Source: Acidihalobacter yilgarnensis (GTDB taxonomy: Bacteria > Pseudomonadota > Gammaproteobacteria > DSM-5130 > Acidihalobacteraceae). From it: a stretch of 64,000 nt of DNA. The DNA is taken from the NCBI RefSeq assembly GCF_001753245.1, contig NZ_CP017415.1, forward strand, positions 496,001 to 560,000, in the 5' to 3' direction. Below the pieces are notes generated by a model that saw nothing but the letters and a program-made list of their open reading frames with translations, did no database searches and was not told where the DNA came from. A program made the translations under genes and the position numbers. Shown piece by piece: positions 1 to 64,000 of this stretch; the stretch's first letter is position 1; every line of letters begins with the position of its first letter.

Positions 1-496
1 CCGGACCTGGCATGGCAGGCGCGAGTACGGTGTAAATGATGAGTGCGAAGGCACCGACGCCCCAACCAGCGATAAATCCGTGTATCAGCGGCATCCACGG
101 ACGAGGTGTGCGTAACGCGTCTGTCGCGAGAGGTGTCTGGCGTGGACGCCATAAATGGAAATGATGGCCTCCGCGGACATAACGCCCACCTAGCCACATC
201 GCCGTACCTACGATGAGGTAAACGTAGTAATTGAGGTGCGCGGATGCCGTGAACCAGTGGTCCAGTGTGAGATAGGCCAGTTCGCTGGCGAGCGCGCGCT
301 GGACGGTGAACGCCAGTGAGAAGCTCAGGCCTGCGATGAGGCCGCGTCGCGTGGAGTAGCCGCCGATGGCATAGCTGTACGTGATCGGCCAGGTATGTTC
401 GTCGGGTGTGATCCCGTGCACGATACCGAGCACGAATGCGGTGGTGAGCGCGGTGCCAAGGCCGAGGTCGGCGGAAGGTGCCCAGAGGTCGATCAC
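1..496 (-). CDS. NicO/NiCoT-like multi-pass membrane protein (partial, 3' end beyond window)
   Basis: The open frame on the minus strand starts at GTG 496-494, 31 bases after the rhlB stop, and runs off the left edge, so only about 165 residues are visible. The translation is strongly hydrophobic, with at least four likely membrane helices. An early helix ends in HGITPDEH, which resembles the H-X4-D-H metal-binding signature of nickel/cobalt permeases and NicO-type proteins. No signal peptide or soluble domain is seen. Family knowledge would make it a transition-metal transporter in the inner membrane; substrate and exact family are inference because the C-terminal half is missing. Confidence 0.55.
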   Translation of the reverse strand, partial: MIDLWAPSADLGLGTALTTAFVLGIVHGITPDEHTWPITYSYAIGGYSTRRGLIAGLSFSLAFTVQRALASELAYLTLDHWFTASAHLNYYVYLIVGTAMWLGGRYVRGGHHFHLWRPRQTPLATDALRTPRPWMPLIHGFIAGWGVGAFALIIYTVLAPAMPGP

Positions 497-526
497 GTGG
501 CGATTCGTTAACTCAAAGTGTCCAGG

Positions 527-1870
527 TCAACCGGGATTGGGTGTCGGTTTGCGGCGTCGTCGTCGATGGGCGCCGTCCGTGCGTGGTTTGTCTTCGCTGA
601 CCTTGCCTGCATGTGGCGGCTTCGATTCGCTACGCCCTGGACCGCGAACCGGGTGGCGCTTGCGCTCGTGGCGTATCTGCGCCCTCGGTTCCTTCAGGAG
701 CGCGGGCTCGACGACCTGCGATTGGATCTTCATCCCGATATAGGCCTCAATCTCCGGTAGATAGAAGGCGGTATCCTCGCAGGCGAAGCTAATGGCGTCG
801 CCTTCTGCGCCGGCACGCGCGGTTCGTCCAATACGGTGGACGTAGTCTTCTGGAGATTGCGGAAGGTCGTAATTGAAGACATGGGAGACGTCAGGTATGT
901 GCAGGCCGCGTGCCGCCACGTCGGTTGCCACCATGATTGACATTTCGCCGCTGGTGAAAGACTTGAGTAGGTTTTGGCGCTTGTTCTGCGGTACATCACC
1001 GGAGAGCAGGGCGGTTGGGTAGCCATTGTCCTCAAGGTATGCGGTGATTTCCTCAGCCGCACGCTTGGTGTTCGTGAAGACGATGCTGCGTTCCGGTTGT
1101 TCGCGCTCCAGCAGGCCGAGTAACAAGGGAATCTTTTCGCGGTTGGACGGGAAGTACACTTCCTGCCTCACGCGCTCGGCCGTGACCTGCTCCGGTTCGA
1201 TACGCACGGTTTGCGGGTTGTTCATGTGTTCGTAGGCCAGTTCCATGACACGATACGACAGTGTGGCCGAAAACAGCATGGACAGGCGGTGTTCCGGGGT
1301 CGGCATGCGGCGGAGCAGGAAGCGGATGTCTTTGATGAAACCGAGATCGAACATGCGGTCCGCTTCGTCGAGCACCATAACCTGGAGTGCGCGCAGGTCG
1401 AAGACGTGCTGCTTGAAATAATCGATGATGCGTCCGGGCGTACCGATCAGTACGTCTACGCCTTCTTCCAGGCTGCGACGCTGCTTGTCGTAATCAACGC
1501 CACCGTAGATCAATCCCAGACGCAGGCCTGTATGGTGCCCCAGGGCTTCGGCATCCTTGTGGATCTGGATGGCGAGTTCACGCGTGGGCGCCAATACCAG
1601 CGCACGTGGCTGATTGGCCTTACGTGGCTCGGCGGACGGGTGGCTGAGCAGACGATTGAAGGTGGCGATGAGGAAGGCGGCGGTCTTTCCGGTGCCGGTC
1701 TGCGCTTGCCCCGCCGCGTCTGCCCCGCCCAAGGCGATGGGCATGATCGCGGCCTGGATCGGCGTCATCTTCGAAAAACCGCAGTCCAGAATGCCTTGGC
1801 GTACCGCGGGAACTAGCTCTAGGGAATCGAATGTATGCTCGGACAGGTGGGTGTCAGTCATAGTGGCCAT
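527..1870 (-). CDS. rhlB: ATP-dependent RNA helicase RhlB (DEAD box)
   Basis: 447 residues with all DEAD-box motifs: Walker A AQTGTGKT (about residues 55-62), PTRELA, TPGR, DEAD, SAT, and [10 protein letters not shown] near residue 345. The region after the HRIGR motif ([17 protein letters not shown]) matches RhlB better than RhlE or SrmB, and the tail is a basic Arg/Lys-rich extension typical of RhlB. In related bacteria RhlB unwinds RNA in the degradosome together with RNase E and PNPase. It is divergent from trxA-rho, the usual rhlB/trxA/rho neighbourhood. Two near starts exist (1870 and 1861); the longer is given. Confidence 0.9.
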
Positions 1871-2009
1871 TGGCAGCGGGCTTGAAATGGGTCAGGCACT
1901 CGGCCCACAATCGAGGTCATGCAGGATCGATGTCAGTTTGCTGGGTGCCGGAGCCTGCACCATATCCGTAAGCTGCGGTCTTGCCAAGTTATCTATTTCG
2001 GAGGTTAAT

Positions 2010-2336
2010 GTGAGCGACAAGATACTTCATGTGTCTGACAGTGATTTCGAGTCGGAGGTTCTTAAATCCGACCAACCTGTATTGGTGGACTACTGGGCGG
2101 AGTGGTGTGGTCCCTGCAAGATGATTGCGCCGGTACTTGACGAGATCGCGGGCGAGTATGCGGGTAGGCTCAAGATCGCCAAGCTCAATATCGATGAAAA
2201 TCCGGCAACCCCGCCAAAGTACGGCATCCGGGGAATCCCGACGCTGATGCTCTTCAAGTCCGGCAGCGTTGAGGCGACCAAGGTGGGTGCCGTTTCCAAG
2301 TCTCAGCTTACCGCGTTTTTGGACCAGAACATCTGA
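2010..2336 (+). CDS. trxA: thioredoxin 1
   Basis: 108 residues. A single thioredoxin fold with the active site WCGPCK at about residues 32-37 and the cis-proline loop GIPTL near residue 75. It reduces cytoplasmic protein disulfides using electrons from thioredoxin reductase. The start is GTG 2010, fixed by a GGAGG box at 2000-2004 five bases upstream; an ATG at 2008 is out of frame and meets a stop at once. It is followed by rho 212 bases downstream, the classical trxA-rho order, and is divergent from rhlB across a 139-base promoter region. Confidence 0.93.
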
Positions 2337-2548
2337 CGCGCCTGTGTGCGGCGTCCGGTCTTTTCAAGGCTGGACGTCGTGTGTGCTGCGTGCTACATTC
2401 GGGCTGACGGACGCGCAATACTCTCATAAGGCCGTTCGCAGCGATCTCCCCGATTCGAATAAACATCGCATGGTGGTACGTTGGCGACAAGTCAACCGTA
2501 CTGGCTTGAGAACTCTTCCTTTTTCTTTCCGACCCCTTCCGAGTACCG

Positions 2549-3808
2549 ATGAATCTTACCGAACTGAAGCAGATGCCGGCCGCCGAGGTGGTGGAACTGG
2601 CCCGTAGCATGAATATCGAAGGCACAGCCCGTGCCCGCAAGCAAGACATCATCTTTTCCATGCTCAAGGCGCATGCCAAGAATGGGGAGGATATTCACGG
2701 CGACGGCGTGTTGGAAATCCTGCAGGATGGTTTCGGTTTCCTTCGAGGTGCCGACAGTTCCTATCTGGCGGGACCGGATGATATTTATGTGTCACCCAGC
2801 CAGATCCGCCGCTTCAATCTGCGTACTGGCGACACGATCTCCGGCAAGATTCGGCCACCCAAGGAGGGGGAGCGCTACTTTGCCTTGCTCAAGGTGGACC
2901 GTATCAACTTCGAGACGCCGGAAAGCGCTAAGCACAAGGTGTTGTTCGAAAATCTGACGCCGCTGCACGCGCAAAATCGCATGCGGATCGAGCGCGGCAA
3001 CGGCAGTACCGAGGACATCACGGCGCGCGTTATCGATATCGTCGCGCCCTTCGGCAAGGGGCAGCGTGGCCTCATCGTTTCGCCGCCGAAGGCGGGCAAG
3101 ACGATGATGATGCAAAACATCGCCCAGAGCATCGCCTCGAACTACCCGGACTGCTATCTCATCGTGCTGCTCATTGATGAGCGACCGGAGGAAGTGACCG
3201 AGATGTCGCGGATGGTACAGGGCGAGGTGATCTCGTCGACCTTCGACGAGCCGGCATCGCGTCACGTACAGGTCGCCGAGATGGTCATCGAGAAGGCCAA
3301 GCGTCTGGTCGAGCACAAGCGTGATGTCGTGATTCTGCTCGATTCGATCACCCGTCTGGCCCGCGCCTACAATACCGTGGTGCCTTCCTCTGGCAAGGTG
3401 CTTACCGGCGGTGTCGACGCCAATGCGCTGCATCGCCCGAAACGCTTTTTCGGCGCGGCTCGTAATATCGAGGAGGGCGGCAGTCTGACCATCATCGCGA
3501 CCGCGCTGGTCGATACCGGTTCGAAGATGGATGAGGTTATCTACGAGGAGTTCAAGGGCACCGGCAACATGGAGGTGCACATGGATCGGCGCATCGCTGA
3601 GAAGCGGATATATCCGGCGATCAACATCAATCGTTCAGGTACTCGCCGCGAGGAGTTGTTGACCGATCCAGAGGAACTGCAGAAACTCTGGATCCTGCGT
3701 AAATTCCTGCACGGTATGGATGACCTTGACGCGATGGAATTCCTGCTTGGACGTTTACAGCAGACAAAGACCAATAACGAATTCTTCGATGCCATGAAGC
3801 GCTCCTGA
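2549..3808 (+). CDS. rho: transcription termination factor Rho
   Basis: 419 residues, the normal Rho length. N-terminal Rho-N helical part ([20 protein letters not shown]), cold-shock-like RNA-binding domain (about 50-120, GFGFLR and [12 protein letters not shown]), then a RecA-type ATPase with Walker A PPKAGKT (about 178-184), Walker [17 protein letters not shown] and the R-loop/arginine finger region. It is a hexameric RNA translocase that ends transcription at C-rich, unstructured RNA. The 212-base leader after trxA shows no clear gene; rho leaders are often self-attenuated in this group, which is not demonstrable here. A strong hairpin follows the gene. Confidence 0.97.
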
Positions 3809-3839
3809 GCTGACATTCTGTTCGCTCATCGGGTACTGA

Positions 3840-3871
3840 CGACGAGGCCCCGCTTTGGCGGGGCCTCGTCG
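3840..3871. terminator. bidirectional hairpin between convergent rho and glgP
   Basis: Perfect 14-bp stem (CGACGAGGCCCCGC against its complement) closed by a 4-nt loop TTTG. It sits between the stop codons of convergent rho (3808) and glgP (3875). Neither side carries a long T-run, so it is a hairpin terminator candidate rather than a textbook intrinsic terminator. Confidence 0.65.
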
Positions 3872-3874
3872 TAT

Positions 3875-6367
3875 TCAGGCGTTTTTGGGTTCTTGTCCTT
3901 TTACGGAACGCGGTTCGATACCCCATATTTGGCTGGCGTATTCCCTGACCGTGCGGTCGATCGAGAAACGTCCCATGCGTGCGGTATTGAGAATGGCCTT
4001 GCGGCTCCAATCCTCTGGCTCACGATAGAGCCGATCGACCTCGTTTTGCGTCTCGATGTAGGCCGCGTAGTCTGCCAGCAGGAGATAGCGATCTTCGTGT
4101 AACAGACTGTCGACGATGGCTTGATGGCGGTGCGGTTCGTCCGGCGCGAAGAAATCGCTGGCGATCATGTCGAGGCAGCGGGCCAGCGACGGGTTTTCCC
4201 GATAGTGCTTGCGTGGATCGTAGCCGGCCTGTTGACGTGCTTCGACCTCGTCGGTGTGCAGACCGAAGATGAAGATGTTGTCCGCACCCACCTCGTCTCG
4301 AATTTCGATATTGGCGCCATCCAAGGTGCCAATAGTGAGCGCGCCATTGAGCGCAAGTTTCATGTTGCCCGTGCCGGAGGCTTCGGTGCCGGCGGTCGAT
4401 ATCTGCTCGGACAGGTCGGCGGCGGGAATGATGATCGTGGCGATGGAAACGCCGTAGTTGGGAACGAATACACATTTGAGGCGGTCGCCCACGATCGGGT
4501 CGTTGTTTACCACATCGGCAACATCGTTGATCAACCGGATGATCTGCTTGGCCATGATGTAGGCTGGCGCGGCCTTGCCGGCGAACAGTACTACGCGCGG
4601 CACACAGTCATCTGCTTGTCCATCGCGGATTCGGTTGTAGAGGCTGATGACGTGCAATAGCTTGAGCAACTGGCGTTTGTATTCATGGATGCGCTTGATC
4701 TGCACGTCGAACAGCGCTTCAGGCTTGACCCTGACCCCCGCCTCGGCAGCGATGTAGTCGGCGAGGCGTCGCTTATTCGCGAGCTTGACCTGACGAAACT
4801 CGGCACGTACTTCGGCGTTTTCGGCGAGTGCTGCGAGTGGCGCGATTTGATCGAGGTCGCGTATCCAGCCGTCGCCGATGTGTTTGCAGATCATGCGGCT
4901 GAGATCGGGGTTGGCCTGATGTAGCCAGAGCCGTGGGGTGACGCCGTTGGTTACGTTGACGAAGCGTTCGGGCATGATGCGATAGAAATCGCTGAACAGT
5001 GTATTGCGCAGCAGTTCGCTGTGCAGCGCGGCCACGCCGTTCGTGTGATGACTACCGACGACCGCGAGATGGGCCATGCGTACGCGACGGGCGCCAGCCT
5101 CGTCGATTAGCGAAACCCGCCGCAGCAGCTCTTGATCGCCGGGAAAACGATGTCGTACGTCGTTGAGAAAGCGGTGATTGATGTCGTAGATGATCTGCAT
5201 GTGACGCGGCAGCACACGCGTCATCAGCTCGACTGGCCAAGTTTCCAACGCCTCCGGCATGAGGGTGTGATTGGTGTAGGCCAGAGTCTTGACCGTGATC
5301 CGCCAAGCGGCATTCCAAGGCAGGTCGTTGTCGTCCATCAGCAACCGCATCAGCTCAGCCACCGCAATTGCGGGGTGGGTGTCGTTGAGCTGGATCGCGA
5401 CGTGGTTCGGTAGCGCTGAGAGAGTGTGTCCGTCTTCGCGATGACGGCCGAGGATATCCTGCAGGGAGGCGGAGACAAAGAAATATTCCTGCTTGAGCCG
5501 TAGCTCCCGCCCGGCCTGACTGGCGTCGTTGGGATAGAGCACGCGACTGATGTTCTCGGATTGGTTCTTTTGTTCGACGGCCCCGATGTAGTCGCCTTCG
5601 TTGAAGTACTCCAGCTCGAAGTCGCGCGAGGCCTTGGCCGCCCAGAGGCGCAGGTTGTTGACATTGCCGGGGCCGTAGCCGGGGATCGGGAGGTCGTAAG
5701 GCATCGCCATGACGGTTTCGCCGTCCTCCCAGAAGTGTTGGGCTTCTCCGTTTGCGCGGTAGTGCGTGATGAGGTGCCCGTAAAAGCGCACCGGATGCAG
5801 GCCTTCCGGGCGGGGCAGTTCCCAGGGATTACCGTAGCGCAACCAAGTATCGGGATGTTCGATCTGAATGCCGTCTCGGATTTCCTGGGCAAACATGCCG
5901 TATTCGTAGCGAATGCCGTAGCCGAAACCCGGCAGACACTGGGTGGCCAGTGAGTCAAGGATACAGGCGGCAAGCCGGCCAAGACCGCCGTTGCCCAAGG
6001 CCGCGTCGGCCTCAAGTTCGGCGATTTCGCCCAGATCCATACCGAATTCTGCCAGTGCCTCGCGAGTGGCATCGTAGATACCGAGGTTGAGCATGGCATT
6101 GATGAGGCCTCGCCCGATGAGGAATTCCATCGAGAGGTAATAGACGCGTTTGGCGCTGGCGTCCTGGTAGCCGCGGCGGGTAAATATCCAGCGTTCGAGC
6201 ATGCGCTCGCGCACAGCCAGTGCGACGGCATGTAGCCAGTCGCGTTCGGTGGCGATGCGCGGGTCCTTACCGAGGCTGTGGATCAGGCGGCCCCTGATCG
6301 AGTCCCCCAGCGCCTTACAGTCGTTCTCCAGTGGCGTAAAGACACTTTCGTGGAGGATATCGTTCAT
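3875..6367 (-). CDS. glgP: glycogen/maltodextrin phosphorylase
   Basis: 830 residues, the usual length for GlgP/MalP-type phosphorylases (GT35). It releases glucose-1-phosphate from alpha-1,4-glucans with pyridoxal phosphate. The PLP-lysine signature EASGTGNMKLALNGALTIG is complete near residue 665, and the motifs TLAYTNHTLMPEALE and RIHEYKRQLL are present. The start ATG 6367 gives a normal N-terminus without extra leader. It lies 95 bases downstream of purD on the same strand; no other glycogen gene is in the window, so its glucan partner genes are elsewhere. Confidence 0.95.
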   Translation of the reverse strand: MNDILHESVFTPLENDCKALGDSIRGRLIHSLGKDPRIATERDWLHAVALAVRERMLERWIFTRRGYQDASAKRVYYLSMEFLIGRGLINAMLNLGIYDATREALAEFGMDLGEIAELEADAALGNGGLGRLAACILDSLATQCLPGFGYGIRYEYGMFAQEIRDGIQIEHPDTWLRYGNPWELPRPEGLHPVRFYGHLITHYRANGEAQHFWEDGETVMAMPYDLPIPGYGPGNVNNLRLWAAKASRDFELEYFNEGDYIGAVEQKNQSENISRVLYPNDASQAGRELRLKQEYFFVSASLQDILGRHREDGHTLSALPNHVAIQLNDTHPAIAVAELMRLLMDDNDLPWNAAWRITVKTLAYTNHTLMPEALETWPVELMTRVLPRHMQIIYDINHRFLNDVRHRFPGDQELLRRVSLIDEAGARRVRMAHLAVVGSHHTNGVAALHSELLRNTLFSDFYRIMPERFVNVTNGVTPRLWLHQANPDLSRMICKHIGDGWIRDLDQIAPLAALAENAEVRAEFRQVKLANKRRLADYIAAEAGVRVKPEALFDVQIKRIHEYKRQLLKLLHVISLYNRIRDGQADDCVPRVVLFAGKAAPAYIMAKQIIRLINDVADVVNNDPIVGDRLKCVFVPNYGVSIATIIIPAADLSEQISTAGTEASGTGNMKLALNGALTIGTLDGANIEIRDEVGADNIFIFGLHTDEVEARQQAGYDPRKHYRENPSLARCLDMIASDFFAPDEPHRHQAIVDSLLHEDRYLLLADYAAYIETQNEVDRLYREPEDWSRKAILNTARMGRFSIDRTVREYASQIWGIEPRSVKGQEPKNA

Positions 6368-6462
6368 CGGCGCGTTCCCCGTCTGTGAGGTGAATCCCCG
6401 AGTGATACCTTCAGCAAGAATCGCGCCCGCCGTTCAAGCCGGTATGAGCCTTCCCGAGGTGA

Positions 6463-7743
6463 TCAGTTGCTTCGGGAGAGCGCGCGATGCCCGATGTCGG
6501 TGCGGTAATACTTGCCGGGCCAGGCAACGGCATCGGCCAGTGCGTAGGCCCGGGTCCGAGCCTCGCTCACAGTATCGCCCAAGCCGGTGGCGCACAATAC
6601 CCGTCCGCCAGCACTGACGACGTGTTCCCCCATCAGGCGAGTGCCGGCATGGAACAGCTTGCGATCGTCGTCGTCCGCGGGCAGCGGGTCGAGGCGTTCG
6701 TCCTCAAGATAAGTTTCGGGGTAACCTTGGGCAGCGAGCACCACGCCGAGGGCGACACGGGGATCCCAGTTGGCGCTGGCCTGCTCAAGCTGTCCGTCAA
6801 CTGCGGATTCGATCAGTGCATAGAGATCGCTGCGTAGACGCAGCATGATCGGCTGGGTTTCCGGGTCGCCGAACCGACAGTTGAATTCCAGTACCTTGGG
6901 GGTGCCTTCGGCGTCGATCATCACGCCGGCATAGAGGAAGCCCGTGTAAGGTGTGCCCTCGCTGGCCATGCCGATCACGGTGGGCTCGATAACCTCGCGC
7001 AGGATGCGCGCGTGGATCTCCGGCGTGACGACAGGGGCCGGCGAATAGGCGCCCATGCCGCCGGTATTGGGGCCGAGGTCACCGTCGTCGCGCGCCTTGT
7101 GGTCCTGTGAGGTGGCCATCGGTAGGACATGTACGCCATCGACCATACAGATGAAGCTGGCTTCCTCGCCACGCAGAAATTCTTCGATGACCACGCGGTG
7201 CCCGGCCTCGCCAAAGGCATTGCCGGCGAGCATTTCGTGTACCGCGGTGCGGGCCTCTTCCTGGGTTTGCGCCACGACCACACCCTTGCCGGCGGCCAGT
7301 CCATCGGCCTTGACTACGATTGGGGCACCGTGGTCGTGTATGAAATCGAGGGCAGGTGCGATTTCGGTGAAGCTGCCGTAACGCGCGGTTGGGATGCGGT
7401 GGCGGTGCAGAAAGTCCTTGCTGAAGGCCTTGGAGCCTTCGAGACGCGCGGCATCACGCGTCGGGCCAAAAATGCGGTGTCCTGCGTCGCGGAAGGTATC
7501 CACAATACCCGCGACCAGCGGCGCCTCGGGGCCGACCACGGTGAGGTGGATGCCGGCCTCGTCGGCGAAACGCAGCAGGCCGGGAATGTCGTTGGCGGCC
7601 AGCGGTACGTTACGTATGCCAGGTTCGCTGGCGGTACCTGCATTGCCCGGTGCGACGTAGACCGTTTCGACAGAGGCCGATTGGGCCAGTTTCCAGGCAA
7701 GGGCATGCTCGCGACCGCCGCCGCCGATGACCAGTACATTCAT
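6463..7743 (-). CDS. purD: phosphoribosylamine--glycine ligase
   Basis: 426 residues. N-terminal GxGGREHALAWKL, central ATP-grasp domain (VVKADGLAAGKGV, RFGDPETQP) and C-terminal hammerhead region, as in GAR synthetases. It catalyses step 2 of de novo purine synthesis: 5-phosphoribosylamine plus glycine plus ATP gives GAR. In many gammaproteobacteria purH and purD are adjacent; here about 5.6 kb of unrelated genes (7760-13313) lies between them. The NYN-domain gene is 16 bases upstream on the same strand, so the two may be co-transcribed. Confidence 0.96.
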   Translation of the reverse strand: MNVLVIGGGGREHALAWKLAQSASVETVYVAPGNAGTASEPGIRNVPLAANDIPGLLRFADEAGIHLTVVGPEAPLVAGIVDTFRDAGHRIFGPTRDAARLEGSKAFSKDFLHRHRIPTARYGSFTEIAPALDFIHDHGAPIVVKADGLAAGKGVVVAQTQEEARTAVHEMLAGNAFGEAGHRVVIEEFLRGEEASFICMVDGVHVLPMATSQDHKARDDGDLGPNTGGMGAYSPAPVVTPEIHARILREVIEPTVIGMASEGTPYTGFLYAGVMIDAEGTPKVLEFNCRFGDPETQPIMLRLRSDLYALIESAVDGQLEQASANWDPRVALGVVLAAQGYPETYLEDERLDPLPADDDDRKLFHAGTRLMGEHVVSAGGRVLCATGLGDTVSEARTRAYALADAVAWPGKYYRTDIGHRALSRSN

Positions 7744-7759
7744 GCGTTACAGCCCTCGA

Positions 7760-8581
7760 TCAGTTGACATGTATGAGCTCGGCGGCCGAGGGATCTTTTT
7801 TGTCCTCTCCGGCCGGCGGGCGCAAAGTGAATTCGAATACGTGCTCGCGTGAGGGCAGGCTGCGCGTGTCGTAGCCTGCCGGCAACTGGCTGGCGTGGAA
7901 AAACACGGTGCCGTAGGGCGAGTGTGGGTCGCGGGCGTCGGTGATGTGCAGGTGCGTGTCGATGTGCTTGAGATAGCGCAGAAAACCGAAGCCCTTTTCG
8001 TGGTCGTAGTGATAGCAGGTGCCGCGCAGGCGCGAGTCCAGTGTGCCCCAGGGACGCTCTGACTTGACCGGTAGCAGGCCGGGTATCAGGTAGCCGGAGA
8101 CGAAAAGGTCTACCTCCTGGCGCAGATCGGAAGAGACGTTGCTGAAGGCGATAAGCTCGGTGCGGCAGCCGCGATTCTGCAGGGCACGAACCAAGTAGGC
8201 GAAGTCGCCGTCGCCGCTGGCAATGAGGACGCGATCGAGCCGTTCCCCCTGAAGCAGGGCGTCGACGGCCAGTTCAAGGTCCATGTTTGCCTTGCCGTAG
8301 CGCTCGCCGGCCTCGTCGGTATACCAGCGAACGTGTTTGACGATGACCTTGTAACCGATGTCGCGCAAGGCGGCGTGAAACTGGCGGGCACCGGTCCGAT
8401 AACCGGCGTCGCGTTCGGCTCTTTGCGCGTCGTAGGCCAGATAGGCGTTCAGATGGACTGGATTGGCACCGTCGCGGCAGGCGAAGTCGCGCAGGATGTC
8501 GAACTGCATGCGATAGCCGCCGTTGAGGTGGATGTTGGAGACGTCAACGTAGACGCCGACGCGCAGTGGTGTGGTCGTCAT
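7760..8581 (-). CDS. NYN-domain (LabA/DUF88-like) protein fused to a cold-shock-like domain
   Basis: 273 residues. Residues about 6-165 form a PIN-like NYN domain: acidic positions in VGVYVDVSNIHL, DLELAVDAL and IASGDGDFAYLVRAL fit the Mg2+ site of NYN nucleases. Residues about 185-250 look like a cold-shock/OB domain, with an RNP1-like KGFGFL and an RNP2-like VFFHAS. The architecture implies a metal-dependent RNase or RNA-binding regulator with its own nucleic-acid anchor. Catalysis is inferred from the family and the RNA target is unknown. It is followed by purD after 16 bases. Start ATG 8581 gives a clean domain beginning. Confidence 0.75.
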   Translation of the reverse strand: MTTTPLRVGVYVDVSNIHLNGGYRMQFDILRDFACRDGANPVHLNAYLAYDAQRAERDAGYRTGARQFHAALRDIGYKVIVKHVRWYTDEAGERYGKANMDLELAVDALLQGERLDRVLIASGDGDFAYLVRALQNRGCRTELIAFSNVSSDLRQEVDLFVSGYLIPGLLPVKSERPWGTLDSRLRGTCYHYDHEKGFGFLRYLKHIDTHLHITDARDPHSPYGTVFFHASQLPAGYDTRSLPSREHVFEFTLRPPAGEDKKDPSAAELIHVN

Positions 8582-8791
8582 TCGATTCTGTAGGGGGGTG
8601 TGAATGTCATGTTGTTGCGTGTTCCCTCATGTTGGCCGGCGATTTTATCACCGGCCCGGTTGCAATGCGCCCCGGCCGGACGGCCGGAAATGGCGTTTCG
8701 TCGGTCTCGGAGGCGCAGAAAATATTCCGATTGGTCGTCTGATGCCGGATTCGGCGTTCGATTGTCGCGAGAAAGGAGCTGTTCTGCGACG

Positions 8792-8821
8792 GTATGGGTC
8801 GATGATACGGTCGTATGGGTC
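8792..8821. repeat. direct repeat GTATGGGTC x2 in divergent promoter region
   Basis: GTATGGGTC occurs at 8792-8800 and again at 8813-8821, exactly 21 bases apart, i.e. about two helical turns. The repeats lie in the non-coding stretch 8582-8914 between the NYN gene (minus) and the gamma-glutamyltransferase gene (plus). The spacing would suit a dimeric regulator, possibly the Lrp-type protein encoded at 11390, but that link is a guess. Nothing else was recognised in this stretch. Confidence 0.35.
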
Positions 8822-8914
8822 AGTTTGTGCCCATTTGACCGGCGTCGGTCGGAGAGCCCTGTAGCGTAAATGCCGCATAATGTCGGCTTATCCATAATGG
8901 TTTGCGGTCCAGCG

Positions 8915-10579
8915 ATGAATTCAGAAATAGAGCCGAATACGCTTCCCCTGTATGCCCGCTCCGCGTTGGGTGTGGTGACTACGCCCAACGCATTGGCCAG
9001 TCGGGTGGGCGCCGATATCCTCGGCCAGGGTGGTAACGCCATTGAGGCTGCGATCGCCATTGCGGCGGCCATTGCGGTGGTCTATCCGCACATGAATAGC
9101 ATTGGCGGCGATGCCTTTTGGCTGGTGGCGGACGAGGCTGGTTCGGTGCGCGGGTTGGCGGGTGCCGGCCAAGCCGGTGCCGCGTACTCGCCGCAATACT
9201 ATGCCGATGCGGGTATGAGTGCGTTGCCGGAACGCGGTGGCTTGGCGGCGGTGACGGTGGCCGGGGCCGTCGGTAGCTGGGGCGCTGCCTATGACATGAG
9301 TCGCGAAGCGTGGGGTGGGCGTCTGGAATGGGCTGCATTGCTGGAGCCGGCGAGGCGTTATGCCGAGACGGGTTTTCCGGTGAGCCGCAGTCATGCGGTG
9401 ACGCTGGCCGAGCGCGCCGAGGCGCTGCGCAATCTGCCGGGGTTTGCCGAGGTTTTTCTCGCACCGGGCGGCTTGCCGGGTGAGGGTGACATCTTCAGGC
9501 AGCCTGCGTTGGCGCTGACGCTTGCCGAATTGCAGCGGGAGGGTAGCGATGCGTTCTATCGGGGCGCGCTGGCCGGGCGCCTCGCGAAGGGACTACGTGC
9601 AGCCGGCAGTCTGCTCGGCGCGGACGATCTGGCCGATTACCGGCCGTGCTGGGTTGATCCTCTGCGCTTGGCCTATGGTGACGGGGAGCTGATCAACTTG
9701 CCGCCGCCCACTCAGGGTGTGGCATCTCTGATGCTGTTGGGCCTGCTCGAACGGTCCGGGGTGGCGGATATGGATCCGGAAGGCGATGCCTATGTGCACC
9801 ATGCCATCGAGGCCACCAAGCTGGCCTTCGCGCTGCGTGACCGTTATGTCGGCGATCCCCTGTTTGTGGATGTGCCGTTGGCCGATCTGCTCGATGCCGC
9901 CCATTTGGATCGGCTGGCCTTGCATATCGACCCCGATCGGGCGGTGGACTCACCCGTATCGCCAGGTCCTGGCGATACGGTCTGGTTCGGCGTCGTGGAT
10001 GCCCAGGGGCGTTCGGTCAGTATGATTCAGAGTATCTACCACGAATTCGGCTGCGGCGTGGTCGTGGGCGATACCGGGGTGGTGTGGAATAACCGCGGTT
10101 GCAGTTTCTCGCTGAGCCCCGGTCACGCCAATGAACTTGCGCCCGGCAAGCGTCCCTTTCATACCCTCAATCCGGCGCTTTATGTCGAGAATGGTCGTGT
10201 GCGGTTGGTCTACGGCACCATGGGCGGGGATGGGCAGCCACAGACGCAGGCGGCGATCCTGACGCGTGCGCTGAACTTCGGTTACGCGCCGGATGAGGCC
10301 GTGGCCGCGCCGCGCTGGCTGTACGGCCGGACATGGGGGGAGACCACCGCAGGCGTACGCCTGGAACGCCGCTTCGCGCCGGAGGTCATGGCCGGGCTGC
10401 AACGGCGCGGTCATCGGGATGTGTCGTGGGTGCCGCGCCATGCAGGGATCATGGGGCACGCCGGCATGATTCGTATCGGACGACATGCCGACGGCCTCGA
10501 TCTTGAGGCGGGTGCGGATCCGCGCAGCGACGGCGCGGCTTATGGCGCGACCGACCATTCCGCGACCGAGGAATCCTGA
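8915..10579 (+). CDS. gamma-glutamyltransferase family protein
   Basis: About 554 residues from ATG 8915. It has the Ntn-hydrolase layout: large-subunit region beginning TTPNALASRVGADIL, and the self-processing site GDTVWFGVVD, where the Thr becomes the N-terminal nucleophile of the small subunit. The family cleaves or transfers gamma-glutamyl groups, classically from glutathione. No signal peptide is visible, unlike periplasmic GGT, so a cytoplasmic variant is likely. Upstream in-frame starts exist at 8870 and 8897; none has a clear ribosome-binding site, and 8915 gives the most natural N-terminus. The TauE-like gene begins 1 base after the stop. Confidence 0.82.
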   Translation: MNSEIEPNTLPLYARSALGVVTTPNALASRVGADILGQGGNAIEAAIAIAAAIAVVYPHMNSIGGDAFWLVADEAGSVRGLAGAGQAGAAYSPQYYADAGMSALPERGGLAAVTVAGAVGSWGAAYDMSREAWGGRLEWAALLEPARRYAETGFPVSRSHAVTLAERAEALRNLPGFAEVFLAPGGLPGEGDIFRQPALALTLAELQREGSDAFYRGALAGRLAKGLRAAGSLLGADDLADYRPCWVDPLRLAYGDGELINLPPPTQGVASLMLLGLLERSGVADMDPEGDAYVHHAIEATKLAFALRDRYVGDPLFVDVPLADLLDAAHLDRLALHIDPDRAVDSPVSPGPGDTVWFGVVDAQGRSVSMIQSIYHEFGCGVVVGDTGVVWNNRGCSFSLSPGHANELAPGKRPFHTLNPALYVENGRVRLVYGTMGGDGQPQTQAAILTRALNFGYAPDEAVAAPRWLYGRTWGETTAGVRLERRFAPEVMAGLQRRGHRDVSWVPRHAGIMGHAGMIRIGRHADGLDLEAGADPRSDGAAYGATDHSATEES

Positions 10580-10580
10580 C

Positions 10581-11377
10581 ATGATGCTTTCGACTATTCC
10601 TTTGTTTCTGGGTCTGGGTGTGATTGCTGGCCTGCTTGCCGGGATGCTCGGTGTCGGGGCGGCATCGTGGTTGTGCCGGTGCTGCTGGCCACATTCGCCT
10701 ATCTCAAGGTGGCGCCAGGGGTCATCACGCATCTGGCCATCGGTACCTCGTTGGCGACCATCGTCTTCACTTCGCTGTCGGCAGTGCGCGCGCAGCAGCG
10801 CAAGAAGGCCATCGACTGGCCGCTGGTTCGCGCACTCGCACCGGCGGTGGTCTTGGGCAGTTTCGTGAGTGGTTATGTCGCGGGCTGGATTCCGGGGCAC
10901 TGGTTGCGCCTGGTATTCGGCGTATTCCTGATCCTCGCCTCGGTGCAGCTTCTGCTCAACTGGCGCCCAGCCGGCCGTCGTGGATTGCCGGCCAAGCCTG
11001 GGCTGTGGGCTGCAGGTATTGGCATCGGCACGGTATCCGCCCTGGTCGGGATCGGTGGCGGTACCCTGACGGTGCCTTTCCTGAGCTGGTGCAACGTGGA
11101 AATGAAGCGCGCAGTGGCGGCCTCATCTGCCCTTGGCTTTGTGCTGGCACTGTTCGGCGCCGCGGGTTTCGTCATTTCTGGGCTTGATGATACCGCCTTG
11201 CCACCATGGAGCCTGGGATATGTTTCATTGCCAGCATTGCTTGGGATCATCGCCACGGCGGTATTGTTCGCGCCTCTGGGCGTGCAACTGTCGCACCGGC
11301 TTCCAGTGACCGTGCTCAAGCGCATATTCGGCGTCCTCCTGCTGGCCGTTGCCATTCAGATTCTCTTTTTCAGATAG
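10581..11377 (+). pseudogene. TauE/SafE-family anion exporter, interrupted by a 1-base frameshift
   Basis: The first 26 residues (MMLSTIPLFLGLGVIAGLLA onward to GMLGVG) are in one frame and the rest (VVVPVLLATFAYLKV to the stop at 11377) in the next. They join perfectly if one G is added to the run at 10656-10659, restoring the glycine-rich motif LGVGGGIVVVP that TauE/SafE proteins carry in the first helix. The rest is intact, with a second glycine motif VSALVGIGGG and about eight hydrophobic helices. The family exports sulfite, sulfoacetate or related anions. Translationally coupled to the GGT gene. Real mutation or sequence error cannot be told apart here. Confidence 0.8.
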
Positions 11378-11389
11378 GCCGCGCTGCCA

Positions 11390-11836
11390 ATGGATACGAT
11401 CGACCACGAAATTCTGGCGCGGCTGGTCGAGGATGGGCGAGCCTCCTATGCTGAAATCGCACGTCGGTTGGGAATCTCAAGGGCCAATGTGCGCGAGCGG
11501 GTGCAGCGCCTGCGCGAGCAGGGGGTGATCGAGAATTTCACGGTGGTCGTCAATCCGGAATATCTCGACAAGCGTATCTCGGCCTTTCTGGACGTGCAGG
11601 CTTCGCCGGATTGGCTGCCGCGGCTTGCAGACGAATTGGCGGGTTGCGATGAAGTCGCGAGTTTGTATGTGATGAGCGATATGCTGAGCCTGCATGTGCA
11701 CGTACTGACGGCTGATATGCAGGCGTTGGAGCACTTCACGCAAAGCCGCCTGTTCGCCCGCGAGGGCATACTCAGAGTCGAATGCAAACTGCTGCTCAGT
11801 CGCGTCAAGCACCGCCGGGGCGGCCCACGCTTGTGA
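11390..11836 (+). CDS. Lrp/AsnC-family transcriptional regulator
   Basis: 148 residues. N-terminal winged helix-turn-helix (DTIDHEILARLVEDGRAS, ISRANVRERVQRLREQGVI; about 2-52), then an AsnC/RAM-type ligand-binding domain (about 65-140). It begins 12 bases after the TauE-like gene, so it is probably in the same transcript as GGT and the exporter and may control them in response to an amino acid. The ligand is unknown. Start ATG 11390 aligns with the family's usual D-x-x-D-x-x-I-L beginning. Confidence 0.85.
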   Translation: MDTIDHEILARLVEDGRASYAEIARRLGISRANVRERVQRLREQGVIENFTVVVNPEYLDKRISAFLDVQASPDWLPRLADELAGCDEVASLYVMSDMLSLHVHVLTADMQALEHFTQSRLFAREGILRVECKLLLSRVKHRRGGPRL

Positions 11837-11858
11837 GTGTCCGGTAGGGCCGTTAGTT

Positions 11859-13313
11859 CTATCCCGCGACAATCACGCGGTTGCGCCCTTGAGCCTTGGC
11901 GTCGTAGAGGGCCTCATCGGTGCGTTGTAGTAGCGCATGGGCATCCGTCATGGCGTCGGTCAGGGTGGCCACGCCGAAGCTCGCGGTCAACGGACTGTCG
12001 TGATGATCCCAGGGTTCGTCGAGGAACGCGCGCCGACATCGCTCGGCAAGGACCGCAGCATGATCGCCTGGCGTATCCGGCAGGACGATGGCGAACTCTT
12101 CCCCACCGTACCGTGCGGCCAAGTCCGTGGTGCGGATGGATTCGGTGATCAAACGGGCGGATTGACGCAGCGCTTGGTCGCCGGCAGGGTGTCCGAAGGC
12201 GTCGTTGTAGCGCTTGAAATGGTCGATATCGAGCAGAATTAATGACAGCGGGATATGCGAACGACGTGCGCGCGCGGTTTCCTTGTTCAGCACTTCGTCC
12301 AAGCTGCGGCGATTATGCAGGCCGGTCAGGGCATCGGTGATACTCAGATGCGCGAGATCGCGATAGGCCTCGCGCAGGGCAGTTTCGGATGTCTTGCGCG
12401 CTGTGATGTCCAGCAGCTCTCCGCTCAGGTAACGCGGTTGGCCGTCTGCATCCCGGATCACGGTGATGCCGACATAGGCCTCTACAATATGCCCGTCCTG
12501 GTGCAGATAACGTTTTTCCATTTCAAAGGCGTCGTGTTTGCCACGTACCAGTTTGCGGATTTCGGGTGCGGTCAGACCGCGGTCATCGGGGTGCGTGATG
12601 CGCTCGAAGGTGCTGTCGATCAATGCCTCGCGCGGGTAGCCGAGCATGCGGCAGAGCGTGGGATTGACGTCGAGGATATGGCTGTTAGCGACGTCGACGA
12701 TGGCCTTGCCGATGATGGCGTGATTGAAGCTCATATCGAGCATGGATTGGCGCTCGACGAGATGGCGGGCCAGTTCGTCGCGCTTGCGGTCTCGGACATT
12801 GCGTTCGATAAAACGGCCGATCAGGCCGGCCATCAGTTCGACGAGCATGATCTGGTCAGCATCAAACGGCCGTTGTCGTGGGCGGCTATCGCTGAAGTTG
12901 AGGGTGCCGTAGAGGACTCCATCAACCGTAACCGGGGTGCTGATGTAGGTCGTCAGGGGCGCCTTGCCGCGGTAGACGGGATGACTTAGCGATAACTGTG
13001 GCGGGTCGGATGCGTCGGTATGGCAGAGGGTGCGACGCTCGCGCACCACAGCCTCGCAGCTGGTTTCGTGTAGGCTGAAACAGCCTCCGGGGCGAATGTC
13101 TGGCAGCGGACTTTGCAGATAAACGATCCGGTAATCGTCGCCGTCGATATGACTAATGATGCCCGTTTCCAGCTCGAGCAGGCGTCGGCCAGCCTCCAGG
13201 CAGGCCTCCGCAAAGGCATCCATGTCCTCGAAGTGGGCTACGACCAGCTGATGCAGGTCGAGCAGCCAGGCCTGTGAGGTTCCGCCTGACCCACGCGGTG
13301 GGTGGGCATTCAT
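11859..13313 (-). CDS. GAF-PAS-GGDEF diguanylate cyclase
   Basis: 484 residues, no membrane segment. A GAF domain (about 15-170), a PAS/PAC domain (about 190-310, HPDD and [13 protein letters not shown]) and a GGDEF domain (about 320-484) with intact active site RYGGEEF. An RxxD inhibitory site (RTTD) lies five residues before GGEEF, so product feedback by c-di-GMP is expected. The protein should make c-di-GMP from two GTP under control of a cytosolic signal sensed by GAF or PAS. It is convergent with the Lrp-type gene, and no EAL or HD-GYP partner is adjacent. Confidence 0.92.
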
Positions 13314-13336
13314 GCCGACATCCTAGCGTGTGCCGA

Positions 13337-14905
13337 TCAGTGGCGGAAGTGCCGTACTCCGGTGAACACCATGGCCATGCCGTGGCTGTCGGCGGCCTCG
13401 ATCACCTCTTCGTCGCGCATCGAACCGCCTGGCTGGATCACGGCGGTGATGCCGGCCTCCGCCGCCGCGTCGATACCGTCGCGGAACGGGAAGAATGCAT
13501 CCGAGGCCATCACCGAGCCGGCCACCACGAGACCCTCGTCGGCGGCCTTGATGCCAGCGATACGTGCGGAATAGACGCGGCTCATCTGCCCCGCGCCTAC
13601 GCCTACCGTTTGACGATCACGTGCGTAAACGATGGCATTGGATTTGACGAATTTGGCGACCTGCCAGGCGAACAGTAGATCGTCGAGCTCCTGCGGATTG
13701 GGCGAGCGCCGGGTGACGGGCTTGAGCGTCTCGGCGCTGATGGAGGCGATGTCGCGGTCCTGTACCAACAGGCCGCCATTGACGCGCTTGAAGTCGAGAC
13801 CGGGTGTCGGTGCGTCCCACTGGCCGCAGGCCAGTAGCCGCACGTTCTTCTTTTCCGCTACGGCGCGCGCCGCCGCCGGGGTGATCTCCGGAGCGATGAT
13901 GACCTCGACGAACTGGCGGCTGACGATGGCGCGAGCGGTGTCACCGTCCAGCGGACGATTGAAGGCAATGATGCCGCCATAGGCCGAAGTGGGGTCGGTT
14001 TGATAAGCGCGTTCATAGGCGGTCAGTAGATTGGGTGCGACGGACACGCCGCAGGGATTGGCGTGCTTGACGATCACGCAGGCGGGCGCATCGAACTGCT
14101 TGACGCATTCGAGCGCCGCGTCGGTGTCCGCGATGTTGTTGAATGACAGCGCCTTGCCTTGTAGCTGGCGGGCACTGGCGACGCTGGCCTCGGCGACGGT
14201 TCGCTCGCGGTAGAAGGCGGCACGCTGGTGCGGATTTTCGCCGTAGCGCAGGTCTTCGGATTTGTCGAACTGGAGGCTGAGGGTGTCCGCGAAGGGTTGG
14301 CGGTCGCCGTCGGCCGTGACGGCGCCTAGATAGTTGGCGACCATGCCGTCGTAGCGTGCGGTATGGGCGAAGGCCTTGGCGGCGAGCGCGAAACGGGTTC
14401 GCAGAAAGGTGCCGCCGTGTGCACGCAACTCGTCGATCAGGCCGGCATAATCCTCGGGATCGACAACTACGCCGACATCGGCGTGGTTCTTGGCTGCCGC
14501 GCGCACCATGGCCGGGCCGCCGATGTCGATCTGCTCGATGGCCTCGGGCAAGGTGCAGTCGGGGTTGGCGATCGTGGCTTCGAAGGGGTAGAGGTTGACC
14601 ACGACCAGGTCGATGGTGCCGATGCCATGGGTCGCCATGACTTCATCGTCGATGCCGCGGCGTCCGAGGATGCCACCGTGAATCTTCGGGTGCAGCGTCT
14701 TGACGCGCCCATCCATCATTTCCGGGAGGCCGGTGTGTTCCGAGACGTCGAGGACTGGCAGCCCGGCGGCCTTGAGGGTGCGGGCAGTGCCGCCGGTGGA
14801 GAGCAGCTCGACGCCGAGTGCTACGAGGGCGCGGGCGAGGGCCTCAATGCCGGTTTTGTCGGAAACGCTGATGAGGGCTCGGCCGATGGGTCGGATATCT
14901 TGCAT
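13337..14905 (-). CDS. purH: bifunctional AICAR transformylase / IMP cyclohydrolase
   Basis: 522 residues, typical PurH length. The N-terminal MGS-like cyclohydrolase domain (about 1-150; [43 protein letters not shown]) is followed by the AICARFT domain with RYGENPHQ and KHANPCG. It performs the last two steps of IMP synthesis using 10-formyl-THF. It stands downstream of dusB-fis on the same strand, the conserved fis-purH neighbourhood, with 98 non-coding bases before it. Confidence 0.97.
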
Positions 14906-15003
14906 CGAAGGGTCCGCGGGTCGTGGAAAAGCCGCGCAGTATACCGGTGCGGCGAGCTTGGGTCTGCCTGTTGTGGGCCGTTTGTCGGGTGGCCCTCAGT
15001 GTG

Positions 15004-15300
15004 TCAGTTCAGGCCGTGATCCAGGAGTTTTTTGCGTAGCGTGCCGCGACTGATGCCCAGATATGAGGCAGCGCGGCATTGATTGCCCCGGCATTGAATC
15101 AGTACGGCCTCGAGCAGTGGACGTTCGACTTCGGCCAGTACTAGGCGGTAGAGGTCGCTGGGTTCGTGTCCGTCTAGGGCCTGGAAGTAATGTTCGAGCG
15201 AAATTCGTACTGCGTCCGAGAGCGGGGGGGCGCATGCGCAGCGGCCGTGTCGGCAAGTGATTGAGTGAATTTCTGCGATGGTGGTGCGTTCATGCGGCAA
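15004..15300 (-). CDS. fis: DNA-binding protein Fis (N-terminus probably affected by a 1-base deletion)
   Basis: The C-terminal half is unmistakably Fis: DLYRLVLAEVERPLLEAVL followed by the helix-turn-helix GNQCRAASYLGISRGTLRKKL. Fis is a nucleoid protein that bends DNA and activates stable-RNA promoters. The continuous frame begins at a TTG (15300). A better start is ATG 15293, which overlaps the dusB stop as ATGA, but its frame reads into Fis only if one more base is present in the G7 run at 15224-15230. That would give a Fis-like N-terminus (MNAPPSQKFTQSLADTAAAH, then APPP before LSDAVR). dusB-fis is the conserved gammaproteobacterial operon. Confidence 0.88.
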   Translation of the reverse strand: MPHERTTIAEIHSITCRHGRCACAPPLSDAVRISLEHYFQALDGHEPSDLYRLVLAEVERPLLEAVLIQCRGNQCRAASYLGISRGTLRKKLLDHGLN

Positions 15301-16309
15301 GCCCCCTTGATTGGCTGTTCTGGAAAAAGGACTCGAGCAGACGATACTGCACCGCGCTGCCCTCGGCGCTCAGGATGCGTGCGCGCCATTCAGGGATGTC
15401 TTTGCGCGCTGTTCTTATCATTGACGCCTTAAGATACCAGTCGATGTGCTTGCGCGCGACCCGATACCCGCGTGCTTCGCCATAAAAATGGTATAGCGCT
15501 TGCGCATGGTCAAGTAGCGTGTCGCGCGTTTCCCCGGCATCCGGCATTACGGCGGGCAACCCGGTCCGTAGATAGTGATCGATCTCACGGAAGATCCAGG
15601 GATTTCCCTGCGCAGCGCGCCCGATCATCAGCGCATCGGCGCCACTGGTCTCGAGGGCGATGCGAGCCCGCGCCGGACTGTCGATGTCGCCGTTGGCGAT
15701 GACGGGGATGCCGACTGCGGACTTGACCGCACGGATGGTGTCGTACTCGGCCACGCCCTCGAAGCGGCAGGCGCGGGTGCGGCCATGCACGACAAGGGCG
15801 TGAATGCCGGCGGCCTCGGCAATGCGTGCGATTTCAACCGCATTGCGATGCTCAGGGGACCAACCGGTACGAATCTTCAGGGTGACCGGTATGTCAACGG
15901 CGTTCACTATGGCCTCAAGTATGCGTTGTACCAAGCTCTCGTCGCGCATCAATGCCGAACCTGCAGCCTTGTTGCAGACCTTTTTGGCTGGGCAACCCAT
16001 GTTGATATCGATAATTTGGGCGCCCTCGGCGGCATTGATCCGTGCCGCCTGGGCCATCATCGCAGGGTCTGCACCGGCAATCTGGACGCTGCGTACACCG
16101 GTTTCGCCGGCGTGGTCGAGTCGGAGGCGGGTTTTCACGCTGCTGCGTAATTCGGGGCGCACGGTGACCATTTCGGAGACCGCCATGCCCGCGCCGAGGC
16201 GGCGGCACAGATTGCGAAACGGCCGGTCGGTCACGCCGGCCATGGGTGCAAGCATCAGCCGATTGGGAATGGAGTATGCGCCGATCTGCATGGGGGCCGG
16301 GGTCATCAT
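15290..16309 (-). CDS. dusB: tRNA-dihydrouridine synthase B
   Basis: 339 residues. A flavin TIM-barrel with the Dus signatures LMLAPMAGVTDRPFR, IDINMGCPAKKVCNKAAGSAL (catalytic Cys in GCPAKKVC) and VHGRTRACRF, plus the C-terminal helical domain. It reduces specific uridines in the tRNA D-loop with FMN and NADPH. It is immediately upstream of fis and overlaps its start. Start ATG 16309 is followed by a second Met codon; either would do. Confidence 0.95.
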   Translation of the reverse strand: MMTPAPMQIGAYSIPNRLMLAPMAGVTDRPFRNLCRRLGAGMAVSEMVTVRPELRSSVKTRLRLDHAGETGVRSVQIAGADPAMMAQAARINAAEGAQIIDINMGCPAKKVCNKAAGSALMRDESLVQRILEAIVNAVDIPVTLKIRTGWSPEHRNAVEIARIAEAAGIHALVVHGRTRACRFEGVAEYDTIRAVKSAVGIPVIANGDIDSPARARIALETSGADALMIGRAAQGNPWIFREIDHYLRTGLPAVMPDAGETRDTLLDHAQALYHFYGEARGYRVARKHIDWYLKASMIRTARKDIPEWRARILSAEGSAVQYRLLESFFQNSQSRGLAA

Positions 16310-16378
16310 CGTACGAGGAATCGGAAAAACATAGTTGAGCGGGGGGGATTGTAAAGCAGCCAGGCACTCAGTGGCGCG

Positions 16379-17116
16379 TCAATGGAAACTGAATTCGTAA
16401 CTCACGGCCTGCGCCCCCGGATCTTTGAATGAGACGCTGATTGAGACAGGGGTGTCCGGTGGCATGAGGTGTGCTGGATTGATGTTCGGTGGCAGATATT
16501 GGGCGGGTTTGAATCGACCGATGGCGACGACCTGGCCTTGTAGGTTGGAGAAACTGATTTGCAGTGCGGGATAGGGCTGCGGAAACGGTGCGGTATTGTC
16601 GATGGTGGCAGTGAGCATCAGCGCATGCGCGATATTGGGATGCGTGAAGACATTGCGGCTGAGCAATTCGATACGGTTCAGTGCCCGCAAGGGCGGTAGG
16701 GTGCAGCCACGTAGCTCGCAAAGTCGGGTGAGCCAAGGACGAAGCATGGGTGTTTCGGCCAGTTGGTCACGGATGCTGAGTACGTACTGTCCTGCGAGAA
16801 GGGTGAGGAGGGCGAGAATGCCTAGGCTCCACAACAGCGTGGCTATCCAGCGCTTTCGGTGCGTTTTCGCGACGGTGTCGGCCGTGGCTTCGACGGGTGA
16901 GCAATCGCTGGGCTCGGGGTCGAGTGCGGGCTCCGTGGGGATGTCGTCGGGATAGCCGAGCGGGAGTTGAGGGTGTTTTTCGTCTTCGTCAGAGAGAGTT
17001 TCGCGGGCTTCGAATATGTGATTGCACTCACCGCAACGCACCCAGCCGTCCGCAGCTGCGAGCTGGTGGCGGCTGATTCGGTAGAGGGCATGGCATTGTG
17101 GGCATTCGACGTACAT
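16379..17116 (-). CDS. zinc-ribbon (MJ0042-type) membrane protein of DUF3426 type
   Basis: 245 residues from ATG 17116, which has GAGG upstream; a longer reading from 17164 would add 16 unlikely residues and overlap prmA. An N-terminal zinc ribbon has two CxxC pairs (CPQC and CGEC, about residues 5-31). A low-complexity acidic linker follows, then one membrane helix (about 105-128) and a C-terminal periplasmic DUF3426-like beta domain. Function unknown; the gene is regularly found between prmA and dusB in gammaproteobacteria, as here. Single-pass topology suggests a sensor or envelope role, which is inference. Confidence 0.8.
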   Translation of the reverse strand: MYVECPQCHALYRISRHQLAAADGWVRCGECNHIFEARETLSDEDEKHPQLPLGYPDDIPTEPALDPEPSDCSPVEATADTVAKTHRKRWIATLLWSLGILALLTLLAGQYVLSIRDQLAETPMLRPWLTRLCELRGCTLPPLRALNRIELLSRNVFTHPNIAHALMLTATIDNTAPFPQPYPALQISFSNLQGQVVAIGRFKPAQYLPPNINPAHLMPPDTPVSISVSFKDPGAQAVSYEFSFH

Positions 17117-17160
17117 GGTGCCCTCAAGGATACGGCCTGCCGCCGAAGCGGCATAGCCCG

Positions 17161-18045
17161 TCACGCATCATGGTCTCGTCGACCCGACAGGCGCACCCAG
17201 CCGTCGTGTACGGCGGGTGGCTCCCAATCGATGCGACCGGCGTAGGCGTTCGCCGTGGCGTCCGCCTGTGTCGCCAGAATACCGGAGAGCAGTAGATGTC
17301 CGCCTGGTTTGACGCAGTCGCAGAGGACATCGGCTAGTGCAATCAGCGGACCGGACAGGATGTTCGCGATCACGAGGTCGGCCTGCCAGGTGCCACGCGC
17401 TTCGGGTTGCCCAATATGCAGGCAGGTATCGTCGATATCGTTGCGGCGGGCATTGTCGCGGGTGGCGGTCAGCGCCTGTGGGTCGATATCCACAGCCCAG
17501 GCTTCTTGCGCGCCGAGCTTGAGTGCGGCGATGGCGAGGATGCCGGAGCCGCAGCCGTAATCAAGCACGCTGCCACCGGGTTGGAGGTGGCCGTCTAGCC
17601 ACTGCAGGCATAGGGAGGTTGTCGGATGGGTGCCGGTGCCGAAGGCAAGACCTGGGTCGAGCCGCAGATTGACGGCCTCGGGCTCCGGCGGTTCGCACCA
17701 GCTAGGACACACCCAGACTCGTTTGCCGAAGCGCATGGGTTTGAAGTCGTCCATCCATGCACGGATCCAGTCCTGATCGGGTAGAGCCTCCGTGCGTGGT
17801 TGTTGCGCGAGTGCGTATTCGGTCTGCAGCGCGACCGCCAGAGGCATGAGATCGGCCTCGGCGGTAAACAGTGCCGTGAGCATGATTTCGGGCCACAGCG
17901 GCGTCTCGCCGGGTCCGGGTTCAAGTACGGGTGCGTCACCCGCGTCGCCGAGCGTGACGGAAAGGGCGCCAGCGGCCATGAGGCGAGATTCGAGCGCCTC
18001 GGCGAGTTCCGCAGATGCGGTCAGTATCAGATTTTGCCAGGGCAT
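17161..18045 (-). CDS. prmA: ribosomal protein L11 methyltransferase
   Basis: 294 residues. N-terminal L11-recognition domain (about 1-90), then a Rossmann methyltransferase with the SAM motif VLDYGCGSGILAIAALKLG (about 163-181) and the PrmA-specific NILSGPLIAL. It trimethylates L11 on the ribosome. GTGTHPTT before the SAM motif is also typical. It lies between accC and the zinc-ribbon gene, an old conserved order. Confidence 0.95.
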   Translation of the reverse strand: MPWQNLILTASAELAEALESRLMAAGALSVTLGDAGDAPVLEPGPGETPLWPEIMLTALFTAEADLMPLAVALQTEYALAQQPRTEALPDQDWIRAWMDDFKPMRFGKRVWVCPSWCEPPEPEAVNLRLDPGLAFGTGTHPTTSLCLQWLDGHLQPGGSVLDYGCGSGILAIAALKLGAQEAWAVDIDPQALTATRDNARRNDIDDTCLHIGQPEARGTWQADLVIANILSGPLIALADVLCDCVKPGGHLLLSGILATQADATANAYAGRIDWEPPAVHDGWVRLSGRRDHDA

Positions 18046-18103
18046 GAGTTACGCAGTGACGCGGAGAGAGTGGTGGGTCGCTGAGTAACCGGCGACGACG
18101 AGT

Positions 18104-19444
18104 CTAGAGGCCCAGTTTCTTTTCCAGGTAATGGATATTGGTGCCCCCCTTGACGAAGGCTGCGTCCGAGATGATGTCCTGGTGCAAGGGAATATTCGTT
18201 TTGATCCCGTCAATCACGATTTCCTGCAGTGCGCCACGCATGCGGGCGAGGGCGGTTTCTCGGGTTTCGCCGTAGGCGATCAACTTACCGACGAGAGAGT
18301 CGTAGTTAGGCGGCACGCGGTAGCCATTATATATGTGCGAATCGACCCGGATGCCGGGGCCGCCGGGTGCGTGATACTGTGTGATCGTGCCGGGCGACGG
18401 TATGAAACTGCGCGGATCTTCGGCGTTGACCCGGCACTCGATCGCGTGTCCGCGGAACTGGATGTCCTTTTGGCGGAAGGGTAGCGGTTCGCCGGCGGCG
18501 ATTAGCAGCTGCATGCGCACAATGTCGATCCCGGTGATCATTTCAGTGACCGGGTGCTCGACCTGCACTCGTGTGTTCATTTCGATGAAATAGAACTCGC
18601 CGTTCTCATACAGGAATTCGAAGGTGCCGGCGCCGCGGTAGCCAATTTTACGGCAGGCCTCGGCCAGTCTCTCGCCTAGACGGTTGCGTTCACGCTCGCT
18701 GATGCCTGGGGCAGGGGCTTCCTCCACGACTTTCTGATGGCGCCGCTGCATCGAGCAGTCGCGCTCGCCAAGGTGGACGGCGTTGCCGTGATGGTCGGCG
18801 AGCATCTGAAATTCAATGTGGCGTGGAGCCTCGAGGAATTTCTCCATATAAACAGTAGGGTTTCCGAAGGCGCTTTGCGCTTCCGCGCGGGTCATGGCGA
18901 TGGCGTTGAGCAGGCTGGCCTCGGAATGCACGACCCGCATGCCGCGCCCGCCACCACCACCGGCAGCCTTGATGATGACCGGAAAACCGACCTCGCGACC
19001 CAGACGCAGATTGGTTTCTGCATCATCGTCGAGCGGACCTTCGGAGCCGGGCACGCAGGGAACGCCAGAGGCTCTCATGGCGTGCTTGGCAGAAACTTTG
19101 TCGCCCATCAGGCGGATCGTTTCGGCCTTGGGGCCGATGAAAATGAATCCGCTCGATTCGACGCGTTCGGCAAAATCGGCGTTTTCCGCGAGGAATCCGT
19201 AGCCGGGGTGGATGGCAACGGCATCGGTGACTTCGGCCGCGCTGATAATGGCTGGTATGTTGAGGTAACTCTCGGCGGAGGGCGCGGGTCCGATGCACAC
19301 GGATTCGTCCGCTAGGCGTACGTGCTTGAGGTCGCGATCCGCCTCGGAGTGGACGGCTACGGTTTTGATGCCGAGTTCGCGACAGGCACGCAAGATACGC
19401 AGCGCGATTTCGCCGCGGTTGGCGATGACGACTTTCTTGAGCAT
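18104..19444 (-). CDS. accC: acetyl-CoA carboxylase, biotin carboxylase subunit
   Basis: 446 residues, the standard AccC length. Pre-ATP-grasp domain ([16 protein letters not shown]), ATP-grasp with glycine-rich [13 protein letters not shown] (about 160-172), [14 protein letters not shown] and the C-terminal domain. With AccB it carboxylates biotin using bicarbonate and ATP, the first half of malonyl-CoA synthesis. Start ATG 19444 is 17 bases after accB, so the two are co-transcribed. Confidence 0.97.
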
Positions 19445-19461
19445 GGTCGGGTGTTTTTCCG

Positions 19462-19914
19462 TTAGCCGATGACGAATAAAGGCTCGCCGTACTCTACCGG
19501 CTGCCCATTTTCCACCAAAACCGCCTTGACGACGCCGGCGTGCTCAGCTTCGATCTGGTTGAGCATCTTCATCGCTTCGATGATGCAGAGGGTATCGCCG
19601 ACCGCAATGTTTTGCCCGATCTCGACGAAGGGTGCTGTGCCTGGCGAAGAGGCTCTGTAGAAGGTGCCGACCATGGGCGAAAGGACGCGCTGGCCGTCGG
19701 GGATTGCTGCACCGCCATCAGCTTCTTGGCTGGTTGGTGGCGCGATGATGGTGGCTGCCTGGGTGGGGGGCGGTGCGTAGCCAAGCGGAGGCGCTGCGAT
19801 TTGCGTGGCCTGGCGGCTGATGCGTACCGATTCTTCCCCTTCCTTGATCTCGATCTCGGCGATGCCGGAGGATTCGAGCAGCTCGATGAGTTTTTTGACT
19901 TTGCGGATATCCAT
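19462..19914 (-). CDS. accB: biotin carboxyl carrier protein of acetyl-CoA carboxylase
   Basis: 150 residues. N-terminal dimerisation segment ([20 protein letters not shown]), an Ala/Pro-rich flexible linker (about 40-72), and a biotinyl domain with [15 protein letters not shown], whose Lys is the biotin site. It shuttles the carboxyl group from AccC to AccA/AccD, which are not in this window. It lies between aroQ and accC with 9- and 17-base gaps, forming the aroQ-accB-accC operon. Confidence 0.97.
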
Positions 19915-19923
19915 ACTGAGGCC

Positions 19924-20376
19924 TTATCGTTTGCGTGGTTGTCCGAGCGCGTCGGTCGCCGCTTCTATTGCTAGGCGATAGCCGAGCGCACCGAAACCGC
20001 TGATGACGCCTTGGGCGATGTCCGAGAGGTAAGAGTGGTGGCGGAACGGTTCGCGCGCATGGACGTTGGACAGATGAATTTCGATGAACGGGATGCCGGT
20101 CGCGAGCAGGGCGTCGCGTAGCGCGACACTGGTATGCGTGTAGGCCGCCGGGTTGATCACGATAAAGTCCACGTGCTCCTTCGCGGCCTGATGGATGCGC
20201 TCGACCAGCCCGCCCTCGTGATTCGACTGAAAATGGGCGAGCTCATGCCCTAGCGCCATCGCTTGCTGGGTGGCGGCGTTCACGATGGCGTCAAGGTCTG
20301 TGTGACCGTAGACACCGGGCTCGCGCGTTCCGAGCAGGTTCAGGTTCGGGCCGTTAATGAGTAGTAATCGTGACAT
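19924..20376 (-). CDS. aroQ: type II 3-dehydroquinate dehydratase
   Basis: 150 residues from ATG 20376 ([16 protein letters not shown]); an upstream GTG at 20394 would add six residues without better spacing. Type II signatures [16 protein letters not shown] (catalytic Tyr), [31 protein letters not shown] and the [15 protein letters not shown] loop are complete. It dehydrates 3-dehydroquinate in the shikimate pathway as a dodecamer. First gene of the aroQ-accB-accC operon; a 142-base gap separates it from dsbD. Confidence 0.95.
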
Positions 20377-20518
20377 GTGCGGCGATGCTGGCACGTACGG
20401 CTTGATTAGCCAAAGATTGTGCCGAATTCGTCATGAACTGTCCAGTTCGCCGCAAAATAGCCGACGTTCGCGAGTGTTTTGCCGCCGAGCGGACGGCTTG
20501 GAAGGTGTTCCCCGCGTC

Positions 20519-22801
20519 TTAGCCGCCGGCTGCCTGTTCGACGTGCTTGACGAAGCTGTCGGGTGGCATGTAGCCGACGACCTGCAATTGACGCATCTCA
20601 TGACCTTGGGCATCGAAGAAGATGATGCCAGGGGGGCCGAATAATCTGAAGTGCTTGAGCAGGGCTTTGTCGGCGTCGTCGTTGGCGGTGACGTCGGCCT
20701 GTAGCAGCACGAAGCCCGACAGTGCTTTCTGCACTTGCGGGTTCGTGAAGGTATAGGCTTCAAGTTCCTTGCAGGACACGCACCAGTCCGCATAGAAGTC
20801 GAGCATGACGGGTTTACCCTTGGCGGCAGCCAGGGCGCGGTTGAGGTCGGCGACGGTCTTGATGCGCTTGAAGGCGAGGCTGTGGGTCTCGGTGGCGGGC
20901 TGACCGCTACCTACGCCGCTCGTGGACAGGCCTTGGAGGGGCGTGAGTATGCTGCCGCCGCCGGCCGCGAGGCCGACGAAGACCAGAGCGCCCCAGAGTG
21001 CGAGCACGACACCCAAGGCCTTCCACAGCTTGTGCCAGCCGGAGACACCCGTGCGTACGGGGTCGAATGCGCCCAGGTAGACGCTGGCCGCCATCAGCAG
21101 CAGGCCGGTCAGTAGCGCGGTCGCCCAGTCGGGCAGGAAGCGCGAGAGCATCCAGATGGCGACGCCCAGCATCAGTACGCCGAAGGCGCCTTTGATTCCA
21201 TCCATCCAGGGGCCGGCCTTGGGTAAGAAGCGCCCGCAGGCCGTGCACACGATTAGCAACGGCAGGCCCATGCCCATGCTCAGCGCGAACAGGCTCAAGC
21301 CGCCGAGCACGGCGTCACCGGTGTTGGCGATCACAATGAGAGTGGCGACCAGTGGCGCGGTGACGCAGGGGCCCACGATGAGCGCAGAGAGAAAGCCCAT
21401 CACACCGACACCGATCAGCGAGCCGCCTTGTTGGCGGTTGCTGATTTCGGTGACCCGACTCTGGATGAAATTCGGCATCTGCAGGTCGTAGAAACCGAAC
21501 ATCGACAGCGAGAGCAGCACGAAGACCGCGGCGAAGGCCGATAGCACCCAGGGGTTCTGGAACCAGACCTGGATGCCGGCGCCGGTCAGACCTACGACTA
21601 CGCCGGCGACCGTGTAGGTCAGCGCCATGGCGAGGACATATACCAGTGACAGCATGAAGGTGCGGCTGGGACTCGGGGTCTCGCGCTGGCCGACGATGAT
21701 CCCCGACAGGATCGGAAACAGAGGGAAGATGCAGGGAGTGAAGGCTAGGCCCAGGCCGAGTAGAAAGAATAGCCCGAGGCTCATCCACAGTGGCTTGTGC
21801 AGCAGGAAGTTGGCCAGTCGGTCCTGCTCGTTGCTAGCAGACGTACCCTGCCCGGCGGCCAGCGGCGCCGACGCATCGGTCGTGGTTGATGCGCTGGCGT
21901 CGGAGGTCGTCGCGCCGCTGCCCGGCTGGAGGCTGAAGCCGACAGACTTGGTGATCGGCGCGTAGCAGATGCCCTTGTCGGCGCAGCCTTGGTAGCGGAC
22001 CTTGAGTACGCCGGCGTCAGCTGCGCCCTGAGCGAGTGTGATCGGCAGGCGTACGTCGAAGGGGTGCTCGTAGACGACTTGTCTACCGAGGATTGGGTCG
22101 TCTACGGTTTTGCCTGGTGGCAGTTCGAACTTGCCGAGACTCAGACCCTTGCCCTGTTCGAGGGTGAATTTGATCTGGTCACGGTAGAGGTGATAGCCCG
22201 GTGCGACGTCCCAATGGGCGATGAGATTACCGTTGGCGCCGGTTTGCAGCGAGAACTTGAAGGCCTGATCGGGCTGCAGGAACTGGCCCTGAGCCTCGTT
22301 GTTGAGGTTGGCGGTCAGCGCTGCAAGTCCACCCTTGCCGCTGTCCCCAGCAGTGGCGGCGGCAGGGAGGGCAATCTTGAGGGTCTGGGTGAACGGCGGA
22401 TAGCACACGCTCTTGTCGGCGCAGCCTTGTGCGGTCGCTTCCAGCGTCAGGGTATCGGGCGCGCCGGCGTCACGTGTGATCGGCAGGCGTACGGTGACGG
22501 GATGGGTAAATACCTCAACCTTGCCGAAGGTTTCGTCGAGTTTGACCTTGCCGGCCGGAATGCGCGGCGTGCCCAGCGTGATGCCGGGCGTGTCGCTCTT
22601 GAAGCTGAATTTGTCGCGATACAGATAATGCCCAGGGACAGTGTTCCAGCGAATGGCGACGCTGTCCGCAGACAACGCCGTGGCACTTGCCGGAAAGGCC
22701 TGTTCCGGCGGGAGTACGTTGCCGGCGGCATCCTGTTCGGCCAGCGCGGTGGCCGGCAGTAGGACGAGGGCGAGCAGAATCGGCAGGAGGCGTTTCATCA
22801 T
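20519..22801 (-). CDS. dsbD: thiol:disulfide interchange protein DsbD with tandem alpha domains
   Basis: 760 residues, about 195 more than E. coli DsbD. After a signal peptide (about 1-21) there are two consecutive DsbD-alpha domains (about 25-150 and 165-290). Both keep the redox pair in GCADKSVCYPP and GCADKGICYAP and share the HYLYRD and HPxxVRLPIT motifs. Then comes an eight-helix ScdA/CcdA-like domain with its two cysteines (FTPCIFPLFPIL, VGPCVTAPLVATL) and a C-terminal thioredoxin-like gamma domain with WCVSCKE. DsbD carries electrons from cytoplasmic thioredoxin to periplasmic thiol proteins. The start overlaps the cutA stop by 4 bases. Confidence 0.95.
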   Translation of the reverse strand: MMKRLLPILLALVLLPATALAEQDAAGNVLPPEQAFPASATALSADSVAIRWNTVPGHYLYRDKFSFKSDTPGITLGTPRIPAGKVKLDETFGKVEVFTHPVTVRLPITRDAGAPDTLTLEATAQGCADKSVCYPPFTQTLKIALPAAATAGDSGKGGLAALTANLNNEAQGQFLQPDQAFKFSLQTGANGNLIAHWDVAPGYHLYRDQIKFTLEQGKGLSLGKFELPPGKTVDDPILGRQVVYEHPFDVRLPITLAQGAADAGVLKVRYQGCADKGICYAPITKSVGFSLQPGSGATTSDASASTTTDASAPLAAGQGTSASNEQDRLANFLLHKPLWMSLGLFFLLGLGLAFTPCIFPLFPILSGIIVGQRETPSPSRTFMLSLVYVLAMALTYTVAGVVVGLTGAGIQVWFQNPWVLSAFAAVFVLLSLSMFGFYDLQMPNFIQSRVTEISNRQQGGSLIGVGVMGFLSALIVGPCVTAPLVATLIVIANTGDAVLGGLSLFALSMGMGLPLLIVCTACGRFLPKAGPWMDGIKGAFGVLMLGVAIWMLSRFLPDWATALLTGLLLMAASVYLGAFDPVRTGVSGWHKLWKALGVVLALWGALVFVGLAAGGGSILTPLQGLSTSGVGSGQPATETHSLAFKRIKTVADLNRALAAAKGKPVMLDFYADWCVSCKELEAYTFTNPQVQKALSGFVLLQADVTANDDADKALLKHFRLFGPPGIIFFDAQGHEMRQLQVVGYMPPDSFVKHVEQAAGG

Positions 22802-23115
22802 GATGTACGTGACTCGATCCAGTTGAGGTAGCCGGGCAGGCCGCGGCTGATGGGAGTGGCGATAATCTCGGGTAGTTCGTAGGGGTGGGCGTCGAGGATG
22901 GCGGCCTCCACCTGTGGGTAGCGCGCGTCCTGGGTCTTGATGACGAGCAGGTGCTCGGTGCCGCTGGTTTCGCGTCCTTCCCAGACGTAAAACGAGTGCA
23001 TGGCCGGCAACACGTTGACGCAGGCGGCGAGTCCCTCGCGCACCAGTTTGGCGGCCAGGCGCTCGGCGCCTTCGATCTCGGGGTGGGTGGTCAGCACCAG
23101 CAGGGGGTCATTCAC
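22798..23115 (-). CDS. cutA: divalent-cation tolerance protein CutA
   Basis: 105 residues from GTG 23115, which overlaps the end of the adaptor gene by 8 bases. A longer reading to 23220 would have an Arg-rich tail that is only a shadow of the neighbour. Signatures: LTTHPEIEGAERLAAKLV, LAACVNVLPAMHSFYVWEG and the C-terminal ELPEIIATPISRGLPGYLNWI. Trimeric ferredoxin-like PII-related fold; its role in copper tolerance is debated. It is joined to dsbD by a 4-base overlap, the common cutA-dsbD pair. Confidence 0.93.
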   Translation of the reverse strand: MNDPLLVLTTHPEIEGAERLAAKLVREGLAACVNVLPAMHSFYVWEGRETSGTEHLLVIKTQDARYPQVEAAILDAHPYELPEIIATPISRGLPGYLNWIESRTS

Positions 23116-23917
23116 GGCGGCCGTCTCCCGGGATGTCGATAAGCGCCGCGCCGCCCGGTAGCAGCTTTGCGGTCGGGTTCGGCGCGAAGCGTACCACCAC
23201 TTCGCTGTCGATGGGTGCATGTGGAGCGCTTGCCGATGGTTCGAGCGAGACTAACGTACCCGTGTAATGGACCCCGGAGGCGCGGATTACAAGCGGTTGG
23301 TCGAGGCGCAGCGTAGAGATTTGCGCGGGGCTCAGGCGTGCGCGTGCGACCCATTGCCGCGGGTCGGCCAACTCGAGCATCGGCGTGGCACGCAAGGCGT
23401 TTTGCACGGTTTCGCCGGTAGCGACCATCACGCGGGTGATGCGCCCGTCGATCGGTGCGCGTACGGTCGCGTGCGCCAGGTCGACCCGGGCTTCGGTGAG
23501 GCGGCTTTGGGCAATGGTGAGATCGGCCTCCGCGGATGCGGCGGCGATTTCCGCCAGCTTGAGGTCGTGCGCCGAGATCACGGTCTTTTCGTACAGCGTT
23601 CGGGCGCGCTGATACTCGCGCCGGGCTTCGTCGCGCGTTAGCCCGAGCTTGCGGGTTTCGGCTTCGATACCCTTGACGCGCGCGCGCATTGCCCGATCAT
23701 CCAGGCGAATCAGCACTTCGCCGCGCCTGACCGACTGGCCCGGATGGACGGCGACTTGCGTGACGATACCGGAGGCGGGCGTGCTCAGAGTCAGTGGCGC
23801 GGCATAGCCGAGCACGGCGGCCACTTCGGCCGCCGAGGCGGGTATGGCGGCCAGCCCACCCAGTGCGATTGCCAGGCAGGCGGAACGGGTCGCGGCGAAT
23901 CGCGTGAGGGTCGTCAT
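23108..23917 (-). CDS. periplasmic adaptor (membrane fusion) protein, HlyD/AcrA-like
   Basis: 269 residues. Signal peptide (about 1-29, ending ASA), then the lipoyl half-motif TPASGIVTQVAVHPGQSVRRGEVLIRLD, a short alpha-helical hairpin (about 85-140) and the second lipoyl half ATVRAPIDGRITRVMVATGETV, followed by a beta-barrel segment. This is an abbreviated RND-type adaptor without a clear C-terminal membrane-proximal domain. It overlaps the upstream TolC-like gene by 4 bases. No RND, ABC or MFS pump gene is adjacent, so its inner-membrane partner is unknown. Confidence 0.82.
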   Translation of the reverse strand: MTTLTRFAATRSACLAIALGGLAAIPASAAEVAAVLGYAAPLTLSTPASGIVTQVAVHPGQSVRRGEVLIRLDDRAMRARVKGIEAETRKLGLTRDEARREYQRARTLYEKTVISAHDLKLAEIAAASAEADLTIAQSRLTEARVDLAHATVRAPIDGRITRVMVATGETVQNALRATPMLELADPRQWVARARLSPAQISTLRLDQPLVIRASGVHYTGTLVSLEPSASAPHAPIDSEVVVRFAPNPTAKLLPGGAALIDIPGDGRRE

Positions 23918-25236
23918 GGCTTGTGCTCCGTCCGATCGGTCGGCTCCAGGCCCGCATCGCCGGTCAGGAGGGCGAGGGTTTCCCAGGCAAGCGCACGCTG
24001 GTAACGGTTGGCCAACGCGCGCGTGCGGGTGGCGCTCTGTTGCACCATGGCGTCCCCGAGGTCGGTCTTGAGTTGTAGGTCGTAGAGTGCGCGACTGCGG
24101 TCAAGATACAGATCGCGGTAGTCGGTCTGCACCGCCAATGCTTGCGCTTGTGCGTCCAAGGTAAGCAGGCGCTGCCAGGTTTCGAGCACCGCCTGGCGCA
24201 GGCGATATTCGTATCGTCCGAGCATCGCCTGCGTGCGAGCGACCTCGGCATTGGCGAGGGCGCTGTCGGCATCGACGCGGTCGCCGCTGTACAGCGGCAC
24301 CTCGAGTACGAGCCCGGCACTGAAGGGGTCTCGGGTGCCAAAGTCGCGCGCGTATCGTGTGGCGCGTAGCTCGAGACCGAGCCGCGGGTTACCTTCGGCC
24401 CGGCGCTCGGCAAGCGTTGCGAGGGCATGCTTGACGCGGGCCCGTAAGGCGATCAGGGCTGGATTTTGACGCATGGCCTGCATTAGCAATACGTCATAGT
24501 CGGGCGGTTTGCGGTTGATGCCCTCTAGCTTGGGCGGGAGCAATTGTTCAGGTAGTACGTCGGGCGTGCCGATGGCTCCGGCCAGCAACGCGCGAGTGGC
24601 GCGTTGTGCCGCCTCGTCGGCATGCCGCCGGCTGCGCGATGCCTGATAGGCTTCTTCGCGGGCGAGCAGTTCGATATCGGAGAGTTGGCCGAGCTTATTG
24701 CGATCACGCGCGCGATCGAAATTCACATAAGCGACGGCCATGGCTTCGTTGGCCTCGGCGAAGTGCTGGTCGGCGAGCAGCACGTCGAAGAAGCGGCGCA
24801 TGATTTCCAGCCGCTGGCGTGCGACGGCCTCGGCTTTGACATGGAAAGCGGCTTCGACGTCGGCTTCAGCGGCTTGCGCGCGCGATCGAGTGCGTCCGAA
24901 GTCATAGATCGGCTGACTCAGGATCAGCGCGGCATTGGAATCGTTGTGCTCTGGATAGGGGCTGTTCGGCGGCGGATTGATATAGCGCGCATCGAGCCGT
25001 GCGTCGAGCCGTGGATTGGACGCCGCGTGCGCGCGGCGGACCTCGGCCTGCGCGCGCGCATACGCGGCCTGCTCCATTGCGCGGTCGGGGTGGGCCGCGG
25101 AAGCGAGAGACCAAGCCACCTCCAGGCTCAGGGGGGTCGGCAACGCAGGCTCAGCCTGGGCGGTTAGCGTCGGCAGTAGCGAGAGGGCAAGCCAGATCGT
25201 CGCATGTGCGGCTGGCGTGGGCGGATAGGTGCGCAT
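23914..25236 (-). CDS. TolC-family outer membrane efflux protein
   Basis: About 440 residues. Signal peptide at the N-terminus (hydrophobic IWLALSLLPTLTAQA), then two repeats of the OEP fold with long coiled helices rich in Ala, Arg and Glu (for example QAAEADVEAAFHVKAEAVARQ) and beta-barrel strands such as NDSNAALILSQPIYDFG. Trimeric exit channel of a tripartite exporter. It is probably co-transcribed with the thioredoxin gene (7-base gap) and with the adaptor gene (4-base overlap). ATG 25236 is preferred; TTG 25239 is one codon earlier. Confidence 0.85.
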   Translation of the reverse strand: MRTYPPTPAAHATIWLALSLLPTLTAQAEPALPTPLSLEVAWSLASAAHPDRAMEQAAYARAQAEVRRAHAASNPRLDARLDARYINPPPNSPYPEHNDSNAALILSQPIYDFGRTRSRAQAAEADVEAAFHVKAEAVARQRLEIMRRFFDVLLADQHFAEANEAMAVAYVNFDRARDRNKLGQLSDIELLAREEAYQASRSRRHADEAAQRATRALLAGAIGTPDVLPEQLLPPKLEGINRKPPDYDVLLMQAMRQNPALIALRARVKHALATLAERRAEGNPRLGLELRATRYARDFGTRDPFSAGLVLEVPLYSGDRVDADSALANAEVARTQAMLGRYEYRLRQAVLETWQRLLTLDAQAQALAVQTDYRDLYLDRSRALYDLQLKTDLGDAMVQQSATRTRALANRYQRALAWETLALLTGDAGLEPTDRTEHKP

Positions 25237-25242
25237 CAAGGC

Positions 25243-25791
25243 TTAACTGGACGCCTTGCGGCGCATTTCGCGCTTGTAGCGGATGAACGGCGTGTCCTTA
25301 TAGTGGCCCTCCACGACGTAATGTCCCAGCCACATGAATTCTTGTGCGTCCGAGGTGGCGCCGGTATAGCGCGTAATCAGTTTGCCATCGAGATTGAAGA
25401 AGGCAATAACGGGGGTCGCTCGTACTTGAAATTCTTTGAAGGCGAAATCCTTCTGGGTCGTCTCGCGCCCCTGGAAATCCGCGACCGGCAAGCTACCTTG
25501 GATATCGACCGTGAAGATCAGAAAATGCTTGCGGTAATAATCTTGGATCTCGGGCTGGTTCAGAACGGTCGTTTTCATACGATGGCAAAAGGGGCATTCA
25601 GCCTGCTCGAAGAAGATCAGGACGCCCTGCTTGCCTTCTTGTCGTGCCGTGGCAAGTTCATCCTTGAAGTTGCCGAAGCTTTCTTGAAAGAAAAATTTTC
25701 CTGGATCCCGCGGCTCCGCGGCCTGGACGCCGACGGTGACGAGCAGCAGGCCGGCAAGCAGCGCCTGGCCGAGCATGCGCAATGGTTTCAT
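25243..25791 (-). CDS. exported thioredoxin-fold protein (SoxW-like)
   Basis: 182 residues. Signal peptide (about 1-25, LLAGLLLVTVGVQAAEP), then a thioredoxin-like domain with the redox motif CPFCHRM in FFEQAECPFCHRMKTTVL (about 66-70) and a cis-Pro loop VRATPVIAFFN. Similar to the thioredoxin-fold proteins linked to sulfur-oxidation loci. In the periplasm it could be reduced by the DsbD encoded in the same direction downstream. First gene of the thioredoxin-TolC-adaptor-cutA-dsbD run. Substrate unknown. Confidence 0.78.
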   Translation of the reverse strand: MKPLRMLGQALLAGLLLVTVGVQAAEPRDPGKFFFQESFGNFKDELATARQEGKQGVLIFFEQAECPFCHRMKTTVLNQPEIQDYYRKHFLIFTVDIQGSLPVADFQGRETTQKDFAFKEFQVRATPVIAFFNLDGKLITRYTGATSDAQEFMWLGHYVVEGHYKDTPFIRYKREMRRKASS

Positions 25792-25851
25792 GGTCGTTCT
25801 CCTTGTAGCCGGCGGTGTTGTTCGATCTGCCCTGGTGCCGGATATGGTCGC

Positions 25852-25867
25852 TCTATAAGCTTATAGA
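25852..25867. promoter_or_regulatory. 16-bp perfect palindrome, candidate operator
   Basis: TCTATAAGCTTATAGA reads the same on both strands. It lies 60 bases upstream of the thioredoxin-fold gene (minus) and 115 bases upstream of fxsA (plus), in the divergent intergenic region. A dimeric repressor or activator could bind here; no regulator is assigned. Confidence 0.35.
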
Positions 25868-25886
25868 CGCTTCCGGCGGTCTGAAT

Positions 25887-25910
25887 ATTTCAATGCACCT
25901 GCATTGAAAT
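25887..25910. repeat. perfect 10-bp inverted repeat with 4-nt spacer
   Basis: ATTTCAATGC and GCATTGAAAT flank ACCT. In RNA this would be a 10-bp hairpin; in DNA a dyad operator. It is 19 bases beyond the 16-bp palindrome at 25852. No T-run follows on either strand, so it is unlikely to be an intrinsic terminator. Confidence 0.4.
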
Positions 25911-25982
25911 GCCCGGTGGCCGCCCCAATGCTTTCATTCCACCCGCCAGAGGCGGTGTCGCCGTCTCCTCATGTTCGAGCCT

Positions 25983-26435
25983 ATGCGCATTTTCCCGCTT
26001 TTCGCACTCATCCTGATCGGGCTGCCTTTATTGGAGCTCTACCTGTTGATCAAGGTGGGTACCCTCATCGGCGCCTTGCCGACGGTGGCGTTGGTGGTGG
26101 GAACGGCGTTGCTCGGCGCGTTTTTGCTGCGTCGACAGGGACTGAGCAATTACCGCCGTATGCAGCAAAGCATGGCTCGTGGTGAGGTGCCTGCGCAGGA
26201 AATGATGGAGGGCGTGGTCATCCTCGTCGGGTCGGTGTTATTGCTGGTGCCCGGGCTGATTACCGACGTCATCGGACTTCTCTGTCTGCTTCCTCCCCTT
26301 AGACGGGCGATCATTGCCTTCTGGTTGCGGCGCGTACGTGTCGAGATGAAGGTCTCTGCCGGGGGCGGTGGCCCGGACAGAGGGCGGGTCTACGATGCCG
26401 AGTATCGGCATCTGCCGCCTGATGATGACCGTTGA
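25983..26435 (+). CDS. fxsA: FxsA-family membrane protein
   Basis: 150 residues from ATG 25983 (MRIFPLFALILIGLPLLELY); an ATG at 25971 would add four residues. Two to three hydrophobic helices, with the FxsA signature LELYLLIKVGTLIGALPTVALVV and GVVILVGSVLLLVPGLITDVIG, and a charged C-tail. Inner-membrane protein known for easing F-exclusion of phage T7 in E. coli; its cellular function is unclear. It sits just before groESL, a conserved neighbourhood in this class. Confidence 0.88.
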   Translation: MRIFPLFALILIGLPLLELYLLIKVGTLIGALPTVALVVGTALLGAFLLRRQGLSNYRRMQQSMARGEVPAQEMMEGVVILVGSVLLLVPGLITDVIGLLCLLPPLRRAIIAFWLRRVRVEMKVSAGGGGPDRGRVYDAEYRHLPPDDDR

Positions 26436-26455
26436 ATGAAGGTCGATGCGAGGCC

Positions 26456-26483
26456 TTGATTTTACGTTGGCCGCCACTATTAT
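26456..26483 (+). promoter_or_regulatory. putative housekeeping promoter of groESL
   Basis: A -35 box TTGATT (26456-26461), a 16-base spacer and a -10 box TATTAT (26478-26483). The start of transcription would fall inside the CIRCE operator, as is usual for HrcA-repressed promoters. It is judged by consensus only. Confidence 0.6.
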
Positions 26484-26509
26484 TAGCACTCTCCTTCGTG
26501 GAGTGCTAA
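26483..26509 (+). promoter_or_regulatory. CIRCE operator (HrcA binding site)
   Basis: Perfect consensus: TTAGCACTC, nine bases, GAGTGCTAA. It lies 57 bases before groES and overlaps the predicted -10 box. The heat-shock repressor HrcA, folded by GroEL, binds this element; hrcA itself is not in the window. Confidence 0.95.
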
Positions 26510-26565
26510 ATATCCACCACCAAGCTTCACTGTGGTTTCAATCTGAATATAAGGAGTCGTAGCAC

Positions 26566-26856
26566 ATGAACATTCGCCCCTTGCATGATCGTGTGGTCAT
26601 CAAGCGTATGGAAGAAGAGCGCACCAGCCCCGGTGGCATCGTGATCCCTGATTCGGCCACCGAAAAACCTGTTCGCGGTGAAGTTCTGGCCGCAGGCAAG
26701 GGCAAGATTCTTGAGAATGGCGAAGTGCGCCCGCTGGACGTCAAGGTCGGTGACAAGGTGCTGTTCGGCAAATACGCCGGCACCGAGATCAAGATCGACG
26801 GCGAAGAGCTGCTCGTCATGCGCGAGGAAGATATCGTCGCGGTCGTCGAAGGCTGA
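26566..26856 (+). CDS. groES: co-chaperonin GroES
   Basis: 96 residues, standard Gro[20 protein letters not shown], the mobile loop around [15 protein letters not shown] and the conserved [20 protein letters not shown] are present. Heptameric lid of the GroEL chamber. A purine-rich AAGGAG lies before the ATG. Followed by groEL after 49 bases under the same CIRCE-controlled promoter. Confidence 0.98.
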
Positions 26857-26884
26857 TCCGTCTTTACCGAATTCGATAACCTGA

Positions 26885-28555
<1,671 letters not shown>

Positions 28556-28583
28556 GCCCGGCGCCTTTTTCGCCGATACTCTG

Positions 28584-28612
28584 GAGCCCCGCGAAAGCGG
28601 GGCTCTTTTTTT
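28584..28612 (+). terminator. intrinsic terminator of groESL
   Basis: Perfect 9-bp stem GAGCCCCGC with a GAAA tetraloop and GCGGGGCTC, followed by seven T residues (28606-28612). Confidence 0.95.
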
Positions 28613-28955
28613 GTCCGCGAAATAAGCAGTCATGTGGTGCCTTGGTGCCAATGTGCATCCCGTTTTCCGGTCCTAAAGCCGATTGGTAAGCGAACCATCA
28701 GGCAGCGACTCGGGGCAAGTGGTGACCGAAAACCGGTGAGAGGGGATTCTCCACGGTGGGATATATGCATTCGTTATCGGACGGCGGCCACGGTAATCGG
28801 CTTGGTGAAGTGACGGGTGACGCATGCGGTTTTTTTCAGAAAGATCACTTAAGTGTTTGTATGGTAATAGACCTGTCCCGCGTGTTAGCTTTAATCCCCT
28901 AAGGGCGCCGGGGCGCAGCGCCTCGATAATTTCAACGGTATTGTAGGGAGCGGAC
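28613..28955. other. 343-base non-coding stretch upstream of the kinase-PilT operon
   Basis: No convincing gene on either strand. It must hold the promoter of the 28956-34006 operon, but I could not single out a confident -35/-10 pair. A GC-rich partial dyad near 28900-28922 (GGGCGCC with GGCGC) is the only local structure noted. Confidence 0.5.
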
Positions 28956-29420
28956 ATGGCCGAGCATGCCTGGGTAGTCCCCAAGGCGTTGAAGCAGGTG
29001 CGGATGTGGATTCACCCCGAAGGACAGGTGTTGGCGGGTATCTATCTGGTCGCTACCCATCCGGGAGAGTTGCCCGCGGAACTGCCGATTGATCTGCTCA
29101 ATCAGCACACACCTTTTCTGGCCTGTCAGTGTCACGGTGGCGAGTTGCGCTTCTACAACAAGAATGCGCTGGTGCGCATGGAATACGAATCCCAGGCCGA
29201 GTGTGCAATGGCGACGGACGTGACTTTGCGTGGCGAGTTCGGGTTGATGGATGGCTCGGTCTTCGTGGGCGACATTCGAGAAAATCTACCGCCGGAGCGC
29301 CGGCGTTTGTTGGATTACCTCAACGTTCATATGGAACGATTTATTCGTGTTTTTCTGGGAGAGGATACGGTGGTGTTGATCAACAAGGCATACATCGTCC
29401 GTGCCATCCCGAGAGATTGA
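28956..29420 (+). CDS. protein of unknown function with an internal tandem duplication
   Basis: 154 residues, no signal peptide or membrane helix. I do not recognise the family with certainty. Two halves resemble each other: about 18-75 (EGQVLAGIYL, LLNQHTPFLAC, ELRFYNKNALVRM) and about 93-150 (DGSVFVGDIR, LLDYLNVHMERFIRV, TVVLINKAYIVRA). Each half looks like a small beta-rich domain with a conserved [YI]NK-x2-[LI]V ending. It is first in an operon with a HEAT-repeat kinase (15-base gap) and two PilT ATPases. A role as adaptor or kinase substrate in pilus control is inference. Confidence 0.7.
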   Translation: MAEHAWVVPKALKQVRMWIHPEGQVLAGIYLVATHPGELPAELPIDLLNQHTPFLACQCHGGELRFYNKNALVRMEYESQAECAMATDVTLRGEFGLMDGSVFVGDIRENLPPERRRLLDYLNVHMERFIRVFLGEDTVVLINKAYIVRAIPRD

Positions 29421-29435
29421 ATTGGCGATGGTGAT

Positions 29436-31820
29436 ATGAGCCTGTTTCGTGACTTTCGGACCGAGCGCCGCATTGCCCAGATGTTGGCCATTAAACAGAC
29501 CAGCTCGGTGGAGGGGGTTCAGGCGCTGCAGAAGCTGCGTGAGTGTGCAGGAGAGGCGATTCCCCGCTTGGTCCGATTGCTGGCATCCGGGGACGGCGTC
29601 AACAAGGCACAGCTTGTTCAAATACTGACGAGGCTTCTGGACGACGATACCCTCCCGCACTTCCATCGGGTACTGGCAGCAGGCGATCCACGCTTGGCTC
29701 AGGCAGCGGTGGAGATTCTGCGCGGGGGGCGTGGTTACGACCCCAATCATCTGCTGGACTTTCTAGCTGACCCCGCAGTACCCAAGGCGGCCTTGCTCGA
29801 CATACTTTCGGCCCAGGGCAAATTGCTCGATGCGGCCGGCATACTGCGCCAGATCAGTTACCTCGATCCCAGTGAACGCAATGTTGCATTTCGATTGCTC
29901 TCGGAAATAGCGGAGCCATCGCTGATCCCTGAATTGGTGAGTCGTGCCAATGCCAAGGATTTGCAGATACGGCAGGGTGTGGCTCGGGTATTGGGCCGTT
30001 TCGATCACCCCATGGCACATGAGGCGTTGCGCCATTTGTTGGACGACCCGGGCAAGACTGTGCGACAGCTCGCGCTTGAGGCTTTGGCCACTCATCCCGG
30101 AGCATTGGATATCGAAACGCTGTTCCGGCTGTTGCGTGACAGCGACCTCTCCATCCAGGGTCGGGCGGTGGACGCGATCATTCAGATGCACGATCCGGAA
30201 ACACTGACGTATCTGATCGACGTGCTACGCGACGAATCGGAGTATGTCCGGCGGGCGGGCGTGGAAATTCTCAACGAGACCGGCGATACCACCTCGATCA
30301 AAACGCTGCTCAGAGCCATCCGCGACGACGACTGGTGGGTACGCGCGCGCGCGGCGGACGCGCTGGCCCGGATCGGTGGTAGCCGGGTCATTCAGGCGGT
30401 CGTGTTACTACTGCGCGACGAGGATGAATTCATCCGCCGTGCGGCTGTGGAAATCATGAATTCGATCAAGGACGAGGCTTCGTTTCGGCACTTGATCGAT
30501 GCGTTGGCTGATTCCGACTGGTGGGTCCGCGAGCGTGCCGTGGATGCGCTGGCTAAATTGGGTAACAAGGCCGCTGTTCCGGCGTTGCTGCCGTTGTTGG
30601 AGCGAGACGATGCGACGGCAGTCGCAGTACTGCGGGCATTGATGCGACTGGGTGGGCCGGAGCAGATCGGCGTCGTGTCCGCACTGCTCAATCGCCCGGA
30701 ACCGTCGGTGCGCAGCGAGGCGATGCTGGTGTTGGTCGAACTGGCCGATGCTGAGCGCGCCACGGCGATCCACGGTCTGCTGGACAAGGCTGCACGCGCC
30801 GCACCGGAGGACGAAGTGCGCGACCTCGCGCGCGACTGCGCGACTCGCTTGGGCGAGCGTTTTGCTGCACCCGGCGCGGCGGCAGAGTCCTATGCCCGTA
30901 TACCGGCCGGCGACGAGGCGGATGCGGACGAATCTGAATCCGAGGTGCCGGTAATCGACGGTCCCCCGATCAAGCTCAAATTGCTGCGTGCCGGGGAATT
31001 GTTGGGGGAGCGCTATCGTCACATACGCCGGATCGGGCGCGGCGCATTCGGGACGGTTACGCTGGCCGAGGATTTGGTCCGGGGCGAGGAGGTCATACTC
31101 AAATTTTTACATCCCCAGATGGCGGTGGACGACAACATGGTGCGACGCTTTCAACGCGAACACCATTTTGCCAAGCGTATCGAACACCGTAATGTCATCC
31201 GCATTTACGATTTTTTCATGCTGGGTGGACTGTATGTGATCAGCATGGAGTACTTCCCGTCAACGGCGCTGTCCGCGGAGGTTAAGGCACATGTGCCTCT
31301 GAGTCTTGAGCGTGGCCTGCATATCGCGCATGAAGTGGCCGCCGGGATGACTGCCGCCCACGCCATCGGTATCGTCCATCGCGACCTCAAGCCAGGCAAT
31401 ATTCTCACCAACGAACACAATCTGGTGAAAATTGTGGATTTTGGCGTGGCTGCGGCAGTGGATAGCGCCGATACGCGCCTGACGCGTACCGGCCTGTTGG
31501 TGGGTACGCCTCGCTACATGGCGCCCGAGCAGGTACTCGGCAAATCCATAGACGCCCGTACGGATGTCTATAGTCTCGGCGTTATCCTGTACGAGATGCT
31601 TGCCGGTGCCTCGCCTTATAGCGGCGAGGACAACGTCGCGGTGATGTATCAACACGTGCAGGGTGGCGCCACCCCCCTGCACGAGCGTAACCCGGATATT
31701 TCTCGTACCCTCAGCGCCTTCGTTACGCGCATGATGGCCGTTGAACCGGACAAGCGTTTCCGCAGCATGTCCGAAGTCAGGCGCACGCTGGAACCCTTCA
31801 TGCACGATCATCGGCTGTGA
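29436..31820 (+). CDS. HEAT-repeat protein fused to a Ser/Thr protein kinase
   Basis: 794 residues. Residues about 1-480 are tandem HEAT/PBS-lyase-like helical repeats (units such as DDDWWVRARAADALARIGG, DSDWWVRERAVDALAKLGN). A short acidic linker (about 485-505) leads to a Hanks-type kinase domain (about 526-794): glycine loop IGRGAFGTV, lysine in VILKFL, catalytic HRDLKPGN, DFGVA, GTPRYMAPEQ and DVYSLGVILYEML. All catalytic residues are present. No membrane helix, so it is cytosolic, unlike PknB-type kinases. The HEAT solenoid probably binds a protein partner. Nineteen bases before pilT; control of pilus retraction is inferred from this linkage. Confidence 0.88.
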   Translation: MSLFRDFRTERRIAQMLAIKQTSSVEGVQALQKLRECAGEAIPRLVRLLASGDGVNKAQLVQILTRLLDDDTLPHFHRVLAAGDPRLAQAAVEILRGGRGYDPNHLLDFLADPAVPKAALLDILSAQGKLLDAAGILRQISYLDPSERNVAFRLLSEIAEPSLIPELVSRANAKDLQIRQGVARVLGRFDHPMAHEALRHLLDDPGKTVRQLALEALATHPGALDIETLFRLLRDSDLSIQGRAVDAIIQMHDPETLTYLIDVLRDESEYVRRAGVEILNETGDTTSIKTLLRAIRDDDWWVRARAADALARIGGSRVIQAVVLLLRDEDEFIRRAAVEIMNSIKDEASFRHLIDALADSDWWVRERAVDALAKLGNKAAVPALLPLLERDDATAVAVLRALMRLGGPEQIGVVSALLNRPEPSVRSEAMLVLVELADAERATAIHGLLDKAARAAPEDEVRDLARDCATRLGERFAAPGAAAESYARIPAGDEADADESESEVPVIDGPPIKLKLLRAGELLGERYRHIRRIGRGAFGTVTLAEDLVRGEEVILKFLHPQMAVDDNMVRRFQREHHFAKRIEHRNVIRIYDFFMLGGLYVISMEYFPSTALSAEVKAHVPLSLERGLHIAHEVAAGMTAAHAIGIVHRDLKPGNILTNEHNLVKIVDFGVAAAVDSADTRLTRTGLLVGTPRYMAPEQVLGKSIDARTDVYSLGVILYEMLAGASPYSGEDNVAVMYQHVQGGATPLHERNPDISRTLSAFVTRMMAVEPDKRFRSMSEVRRTLEPFMHDHRL

Positions 31821-31838
31821 GGCCGGCGAGGTGGCCGC

Positions 31839-32939
31839 ATGGCACGTATTGATGCATTTCTGAAACTCGGGCGAGAGCAAGGGTGTTCGGATGTGCATCT
31901 GGCCGTGGGGGCGCCACCGCTGCTGCGGATGAACGGTGAAATCATGCCCATCCGCTTCAGGGAATTGGGCGATCGAGAATTGCTCGGGTACATCTTCGAA
32001 ATTCTGAGCGAGAACCTCAAGACACGATACCGTTTGGGTGAGGACCTGGATTTTTCATATATGTCGGAGGGTGTGGGCCGCTTTCGCGCCAACGTCTTTC
32101 GCAAGGTGAACGGTATCGGCGCCACGTTCCGCTATATCCCGTCGCATGTGCCCAGCCTAAACGATCTGGGGTTGCCCCCAGTCGTGAATCGTTTGGCCGA
32201 ACATCGCCAGGGCATGGTGTTGGTGACCGGCTCTACGGGAACGGGAAAATCCACCACATTGGCGGCTATGCTCGACCTGATCAATGGGCAGGATGCCCTC
32301 AACGTGATCACGCTTGAGGATCCGATCGAGTTCATTCATACCAGCCGGCGGGCCCAAATCGTACAGCGCGAGATCGGTACCCATGTGCCGGGATTTATCG
32401 AGGGACTGCGCTCGGCCCTGCGCGAGGACCCCGACGTGATTCTCGTCGGTGAGCTACGCGATCCGGAATCGATCATGATGGCCATGGTAGCGGCTGAAAC
32501 CGGTCATCTCGTGCTGGCGACACTACACACCACCACAGCGGTCAAGACCATCGACCGTATCATCGATGCCTTGCCTATGGAGCAGCGCGAGCAGGGCAAG
32601 AGTTTTCTCGCAAACAATCTACGGGGCGTCATATCGCAAGTATTGGTGCGCTCGGCAGAGGGTGGCGGTCGCCGCGTGGTGGTGGAATCACTGGCCATGA
32701 CACCCGCCGTCGGACAGATGTTGCTCAGCGACAAAACCCATCAGATTCCGTCCGTCATGCAGACTGGACGTGAGGCAGGCATGCAGCTCCTCGATCAGGC
32801 CTTGCTCGATGGTATTCAACGCAAATTGATCGATCCGGACGATGCCTATCTCTACGCGCAGGACAAGAAGGCCTTCCAACGATTTGTGACCGATGCCTCG
32901 TTGCTACCGCGAGTCGGCCTGGCGGGAGGGGGGATGTGA
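31839..32939 (+). CDS. type IV pilus retraction ATPase, PilT/PilU type (first paralogue)
   Basis: 366 residues. N-terminal PAS-like domain (SDVHLAVGAPPLLRMNGEI), then a GspE/PilT ATPase with Walker A GSTGTGKSTT (about 131-140), Asp box TLEDPIEFIH, Walker B region DPDVILVGELRD and His box GHLVLATLHT. It powers pilus retraction as a hexamer on the inner face of the membrane. No pilin or assembly genes are in the window. It is coupled to the kinase gene (18 bases) and to the second paralogue by a 4-base overlap. Whether it is the PilT or PilU member cannot be decided by eye. Confidence 0.9.
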   Translation: MARIDAFLKLGREQGCSDVHLAVGAPPLLRMNGEIMPIRFRELGDRELLGYIFEILSENLKTRYRLGEDLDFSYMSEGVGRFRANVFRKVNGIGATFRYIPSHVPSLNDLGLPPVVNRLAEHRQGMVLVTGSTGTGKSTTLAAMLDLINGQDALNVITLEDPIEFIHTSRRAQIVQREIGTHVPGFIEGLRSALREDPDVILVGELRDPESIMMAMVAAETGHLVLATLHTTTAVKTIDRIIDALPMEQREQGKSFLANNLRGVISQVLVRSAEGGGRRVVVESLAMTPAVGQMLLSDKTHQIPSVMQTGREAGMQLLDQALLDGIQRKLIDPDDAYLYAQDKKAFQRFVTDASLLPRVGLAGGGM

Positions 32940-34006
32940 GCCGCGTCGACCGCTGGCTGAGCGAGTTACTCGAGCGCGGCGGCTCCGATATGCACCTGAT
33001 CGCGAGCCAATGTCCGAGAATGCGTCTGGATGGCCAGCTTGAGATGGTGGCCGACAGCCCGCTGGCGAGCGATGAAGTCGAGACCATGGCGGGTGAATTG
33101 CTCGGCGAGCAGGCGCGCGCGCGCTTCGAACGTGACGATGGTGTCGATTTCGCCTATCAGATGGGGGATACGGCCCGTTTTCGCGTCAATCTCTTTCGGC
33201 ATCTGGGCGGCCTTGGGCTGGTCATGCGCGCTATTCCACAGGCTCCGCAGTCTCTGGAGGCGCTGAAGTTGCCGACCGTACTGCGCAGTCTTTGTCAGCA
33301 TAAACAGGGACTGGTCTTGGTCACCGGCAAGACCGGTTCCGGCAAGTCGACCACGCTTGCCGCCATGGTCGATTTCATTAACACCACGCGCCGCAGCCAC
33401 ATCCTCACCATCGAGGACCCCATCGAATTCATGCATCAGCGTAAGCGCAGCCTGATCAGCCAGCGCGAAATCGGTGAGCATACGCCCAGCTTTGCCGCGG
33501 CGCTGCGTTCGGCGCTGCGCGAGGATCCCGATGTGATTCTGGTCGGTGAACTACGCGATCACGAAACCATCGCACTTGCAGTGACGGCTGCGGAAACTGG
33601 GATCCTGGTGCTCGGGACTTTGCATACCCGTCGCGCCGATCTGACGGTTGACCGCCTGATCAACGTATTCCCGGCCGGTAAGCAATCGCAGGTACGTATC
33701 ATGCTGTCGACCTCGTTGCGCGGGGTGGTCGCTCAGCAGCTTCTGCGCCGCGCCGACGATCAAGGACGGGTCGCCGCGACGGAAGTTTTGGTGAATACCT
33801 CGGCGGTTTCGAGCTTGATCCGCGATGGCAAGGTTGGACAGCTGGAGACGGCGATGCAGAGTGGGGCGCTGATGGGCATGCAGACCATGGATGGGGATCT
33901 GCGCCGTTTGCTAGATGCCGGCATGATCAGTGGTCATGAGGCTTACGCGCATAGCACCCACAAGGAAGTATTCCGCGCCTATCTGGGTGCCGGTGAGCCG
34001 CTCTAG
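32936..34006 (+). CDS. type IV pilus retraction ATPase, PilT/PilU type (second paralogue)
   Basis: 356 residues starting at GTG 32936, overlapping the previous stop as GTGA. The same ATPase core: Walker A GKTGSGKSTT, Asp box TIEDPIEFMH, DPDVILVGELRD, and a His-box region reading TGILVLGTLHTRR. The N-terminal domain (SDMHLIASQCPRMRLDGQL) is present. It differs from the first copy across the C-terminal third. Paired PilT/PilU motors retract pili together in several bacteria; pairing them with a kinase is the uncommon feature here. Confidence 0.88.
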   Translation: MSRVDRWLSELLERGGSDMHLIASQCPRMRLDGQLEMVADSPLASDEVETMAGELLGEQARARFERDDGVDFAYQMGDTARFRVNLFRHLGGLGLVMRAIPQAPQSLEALKLPTVLRSLCQHKQGLVLVTGKTGSGKSTTLAAMVDFINTTRRSHILTIEDPIEFMHQRKRSLISQREIGEHTPSFAAALRSALREDPDVILVGELRDHETIALAVTAAETGILVLGTLHTRRADLTVDRLINVFPAGKQSQVRIMLSTSLRGVVAQQLLRRADDQGRVAATEVLVNTSAVSSLIRDGKVGQLETAMQSGALMGMQTMDGDLRRLLDAGMISGHEAYAHSTHKEVFRAYLGAGEPL

Positions 34007-34068
34007 GCAGGAAGACGGGTGCGTGGTTTTTTGTCACGCCCAAATTTTGACTCTGACCCCGGGCCCTG

Positions 34069-34806
34069 TCAGATGTTGACGTACATCCAGCCTTGGCGCA
34101 GTCGTCGCACCACCTCTTCTACGGCAGAGGGGGCGACACGCACGTGCCGAATCAGGTCAACCGGTACGCCGGCTGCCTCAAGATTGTGCATGGTGATGCC
34201 GCAGGCGACGAAGTGAAGATTGGGATACTTGCGCATCATTGCCCGGATACGCGCGGCGTAGTTCGAATTATCGTTGGCCTCCAGTAGCTTCAGGCCGCCG
34301 GCATTGGCCACCACTTCGACCTCGATGCCCTGATTGCCACCCTTGTTCAATAGGTAGCTGGCCTGTTGCAACGTGCCCGCGAATTTGAGTGGATTATCGG
34401 TGGCGACATGCAGGAGTACGCGAGGGGGTTCCCCGGGTAGCGCGTCGCCGGTATCGATCTGGATGGCGCCGAGTGCGGCGAGGTGATCCGTTAGCGAGGC
34501 GTCCTCGCGTGAGTGGACCAGCCACCCACCGGCGAAGCTGAGTAGCATCAATGCGAGTACCGTGCAGCAGGCCGCCAGCGAGCGACGCTGACCGAATCCG
34601 CGTCCGCTGGCGCTGGCCTGGGGTGCCGGAGGTGGAACGAAGTAGGCCTGCTGGACCAGATCCTTGACGCGGCGCAGCTCGCAGACCTGGTTACGCAGGT
34701 TGGCGTCTTCATACATGGCTTCGAGTAATTCGGCGCGATCATCCACATCGAGTTCATTGTCGATGTAGGCGTGCAGCCGAGGATCATCACGAAATCCGGC
34801 ATTCAT
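34069..34806 (-). CDS. anti-sigma factor with periplasmic DsrE-like domain
   Basis: 245 residues from ATG 34806 (GTG 34809 one codon earlier). Residues about 8-57 resemble the N-terminal helices of anti-sigma factors (LHAYIDNELDVDDRAELLEA) but lack the usual HxxxCxxC zinc site. One membrane helix (about 77-98), then an outer domain (about 128-245) that aligns along its length with the exported DsrE-like protein at 35751. Shared features are NP[LM]K, GL[KR]LL and a Cys in FVACGITMHNL against FDACHNTLENF. It is translated with the sigma gene (1-4-base overlap). It should hold the sigma factor until a periplasmic signal, perhaps thiol- or sulfur-related, is sensed. Confidence 0.72.
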   Translation of the reverse strand: MNAGFRDDPRLHAYIDNELDVDDRAELLEAMYEDANLRNQVCELRRVKDLVQQAYFVPPPAPQASASGRGFGQRRSLAACCTVLALMLLSFAGGWLVHSREDASLTDHLAALGAIQIDTGDALPGEPPRVLLHVATDNPLKFAGTLQQASYLLNKGGNQGIEVEVVANAGGLKLLEANDNSNYAARIRAMMRKYPNLHFVACGITMHNLEAAGVPVDLIRHVRVAPSAVEEVVRRLRQGWMYVNI

Positions 34807-35369
34807 CACTTCACCCTTCTCAGTGAGGCACGTGTGGACGTCTCGGGTTGCTGTTGTACGTCCGCCAGCGCGACCAACAGCGCCTGACGGGCGCGGCTGA
34901 GTCTGCTCATAACGGTACCAATCGGTATATCCAAAATTCGCGCCACTTCGGCATAGGCGAAGCCGTTGAGGTCGACGAGAGTGATGACCTCGCGCTGCCC
35001 AAGCGGAAGCGTCTTGATGGCGGCGCGCACGCGGTCAACCACCTGTTGGCGCTGATTGATCGTTTCGGGGGTGTCATCGCAGGGGAATGCCTCTTCGTTC
35101 AGAGGCTGGTCCGGTCGCTGGCGGCGTAGATGGCTGCGCCAGCAGTTGTGCAGGATCGCATAAAGCCAGCTTTGCAGGCGTTCGGCCTCGCGCAGTTGGC
35201 CAGCCTTCTGCAGGCCCTTGGAGATGGCCTCTTGAGCCAGATCGTCGGCCAACGATGGATCGCAACACCAGGCATAGGCCATGCGATAGAGGCGGGGCCG
35301 TTCCTCGGCGATCCGCTTCTTGATCTGTCCGGATAGGCTGATGAGATCAAACATCCCTGGCGTTTCCAT
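34806..35369 (-). CDS. ECF-family RNA polymerase sigma factor
   Basis: 187 residues. Region 2 (RPRLYRMAYAWCCDPSLADD, then LAQEAISKGL; about 25-90) and region 4 with its helix-turn-helix (LPLGQREVITLVDLNGFAYA and IPIGTVMSRLSRARQAL; about 120-165). Region 1.1 and region 3 are absent, as in ECF factors. First gene of a two-gene operon with its anti-sigma factor. Its own upstream region carries a motif also found before the DsrE-porin genes, suggesting autoregulation. Start ATG 35369 is taken; an in-frame ATG at 35354 is possible. Confidence 0.9.
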   Translation of the reverse strand: METPGMFDLISLSGQIKKRIAEERPRLYRMAYAWCCDPSLADDLAQEAISKGLQKAGQLREAERLQSWLYAILHNCWRSHLRRQRPDQPLNEEAFPCDDTPETINQRQQVVDRVRAAIKTLPLGQREVITLVDLNGFAYAEVARILDIPIGTVMSRLSRARQALLVALADVQQQPETSTRASLRRVK

Positions 35370-35392
35370 AGGTTTCGGCTTAACTCCAGATA

Positions 35393-35422
35393 CAAGACGC
35401 CCAGTATACCGAACTTATTCCA
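35393..35422 (-). promoter_or_regulatory. predicted ECF promoter of the sigma/anti-sigma operon
   Basis: On the minus strand: TGGAATAAGT (35422-35413), 12 bases, GCGTCTTG (35400-35393), 24 bases before the sigma start codon. The same two blocks with the same spacing occur on the plus strand at 35638-35667. The first block is placed like an ECF -35 box (GGAAT-type) and the second like a -10 box (GTC core). Confidence 0.6.
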
Positions 35423-35490
35423 ATGGGCGGTTCGGCGGGAGGCGGCCAATTGTCGCGGCTGGGTGAGGCGCACTATCGGATGATGAAATG

Positions 35491-35647
35491 TTCGACAATA
35501 ATAATATTAGAAAACAATTATTAATTATTTAATAATTTAATTCATTTGCATTGGTGGTTTTTTGTAATTTTTTTATTTTTTTAAGTACTTGAAATATAAT
35601 AAATTAATTGTAATTGTTATTTTTTGTGAAGAAATTGTGGAATAAGT
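35491..35647. other. AT-rich island between the sigma operon and the DsrE-porin operon
   Basis: In 35521-35640 I count 19 G or C in 120 bases (about 16 percent), against a clearly GC-rich surrounding. No open frame of note. Long A/T runs (for example around 35567-35582) suggest intrinsically bent DNA, an UP-element-like activator region or a target for a silencing nucleoid protein. It covers the divergent regulatory region of the module and ends at the predicted plus-strand promoter. Confidence 0.8.
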
Positions 35648-35667
35648 GTTAAGCAGCTAGCATCATG
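35638..35667 (+). promoter_or_regulatory. predicted ECF promoter of the DsrE-porin operon
   Basis: TGGAATAAGT (35638-35647), 12 bases, GCATCATG (35660-35667). Ten of ten bases match the first block and six of eight the second block of the minus-strand promoter at 35393-35422, while the 12-base spacers are unrelated. It lies 84 bases before the DsrE-like start codon, leaving a structured 5' leader. Confidence 0.6.
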
Positions 35668-35674
35668 GTTAATT

Positions 35675-35710
35675 GAGGAATTCCTCACCCGCGTGCTTCG
35701 GGCGTGCGGG
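35675..35710 (+). repeat. palindrome and hairpin in the DsrE leader
   Basis: GAGGAATTCCTC (35675-35686) is a perfect 12-bp palindrome, just downstream of the predicted promoter. It is followed by CCCGCGTGC / GCGTGCGGG (35688-35696 with 35702-35710), a 9-bp stem with two G-U pairs and a TTCGG loop. They could be an operator or mRNA-stabilising structures. No T-run follows, so it is probably not a terminator. Confidence 0.45.
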
Positions 35711-35750
35711 CCTATAAATGACAAGCATCGCTATTCAGAGGGAGATAACC

Positions 35751-36221
35751 ATGATGAGTCGATTCGTTTCCAGAGCACTTCTGGCGCTGGTGTCGCTAGG
35801 TCTTTTGGCGGCAGGTCCGGCCTCGGCCGAGATGGCGATGCCACCGATCGATCAGAAGCCCTTCGCCACCCATCACATCGTGCTGCAGATCAGCGATCCG
35901 AATCCGATGAAGCAGACGCTGGTGCTCAACGTCGCGGCCAATCTGGCCAAGTACTACGGTCCAGACAAGGTCGACCTCGAAATCGTGGCCTTCGGTCCCG
36001 GCCTGCGTTTGTTGCTCAATGACAACGTCAACAGGAAGCGCGTTGAGGCGATGGCCAAGAACTACGGCATCAAGTTCGACGCTTGCCATAACACGCTGGA
36101 GAACTTCAGCAAGCAGCTCGGCTATACGCCGAAGCTGAATCCCGAGGCGGTGCTTGTGCCGGCCGGCGCAGCGCGCATCGTTGACCTGGTGCAGCACGGC
36201 TACATTCTGATCAAGCCTTGA
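35751..36221 (+). CDS. exported DsrE/DsrF-like protein
   Basis: 156 residues from ATG 35751, chosen because GGGAG lies 8 bases upstream; an ATG at 35718 has none. A signal peptide (about 1-26, ALLALVSLGLLAAGPASA) is followed by a DsrE-like domain with HHIVLQISDPNPMKQTLVL, VDLEIVAFGPGLRLL and a lone Cys112 in FDACHNTLENF, the position of the functional Cys in many DsrE-type proteins. Members bind or carry sulfur or sense thiols; here in the periplasm. It is paralogous to the outer domain of the nearby anti-sigma factor. Followed by a porin gene after 64 bases, probably co-transcribed. Confidence 0.8.
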   Translation: MMSRFVSRALLALVSLGLLAAGPASAEMAMPPIDQKPFATHHIVLQISDPNPMKQTLVLNVAANLAKYYGPDKVDLEIVAFGPGLRLLLNDNVNRKRVEAMAKNYGIKFDACHNTLENFSKQLGYTPKLNPEAVLVPAGAARIVDLVQHGYILIKP

Positions 36222-36285
36222 ACGGTCGAGCGCAGAGATTCGGATTCTTACCATCCATAAAAAACTGAGAGCAGGGGAACTGTCT

Positions 36286-37728
36286 ATGAAAAATATTTCG
36301 AAGACTGTCTTCGTCAAGAGCGTACTGGCTGTAGCAATTGCCACATCCATGGGTTTGGCCGCCCAGTCCGCCGAGGCGGCCAACTGGCTTCAACTTTATA
36401 ATACTTCGCCTCCAGGCGTTTCCACGCCGGCCAAGGTGTGGGGATTTGTTCAGCCTGATTACGCCACTACCACCGGCAACACGGTCAGCGGCCTACAAGG
36501 ACCCGCCTCCGTGCGGGCCTTCAATGGCGTGGCACCCAATTTCAACCTGATTGGCCCGAATCTCAGTTCCACCAACAGCTTCAATCTCCTACGCGGACGT
36601 ATCGGCGTGCGCGGCAGCCTGTCGCCGCTCGACAACAAGGTCGATTACTTCGTTCTGACCGAATTCGGCAACAACGGCATGACCTATTTCGCCGGGCAGC
36701 ACCCGGTGATTTCGGATGCCTTCGTGACTTGGAACACAGATCCCAAGCTCGTGCGTTTCTCGCTGGGCCTGCAGAAGGTGCCGGGCAGTTGGGAGTCACG
36801 CGTCGGTATCAATACACTGCCGTTTGTGAATTACAGCACGGCCTCGTTGCAAAACACGTTGGAGCGTTTCATCAACCCGAATGTGTCGGTGTCCTCGGCC
36901 GGTAACGGCGGTTATCAGTTCATCCCGAGCAGCAGCAACGTGACGGGCTACGGCTCCTATCGCGATATCGGCCTCAAGGTATTCAACTGGTTCGATCGCG
37001 GTCCCTGGGAATATGCCTATGCCTTCATGGTGGGCAACGGTGGCCCGATTACCGCCACCAACAACAATAATGGCATGGATACCTACGGCATGCTCCGCGC
37101 CAGCTACATCTTCAGCGGCAAGGGCCCATATCGCAACGATGCCGGCGTCTGGGTGTGGTTCCACAACGGCCAGCGCAAGATCCAGCAGATCGGCACCTAC
37201 AAGCTCAATCGCTGGGGTGTGGGTGGCGAATACGGCCGTCACCAGCGTCAGGCGGGTGGTTACATCATGCATGCAGGCTACATGCAGGCCAGCGGCTGGA
37301 TTCTCGCGCCCGCGCCGTTCCAGTACGACGCGAACACTGCTGCGGGCTATACCGGGCAGCCGCAGGCACTGGGTGGCTATAACAATCTGACCCAGTGGAC
37401 TATCTATCCGGGTAGTAACAACAAGGCTTGGGGAGCTTATGTCCAGGGTGGTTATTACGTGACACACAACGTGCAGCTTGAACTGCGCTACGACCAATAC
37501 AATCGCCTGACCAACAACGCGGCGCTGCAGCGCGACTTCAAGACTTGGACGGTGGGTGCCCAGTATTTCCTGACCAAGAACACCCGTTTGACGTTGAATT
37601 ACGCGATCCAGAAGCTGGATGTGCCGCATGCGAGCGCGATCACCAATGCGGTGCAGCGCAACAATGCGCAGGCGATCGCCAACTCGATGGGCAATCGAAT
37701 CGACCTCGAATTGACCGCGGTGTTCTGA
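36286..37728 (+). CDS. outer membrane porin
   Basis: 480 residues. Signal peptide (about 1-31, ending SAEA), then an Asn/Tyr/Gly-rich beta-barrel sequence with alternating strands and a C-terminal Phe (ELTAVF), the BAM recognition end. GGGGAACTG provides the ribosome-binding site. It has the look of the phosphate-selective/general porin superfamily, but the substrate cannot be read. It is the likely effector of the ECF module upstream. A strong terminator follows 51 bases later. Confidence 0.85.
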   Translation: MKNISKTVFVKSVLAVAIATSMGLAAQSAEAANWLQLYNTSPPGVSTPAKVWGFVQPDYATTTGNTVSGLQGPASVRAFNGVAPNFNLIGPNLSSTNSFNLLRGRIGVRGSLSPLDNKVDYFVLTEFGNNGMTYFAGQHPVISDAFVTWNTDPKLVRFSLGLQKVPGSWESRVGINTLPFVNYSTASLQNTLERFINPNVSVSSAGNGGYQFIPSSSNVTGYGSYRDIGLKVFNWFDRGPWEYAYAFMVGNGGPITATNNNNGMDTYGMLRASYIFSGKGPYRNDAGVWVWFHNGQRKIQQIGTYKLNRWGVGGEYGRHQRQAGGYIMHAGYMQASGWILAPAPFQYDANTAAGYTGQPQALGGYNNLTQWTIYPGSNNKAWGAYVQGGYYVTHNVQLELRYDQYNRLTNNAALQRDFKTWTVGAQYFLTKNTRLTLNYAIQKLDVPHASAITNAVQRNNAQAIANSMGNRIDLELTAVF

Positions 37729-37779
37729 GCCGACGGATAATTTAAGCGATTTTTCTCCGGTGCGGTAATAACCGCCGTT

Positions 37780-37808
37780 GCCCCGGCCTTGTGCCGGGGC
37801 TTCTTTTT
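37780..37808 (+). terminator. intrinsic terminator after the porin gene
   Basis: 8-bp stem GCCCCGGC with loop CTTGT and GCCGGGGC, followed by TTCTTTTT. Confidence 0.9.
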
Positions 37809-37901
37809 GCGCGCAATGATTGTGCGTATGGCTGGCGTGACGGCGCCTTCTCAAGGCGTTTGACGCTTGTCTCGTCGACGCGTGCCCAGTAGTCTCCTAG
37901 G

Positions 37902-40790
37902 ATGTTACCCGAGCTGCCTTTCCCCAATGCCGTGGCGATTTTGCCGGAGCCGCTACAAGCACAATTTGCGCGCCAGTGGGCGCGTTATCGCGAGCGTCAT
38001 GTCAGCGATGAACACATGCTGGCCGGATTGCCGGATAGCCTGCCGCTTGTGTGGGCGCTGAGTGACTTCGTAGCCGAAGGCTGCATCCAGTCGCAGGATC
38101 TGCTGCGCCGCTTGGTCGACGGTGATCGCCTGTCGACGAAGGGGGCGGCGGGCCATCTGCGCGCCCGCGTACAGAATGCGCTGTCGACGGCCGCCGACGA
38201 GACGACGTTCATGCGTCTGATCCGGCAATGCCGACGTGAAGAAATGGTGCGCATCGCCTGGCGCGACCTGGCCGGGCAGGCCAACCTGGACGAAATCCTG
38301 GACGATTTGTCCGAACTGGCGGACTCGCTGATCGAGTCTGCCTTGATCTATGCCGAAACCGCGCTCGAATCGCGCTTTGGCCGACCTGATGATGGTCAGC
38401 GCCTCATCGTATTGGCCTTGGGCAAACTCGGCGGCGGCGAGCTGAATTTTTCATCCGACGTGGATCTCATCTTTGCCTACGCCGCACCGGGCGAAACGAA
38501 CGGTCGGCAGCCCATCGAGCATCAGGCGTATTTCACGCGTCTGGCTCAGCGCCTGATCCGTTATCTTTCGGAGGTAACGGCTGATGGTCAGGTTTGGCGG
38601 GTGGACATGCGCCTGCGTCCATTCGGCGACGATGGGCCGTTGGTGACGCATATCGCGGCGATGGAACATTACTACGCGGCCCACGGACGCGAGTGGGAAC
38701 GGTATGCCTGGATCAAGGCGCGGGTGGCCGCGGGTGACCGCAAGGCGGGCGACCGCTTATTGGCGACGTTACGTCCCTTTGTCTACCGGCGTTATCTCGA
38801 TTACGGCGTCTTCGAGTCGCTGCGCGAGATGAAAGAGATGATCAACCGCGAGGCACACAAGCGCGGCGAATATGTCGACCTCAAGCGTTCGCCTGGCGGT
38901 ATCCGAGAGGTGGAATTCATCGGGCAGGCCTTCCAGCTGATTCGCGCGGGCCGCGACCCGGGCTTGCAGCATCGCGGTATCCGAGAGGTGCTCTCGCGTC
39001 TTAAGGCACGTGATCTGCTGCCAGACTGGGCTGAGCGAGAGCTGCAGGAAGCGTATGCGTTTTTGCGCCAGGCGGAAAATCGCCTACAGATGCAGGCCGA
39101 CCAACAAACCCACCGCCTGCCGGATGAGCCGCTGGGGCGTCTGCGACTGGCCAGAGCCATGGGTTGTGCGGATTGGCCGGTTTTTCAGGCCATGCTCGGC
39201 GAGCGTATGCGTGGCGTACATGGGCATTTCGAGCGGATTTTCGCAGCCCCCCAGGCGGAAGTGGGAGATACGTCTTCGGGGGATCAACTGGCCCGTGCCT
39301 GGCGCGAAGGTGATGCGACCGGTCTGAGAGCGGGTCTTGTCGCCGTCGGCTACGACGATCCCGATGGTGCGGCCGAACACCTGATCGCGCTTGCGAAGGG
39401 GTCCGCCATGCGCACCCTGACCGAGACTGCGCGCCAGCGGCTCGCCCAACTCGTGCCGCTGCTAGTGCGTGCAGCCGCGATCCAGGATGCGCCCGCACAA
39501 ACGCTGGCGCGTACCCTCGTACTGATGCAGGCTATGTCAGGGCGTTCGGTCTATCTTGCCTTGCTGGTGGAAAGCCCGCTGGCCCTGTCCCAGCTGGTGC
39601 GTTTGTGCGCTGCCAGCCCTTGGATCGCCGAGCAGCTGGCGCGCATGCCGCTCCTGCTTGACGAACTGCTCGATCCACGCAGCTTGTATGCCCCGTTGGA
39701 TCGCGAGGGTTTGGCGCGGGAGCTGGCGACGGCACTGATTGAAGTGGCGGACGATGATGTGGAGCAGCTGATGGATCGGCTGCGCCAGTTCAAGGCGGCG
39801 CAGGTGCTCAAGGTGGCAGCGGCGGATGTCACCGGCACGCTACCGCTGATGCGCGTCAGCGATCAGCTCACCTGGGTCGCGGAGGTGATACTCGATCGCG
39901 TGCTGGCCGCTGCGCGTGCGCAGCTTTCGGCGCGCTACGGCCTGCCGTGGCAGAGCAGTGAGGATCGAGAGGCGGGTTTCGGTGTCGTCGCCTATGGCAA
40001 GCTCGGTGGCATCGAATTGGGTTATGGCTCTGACCTCGACGTGGTGTTCCTCTACGAGTCCGGTGCCGGCGAGCAGCTCACGCGTGGCGACAAGCCGATC
40101 GATAACGCGGTGTATTTCGCCCGCCTGGCGCAACGGGTGATCCACCTGCTGACCACCTACACCGCGGCCGGTACGTTGTACGAAATCGACACGCGATTGC
40201 GTCCCAGCGGCGCTTCTGGCCTGCTGGTCAGCTCGCTTGATGCCTTCGACTTGTACCAGCGGAGCGAGGCCTGGGTCTGGGAGCACCAGGCCTTGGTGCG
40301 CGCGCGTTTTATCGCCGGTGCGGAGTCGGTGGCGGCGCGTTTTTCAGCCATTCGTGAGGAGATTCTGTGTCGGCAACGGGCGGGTGAAACGCTGCGCCGA
40401 GAGGTACGTGAGATGCGCGCGCGCATGTGGCAGGCTTTGGGAAGCCGCGATTCGGCACGATTCGACCTGAAAAAGGACCCTGGCGGTATCGCGGATATCG
40501 AATTTCTGGTGCAATATAACGCGCTCTTGCACGCGCATGCCTATCCGGCGCTGGTCCGCTACACGGATAATATCCGCCTTTTGCAGGCCTTGGCCGACAT
40601 GGGAATTATGGACCCCGCGGACGCTATCCTGCTGACGGACGCCTACAAGGCCTACCGAGACCGCACGCATGCCCTGACGCTACAGGCGGCGCCTGCCGTG
40701 GTACCGGCGGGTGAGTTTGCCGATATGCGGATGGTGGTTGGGCGGATATGGACGGCGCAGCTTGGAAATGACGATGCGACACCCGTTTGA
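37902..40790 (+). CDS. glnE: glutamine synthetase adenylyltransferase/deadenylase
   Basis: 962 residues, normal GlnE length. Two nucleotidyltransferase domains: GKLGGGELNFSSDVDLIFAY (about 166-186) for the deadenylating half and GKLGGIELGYGSDLDVVFLY (about 700-720) for the adenylylating half, each followed by a helical GlnD-PII-like region. It switches glutamine synthetase by AMP transfer according to PII and glutamine. The start ATG 37902 gives MLPELPFPNAVAILPEPLQ without an obvious strong Shine-Dalgarno. ilvE follows after 48 bases. Confidence 0.96.
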   Translation: MLPELPFPNAVAILPEPLQAQFARQWARYRERHVSDEHMLAGLPDSLPLVWALSDFVAEGCIQSQDLLRRLVDGDRLSTKGAAGHLRARVQNALSTAADETTFMRLIRQCRREEMVRIAWRDLAGQANLDEILDDLSELADSLIESALIYAETALESRFGRPDDGQRLIVLALGKLGGGELNFSSDVDLIFAYAAPGETNGRQPIEHQAYFTRLAQRLIRYLSEVTADGQVWRVDMRLRPFGDDGPLVTHIAAMEHYYAAHGREWERYAWIKARVAAGDRKAGDRLLATLRPFVYRRYLDYGVFESLREMKEMINREAHKRGEYVDLKRSPGGIREVEFIGQAFQLIRAGRDPGLQHRGIREVLSRLKARDLLPDWAERELQEAYAFLRQAENRLQMQADQQTHRLPDEPLGRLRLARAMGCADWPVFQAMLGERMRGVHGHFERIFAAPQAEVGDTSSGDQLARAWREGDATGLRAGLVAVGYDDPDGAAEHLIALAKGSAMRTLTETARQRLAQLVPLLVRAAAIQDAPAQTLARTLVLMQAMSGRSVYLALLVESPLALSQLVRLCAASPWIAEQLARMPLLLDELLDPRSLYAPLDREGLARELATALIEVADDDVEQLMDRLRQFKAAQVLKVAAADVTGTLPLMRVSDQLTWVAEVILDRVLAAARAQLSARYGLPWQSSEDREAGFGVVAYGKLGGIELGYGSDLDVVFLYESGAGEQLTRGDKPIDNAVYFARLAQRVIHLLTTYTAAGTLYEIDTRLRPSGASGLLVSSLDAFDLYQRSEAWVWEHQALVRARFIAGAESVAARFSAIREEILCRQRAGETLRREVREMRARMWQALGSRDSARFDLKKDPGGIADIEFLVQYNALLHAHAYPALVRYTDNIRLLQALADMGIMDPADAILLTDAYKAYRDRTHALTLQAAPAVVPAGEFADMRMVVGRIWTAQLGNDDATPV

Positions 40791-40838
40791 TGGGGAGTCG
40801 ATTCAACGACGAACGATGCATATCACAGGAGAAATACG

Positions 40839-41759
40839 ATGACGATGGCCGACCGCGACGGTCTGATCTGGCTCGACGGCGAGATGGTCCCCTGGCGCGA
40901 GGCCAAGGTGCACGTGCTGACCCACACCTTGCATTACGGCATGGGCGTGTTCGAGGGCGTGCGTGCCTATAGCACCGAGCGTGGTCCGGCGATTTTCCGG
41001 CTGGAAGATCACACCCGCCGCCTGTTCAACTCGGCGAAGATTCTCGGTATGGATATCCCCTTCGATCCGGCGGTGATCTCGAAGGCGCAGATCGACATCA
41101 TTCGCGAGAACAAGCTCGACAGCGCCTACATTCGTCCCATGTGCTTCTACGGTTCAGAGAGCATGGGTCTGCACGCGACCAATCTCCAGGTGCATTGCAT
41201 GGTTGCCGCCTGGCCCTGGGGCAGCTATCTCGGACAGGAGGGTTTGGATCGCGGTATTCGCGTCAAGGTGTCCTCATTCAGTCGCCACCACATCAACGTC
41301 ACCATGTGCCGCGCCAAATCCAATGGCAGCTACATGAACTCGATGCTGGCGGTTCAGGACGCCACGGCCTGCGGCTTCGACGAAGCCTTGCTGTTGGACA
41401 CCGAGGGCTATGTGGCTGAGGGTAGCGGCGAGAACGTGTTCATCGTGCACGACGGCACGCTTTACACCCCGGACCTGACCTCGGCGCTGGATGGCATCAC
41501 CCGCCGCACTATCTTCACCTTCGCCGATGCGCTCGGTATCCCGGTGCGCGAGAAGCGCATCACGCGGGACGAGGTCTACATCGCGGACGAGGCCTTCTTC
41601 ACCGGGACCGCCGCCGAGGTGACCCCGATCCGCGAGATCGACGGCCGTGCCATCGGCAGCGGTTCGCGTGGACCGATCACCGAACGCCTGCAGCGCCAGT
41701 ATTTCGATGTGGTGCAGGGTCGCGATGCGGGTTACGATCATTGGCTGAGCTACGTCTGA
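40839..41759 (+). CDS. ilvE: branched-chain amino acid aminotransferase
   Basis: 306 residues, class IV PLP aminotransferase: GLIWLDGEMVPWREAKVHVL, LHYGMGVFEGVRAYST, the PLP lysine in MCRAKSNGSYMNSML (about 159) and GYVAEGSGENVFIV. It makes Leu, Ile and Val from their keto acids. AGGAG lies 8 bases before the start. Often found between glnE and the LPS genes in this group, as here. Confidence 0.96.
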   Translation: MTMADRDGLIWLDGEMVPWREAKVHVLTHTLHYGMGVFEGVRAYSTERGPAIFRLEDHTRRLFNSAKILGMDIPFDPAVISKAQIDIIRENKLDSAYIRPMCFYGSESMGLHATNLQVHCMVAAWPWGSYLGQEGLDRGIRVKVSSFSRHHINVTMCRAKSNGSYMNSMLAVQDATACGFDEALLLDTEGYVAEGSGENVFIVHDGTLYTPDLTSALDGITRRTIFTFADALGIPVREKRITRDEVYIADEAFFTGTAAEVTPIREIDGRAIGSGSRGPITERLQRQYFDVVQGRDAGYDHWLSYV

Positions 41760-41789
41760 ACCGAACGAAGTCAATAGGGGCCCGATAAG

Positions 41790-42026
41790 ATGCCGAATCC
41801 GCATACCGCCGACCACCAGGATCAGTACCGCACGCCGAATGCGTCACGCGCCGTCGCCGTGACTGACGCCGATCTGCCGTTGCACTGCCCGATGCCGGGC
41901 AGCGCTTTGTGGAGCTCACATCCGCGCGTTTATCTGCCTATTGAGGATATGGCGCCGGGGCAGGATGGCCTGAGACACGCGAGCTGCCCGTACTGCGGGA
42001 CCGAATACGCCTACAAGGCGGGCTGA
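41790..42026 (+). CDS. small zinc-finger protein (zf-CHCC type)
   Basis: 78 residues. One Cys in LHCPMPGSALWSSHPRVYLPI, the HPRVYLP motif and a C-terminal CPYCG fit the CHCC zinc-finger family related to NDUFS6. Molecular function in bacteria is not known. It is between ilvE and waaF with 30- and 25-base gaps and may belong to the same transcript. Confidence 0.8.
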   Translation: MPNPHTADHQDQYRTPNASRAVAVTDADLPLHCPMPGSALWSSHPRVYLPIEDMAPGQDGLRHASCPYCGTEYAYKAG

Positions 42027-42051
42027 GGTTCTGGACGCGGGCGTGGGGGGG

Positions 42052-43083
42052 ATGGCCGTCGCACCCCGGCAATGTCTCGTCGTCGGCCCGGCCTGGGTCG
42101 GCGACATGATCATGGCCCAGAGCCTGTTCAAGGTGCTCCGGGCGCGCTACCCCGAACTCATCATCGACGTGCTCGCTCCGGCCTGGACGGCACCGCTGAT
42201 CGATCGCATGCCGGAGGTGCGGCGTGCGATCCCGCAACCGCTGGGGCATGGGCGCTTGGCCCTGGCTGAGCGATACCGGCTCGGCAGACGTCTGCGCACG
42301 GATGCCTACGACTGGGCACTGGTCCTGCCCAATAGCTTCAAATCCGCACTGATCCCCTGGTTCGCCGGTATTCCGCGCCGCACGGGGTTCCGCGGCGAAT
42401 TCCGTTACGGCCTGCTCAACGATCTACACACGCTCGACAAGCGTGCGTTGCCGCGCACCGTGCAGCGCTTTGCGGTGCTGGGGCTGCCGCCGAAGGTGGC
42501 CGCCGCCTTCCAATCGTTGCCCGTACCCGTACTTCGCGCGGACGCTGTGGCCGCCGCAGAAGCGGCCGACCGCCTGGGGCTCGATACCCATCGGCCGGTA
42601 CTGGCCCTGTGTCCCGGTGCCGAATATGGCCCGGCCAAGCGCTGGCCCACCGAATACTTCGCCGCCGTGGCACGCCACTACCGTACGCAGGGTTGGCAAT
42701 CGTGGGTATTCGGTTCCGAACGCGACGCATCACTCGCTGAGGCGGTTTGCCGCGATGCTGGCCCTGATTGCATCAACCTTGCCGGGCGCACCACGTTGAC
42801 CGAGGCCGCGGATCTGATGGCTACGTGCACGGCGGTGGTCAGCAACGATTCGGGCCTGATGCACCTGGCCGCCGCGCTCGGCCGCCCCTTGGTTGCGGTA
42901 TACGGCTCCTCCGACCCCGGCTTCACGCCGCCGTTGGCCGCACCGGGTCGCGCACGCATCGAACGTCTCGGCCTGGATTGCAGCCCATGCTTTGCGCGCG
43001 AGTGCCCGCTGGGCCACCTGGAATGTCTGCGCGGCCTGCACCCTGAGCGGGTAGTGCGTGCGTTGGACGCCTTGATCGTGTGA
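42052..43083 (+). CDS. waaF: ADP-heptose:LPS heptosyltransferase II
   Basis: 343 residues from ATG 42052; a GTG at 42043 would add three residues. GT9 fold: LVVGPAWVGDMIMAQSLFKVL at the N-terminus, LPNSFKSALIPWFAGIPRRTGFRGE, and the ADP-heptose motif NDSGLMHLAAALGRPLVAVYGSSDP. The short PAWVGD start and FRGEFRYGLLND are typical of WaaF. It adds the second heptose to the LPS inner core. Coupled to waaC by TGATG. Confidence 0.92.
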   Translation: MAVAPRQCLVVGPAWVGDMIMAQSLFKVLRARYPELIIDVLAPAWTAPLIDRMPEVRRAIPQPLGHGRLALAERYRLGRRLRTDAYDWALVLPNSFKSALIPWFAGIPRRTGFRGEFRYGLLNDLHTLDKRALPRTVQRFAVLGLPPKVAAAFQSLPVPVLRADAVAAAEAADRLGLDTHRPVLALCPGAEYGPAKRWPTEYFAAVARHYRTQGWQSWVFGSERDASLAEAVCRDAGPDCINLAGRTTLTEAADLMATCTAVVSNDSGLMHLAAALGRPLVAVYGSSDPGFTPPLAAPGRARIERLGLDCSPCFARECPLGHLECLRGLHPERVVRALDALIV

Positions 43084-44126
43084 TGCGTGTGTTGCTCGTC
43101 AAGTTGTCCTCGCTGGGCGACGTGATCCATACATTGCCGGCGCTTACCGACGCATGGCACGCCGTGCCCGATATCCATTTCGATTGGGTGGTGGAGGAGG
43201 GCTTCGCGGAGATTCCCGGTTGGCACCCGGCGGTGGCACACGCGATTCCCGCCGCCCTGCGCCGCTGGCGACGCGATTGGCGCAGCACACGCGCTGAGCG
43301 CCACGCCTTTCGTGCGCGCCTGCGTGCGCAGCGCTACGACCGCGTAATCGACGCGCAGGGATTGATCAAGAGCGCTTTGGTCGCGCGTCAGGCCATTGGC
43401 CCCCGCTGGGGTCTCGATCGCGCCTCGGCACGCGAACCGTTGGCCGCCTGGACCTATCGACACCGGGTGCGCGTGCCGCGTGAACAACATGCCGTGAGCC
43501 GCACTCGCGCCCTGTTCGCTGCAGCACTGGACTACTCGATCCCCAACACCGTGGCCGATTACGGTCTGGCGCGCGAGCGCTTGCCTGTGCCGTCTACGGC
43601 ACCGGGTGATCTACTGTTCCTTCACGGCACGACCTGGCCCAGCAAACACTGGCCCGAGGCCTATTGGTGCGAACTGATGGCACTGGCCGCGGCCGATGGC
43701 CTGCGCGTCCTATTGCCCTGGGGTGACGAGACCGAGCACGCGCGCGCCGAGCGCATCGCCGTGGCCGGCGCGGGTCATGGCTTCGTGTTGCCGCGCAGTG
43801 GCTTGGGCGAGCTGGCCGCACTGATCGCCTCGGCGCGTATCGTGATCGGTGTAGACACTGGGCTGGCGCATCTGGCCGCGGCGCTGGGTACCCCGTCGGT
43901 GACACTTTATGGCGCCACCCGTCCAGATCGCACCGGCACCTTTGGCGAGGCACAGATTCATCTGTCCGCCCGGTTTCCCTGCTCGCCCTGCCTGACGCGG
44001 GAATGCGGCTACCGGGGCGCATCGGTCGTGCGTCCCGCCTGTTACGAGGCGCTCGATCCGGCGCGGGTATGGGCACAGACACGCGAGACCATGAGCGGGT
44101 CAAGGGAGATGGCGCATGGCGCGTGA
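43083..44126 (+). CDS. waaC: ADP-heptose:LPS heptosyltransferase I
   Basis: 347 residues. GT9 start MRVLLVKLSSLGDVIHTLPAL, the WaaC-type VVEEGFAEIPGWHPAV, DAQGLIKSALVAR and VIGVDTGLAHLAAALGTPSVTLYG. It adds the first heptose to Kdo2-lipid A. The end overlaps the next gene by 11 bases. Confidence 0.93.
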   Translation: MRVLLVKLSSLGDVIHTLPALTDAWHAVPDIHFDWVVEEGFAEIPGWHPAVAHAIPAALRRWRRDWRSTRAERHAFRARLRAQRYDRVIDAQGLIKSALVARQAIGPRWGLDRASAREPLAAWTYRHRVRVPREQHAVSRTRALFAAALDYSIPNTVADYGLARERLPVPSTAPGDLLFLHGTTWPSKHWPEAYWCELMALAAADGLRVLLPWGDETEHARAERIAVAGAGHGFVLPRSGLGELAALIASARIVIGVDTGLAHLAAALGTPSVTLYGATRPDRTGTFGEAQIHLSARFPCSPCLTRECGYRGASVVRPACYEALDPARVWAQTRETMSGSREMAHGA

Positions 44127-44886
44127 ACTCGTATCGGCGGTCATCATCACCCAAAACGAGGCCGCGCGGATCGGTGCCTGCCTCGATTGCCTCGATTTCG
44201 CCGACGAGATCCTCATCGTCGATGCTGGCAGCACCGATGGCACATTGGCCATTGCCGAGGGTCGGGGAATCCGCGTGATCCATCACGACTGGGCTGGCTT
44301 CGGCCCGCAGAAGCGCTTCGCCGTCGAGCAGGCTGCGCACGACTGGGTGCTCTGCGTGGACGCAGACGAACGCGTGACCGACGCCCTGCGCGCGAGCATC
44401 GAGGACGTGCTGGCCGCGCCGCAGGCCATGGTCTGCCGCATCGCCCGCCGCAACCGCTTCATGGGACGTTGGCTGCGTCACGGCGAAGGCTACCCGGACC
44501 ATGTCATCCGGTTGTTCCATCGCGGCCACGCCGAGTGGAGCGACGACCCGGTACACGAGACCGTGCTGACCGACGATCCTGTCATCACCCTCGTCGGCGA
44601 TCTGCTGCATGAATCGGAGACCGGGGTCTGCGACTATGCCGCCAAACAGGTGCGTTATGCGCGTCTTCAGGGAGATCGACTGCGTGCGGCGGGTGCGCGC
44701 TCGTCGTGGCCGCGCGCATTGCTCAGCCCGATAACGCGCTTCATTAAATTTTATCTGATCCGGCTGGGCTTCCTCGACGGTCTGCCCGGTCTCGCGCATA
44801 TTCTGCTAGGCTGTTTTGCCTCGTTTCTGAAACATCTGGACTTGCTTGCCGGGCGGCGGCGGACCGGTAGCGCCGACAAGGGATAG
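44116..44886 (+). CDS. GT2 glycosyltransferase, LPS core (WaaE/KdtX-like)
   Basis: 256 residues. GT2 nucleotide-sugar domain with VSAVIITQNEAARIGACLD, DEILIVDAGSTDGTL, and a DxD-type CVDADERV; the acceptor region RNRFMGRWLRHGEGYPDHVIRLF and PVHE matches the WaaE/KdtX branch, which adds a beta-1,4-glucose to the inner core. A C-terminal hydrophobic helix may anchor it to the membrane. Inserted between heptosyltransferase genes. Confidence 0.82.
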   Translation: MARELVSAVIITQNEAARIGACLDCLDFADEILIVDAGSTDGTLAIAEGRGIRVIHHDWAGFGPQKRFAVEQAAHDWVLCVDADERVTDALRASIEDVLAAPQAMVCRIARRNRFMGRWLRHGEGYPDHVIRLFHRGHAEWSDDPVHETVLTDDPVITLVGDLLHESETGVCDYAAKQVRYARLQGDRLRAAGARSSWPRALLSPITRFIKFYLIRLGFLDGLPGLAHILLGCFASFLKHLDLLAGRRRTGSADKG

Positions 44887-44887
44887 G

Positions 44888-45979
44888 ATGGCCGAAAATC
44901 CAGCGACAAGCCCTGCCCAACGTGCCGCCGAAGTGCCGGCACGGCCGCGTATCCTCGTGGTCCGGCGCGACAATATCGGCGACTTGGTGTGTACGCTGCC
45001 GATGATCGCTGCGTTACGCCGCCGTTACCCAGAGGCCTACATCGCCGCGCTGGTCAACAGCTACAATCGCGACGTGCTCGACGGTCACCCCGATCTGGAC
45101 GCAGTTTTTGCCTATACCAAGGCCAAGCATCGCGCGGATGGCGAGTCCGTGATCGGCGTCTACTGGCGGCGTCTCAAACTGATGCTGTATTTGCGCCGTC
45201 AGCGCTTCGATTATGCCATTCTCGGTGGCGCGCACTTTCTGCCGCGCGCGTTACGTCTCGCCCGCCCGCTGGGCGCGAAGCACATCCTGGGCTTTACCGA
45301 GCCGGGTCGGCGCGGTGGCGGCGCCATCGATGTCGCGGTGCCCTATGGCAGTGGTGCGGGGATGCATGAGGTCGAGGATATCTTTCGCTTGCTCGCGCCC
45401 TTGGGCATCGACGGCCCGCCGCCTGCGGCGCGTCTCGCAGCCGATGCTGCCCTTGCCGACAGTGTGCGTGCGCGCCTGCCGGCGGCCGCGGCGGGACGCC
45501 CGCTGATCGGACTGCACATCAGCGCCCGCAAGCCCTCCAACCGCTGGCCGGTCGAGCGCTTCGAGGCCGTGGCCCGCCATCTGCACGAGAGTCATGGCGC
45601 GCACTTCCTGCTCTTCTGGTCGCCCGGTGCGCCCGACGACCGTTTCCATCCCGGTGACGACGACAAGGCCGAACGCCTGACAAGCGCTCTGGGGTCGGAG
45701 CTGCTGACGCCCTGTCGAACCGAACGGCTCGCCGAGCTGATCGCAGGGCTTTCCTTGTGTGACGCCGTGCTGTGTAGCGACGGCGGTGCGATGCATATCG
45801 CCGCCGCGCTGGAAAAGCCGATCGTGTGTCTGTTCGGCGCCACCGATGCTGTGCGTTGGCACCCTTGGGCCGCGCCGCACCAGTTGTTGCAGACGCAGGC
45901 TCGCGATGTAGCCGACGTTGATGCCGAGGCCGTGATTACGGCGTTCAGCGAAATGATGACTCGCAAGGCAGTCGGTTGA
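44888..45979 (+). CDS. GT9-family heptosyltransferase-like protein
   Basis: 363 residues from ATG 44888, one base after the preceding stop. RILVVRRDNIGDLVCTLPMI, ISARKPSNRWPVERFEAV and SDGGAMHIAAALEKPIVCLFG mark the GT9 fold. It is neither a clear WaaC nor WaaF; it may transfer a further heptose or other sugar. The acceptor is unknown. Confidence 0.82.
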   Translation: MAENPATSPAQRAAEVPARPRILVVRRDNIGDLVCTLPMIAALRRRYPEAYIAALVNSYNRDVLDGHPDLDAVFAYTKAKHRADGESVIGVYWRRLKLMLYLRRQRFDYAILGGAHFLPRALRLARPLGAKHILGFTEPGRRGGGAIDVAVPYGSGAGMHEVEDIFRLLAPLGIDGPPPAARLAADAALADSVRARLPAAAAGRPLIGLHISARKPSNRWPVERFEAVARHLHESHGAHFLLFWSPGAPDDRFHPGDDDKAERLTSALGSELLTPCRTERLAELIAGLSLCDAVLCSDGGAMHIAAALEKPIVCLFGATDAVRWHPWAAPHQLLQTQARDVADVDAEAVITAFSEMMTRKAVG

Positions 45980-46001
45980 ACACCGATGTCGTAAGGCGTG
46001 A

Positions 46002-47123
46002 ATGCATATGAATATTTTGCTGATCACCAACGAATTCAGTACCCGCAATGGCTGGGCAACCGTTGCCCTGGAGTTGATCACGCGGCTGCGCGAGCGGCAC
46101 GGGGTAACGGTGCTGTCTGAGCGCGGCGACGCCGATAATCCTGGCTTCGACCTGATCGCCTCGAACGGCTTCAAGACACTGCGCGTCTTGCGACGCGATA
46201 CCGCCGAGATCACGCAGCGCCTCGAGGGCCAACGATTCGACGTGATTGTATGCGCGATTGAGCCGCATCTGCCGTTGGCCGCGCGCTTGAAGCGCCGGTT
46301 GAGTGTGCCGCGCTTGGTCCTGATTGGGCAGGGCACCTACATCCATTACCCCTTTGTGCGCGGTCGTTGGCGCTGGTTCAACCGCTGGGCGGCGCGCTCG
46401 GTGGACATGCTGGTCGTGCCAAGCAGTTTCACCGCCGCCAAGGCACGTGCCTGGTATCAAGGCCCACTCGAAATCGTACCTTGGGGTGTGAATACCGATA
46501 CGTACCACCCGGTGCCTGGGATCGAGAAGGAGCAGGCTTTTTTGTTCGTGGGGGCGCAAAAACCGCGTAAGGGCGTGGGGGATCTGTTGGAAGGTTTCGC
46601 GCGGCTGGTCACCGAATATCCCGAGGCTCGTCTCTATCTTGTCGGTCAGCCCAGCGAGCGTTATGCGCGTCGCCTGAGCGAGCTGAAAATCGAATCGCAG
46701 GTGATACAGACCGGTGTCGTCAGCCATGACGAGTTGCTGGGTTACTACGCGCGTTGCCTCTGCCACGTATTGCCTTCGGTGAACACGCCCGATGCCTTCG
46801 AGGGTTACGGGCTGGTTCATCTGGAGGCCAATGCCTGTGGCATTCCTTCCATTGGCTCGCAGGATACCGCGAACGAAGAAATCATCATCGACGGCGCCAG
46901 CGGGCTGCTGTGCAAGCCGCACGATCCCGAATCGGTATACCGCTGCATGCGGCGTATTCTCAACGACGACGGCGCCACGCGCCGGATGTTCGACGAGTCG
47001 TTGCGGCATGCTCATAGCTATACTTGGGCGCGGGTGATCGAGGCCTTTGAATCGAACATCCTGCGCGTTGGCGAGATTGCCGACGCGGCCGGTGCGGGTC
47101 AAGCGAGTCCGGCGAGGAACTGA
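46002..47123 (+). CDS. GT4-family glycosyltransferase
   Basis: 373 residues (a second Met at 46008). GT-B fold with NILLITNEFSTRNGWATVAL, the linker VPWGVNTDTYHP and the donor-site motif DAFEGYGLVHLEANACGIP with the E-x7-E arrangement. Probable sugar transferase in LPS core or surface polysaccharide synthesis. Its 3' end overlaps by 25 bases the 3' end of the convergent gene on the minus strand. Confidence 0.85.
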   Translation: MHMNILLITNEFSTRNGWATVALELITRLRERHGVTVLSERGDADNPGFDLIASNGFKTLRVLRRDTAEITQRLEGQRFDVIVCAIEPHLPLAARLKRRLSVPRLVLIGQGTYIHYPFVRGRWRWFNRWAARSVDMLVVPSSFTAAKARAWYQGPLEIVPWGVNTDTYHPVPGIEKEQAFLFVGAQKPRKGVGDLLEGFARLVTEYPEARLYLVGQPSERYARRLSELKIESQVIQTGVVSHDELLGYYARCLCHVLPSVNTPDAFEGYGLVHLEANACGIPSIGSQDTANEEIIIDGASGLLCKPHDPESVYRCMRRILNDDGATRRMFDESLRHAHSYTWARVIEAFESNILRVGEIADAAGAGQASPARN

Positions 47124-48199
47124 AGCAGTTCATCCCCCAGGTGGGCGTAATCGCGCTGTGCGCGTACCGCTTCGCAACCCTGTGCGCCCATGCGCTGTAG
47201 CGCTTCGCGGCCCAGTATCTGAGCCCGTGCCACGCCTCCGGCAATCCCTGCCGGGGTGAAGTCGCAGTACAGCGCGCAATTCCGCTCGAAAACATCGTGA
47301 TAATCCGGTAGCTCGGAGAGTAGGGCAGGCAGGCCGGCCGCATAATATTCGAAGGTCTTGGTCGGCGAGGAGCCGAGGTACAGGCGCTCGGGCGGAATTA
47401 GGCCGAGGCCGACGTCGGCCTCGGCGAGGCGCTGCAGCAGCTCCTTGCGGGGCACCGGTGGGTGGTAGTGGAAGCGTGGGTCATGCGGCAGGCGGAGGGC
47501 GTCACGACCGGGCGCGTCCAGCGGTGTGTACAGGTGCAGTTCGTAGTCGCCTTCGGCTTCGGCGAAGCCTGCCAGCACCGTATCCATGCGGCGCAATCGG
47601 TCGATGGTGCCGGCGTAAGCGAAGCGCAATGGCCCGTTGCGCGGCGGGCGCACGGGTATATCGGTGCTGGCGAAATCGAAGCCCAGCGGCAGCGGGTGGC
47701 TGGGTATGGCAAGTGTCGGGTGGAACAGTCGGCGGTGGGTGTCGGTGATCGGCAGATAGGCGTCGCAACGGGCCAGAAAACGCGCCTCGCTGCGTGCCCG
47801 CCAACGGTATTCGAGCGTCTTGCGCAGGCGTGCCCGGCCGATAACGCGCGATTGGTGGTAGCGCCGATAGGCATGCGGAAATGAATCCCAGAAAGCGATG
47901 CGCGGGCCGTGCGCGCCACGTACGCGCAGGATCGCGCTGAGTGCGGGGAAGAGATTGCGGACCACGATCCAATCGTAATGCTTCAGCTCGGCGAGCCCGC
48001 TCAGCGCGGTCGTGAGCCCGTGTCGGCGGCAGGCATGTGGCAGGGTGATCATCGTGTCTTCGCGCACGGGCTGCACGATCTCGCGGTCGAAGTAGACCCG
48101 ATCGACCTCCATGTGCTCGGCTAGGTGGCGCCCGAAAATCGCTTCTACGGCGGAGTGATCGCTGCCGCGGTAGAGGTCGGTGACGAGCAGGATGCGCAC
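47099..48199 (-). CDS. glycosyltransferase (GT4-like)
   Basis: 366 residues. RILLVTDLYRGSDHSAVEAIF at the N-terminus, then LRFAYAGTIDRLRRMDTVL and PTKTFEYYAAGLPALLSELPDY as GT-B donor-site features. Sugar and acceptor unknown. Last gene of a minus-strand block that runs from lpxL (53321) to here with overlaps or gaps of up to about 20 bases, so likely one operon. Confidence 0.75.
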   Translation of the reverse strand: MRILLVTDLYRGSDHSAVEAIFGRHLAEHMEVDRVYFDREIVQPVREDTMITLPHACRRHGLTTALSGLAELKHYDWIVVRNLFPALSAILRVRGAHGPRIAFWDSFPHAYRRYHQSRVIGRARLRKTLEYRWRARSEARFLARCDAYLPITDTHRRLFHPTLAIPSHPLPLGFDFASTDIPVRPPRNGPLRFAYAGTIDRLRRMDTVLAGFAEAEGDYELHLYTPLDAPGRDALRLPHDPRFHYHPPVPRKELLQRLAEADVGLGLIPPERLYLGSSPTKTFEYYAAGLPALLSELPDYHDVFERNCALYCDFTPAGIAGGVARAQILGREALQRMGAQGCEAVRAQRDYAHLGDELLQFLAGLA

Positions 48200-48211
48200 G
48201 AGGGGGCGGGT

Positions 48212-49330
48212 TCAGGCGGTGGCCGCTGGGTGTTCGCCCAGTCGGGTCTCGACCGCGGCGGCCACTGCGTTGACGCCGATGCGCGTCATCGGCGCGGTGA
48301 GCGCACGTGCCGATGCATCCCAAGGGGCGGCGAGCACGCTGTGGCGATCGAGGTCGTAGATCGGGCCGGCGCCCGCGGGGTCGGAGGCGCCGAACAGGCA
48401 GACGGTGGGCGTGCCGACGGCGAAGGCGATGTGCATCGGTCCGGTGTCGCCACTGACCAGTACGTCGAGTCGCTCGATCAGCGCAGGCAGGTGATCGAGG
48501 CCGAGCGCGCCGGCGAGGTTGATGGCTACCGGGCCGATAGCCTCTGCGATCCGTTGGCAATGCGCCGCTTCGGCGGGCGAGCCGGTAAGAATCAGGCGCA
48601 ATCCAGGATGACGCGCCGCGAGTGCGTGGCCCAGGGCGACGAAGGATTCGGCTGGCCAGGCGCGGTGCGGTTCCGAAGCGCCGGTCTGCAGTCCGATCAG
48701 CGGCGCTCCTGGTGTTACGCCATAGGCCGCAAGCAAGGTTTCGGCCGCTGCGCGTGCCTCGTTGGACACGGGTAGATACATGTGCGGGTCGTCGCTGTCT
48801 GCACCGGCCAGACGGGCCACCGCGAGACGCTGGCGCAGACCGTGGCCGAGATCGGCCCAGGCCTGGCGCGGCGAGGCGTTGCTGAGCAGGAAGCGGTTGC
48901 GGCTGGTGTTGGGTAGTTTGAAGATGAACGGGATACCGGCGAGGTAGAGTAGTGGCGTCATCTGCGGCTCGTTGCCGTGGAACACTGCGGCAACGTCGGG
49001 GCGGAGGCGGTGCAAGACGCGCAGGGTGCGCATGAAGTCGGCGTATCGGCCGCTGTAAAACAGGTGCTCGTCGATATCGGGATGGTCCTTTAGCAGACGG
49101 CCCGTGGCCGGATGCAGCAGCGCGACAAGGCGCGCATCGGGGTAGCGTATGCGCAATGCGTGCAGCCCAGCGCTACTCATGGCGGTATCGCCGACGGCTG
49201 TGGTCGATACCGCCAAGATGACGCGCACGGCCTCCGGGCGGAAGTCAGCCGTGTTTCGTGCGCGGCGATCCAGTGCGTGGGCGGCACGCAGGCCGAGATA
49301 GAGCAAATCAGTGAAGGGTTGTACCCGCAT
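48212..49330 (-). CDS. GT9-family heptosyltransferase-like protein
   Basis: 372 residues. The central nucleotide-sugar half GAPLIGLQTGASEPHRAWPA and VSGDTGPMHIAFAVGTPTVCLFGASDP is a clear GT9 signature. The N-terminal half has AVGDTAMSSAGLHALR in place of the more usual GD-(V/L) start. Thus another heptosyltransferase-like enzyme; exact step unknown. Confidence 0.8.
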   Translation of the reverse strand: MRVQPFTDLLYLGLRAAHALDRRARNTADFRPEAVRVILAVSTTAVGDTAMSSAGLHALRIRYPDARLVALLHPATGRLLKDHPDIDEHLFYSGRYADFMRTLRVLHRLRPDVAAVFHGNEPQMTPLLYLAGIPFIFKLPNTSRNRFLLSNASPRQAWADLGHGLRQRLAVARLAGADSDDPHMYLPVSNEARAAAETLLAAYGVTPGAPLIGLQTGASEPHRAWPAESFVALGHALAARHPGLRLILTGSPAEAAHCQRIAEAIGPVAINLAGALGLDHLPALIERLDVLVSGDTGPMHIAFAVGTPTVCLFGASDPAGAGPIYDLDRHSVLAAPWDASARALTAPMTRIGVNAVAAAVETRLGEHPAATA

Positions 49331-49352
49331 GCCTACGCCGCCCGACCGCGCT

Positions 49353-50171
49353 TCAGCGCCGCAGTGCCAGATAAAGCCCGGCGCGCATCGGTGAGCGGTA
49401 GGTGAAGAGTTGCCGGGCGAGCCAGCCGGCGGGGCGCTCCTTGGTGTCGATGCGGCGGATGGCGGCGACGTTGTCGTGGGGGCGGTTGGTGCCGCGGATC
49501 ACGCTGAACTGGGACTCGAAGCCGAGTCCGGCGGCGAGCGACTGATATTCCGGCTCGAAGTAACCCCAGGGCCAGCATAGGTGGCGATCGGTGCCGCCGA
49601 GACGCGCGGTCAGGGTCGCGCGTGAGCGTTCCAGATCCTCGCGCAGGGCGGCGAGGCGTACTGCGGGATCGGGGTACAACTGGTCCCAGCGTACGTGGCC
49701 GTGGCTGTGGGAATGGAATTCCACTGTGCCGTCGGCGCTCATCATCTCGATTTCAGACCAGCGCAGCATGGCGCGGTCGGCCTCGTCGGCCTCGATGAGG
49801 CGCTTGCAGGTCCTGTGGTCTGGGCAGTCGGGCAGGTCGTCCAGGCCGCCGGCATATGGCCGCGGCGAACCGTCGCCTATCCAGCCGGTGACGGCGAAGA
49901 TGATCGCGTGCAGCCCGAGGCGCTTGAGTACCGGATAGGCATGCACGTAGTTGTCGAGATAGCCGTCGTCGAAGGTGATCGCGACGCTGCGTGGCGGCAG
50001 TGCCTCGCGGCCTTTCATGAAGGCGAGCAGCTGATCGGCGGTGATGGTCCGGTAGCCACCGCGCGCGAGACGCGTCATGTGTGCTTCGAAGGTGGCGGGC
50101 GAGACGGTGACTAGACCCGGGCGCGGGGTGACGTGGTGGTACATGAGCACGGGCACGGCGCGGGCGGTCAT
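49353..50171 (-). CDS. polysaccharide deacetylase family protein (NodB-like)
   Basis: 272 residues from ATG 50171, which overlaps the upstream stop as ATGA. NodB-homology domain: VPVLMYHHVTPRPG, VAITFDDGYLDNYVHAYPVL with the catalytic Asp pair, and VEFHSHSHGH as the metal-binding His motif, then WPWGYFEPEY. It removes N- or O-acetyl groups from a surface glycan. No signal peptide is seen, so it may act on a cytoplasmic or membrane-bound intermediate. Embedded in the LPS locus. Confidence 0.85.
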   Translation of the reverse strand: MTARAVPVLMYHHVTPRPGLVTVSPATFEAHMTRLARGGYRTITADQLLAFMKGREALPPRSVAITFDDGYLDNYVHAYPVLKRLGLHAIIFAVTGWIGDGSPRPYAGGLDDLPDCPDHRTCKRLIEADEADRAMLRWSEIEMMSADGTVEFHSHSHGHVRWDQLYPDPAVRLAALREDLERSRATLTARLGGTDRHLCWPWGYFEPEYQSLAAGLGFESQFSVIRGTNRPHDNVAAIRRIDTKERPAGWLARQLFTYRSPMRAGLYLALRR

Positions 50172-51274
50172 CGGGTGGTTCTCTCGGGTCGTTGCAGCAG
50201 ATCGTCGCACAGGCGTTCGGTCGCATCGAGCATGGCGTCGAGACTGAAGTGCGCATGGGCGTGTGCGCGGCCGCGTTCGCCCAGGGTTTTTGCCCAGCCG
50301 GGATCGGCGAATATGCGGTCAAGGGCGGCGGCCATCGCGTCGGCATCCTCGGTGGGGACCAGCAGGCCGGTGTCCTCCTGGCGGATCAGTTCCGGCACCC
50401 CCCCGACCTCGGTGGCGACCACCGGCAGGCCCATGCCCAGTGCCTGGGTGACGGCCTGCGGCACACCCTCGGAGCGTGAGCTGAGCAGCAGGGCGTCTGC
50501 GGCGCCCATCAGGTCGGGCACGTCGTCGCGGTGACCGAGGAAGTGCACGCGCCCGGTGAGCCCCAGCGTCTCGGCGCGCGCAGCGATCTCTTCGCGCATC
50601 GGACCGTCACCTGCGAGTACCAACTGCAGGTGGGGGCGTCGTTCGCCGAGGCGATGAATGGCCTCCAGCGCCAGCAAGTGGCGTTTGACGCCGCGTAGCA
50701 CACCGACCATCAGTAGCAGCTCGTCGGTATCGTTCAGGCCGAGTGCCGCGCGCACTGAGTGGCGCGGCCGTGCGGGGCGGAAGCGGGCAAAGTCGATGCC
50801 AGTGGGGATGCTCACCACTTGCGCGGCAGGGAATCCGCATTCGTCCACCAGACGCGTGCGTACGGCCTCGCCGCAGGCGATGATGCGGTCGGGTAGGTAG
50901 TGTACGAAGTTGGTCCAGCCGCGGCGCAGCGGATTGTTGAGGTGACGCGTGCGCAGCAGCACGGGGCTGTGCGCCCAGCGCGCGGCGATGCCGCCGACCC
51001 AGCTGTCGATACCGCTGTGGGTGTTGACCACGTCAATACGCAATCGCCGCAGCTGCCGGGCGAGGCGTGCGGCGCTGGCAAGATCGGCCGCGCCGCGTAG
51101 CGGCAGGCGCAGCGTGGGGATGCCGGCAGCCTCGGCGGCGGTGTGCAGCTGCGCCTCGGCGCGGGTAGCCAGCCAGATATCGTGTCCGCGCGCGCGCATG
51201 CCGGTCATCTCGGCGAGGATGCGGCGTTCCTGACCGCCGAAGCCGTCGGACCATTCGGTGTGCAGGATACGCAT
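50168..51274 (-). CDS. GT4-family glycosyltransferase
   Basis: 368 residues from ATG 51274 (MRILHTEWSDGFGGQERRI); the stop of the waaQ-like gene overlaps it by one base. A longer reading toward 51793 is Arg-rich and shadows that neighbour. GT-B motifs: GGQERRILAEMTGM, PTGIDFARFRP, LLMVGVLRGVKRHLL and SRSEGVPQAVTQALGMGLPVVATEVGGVPEL. Likely adds a hexose or heptose to the LPS core. Confidence 0.87.
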   Translation of the reverse strand: MRILHTEWSDGFGGQERRILAEMTGMRARGHDIWLATRAEAQLHTAAEAAGIPTLRLPLRGAADLASAARLARQLRRLRIDVVNTHSGIDSWVGGIAARWAHSPVLLRTRHLNNPLRRGWTNFVHYLPDRIIACGEAVRTRLVDECGFPAAQVVSIPTGIDFARFRPARPRHSVRAALGLNDTDELLLMVGVLRGVKRHLLALEAIHRLGERRPHLQLVLAGDGPMREEIAARAETLGLTGRVHFLGHRDDVPDLMGAADALLLSSRSEGVPQAVTQALGMGLPVVATEVGGVPELIRQEDTGLLVPTEDADAMAAALDRIFADPGWAKTLGERGRAHAHAHFSLDAMLDATERLCDDLLQRPERTTR

Positions 51275-52377
51275 TATGCCGCGCTCGCCTGGTCGAGTGC
51301 GGCCTCCAGCTCGGCCATTACCAGCGATGCGGGGAGGCGATCCAGACAGTCGCTGCGCTTGCTGCCGTCGCAGCCGTCCTGGCCGCAGGGTACACAGCCC
51401 CAGGCTTGCTGGATGACATGATGCCTGCCTGCCTGCTGTAGCCCCGAACGGGCTGGATAAGGATTCTCGGCGGTGTGGCCGTTGGGCCAGGGACCCCAGT
51501 CGAAGGCCCCAGAAGGGCCGAAGATCGCGACCACCGGGGTGCCGACGGCGGCAGCCATATGCATGGGGGCGGTGTCGACGCCGAAGAAGACATCGGCCTG
51601 GGCGCTCAGCGCGGCGGTCTGCTTGAGGCTCAGGCGGCCGCCGAGGTCGATGGGGTGCTCCCTGCTGCGCGCGAGGATGCCGTCGAGGCGTGCTCGCTCG
51701 CGTGCATCCGGTGCGCAGGTGAGCACCACCTGCACGCCGAGGCGGCCAATCAGCCGGTCGATGATCTCGGCCATGCCAGCATCGGTCCAGCACTTGAAAA
51801 ACCAGCGCGAGGTCGGGTGGATGTGTACCAACGGCCGGCCGGGCATATGGCCGCCCTCGGCGAGTAGGTAGCGCACCGCTTCGCGGTCGGCATCATTCAC
51901 CGTGAGCGACACGCTGATTGCGTTGATAGCCGCCTCGGCGCCGCCGAGATCGAGGTTGCGCAGCACCGTATGGCGCGGACCGGGACGCGGCGCGACCGGT
52001 TCGTTAATCAGCCAGCGTCGCCAGTGCTTGTCCTTGGCGGGATCGATCGGCGCACGTCGGCGCGGGGCGCCGGATAGCCGCGCCGCGATGGCGCCGCGGT
52101 CACCTTCCGTGGTGCTGATCGCCAGATCGAAGCGGCGTGCGCGCAAGGTTCGGAAGAAGGCCAGTTCATGGCGCAGCAGGGCACTGCGCGATTCGCCGAG
52201 CTGGCGGGTCGGATAGACGAACAGTTCGTCGAGACCGGGGTGGCCGGCGAGCATGGGCTCGGTGCCGGCCTTGACCAGGGCGCTGACGCGGTGACCGCCC
52301 GCGCGCAGGGCCGAGACTAGGGGGGCGGTTAGTAGCACGTCGCCGATGTTGCGGAATTTGATGACCAGAATGTTCAT
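51274..52377 (-). CDS. waaQ: LPS heptosyltransferase III-like (WaaQ type)
   Basis: 367 residues from ATG 52377, overlapping the lpxL stop by one base. NILVIKFRNIGDVLLTAPLVSALR, HPTSRWFFKCWTDAGMAE and GVDTAPMHMAAAVGTPVVAIFGPSGAFDWGPW are characteristic of the WaaQ branch of GT9, which adds heptose III to the inner core. The IHPTSRWFFKCW motif is the best evidence. A frequent partner gene, the core heptose kinase waaP, is not seen in this window. Confidence 0.85.
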   Translation of the reverse strand: MNILVIKFRNIGDVLLTAPLVSALRAGGHRVSALVKAGTEPMLAGHPGLDELFVYPTRQLGESRSALLRHELAFFRTLRARRFDLAISTTEGDRGAIAARLSGAPRRRAPIDPAKDKHWRRWLINEPVAPRPGPRHTVLRNLDLGGAEAAINAISVSLTVNDADREAVRYLLAEGGHMPGRPLVHIHPTSRWFFKCWTDAGMAEIIDRLIGRLGVQVVLTCAPDARERARLDGILARSREHPIDLGGRLSLKQTAALSAQADVFFGVDTAPMHMAAAVGTPVVAIFGPSGAFDWGPWPNGHTAENPYPARSGLQQAGRHHVIQQAWGCVPCGQDGCDGSKRSDCLDRLPASLVMAELEAALDQASAA

Positions 52378-53321
52378 CAGTAGAAGCGCGGCCCGTCGTC
52401 GGGGCGGTCCTTGAAGCGGCGGTTGACCCACAGATATTGCTCAGGGAAGCGCCGTGCAAAGCCTTCGATCAAGCCGTTGATGCGCGTGGCGTCGGCGCCG
52501 ACATCGTCGCTCGGGAAATCGTCGAGTACCGGCTGAAACTCCAGCAGGTAGCGTGAACTGCCGGGCAGGCGCGCACTGAAGAAGGGGACCACCGGCGCGC
52601 CGGTCAGTCGGGCGATGCGCGAGGTCGAGGTGTTGGTCGCCGCGGGGATGCCGAAGAAGGGTGCGAAGACGCTGCCCTTGTGGCCGTAGTTCTGATCCGA
52701 GGCATACCAGACCACGTGTTTCTCACGCAGGCTACGCAGCAGGCCGCGCGTATCGTGGCGAGGGATGGCCTTGCCGTAGCGCCGCGTGCGGCTGGCCGAC
52801 ATGGCGCGTTCGATCACCGGATTTTCATGTGGTCGATACATCACGTGCAGGTCCATGCGCGCGGCCAGCGGCTGGCCCGCGATTTCGAGGTCGGTGAAGT
52901 GCGCGCCGACCAGCATGACCCCCTGGCCCTGCGCGCGTGCGGCTTCGAAGTGCTCCAGCCCGGCCCATTCCACCTGGCGCAGGATTTTTTCCGTCGGCGC
53001 CCACCAGCTCATTGCAGTCTCGATCACGCCCATGCCGATCGAGGCGAAGTGTCGGCGCACCAGCACTTGCCGTTCACGCGCGTCGCGCTCGGGGAAGCAC
53101 AGATCGATGTTGATGCGCGCGATGCGGCGGCGGCGCGGCGCCAGCCAGTAGGCGATGTTGCCCAGTGCCCGCCCGATCGCCAACGCTACCGGGAAGGGCA
53201 GCCAGGTGACCGCGCGCAGCGCGCCCAGCGCGGCCCACGTGGGCCAGTGTCGGGGGGCGAGCAATGAGGATTCGGCAGACGGAGTATCGGACACGTTCGA
53301 TAAGCGCGCTAAATGGAGCAT
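52377..53321 (-). CDS. lipid A biosynthesis acyltransferase (LpxL/HtrB family)
   Basis: 314 residues from ATG 53321; an in-frame GTG nine codons later could also start it. An N-terminal hydrophobic anchor (about 28-50), the acyltransferase H-x4-E site in GAHFTDLE, and [22 protein letters not shown] and [10 protein letters not shown] motifs. It transfers a secondary acyl chain to Kdo2-lipid A. First gene of the minus-strand LPS operon, divergent from hldE. Confidence 0.87.
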
Positions 53322-53347
53322 TCTACGGGGCAGGGCTCGGCCGTCAC

Positions 53348-53377
53348 AAGCGGCGTCCATGCTAATATACGCCGCTT
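53348..53377. promoter_or_regulatory. 9-bp inverted repeat over a possible extended -10 box, divergent lpxL/hldE region
   Basis: AAGCGGCGT (53348-53356) and ACGCCGCTT (53369-53377) flank 12 bases that contain TGCTAATAT, an extended -10 look-alike (53360-53368) for hldE. The dyad is centred between the two divergent LPS operons and could be an operator; a matching -35 is weak. Confidence 0.4.
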
Positions 53378-53463
53378 TCCGCATTGGACCCGCAAGCCGT
53401 GACCCGAATCGTCGCCGCCCGCCCGCTCCGCGCTGTTCCCGCCCGCTGCGCGGGATGCTCCGC

Positions 53464-54920
53464 ATGACGCCCGCCATCCCCGCCTTCGAGCATGCCCGCG
53501 TGCTGGTCGTCGGCGACCTGATGCTGGATCGTTACTGGCATGGAGAGGCCACGCGGATTTCGCCCGAGGCGCCGGTGCCGGTGGTACACGTCGGTCCCAG
53601 CGAAGAGCGCCCCGGAGGCGCGGCCAATGTGGCGCTTAATCTGGCCGCCCTTGGCGCCAAGCCGCTACTGCTTGGATTGACCGGCGACGACGAGGCCGCC
53701 AATACGCTGGAGGGGTTGCTTACCCCGGCGGGTGTGTCGTGCCGCTTCGTGCGTCTGCCGCGTCACCCGACCATTACCAAACTGCGCGTGCTGAGCCGCC
53801 ATCAGCAGCTCATTCGCCTGGATTTCGAGCAGGGTTTCACACCGGAGGATGCCGCGCGCATCGCCCAGGATATGGCCGATTGCCTCGACGAGATCGATGT
53901 CGTCGTGCTCTCGGATTACGGCAAGGGCACGCTGGCCGCGAGCCAGGTGCTGATTGCTCTGGCACGTAGCCATGGCAAGCCGGTGGTGGTCGATCCCAAG
54001 GGCAGCGACTTTGCGCGCTATCGGGGCGCTTCGGTGATTACCCCCAATCGCAAGGAATTCGAGGCGGTGGTGGGCCGTTGCATCGATGATGCGCAAATCA
54101 TCGAGCGTGGCCATGCCCTGATCGAGCGAGAGCTGCTCGACGCCTTGCTGATCACGCGTAGCGAGGAGGGCATGACGCTGTTGCGTCACGACGAGCCGGC
54201 GATGAATCTGCCCACACTTGCCCGCGAGGTCTTCGACGTGACCGGCGCCGGCGATACCGTGGTCGCCGTGCTTGCCGGAGCGCTGGCCTGCGGGCAGCCT
54301 TGGCCGCAGGCCACGGCGCTCGCCAACCTCGCAGCCGGCCTCGTGGTCGGCAAGCTGGGTACGGCCACGGTCAGTGTCGCCGAGCTGCGTCGCGCCCTAT
54401 TCACGCACGACGAGACCGCCTTCGGGGTGGTCGGCGAGACACGCTTGCTGGACGCGGTCGCAGAGGCACGTGCCCACGGCGAGCGTGTCGTGATGACCAA
54501 TGGTTGCTTTGATATCCTGCATGCCGGCCATGTTGATTATCTGGTCCAGGCCCGCCGGCTCGGCGACCGCCTGATCGTAGCAGTGAACACTGACGACTCC
54601 GTGCAACGGCTCAAGGGGCCCTCGCGTCCGATTAATCCGCTGGAACACCGCATGGCTGTGCTGGCCGGACTGGGCGCGGTGGATTGGGTTGTGCCCTTCG
54701 ACGAGGACACCCCGAGCGCCTGATTTGCGAGGTGTTGCCCGACGTGCTGGTCAAGGGTGGCGACTACCGCGCCGAAGACGTGGCGGGTTACGGCTGCGTG
54801 ACCGCGGCCGGCGGGGAGGTGCGCACCATCGACTTCCGTTACGATTGTTCCACCAGCCGCATCATCGACGCCATCCTGCGCGGGCGCGGCGAAGACGCAT
54901 CGAGGGATTCCAGCGAATGA
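53464..54920 (+). pseudogene. hldE: bifunctional heptose kinase/adenylyltransferase HldE, interrupted by a 1-base frameshift
   Basis: The N-terminal part (about 420 residues, stop at 54723) has the PfkB-type kinase signatures [17 protein letters not shown] and [16 protein letters not shown] and the start of the cytidylyltransferase-like domain [16 protein letters not shown]. The remainder ([19 protein letters not shown] up to the stop at 54920) is in the next frame. One extra base near 54711-54714 joins them: FDEDTPERL, as in intact HldE. The restored protein would be 485 residues. Start ATG 53464 matches the spacing of E. coli HldE. It makes ADP-heptose precursors. Since hldD, waaC and waaF are intact, a sequencing or assembly error is more likely than gene death. 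Confidence 0.85.
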
Positions 54921-55861
54921 TTATCGTCACCGGCGGCGCCGGCTTCATCGGCAGCAACATCGTTCAGCAGCTCAACGCGCGCGGCGAGCGCGACATCCTG
55001 GTTGTCGACGACCTCAGCGACGGCACCCAATTCGTCAATCTTGCCGATCTGCAGATCGCCGATTATCTGGACAAGGACGACTTCCTCGCGCGCATCCGTG
55101 CTGGCGAAGATTTCGGCGCGCGCGCGATCTTCCACGAGGGCGCCTGTTCGGCGACCACCGAGTGGGACGGTCGCTTCATGATGGAGAACAACTACGCCTA
55201 CTCCAAGGCGTTGCTGCACTACTGTCTGGATCGCGGGGTGGCCTATCTCTACGCGTCCTCCGCCTCGGTGTACGGTCTTGGACCCGATTTCGTCGAGCGC
55301 GTCGAATGCGAGCGTCCGTTGAACGTCTACGGCTACTCCAAGTTTCAGTTCGACCAGTACGTGCGCCGCTTGCTGCCGGCTGCCCGTAGCCAGGTGGCCG
55401 GCTTCCGCTACTTCAACGTCTACGGTCCGCGCGAACAGCACAAGGGTTCGATGGCGAGCGTCGCGTTTCACCTCAACAACCAGCTCCTTGAGGGCGGGCG
55501 CTGTCGCCTGTTCGAGGGTACCGAGGGTTACGGCGATGGCGAGCAGTGCCGCGATTTCGTCTATGTCGGCGACTGCGCCGATGTGAACCTCTGGTTCCTC
55601 GATCACCCCGAAGTATCCGGTATTTTCAACCTGGGCACCGGTCGCGCACAGACCTTCAACGACGTCGCGCGCGCCGTCATCGATTGGCACGGCAAGGGCG
55701 AGTTGCAGTACATCCCCTTCCCGGATCACCTCAAGGGACGCTACCAGAGCTACACACGGGCCGACATCGACGCCCTGCGCGCCGTCGGTTACGATGCACC
55801 CTTCAAGACCGTCGCGGCAGGGGTCAAGGCCTACCTGGACCGGCTGAACGCACCGCGCTGA
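54917..55861 (+). CDS. hldD: ADP-L-glycero-D-manno-heptose 6-epimerase
   Basis: 314 residues. SDR-type Rossmann fold with NADP motif [16 protein letters not shown], catalytic YGYSKFQFD (Tyr and Lys) and [19 protein letters not shown], all HldD-specific. It converts ADP-D,D- to ADP-L,D-heptose for LPS inner core. Start ATG overlaps the hldE stop as ATGA, and its own stop overlaps waaA by one base. Confidence 0.96.
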
Positions 55862-57147
55862 TGCGTCTGTTGTACGGCATCGTTCTGTACATGATCACGC
55901 CCTTCGTCCTGTTGCGCCTGCTTTGGCGTTCGCGCCGCAATCCAGGCTATCGCAAGCGGATCGGCGAGCGCTTCGCTCACATCGGGCCGCTACCGAAACG
56001 CCCACGCCTGTGGGTGCATGCGGTGTCGGTTGGCGAAGTGATCGCTGCCGCCCCCCTGATTCGCCGTCTGTTGCAGGCCCATCCGGACCACGCGCTGCTG
56101 GTCACCACCACCACGCCGACGGGTTCCGCACAGGTGCGGCGTTTGCTCGGCGACAGCGTCGAGCACGTTTACCTGCCCTACGATCTGCCGCACGTGGTCG
56201 CCCGTTTTCTCGACCGCACCCGGCCTCGGTTGGCGCTGTTAATGGAAACCGAGCTGTGGCCGAACCTGTTTGCCGCTTGCGGCCAGCGCCATATTCCGGT
56301 GATGGTGGCCAACGCCCGCCTGTCCGAGCGTTCGGCACGGGGCTACGCGCGGCTACGTCGACTGGTGCGGGAGACGTTGGCGCGCGTGACCCTGGTCGCC
56401 GCGCAGGACAGCGACAGCGCTCGCCGCTTCACCGCCCTTGGTGCGCGGCCTGTGCGCGTGCTGGGTAATCTCAAATACGATCTCGACGTGCCATCCGAGG
56501 TGATCACGCGCGGGCGCGCGCTGCGCGCCGGCCTCGGCGCTGCGCGCCCCGTTTGGATCGCTGCCAGCACGCATGCCGGCGAGGTCGAGGCTGCGCTCGC
56601 GGCCTTTGCCGATGTACGCGCACGTTTCGCCAGCGCGGTGTTGATCCTGGTGCCGCGCCACCCCGAACGCTTCGAAGATGCCTTCGTCCTGTGCGAGCGG
56701 GCGGGCTATCGTGTGGCCCGGCGCAGTCGCCAGGAGAATGGCGACGGTCACACCGACGTACTACTGGGCGATACCCTTGGCGAGCTGTTGTTGCTTTATG
56801 CGGCGTCCGATGTCGCCTTTGTTGGCGGTAGTTTGGTGCCGACGGGTGGGCACAATCCCCTGGAGCCGGCAGCGCTTGGCCTGCCGGTGCTCACCGGTCC
56901 GTACCGCAGCAACTTCGATGCGGTGTACGAGGCCCTGATTGAGGCCGGCGCAGCAGAAGTGGTCGAAGATGCCGAGGCGCTGGGGGCCGCGGTGGCGGAT
57001 TTGCTGGCCGACGCGCCGCATCGCCGGCAGGCGGGCGCGGCGGGGCATGCGGTGGTATTGCGTAATCGGGGTGCGCTGGCGCGTACGCTGGAGGCGGTGG
57101 GCGAGGTGCTGGCGCAGGCGGGCCGTCGCGCCGCGAGCGGTGTATGA
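55861..57147 (+). CDS. waaA: 3-deoxy-D-manno-octulosonic acid (Kdo) transferase
   Basis: 428 residues from ATG 55861. N-terminal membrane anchor (LLYGIVLYMITPFVLLRLLW), WVHAVSVGEVIAAAPLIRRL, TTTTPTGSAQVRRLLG, METELWPNLFAACGQRHIPV and FVGGSLVPTGGHNPLEPAALGLP, the full WaaA pattern (GT30). It adds Kdo to lipid IVA, the essential base of the LPS core. Last gene of hldE-hldD-waaA. Confidence 0.95.
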   Translation: MRLLYGIVLYMITPFVLLRLLWRSRRNPGYRKRIGERFAHIGPLPKRPRLWVHAVSVGEVIAAAPLIRRLLQAHPDHALLVTTTTPTGSAQVRRLLGDSVEHVYLPYDLPHVVARFLDRTRPRLALLMETELWPNLFAACGQRHIPVMVANARLSERSARGYARLRRLVRETLARVTLVAAQDSDSARRFTALGARPVRVLGNLKYDLDVPSEVITRGRALRAGLGAARPVWIAASTHAGEVEAALAAFADVRARFASAVLILVPRHPERFEDAFVLCERAGYRVARRSRQENGDGHTDVLLGDTLGELLLLYAASDVAFVGGSLVPTGGHNPLEPAALGLPVLTGPYRSNFDAVYEALIEAGAAEVVEDAEALGAAVADLLADAPHRRQAGAAGHAVVLRNRGALARTLEAVGEVLAQAGRRAASGV

Positions 57148-57370
57148 TGCCGCACTCCGCCCCGGCAGGGATGGTTGGAGAAGTAATATTGGGGCGTCGC
57201 CGCTTGAGGCATGCCTCGGCGCGCGAGGCGCGATCGGTTGCCGTGCGTCATGAACGTGCGGTGGGGTGTGTGGCAATATAACGCGTTCGCGAGAGGCTGA
57301 GCCCTCCACCGCTGCAGGACGACGAGCCACAAGACAATGACAATGGCGCCGCTGGCGTCTGGTGGAGTTT

Positions 57371-57886
57371 ATGGAGCGACAGACGAGTTACACCCGCGAG
57401 GCATTATTGCAGTGCGGTCACGGCGAGCTGTTTGGACCGGGCAACGCACAGTTGCCGCTGCCGCCAATGCTGATGTTCGACCGCATCACCCATATCAGTG
57501 AAGAGAGCGGCCCCCATGGCAAGGGCCAGGTGCTTGCCGAGCTTGATATCACCCCGGACCTTTGGTTCTTCGGCTGCCACTTCGAGGGCGATCCGGTAAT
57601 GCCGGGTTGTCTGGGCCTCGATGCCATGTGGCAGCTGGTGGGCTTCTTCCTGGGCTGGTGCGGCGGGCCGGGACGTGGCCGAGCGCTGGGTGCGGGCGAG
57701 GTCAAGTTCAGCGGACAGGTCACCCCGGCGCACCATCGGGTGAGCTATGAAATCAATATCAAGCGACTGGTCAAGCGCAAGCTGTACATGGGCGTGGCCG
57801 ATGCGGTCATGCGCGTGGACGGGCGCGACATCTATGAAGCCCACGATTTACGCGTTGGGCTGTTTACGTCGACCGAGGGGTTCTAG
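57371..57886 (+). CDS. fabA: 3-hydroxydecanoyl-ACP dehydratase/isomerase
   Basis: 171 residues from ATG 57371; GTG 57362 is three codons upstream. The hot-dog fold signatures are present: [40 protein letters not shown] (His and Asp active site) and [11 protein letters not shown]. It makes trans-2- and cis-3-decenoyl-ACP for anaerobic unsaturated fatty acid synthesis. GGAG lies just upstream; fabB follows after 3 bases. The 223 bases before it hold a GAGGCATGCCTC palindrome (57206-57217) but no recognised regulator site. Confidence 0.96.
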
Positions 57887-57889
57887 GAC

Positions 57890-59113
57890 ATGTCTACACG
57901 TCGTGTCGTAATCACTGGTATGGGCATTGTGTCGAGTATCGGCAACAACTGCGGGGAGGTGCTCGCCTCCTTGCGGGAAGGTCGATCCGGCATCGAATAT
58001 TGCGAGGAATACGCGGAGCTTGGCTTCCGCTCGCACATTCACGGGTCGATCAAGCTCGACCCGGACGCGCTGATCGATCGCAAGCAACGACGCTTCATGG
58101 GCGACGGTGCCGCCTTCAACTATCTCGCCATGGTCGAGGCAGTGGCGCACTCGGGCCTGGAGGACGGCGACATCTCCAACCCACGCACGGGGCTGGTGAT
58201 GGGCTCGGGTGGCACCTCCACCGCTAACCTGTTGCTCGCCACCGATACCCTGCGCGAGAAAGGTCTGCGCCGGGTCGGGCCGTACATGGTGACTCGCACC
58301 ATGTCCAACACCAATGCCGCCTGCCTGGCTACCCCCTTCAAGATCAAGGGCGTGAACTATTCGATCAGCTCCGCTTGCGCCACCAGCGCGCACTGCGTCG
58401 GCCATGCCGCCGAACTGATCCAGATGGGCAAGCAGGACGTGGTCTTCGCTGGCGGCGGCGAAGAGCTGCACTGGACCATGAGCCTGCTGTTCGATGCCAT
58501 GGGTGCCCTGTCGAGCAAGTACAACGATGCCCCGACCACGGCTTCTCGCCCGTTCGATACCGCGCGCGACGGCTTCGTGATTGCCGGCGGTGGCGGCGTG
58601 CTGGTGGTCGAGGCGCTCGAACATGCCAAGGCGCGCGGTGCCAATATCCTCGCCGAACTGGTCGGTTACGGCGCCACTTCCGACGGTTACGACATGGTGG
58701 CACCCTCGGGCGAGGGCGCGGTGCGCTGCATGCAGCAGGCGATGGACACCGTCGAGGGTGGCATTGATTACATCAACGCCCATGGCACCAGTACCCAGGC
58801 CGGCGACATGACGGAGATCGGTGCCATGCGTGAGGTCTTCGGCGACTCGCTGCCGCCGATCAGTTCGACCAAGTCGCTGACCGGGCACTCGCTGGGTGCG
58901 GCAGGGGTGAGTGAGGCGATCTACAGCCTCTTGATGATGCAACACGACTTCATCGCAGCCTCTGCGAACGTCGAGACCCTCGATCCTGCGGCGTCCGACG
59001 TACCCATCGTGCGCGAGCGCCGCGATGGCGTGCGTCTTGATCGCGTGATGTCCAATAGCTTCGGCTTTGGCGGCACGAACGCCACCCTGGTGTTGCAGCG
59101 CTACGAGGGCTGA
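57890..59113 (+). CDS. fabB: 3-oxoacyl-ACP synthase I
   Basis: 407 residues. KAS I/II thiolase fold: [17 protein letters not shown], active Cys in [15 protein letters not shown] (about 163), and the two His in [11 protein letters not shown] and [12 protein letters not shown]. The Cys-His-His set is complete. It elongates the cis-3-decenoyl chain from FabA. fabA-fabB is the normal gammaproteobacterial pair. Confidence 0.95.
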
Positions 59114-59126
59114 GCGCCGGGAAATG

Positions 59127-59162
59127 GGGTAGCGGGGGCCGCTAGCCGGCGGCCCGCTACCC
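59127..59162. terminator. hairpin between convergent fabB and the isochorismatase gene
   Basis: Outer stem GGGTAGCGGG with CCCGCTACCC (10 bp), a small internal loop, then GCCG with CGGC around CTAGC. It is well placed to stop transcription from both sides. No strong T-run. Confidence 0.6.
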
Positions 59163-59182
59163 GTCCGCTCCCTCAATCCGTT

Positions 59183-59749
59183 CTAACGGATCAGCGCGGA
59201 GACGGCCTTGAACTGTGGGTGGGCCGCGTCGCCCAGCCACTCGAAAACCACCGATTCGGTATTGGTCACGACCACGCCCGCCTGCCTCAATCGAGCGAGC
59301 GCATTGGCCGCATTGGCCGGATCGCGCGAGCACACCGCGTCCTCCACCACGAATACTTGCCGGCCCAGCTCGGCCAGCTCCAGCGCAGTCTGCAGCACGC
59401 AGACATGCGCCTCGACGCCGGCGATCACGGCCTGACGTCGATCTTCGGTTTGCAGTTGCCACCAGTAGTCCGGCACGCCGCAACAGGAAAAACGGGTCTT
59501 TCCCACCACCGGGGTTTGCGCGGGCAGCAGCTCGACAAGTTGTTCGTCGGTGGCGCCGAGGCCGCGCGGGTATTGCTCGCTGAGCAGGGCGGGCACCTCC
59601 AGCAGGCTGGCTGCCCGTAGCAGGATGCCGGTGTTGCGCAGCACGCGCGCACGGTCATCCTCGGGCATGGCGCCGAGCAGTCGGGTTTGCAGGTCGATCA
59701 GCAGCAAGCGGCTGTTGCCGGCGCGGCACAGTGGCGTGGCTTCGGTCAT
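59183..59749 (-). CDS. isochorismatase-family hydrolase
   Basis: 188 residues from ATG 59749. Cysteine-hydrolase fold: Asp in LLLIDLQTRLLGAM, Lys in VGKTRFSCCG, the catalytic Cys and cis-peptide loop in VIAGVEAHVCVLQTAL. Members cleave ureas, amides or isochorismate; the substrate is not readable here. Longer readings upstream are Arg/Ser-rich and overlap the methyltransferase gene. 37 bases downstream of the PIMT-like gene on the same strand. Confidence 0.85.
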   Translation of the reverse strand: MTEATPLCRAGNSRLLLIDLQTRLLGAMPEDDRARVLRNTGILLRAASLLEVPALLSEQYPRGLGATDEQLVELLPAQTPVVGKTRFSCCGVPDYWWQLQTEDRRQAVIAGVEAHVCVLQTALELAELGRQVFVVEDAVCSRDPANAANALARLRQAGVVVTNTESVVFEWLGDAAHPQFKAVSALIR

Positions 59750-59786
59750 GCGCTGGCGCGTCCTGTGCGCGCGGTGCCTCGTGGTC

Positions 59787-60485
59787 TCAGAACTTGAAGA
59801 CTTGCGTCTTGTGCAGGCCGCGCAGGGGTTTGACGCTGGTCTCGAACAGATTGACCCGCGCATAACTGGTTTCGTCCATGCGCGTGATGAGCATGGCGTG
59901 CATCACCGGCGCCATGCCGACGATGGCACACAGCCGGCCGCCGACCGCCAGCCGTTGCTCGAAGGGCGCCAGCTGGGCGGCCTCGGGTAGCGAGCTGGTG
60001 ATCACCATCACGTCGTAGCGCTCACGGATACCCCAGCCGTGGGCCGCATCGGCGACGCGCAGGGTGGCGTTGTTGAGTTCGAGCGCCTTGAGGCGGGCCT
60101 GTGCCGCGTGCTTGAAATCCGGTTCGATGTCCACGCTGTCGACCTGGGCCGACAGGCTGGCGAGGCAGGCGGTGAGATAGCCGCTGCCGGTGCCGATCTC
60201 CAGTGCCACCTCGTTGGGCCGAGGGTCGAGTGCCTGCAGCAGCCGGGCGATGATCTTGGGCTGCAGCATGAATTCGCCGTGACCGAGTGGCACCTCCAGA
60301 TCGCCGTAGGCGAGGCCGCGATAGGCGTCGCCGACGAAGTCCTCGCGGGGCAGGTGGCTTACCACCTCCAGTACGCGATGATCCAGAACGTCCCAGGGGC
60401 GAATATGTTGTTCAACCATGATGAAGCGGAGTTGAGCGTAGTCCACGGTGTCCATAGCCTCGGCGGCGGAAAGGGCGATCGTCAT
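59787..60485 (-). CDS. protein-L-isoaspartate O-methyltransferase family protein
   Basis: 232 residues from ATG 60485; ATG 60455 (MDTVDYAQLRF) is an alternative. PIMT family: RFIMVEQHIRPWDVLDHRVL, a region where the usual substrate motif is altered (GHGEFMLQPKIIARLLQAL), and SAM motif VALEIGTGSGYLTACLASL. Could repair isoaspartyl residues, though members of this branch without the classic PCMT details may have other roles. No signal peptide. Confidence 0.8.
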   Translation of the reverse strand: MTIALSAAEAMDTVDYAQLRFIMVEQHIRPWDVLDHRVLEVVSHLPREDFVGDAYRGLAYGDLEVPLGHGEFMLQPKIIARLLQALDPRPNEVALEIGTGSGYLTACLASLSAQVDSVDIEPDFKHAAQARLKALELNNATLRVADAAHGWGIRERYDVMVITSSLPEAAQLAPFEQRLAVGGRLCAIVGMAPVMHAMLITRMDETSYARVNLFETSVKPLRGLHKTQVFKF

Positions 60486-60603
60486 TGCTGGGTGCCTGTG
60501 GTGATCACAAAGAACCCGAAGATTACGGGGAGATGTCGATACGGGCAAGCCCGGTGCGGTGTTAGGCTCTGATCCATCGCTAACGCCAGTGGGGTGACGC
60601 ACG

Positions 60604-62094
60604 ATGTTCGAGACAGCCGAGCTAGGCCGCAAGGTCGACAAGGATACCTTCGCCGCTGCCGTGCAGGATTTGCGATTGGGCTTGCTGGAGGCGCAGCGCC
60701 GCGCGCGCGAGGCCGGTGTGCCGGTGATCGTGTTGATCACCGGCGTGTCCGGTGCCGGCAAGGGGCAGGTGGTGAACCGCCTGCTCGAATGGCTGGACTC
60801 GCGCGGCGTGCAGGTGCAGGCCTATTGGGACGAGACCGACGAGGAACTGCAGCGCCCGCGCTGGTGGCGCTATTGGCGGACCCTACCGGCGGCGGGCAGT
60901 ATCGGCGTGCTGTTCGGTGGCTGGTACACGCCGATACTGCTCGACCAGATCGCCGGGCGCGCCGACGCCCTCGCACTGGCTGCCGAGATCACACGCATCG
61001 TGGACACCGAACGCATGTTGGTGCGTGCCGGGGTGCTGGTGCTCAAGTTCTGGTGTCATCTACCGGAGAAGGAGCAGGGTAAACGCATTAAGAAGCGCCG
61101 CAAGGACCCAGAGAGCCACTGGCGCATGGCTCCTGAAACCGTGCGCTACGCCGATCATTACAAGGACTTCGTGCGCGTAGGCGCGCAGGTGCTGCGTGAG
61201 ACCGACACCGGCGACGCGCCCTGGTATCTGATCGAGGCCACTGATCACCGCTATCGCGACCTGACCATCGGGCAGACCCTGCTCAAGGCGCTGCAGGCGC
61301 GCCTGGATGCGCCGCCTGCGAACGAAACGCTGAGTACCTCGCATGCCCCCGTACTGCCCGACGCACCCAGCGCACGCATCACCGTGCTCGATCATGTCGA
61401 CACGGATCAGGCTCTGGCGCGCAAGGAATACCATAAGGAGATAGACCACTGGCAGGCCGAGGTAAACCGCCTGACCTGGAAGGCCTTCCGCGCGCGCCGC
61501 CCCTGCGCCGCCGTATTCGAGGGTTGGGACGCCGCCGGCAAGGGTGGCGCCATCCGGCGCCTGACTCAGTCGATGGATGCACGCTTGTACACCGTCGTGC
61601 CCAGTGGTGCGCCCACCGACGAAGAGGCCGCGCATCACTACCTCTGGCGTTTCTGGCGCCATATCCCGCGCGACGGCTATTGCACGGTGTTCGACCGCAG
61701 TTGGTACGGCCGCGTGCTGGTTGAGCGGGTGGAGAATTTTGCTGCGCCCATCGAGTGGGCGCGTGCCTACCACGAAATCAACGACTTCGAGTCCCAGCTC
61801 GTCGAACACGGTATCGTGCTCACCAAATTTTGGCTGCACATCGACAAGGACGAGCAGTTGCACCGCTTCCGTCAGCGTGAGCAGACACCCTACAAGCAGC
61901 ACAAGATCACCCCGGATGACTGGCGCAACCGCGACCGCTGGGACGACTACAGGGCTGCGGTGAATGAGATGGTCGTGCGCACCAGCACCGAATACGCTCC
62001 TTGGGAAATCGTTCCGGCCAACGACAAACGCCTCGCGCGCGTCGTGGTGATCCGGGCCTTCGCCAAGTGCCTCAAGGCCGCGCTGGACGGCTGA
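60604..62094 (+). CDS. pap: polyphosphate:AMP phosphotransferase, double PPK2 domain
   Basis: 496 residues with two PPK2 domains. N-terminal copy: Walker-like ITGVSGAGKGQVVNRLLEWL (about 42-60) and DETDEELQRPRWWRYWRTLP. C-terminal copy: EGWDAAGKGGAIRRLTQSMD (about 304-323) and HYLWRFWRHIPRDGYCTVFD. This architecture is that of PAP, which phosphorylates AMP to ADP with polyphosphate; in family members the C-terminal domain is the more conserved one. The N-copy has VSGAGKG rather than WDAAGKG, so it may be less active. Confidence 0.9.
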   Translation: MFETAELGRKVDKDTFAAAVQDLRLGLLEAQRRAREAGVPVIVLITGVSGAGKGQVVNRLLEWLDSRGVQVQAYWDETDEELQRPRWWRYWRTLPAAGSIGVLFGGWYTPILLDQIAGRADALALAAEITRIVDTERMLVRAGVLVLKFWCHLPEKEQGKRIKKRRKDPESHWRMAPETVRYADHYKDFVRVGAQVLRETDTGDAPWYLIEATDHRYRDLTIGQTLLKALQARLDAPPANETLSTSHAPVLPDAPSARITVLDHVDTDQALARKEYHKEIDHWQAEVNRLTWKAFRARRPCAAVFEGWDAAGKGGAIRRLTQSMDARLYTVVPSGAPTDEEAAHHYLWRFWRHIPRDGYCTVFDRSWYGRVLVERVENFAAPIEWARAYHEINDFESQLVEHGIVLTKFWLHIDKDEQLHRFRQREQTPYKQHKITPDDWRNRDRWDDYRAAVNEMVVRTSTEYAPWEIVPANDKRLARVVVIRAFAKCLKAALDG

Positions 62095-62103
62095 GCGGAG
62101 TGC

Positions 62104-62130
62104 TTGCAAAGGTCGGTCATCTTCTATAGT
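62104..62130 (+). promoter_or_regulatory. possible promoter of the thiC transcript
   Basis: TTGCAA (62104-62109), 15 bases, TATAGT (62125-62130), ahead of the TPP riboswitch. The spacer is short for a standard sigma-70 site. Confidence 0.4.
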
Positions 62131-62147
62131 TTGCCTGTCAGTCATAC

Positions 62148-64000
<1,853 letters not shown>

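Follow-up and report, generated by a model that had tools for sequence, protein, structure and literature searches.

Organization of the locus

The window that we analyzed, a 64,000-nucleotide stretch of the Acidihalobacter yilgarnensis genome, contains an operon of four open reading frames, all on the + strand: P1 (28956..29420), a HEAT-repeat Hanks-type Ser/Thr kinase (29436..31820), and the two ATPases PilT1 (31839..32939) and PilT2 (32936..34006). P1 and the kinase gene are separated by 15 bases and the kinase and PilT1 genes by 18 bases, and PilT1 and PilT2 overlap by 4 bases, which is exactly the spacing given in an earlier reading of this DNA made from its letters alone (below, the sequence-only reading). 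The left border of the unit is marked by a terminator-like hairpin with a T tail (28583..28606, + strand) that sits between groEL and P1, 3' of groEL; groESL lies upstream of the operon. The hairpin has 10 pairs, 8 of them G-C, and is followed by a run of T; one such structure was found, compared with a mean of 0.7 in shuffled sequences. Downstream lie two genes of opposite orientation, one encoding an ECF sigma factor and the other a likely anti-sigma factor, a label that has no Pfam match behind it. In this region (34069-36221) the two genes overlap, and the likely anti-sigma protein resembles the secreted-looking product of a divergent neighbor at 35718-36221 (28% over 125 amino acids), as if the anti-sigma factor carried a copy of the neighbor's domain. 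The earlier statement that no pilin genes are nearby agrees with our Pfam scan of 38 window ORFs (some at E 0.01, the others at E 1e-8), which detected none; at E 1e-8 a short pilin could be missed, and the 38 ORFs exclude 49353-50210, 52377-53477, nearly all ORFs beyond 54723, and short ORFs.

P1 has 154 amino acids and consists of two tandem small beta-barrel repeats. The duplication that the sequence-only reading had proposed for this protein is recovered when its halves are aligned to each other with hhalign (local mode: probability 93.6, E 2.2e-7; global mode: probability 71.4, E 4.5e-6), and the predicted structure (pLDDT 88) shows the two barrels one behind the other. The match of P1 to DUF6812 is weak (22.1 bits, below the Pfam cut-off of 27.1), and we found no paper on DUF6812 in the open-access literature. 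A Foldseek search with the predicted fold returned no match at E <=0.001 (best E 0.11), and comparison with the sequences of solved structures gave nothing credible, the best hit being an apical membrane antigen at E 0.0056. In a second structural comparison YaeO ranked best (Z 4.5) and many Hfq entries scored Z 3.3-3.6, with none reaching 5; the model thus weakly suggests that each half of P1 may be Hfq/Sm-like. In Synechocystis, Hfq is described as bound to PilB1 in the available part of PMC4390875. The P1 profile detected the protein in 37 of the 103 loci that extend 700 bases or more upstream of the kinase, and at no locus labelled Steroidobacter, Peristeroidobacter or Woeseia.

The HEAT-repeat kinase

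The kinase has 794 residues and combines HEAT_2 repeats with a complete Pkinase domain. The HEAT solenoid, a run of predicted helix pairs, extends over residues 2-475 (29439..30860, + strand; HEAT_2 E 1.1e-55) and is joined through a low-confidence linker (479-502) to the kinase domain at residues ~526-781 (31011..31778, + strand; Pkinase 527-776, PK_Tyr_Ser-Thr 530-781). The pTM of the predicted structure, 0.51, leaves the relative arrangement of the domains open. Among the homologues from 93 of our 105 distinct loci, the catalytic Lys, the HRD motif, the catalytic-loop Asn and the DFG Asp are each present in 91, and the window kinase contains no strongly hydrophobic stretch of 19 residues (maximum 1.29). 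The domains, residue counts and lack of such a segment bear out the description in the sequence-only reading of a soluble HEAT-kinase with a complete active site. Judged by residue conservation the protein appears catalytically equipped, and we predict it to be active. Beyond the HEAT repeats, Pfam recognised no sensor domain.

PknB carries membrane and PASTA parts. The kinase described here shares the complete kinase domain with Hanks-type Ser/Thr kinases such as those of the PknB type; however, it has an N-terminal HEAT solenoid in the place of the membrane and PASTA parts and no strongly hydrophobic segment. We also considered a defence kinase of the PD-T4-6 type; the PADLOC matches listed (at least 25) span the generic kinase domain alone. 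The window genome has four Pkinase matches in total.

Conservation of gene order

Across 84,980 species genomes, 588 kinase-related stretches were detected, and we used the best 80 of these, all labelled Gammaproteobacteria or merely Proteobacteria or Pseudomonadota. Together with 34 genome stretches and the window they amount to 115 kinase loci, of which 105 are distinct after removal of 10 whose final 200 kinase residues were identical. Carriers include named strains of Ectothiorhodospira, Thioalkalivibrio and Steroidobacter. Both ATPase genes directly follow the kinase gene in 83 of the 86 loci that have at least 2.5 kb downstream of the kinase. The distance from the stop of the kinase to that of PilT1 measures 1081-1730 bases, and from the stop of PilT1 to that of PilT2 1045-1275 bases. 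When loci with at least 500 bases downstream are counted, PilT1, or a chimera containing it, comes next in 89 of 92. The 19 loci with less than 2.5 kb comprise 13 that end no more than 31 bases past the kinase, five in which PilT1 is next, and one (L091) without an ATPase gene.

The three exceptions among the 86 loci differ from one another. At L072 a run of N, either a gap or a masked stretch, lies inside the kinase gene, so that the locus cannot be judged; no PilT1 was found elsewhere in this genome, which is 72% complete. L089, from Ectothiorhodospira lacustris, has one ATPase gene (12396-13457) whose product is PilT1 in its N-terminal part and PilT2 in its C-terminal part. This chimera represents either a natural fusion or an assembly collapse; a related species (L090) carries both genes. 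At L059, from genome G166, no ATPase gene accompanies the kinase, and the PilT1-PilT2 pair, which falls into the module clades, is on another contig of this genome. L091 comes from a genome (G367) of the same family, f10; here the 2.26 kb after the kinase contain no ATPase gene, and PilT1 again is located on another contig.

Co-occurrence across genomes

In a sample of 369 genomes from the class, 51 contain a relative of the HEAT part (E 1e-25), 48 of them with clear orthologues of the kinase (E <1e-40) and three with distant ones (22-24% identity). A search of the same genomes with PilT1 gave matches in 46 genomes with E-values no higher than 8e-104, followed by a clean break to 5e-100, the next value listed. 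All 46 are on the kinase list, and 46 of the 48 genomes with an orthologous kinase thus have PilT1. The two others are G287, 72% complete and with its kinase locus broken by N, and G314, 78% complete and with the kinase on a 3-kb contig. None of the 321 genomes without an orthologous kinase yielded PilT1 (4 or 5 candidates were scored per genome); the threshold used would miss PilT1 where a draft genome contains only a short piece of it. The association gives a Fisher p of ~1e-56, uncorrected for phylogeny. In these counts the distant kinases of G157, G267 and G362 are grouped with the non-orthologues; counting them as kinase genomes changes the numbers to 46/51 and 0/318. Families f45, f107, f125 and f128 contain carriers as well as non-carriers, and within them the kinase and PilT1 change together. 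In a sample of the phylum, which may include few or many genomes from outside the class, the kinase was found in one of 398 genomes, that of the window.

With the order kept in 83 of 86 loci, and PilT1 always accompanied by the kinase (46/46) and never found without it (0/321), the linkage is no accident, and a chance adjacency of kinase and motor genes can be dismissed. The kinase and the two motors almost certainly constitute a co-inherited functional unit. The sequence-only reading had proposed a dedicated kinase-motor unit, and had named free separation of the genes across genomes as an observation that would speak against it; the survey revealed no such separation.

The two ATPases

PilT1 (366 amino acids) and PilT2 (356 amino acids, with a GTG start) score 397.9 and 443.7 bits against TIGR01420, the PilT/PilU family, both above its curated cut-off of 319.1. 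Among solved structures, both come much closer to PilT than to DotB, GspE or PilB. The Gly and Lys of Walker A, the Gly-Glu of Walker B, the Glu of the Asp box, the second His of the His box, and the Arg columns that we checked are invariant in 85 PilT1 and 82 PilT2 sequences. Membership in the PilT/PilU family, as claimed in the sequence-only reading, therefore stands; however, the pair is not the organism's own PilT and PilU. Canonical PilT and PilU of the window genome are encoded together at 272-275 kb, with a third paralogue alongside (272-276 kb), and in the tree the module PilT1 (SH-aLRT 100), the module PilT2 (98), canonical PilT (99) and PilU (98) form separate clades, with PilT1 and PilT2 falling outside the canonical ones. 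PilU and the third paralogue group together (SH-aLRT 99). This was a quick tree without bootstrap, calculated from 66 of 238 rows (167 module, 71 other), and it leaves the relations between the clades unresolved. A third PilT paralogue follows canonical pilT-pilU at L014 (10563-11837) and L193 (7134 onwards), and forms a branch of its own beside PilU. The window genome encodes two further, very divergent PilT paralogues at 1.48 Mb (L016, 4716-8051), near a PilB-like ATPase; this cluster possibly belongs to another type IV filament system.

The available text of PMC6762196 describes the AIRNLIRE motif as conserved in PilT and absent in PilU. PilT1 has lost the motif, whereas PilT2 retains most of it: Arg296 is found in 82/82 sequences, Asn293 in 78/82 (the window protein has Ser), and the final Glu in 30/82. 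Both His-box histidines are present in PilT1 (84/85 and 85/85). In PilT2 the first one is replaced, by Ile in 81 of 82 sequences and by Val in the remaining one; in the window this is Ile223 (codon at 33602..33604, + strand), at a position that is His in 33/33 canonical PilT and 32/32 PilU. With one His-box histidine missing, the mechanism of PilT2 may differ. The part of PMC5424180 available describes high conservation, across the wider family, for one His of the box, so that PilT2 could remain active despite the loss. A scan of the ATPases for Ser or Thr specific to the module returned three positions, S175 and T259 of PilT2 and T351 of PilT1. Only T259 (codon at 33710..33712, + strand), a candidate phosphosite, replaces an invariant Glu: it is Thr in 82/82 PilT2 and Glu in 33/33 canonical PilT. 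At the position of S175, PilT has Asn and most PilU have Thr.

With AIRNLIRE lost from PilT1 and mostly retained in PilT2, the two have the appearance of a couple in which one protein is PilU-like and the other PilT-like, and each departs from its model in a signature of its own. In this tandem arrangement, with one member carrying most of the motif and the other lacking it, as well as in the family score and the conserved Walker A, Walker B and Asp-box Glu, they resemble PilT and PilU, for which the difference in the motif is described in the accessible part of PMC6762196. They differ from these in forming two extra clades beside the canonical pair of the same genomes, in the order of the genes (PilU-like, then PilT-like), in the missing first His-box histidine and the Thr for Glu at position 259 of PilT2, and in their link to a kinase. 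In carriers, two of the surplus PilT paralogues are those of the module.

FHA genes near the module

Of 80 loci, 13 have an FHA gene after the ATPase pair, two of them in two copies; upstream, 7 of 96 loci have a divergent FHA gene of more than 500 codons. Four of these seven upstream proteins were scanned, and all four have the architecture FHA-GAF-HD. At L056 (2507-3502), a gene for an adenylate/guanylate cyclase-FHA fusion is located beside the pair, convergent with the module. The stretch EPTMF is invariant in all 12 module FHA proteins that were aligned, and the nearest solved relatives of the module FHA protein include GarA and OdhI. EPTMF may resemble the phosphorylated N-terminal ETT motif of GarA and OdhI; in contrast to the ETT motif, it is located after the FHA domain. 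Two loci without an FHA gene, L054 (7591-8259) and L073 (7484-8218), have after the ATPase pair a gene that by eye resembles those for secreted retropepsin-type aspartic proteases.

By the FHA profile, no FHA gene lies beside the operon in the window genome. The sole match to this profile and the sole match to PP2C_2 are found at 1.19 Mb, in a second kinase operon (L212, 3450-7835), which encodes a membrane-type kinase, a PP2C phosphatase and the FHA protein. With FHA genes in only 13/80 loci and P1 in only 37/103, neither component is universal. The linked FHA genes in some relatives make a wider phospho-signalling circuit likely, and we infer that the module belongs to such a network, some of whose components may be shared in the window genome.

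Possible functions of the module

The secretin PilQ is above the cut-off in 47 of the 51 genomes on the kinase list, and nearly all carriers can therefore make the type IVa secretin. PilB reaches the cut-off in 43 of the 51 (read from E-values, with three candidates scored per genome); however, it does so in 252 of the 369 class genomes, a frequency so high that finding the type IV pilus together with the module is weak evidence. We consider it probable that the motors of the module act on a type IVa pilus. That the two ATPases power some other machine of the type IV filament kind, for example type II secretion or another pilus, could be argued from their separation from the PilT and PilU clades, from the scan of 38 window ORFs, which revealed no pilus genes besides the pair, and from the four kinase-list genomes in which PilQ is below the cut-off, one of them (G039) 98% complete. 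However, both proteins exceed the PilT/PilU cut-off and are closer to PilT than to DotB, GspE and PilB structures, and PilQ is present in most carriers, so that we regard another machine as unlikely. Still less plausible, to the point of being highly improbable, is that the linkage reflects mere co-expression, with the kinase regulating unrelated targets. Kinases are often found in mixed operons, but mixed operons do not readily account for the strict co-occurrence and the conserved order, nor for G166, which retains the kinase and the motor pair though they are on different contigs.

The signal may also run in reverse: the motors, as sensors and not substrates, would inform the HEAT kinase of pilus load or surface contact, and the kinase would then phosphorylate the downstream FHA proteins and so change second-messenger levels. 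The FHA genes after the pair, the upstream FHA-GAF-HD proteins, the cyclase-FHA gene adjoining the pair at L056, and the invariant EPTMF all fit this direction of signalling. Most loci, including the window, are nevertheless without a linked FHA gene by the profile used, and the kinase has no recognised sensor domain beyond its HEAT repeats; we find reverse signalling rather doubtful. That the kinase controls the motors, either directly or via P1 or an FHA protein, appears reasonably likely to us. As an overall explanation we lean, if only slightly, toward a kinase-controlled accessory unit of retraction motors on the type IVa pilus.

For this kinase-controlled unit, we infer the substrate, the direction of signalling and the output at the pilus as follows. 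PilT1, as the PilU-like, and PilT2, as the PilT-like partner, would couple on the platform of the type IVa pilus and act beside or in place of the housekeeping PilT and PilU. The kinase, with the HEAT solenoid as its docking arm, would turn the pair on or off through phosphorylation, with Thr259 of PilT2 as a possible site; alternatively, it may act by way of a partner, either P1 or, in genomes that encode one, an FHA protein. The specific idea that Thr259 is the phosphorylation switch that gates spare retraction motors is speculative and on balance improbable. According to this idea, the kinase would dock through its HEAT repeats on the pair of PilU-like and PilT-like hexamers and phosphorylate Thr259; the phosphate would restore the negative charge that is missing in comparison to the Glu of canonical PilT and so turn the accessory motor on. 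If so, retraction would be engaged by a kinase signal and not by the supply of motors, and, in genomes that have them, FHA proteins and the divergent FHA-GAF-HD protein would tie the switch to second messengers. More generally, the comparisons of gene order and sequence suggest that protein phosphorylation may control a second, private set of pilus motors in many environmental gammaproteobacteria. The kinase and the two retraction ATPases that accompany it would offer a clean system in which to test how retraction is switched.

Among the matches listed in searches of the open-access literature, we found no description of a module of kinase, PilT and HEAT or FHA components, and no report of pilus motors being controlled directly by Ser/Thr phosphorylation. 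SpkA of Synechocystis is a Ser/Thr kinase involved in pilus-driven motility (PMC4390875, available in part, citing Kamei 2001). The module kinase would be similar in its predicted role in pilus-driven motility; however, its motors are co-inherited with it, and the available part of PMC4390875 does not mention an operon of SpkA with PilT. In the archaellum Arn network, the kinases ArnC and ArnD and the FHA protein ArnA control archaellum gene expression, as described in the accessible portion of PMC4307647. Like some of the loci described here, the Arn network combines kinases and an FHA protein with type IV filament machinery; unlike the control that we propose, it acts, according to the same portion of PMC4307647, on archaellum gene expression and not on the motor.
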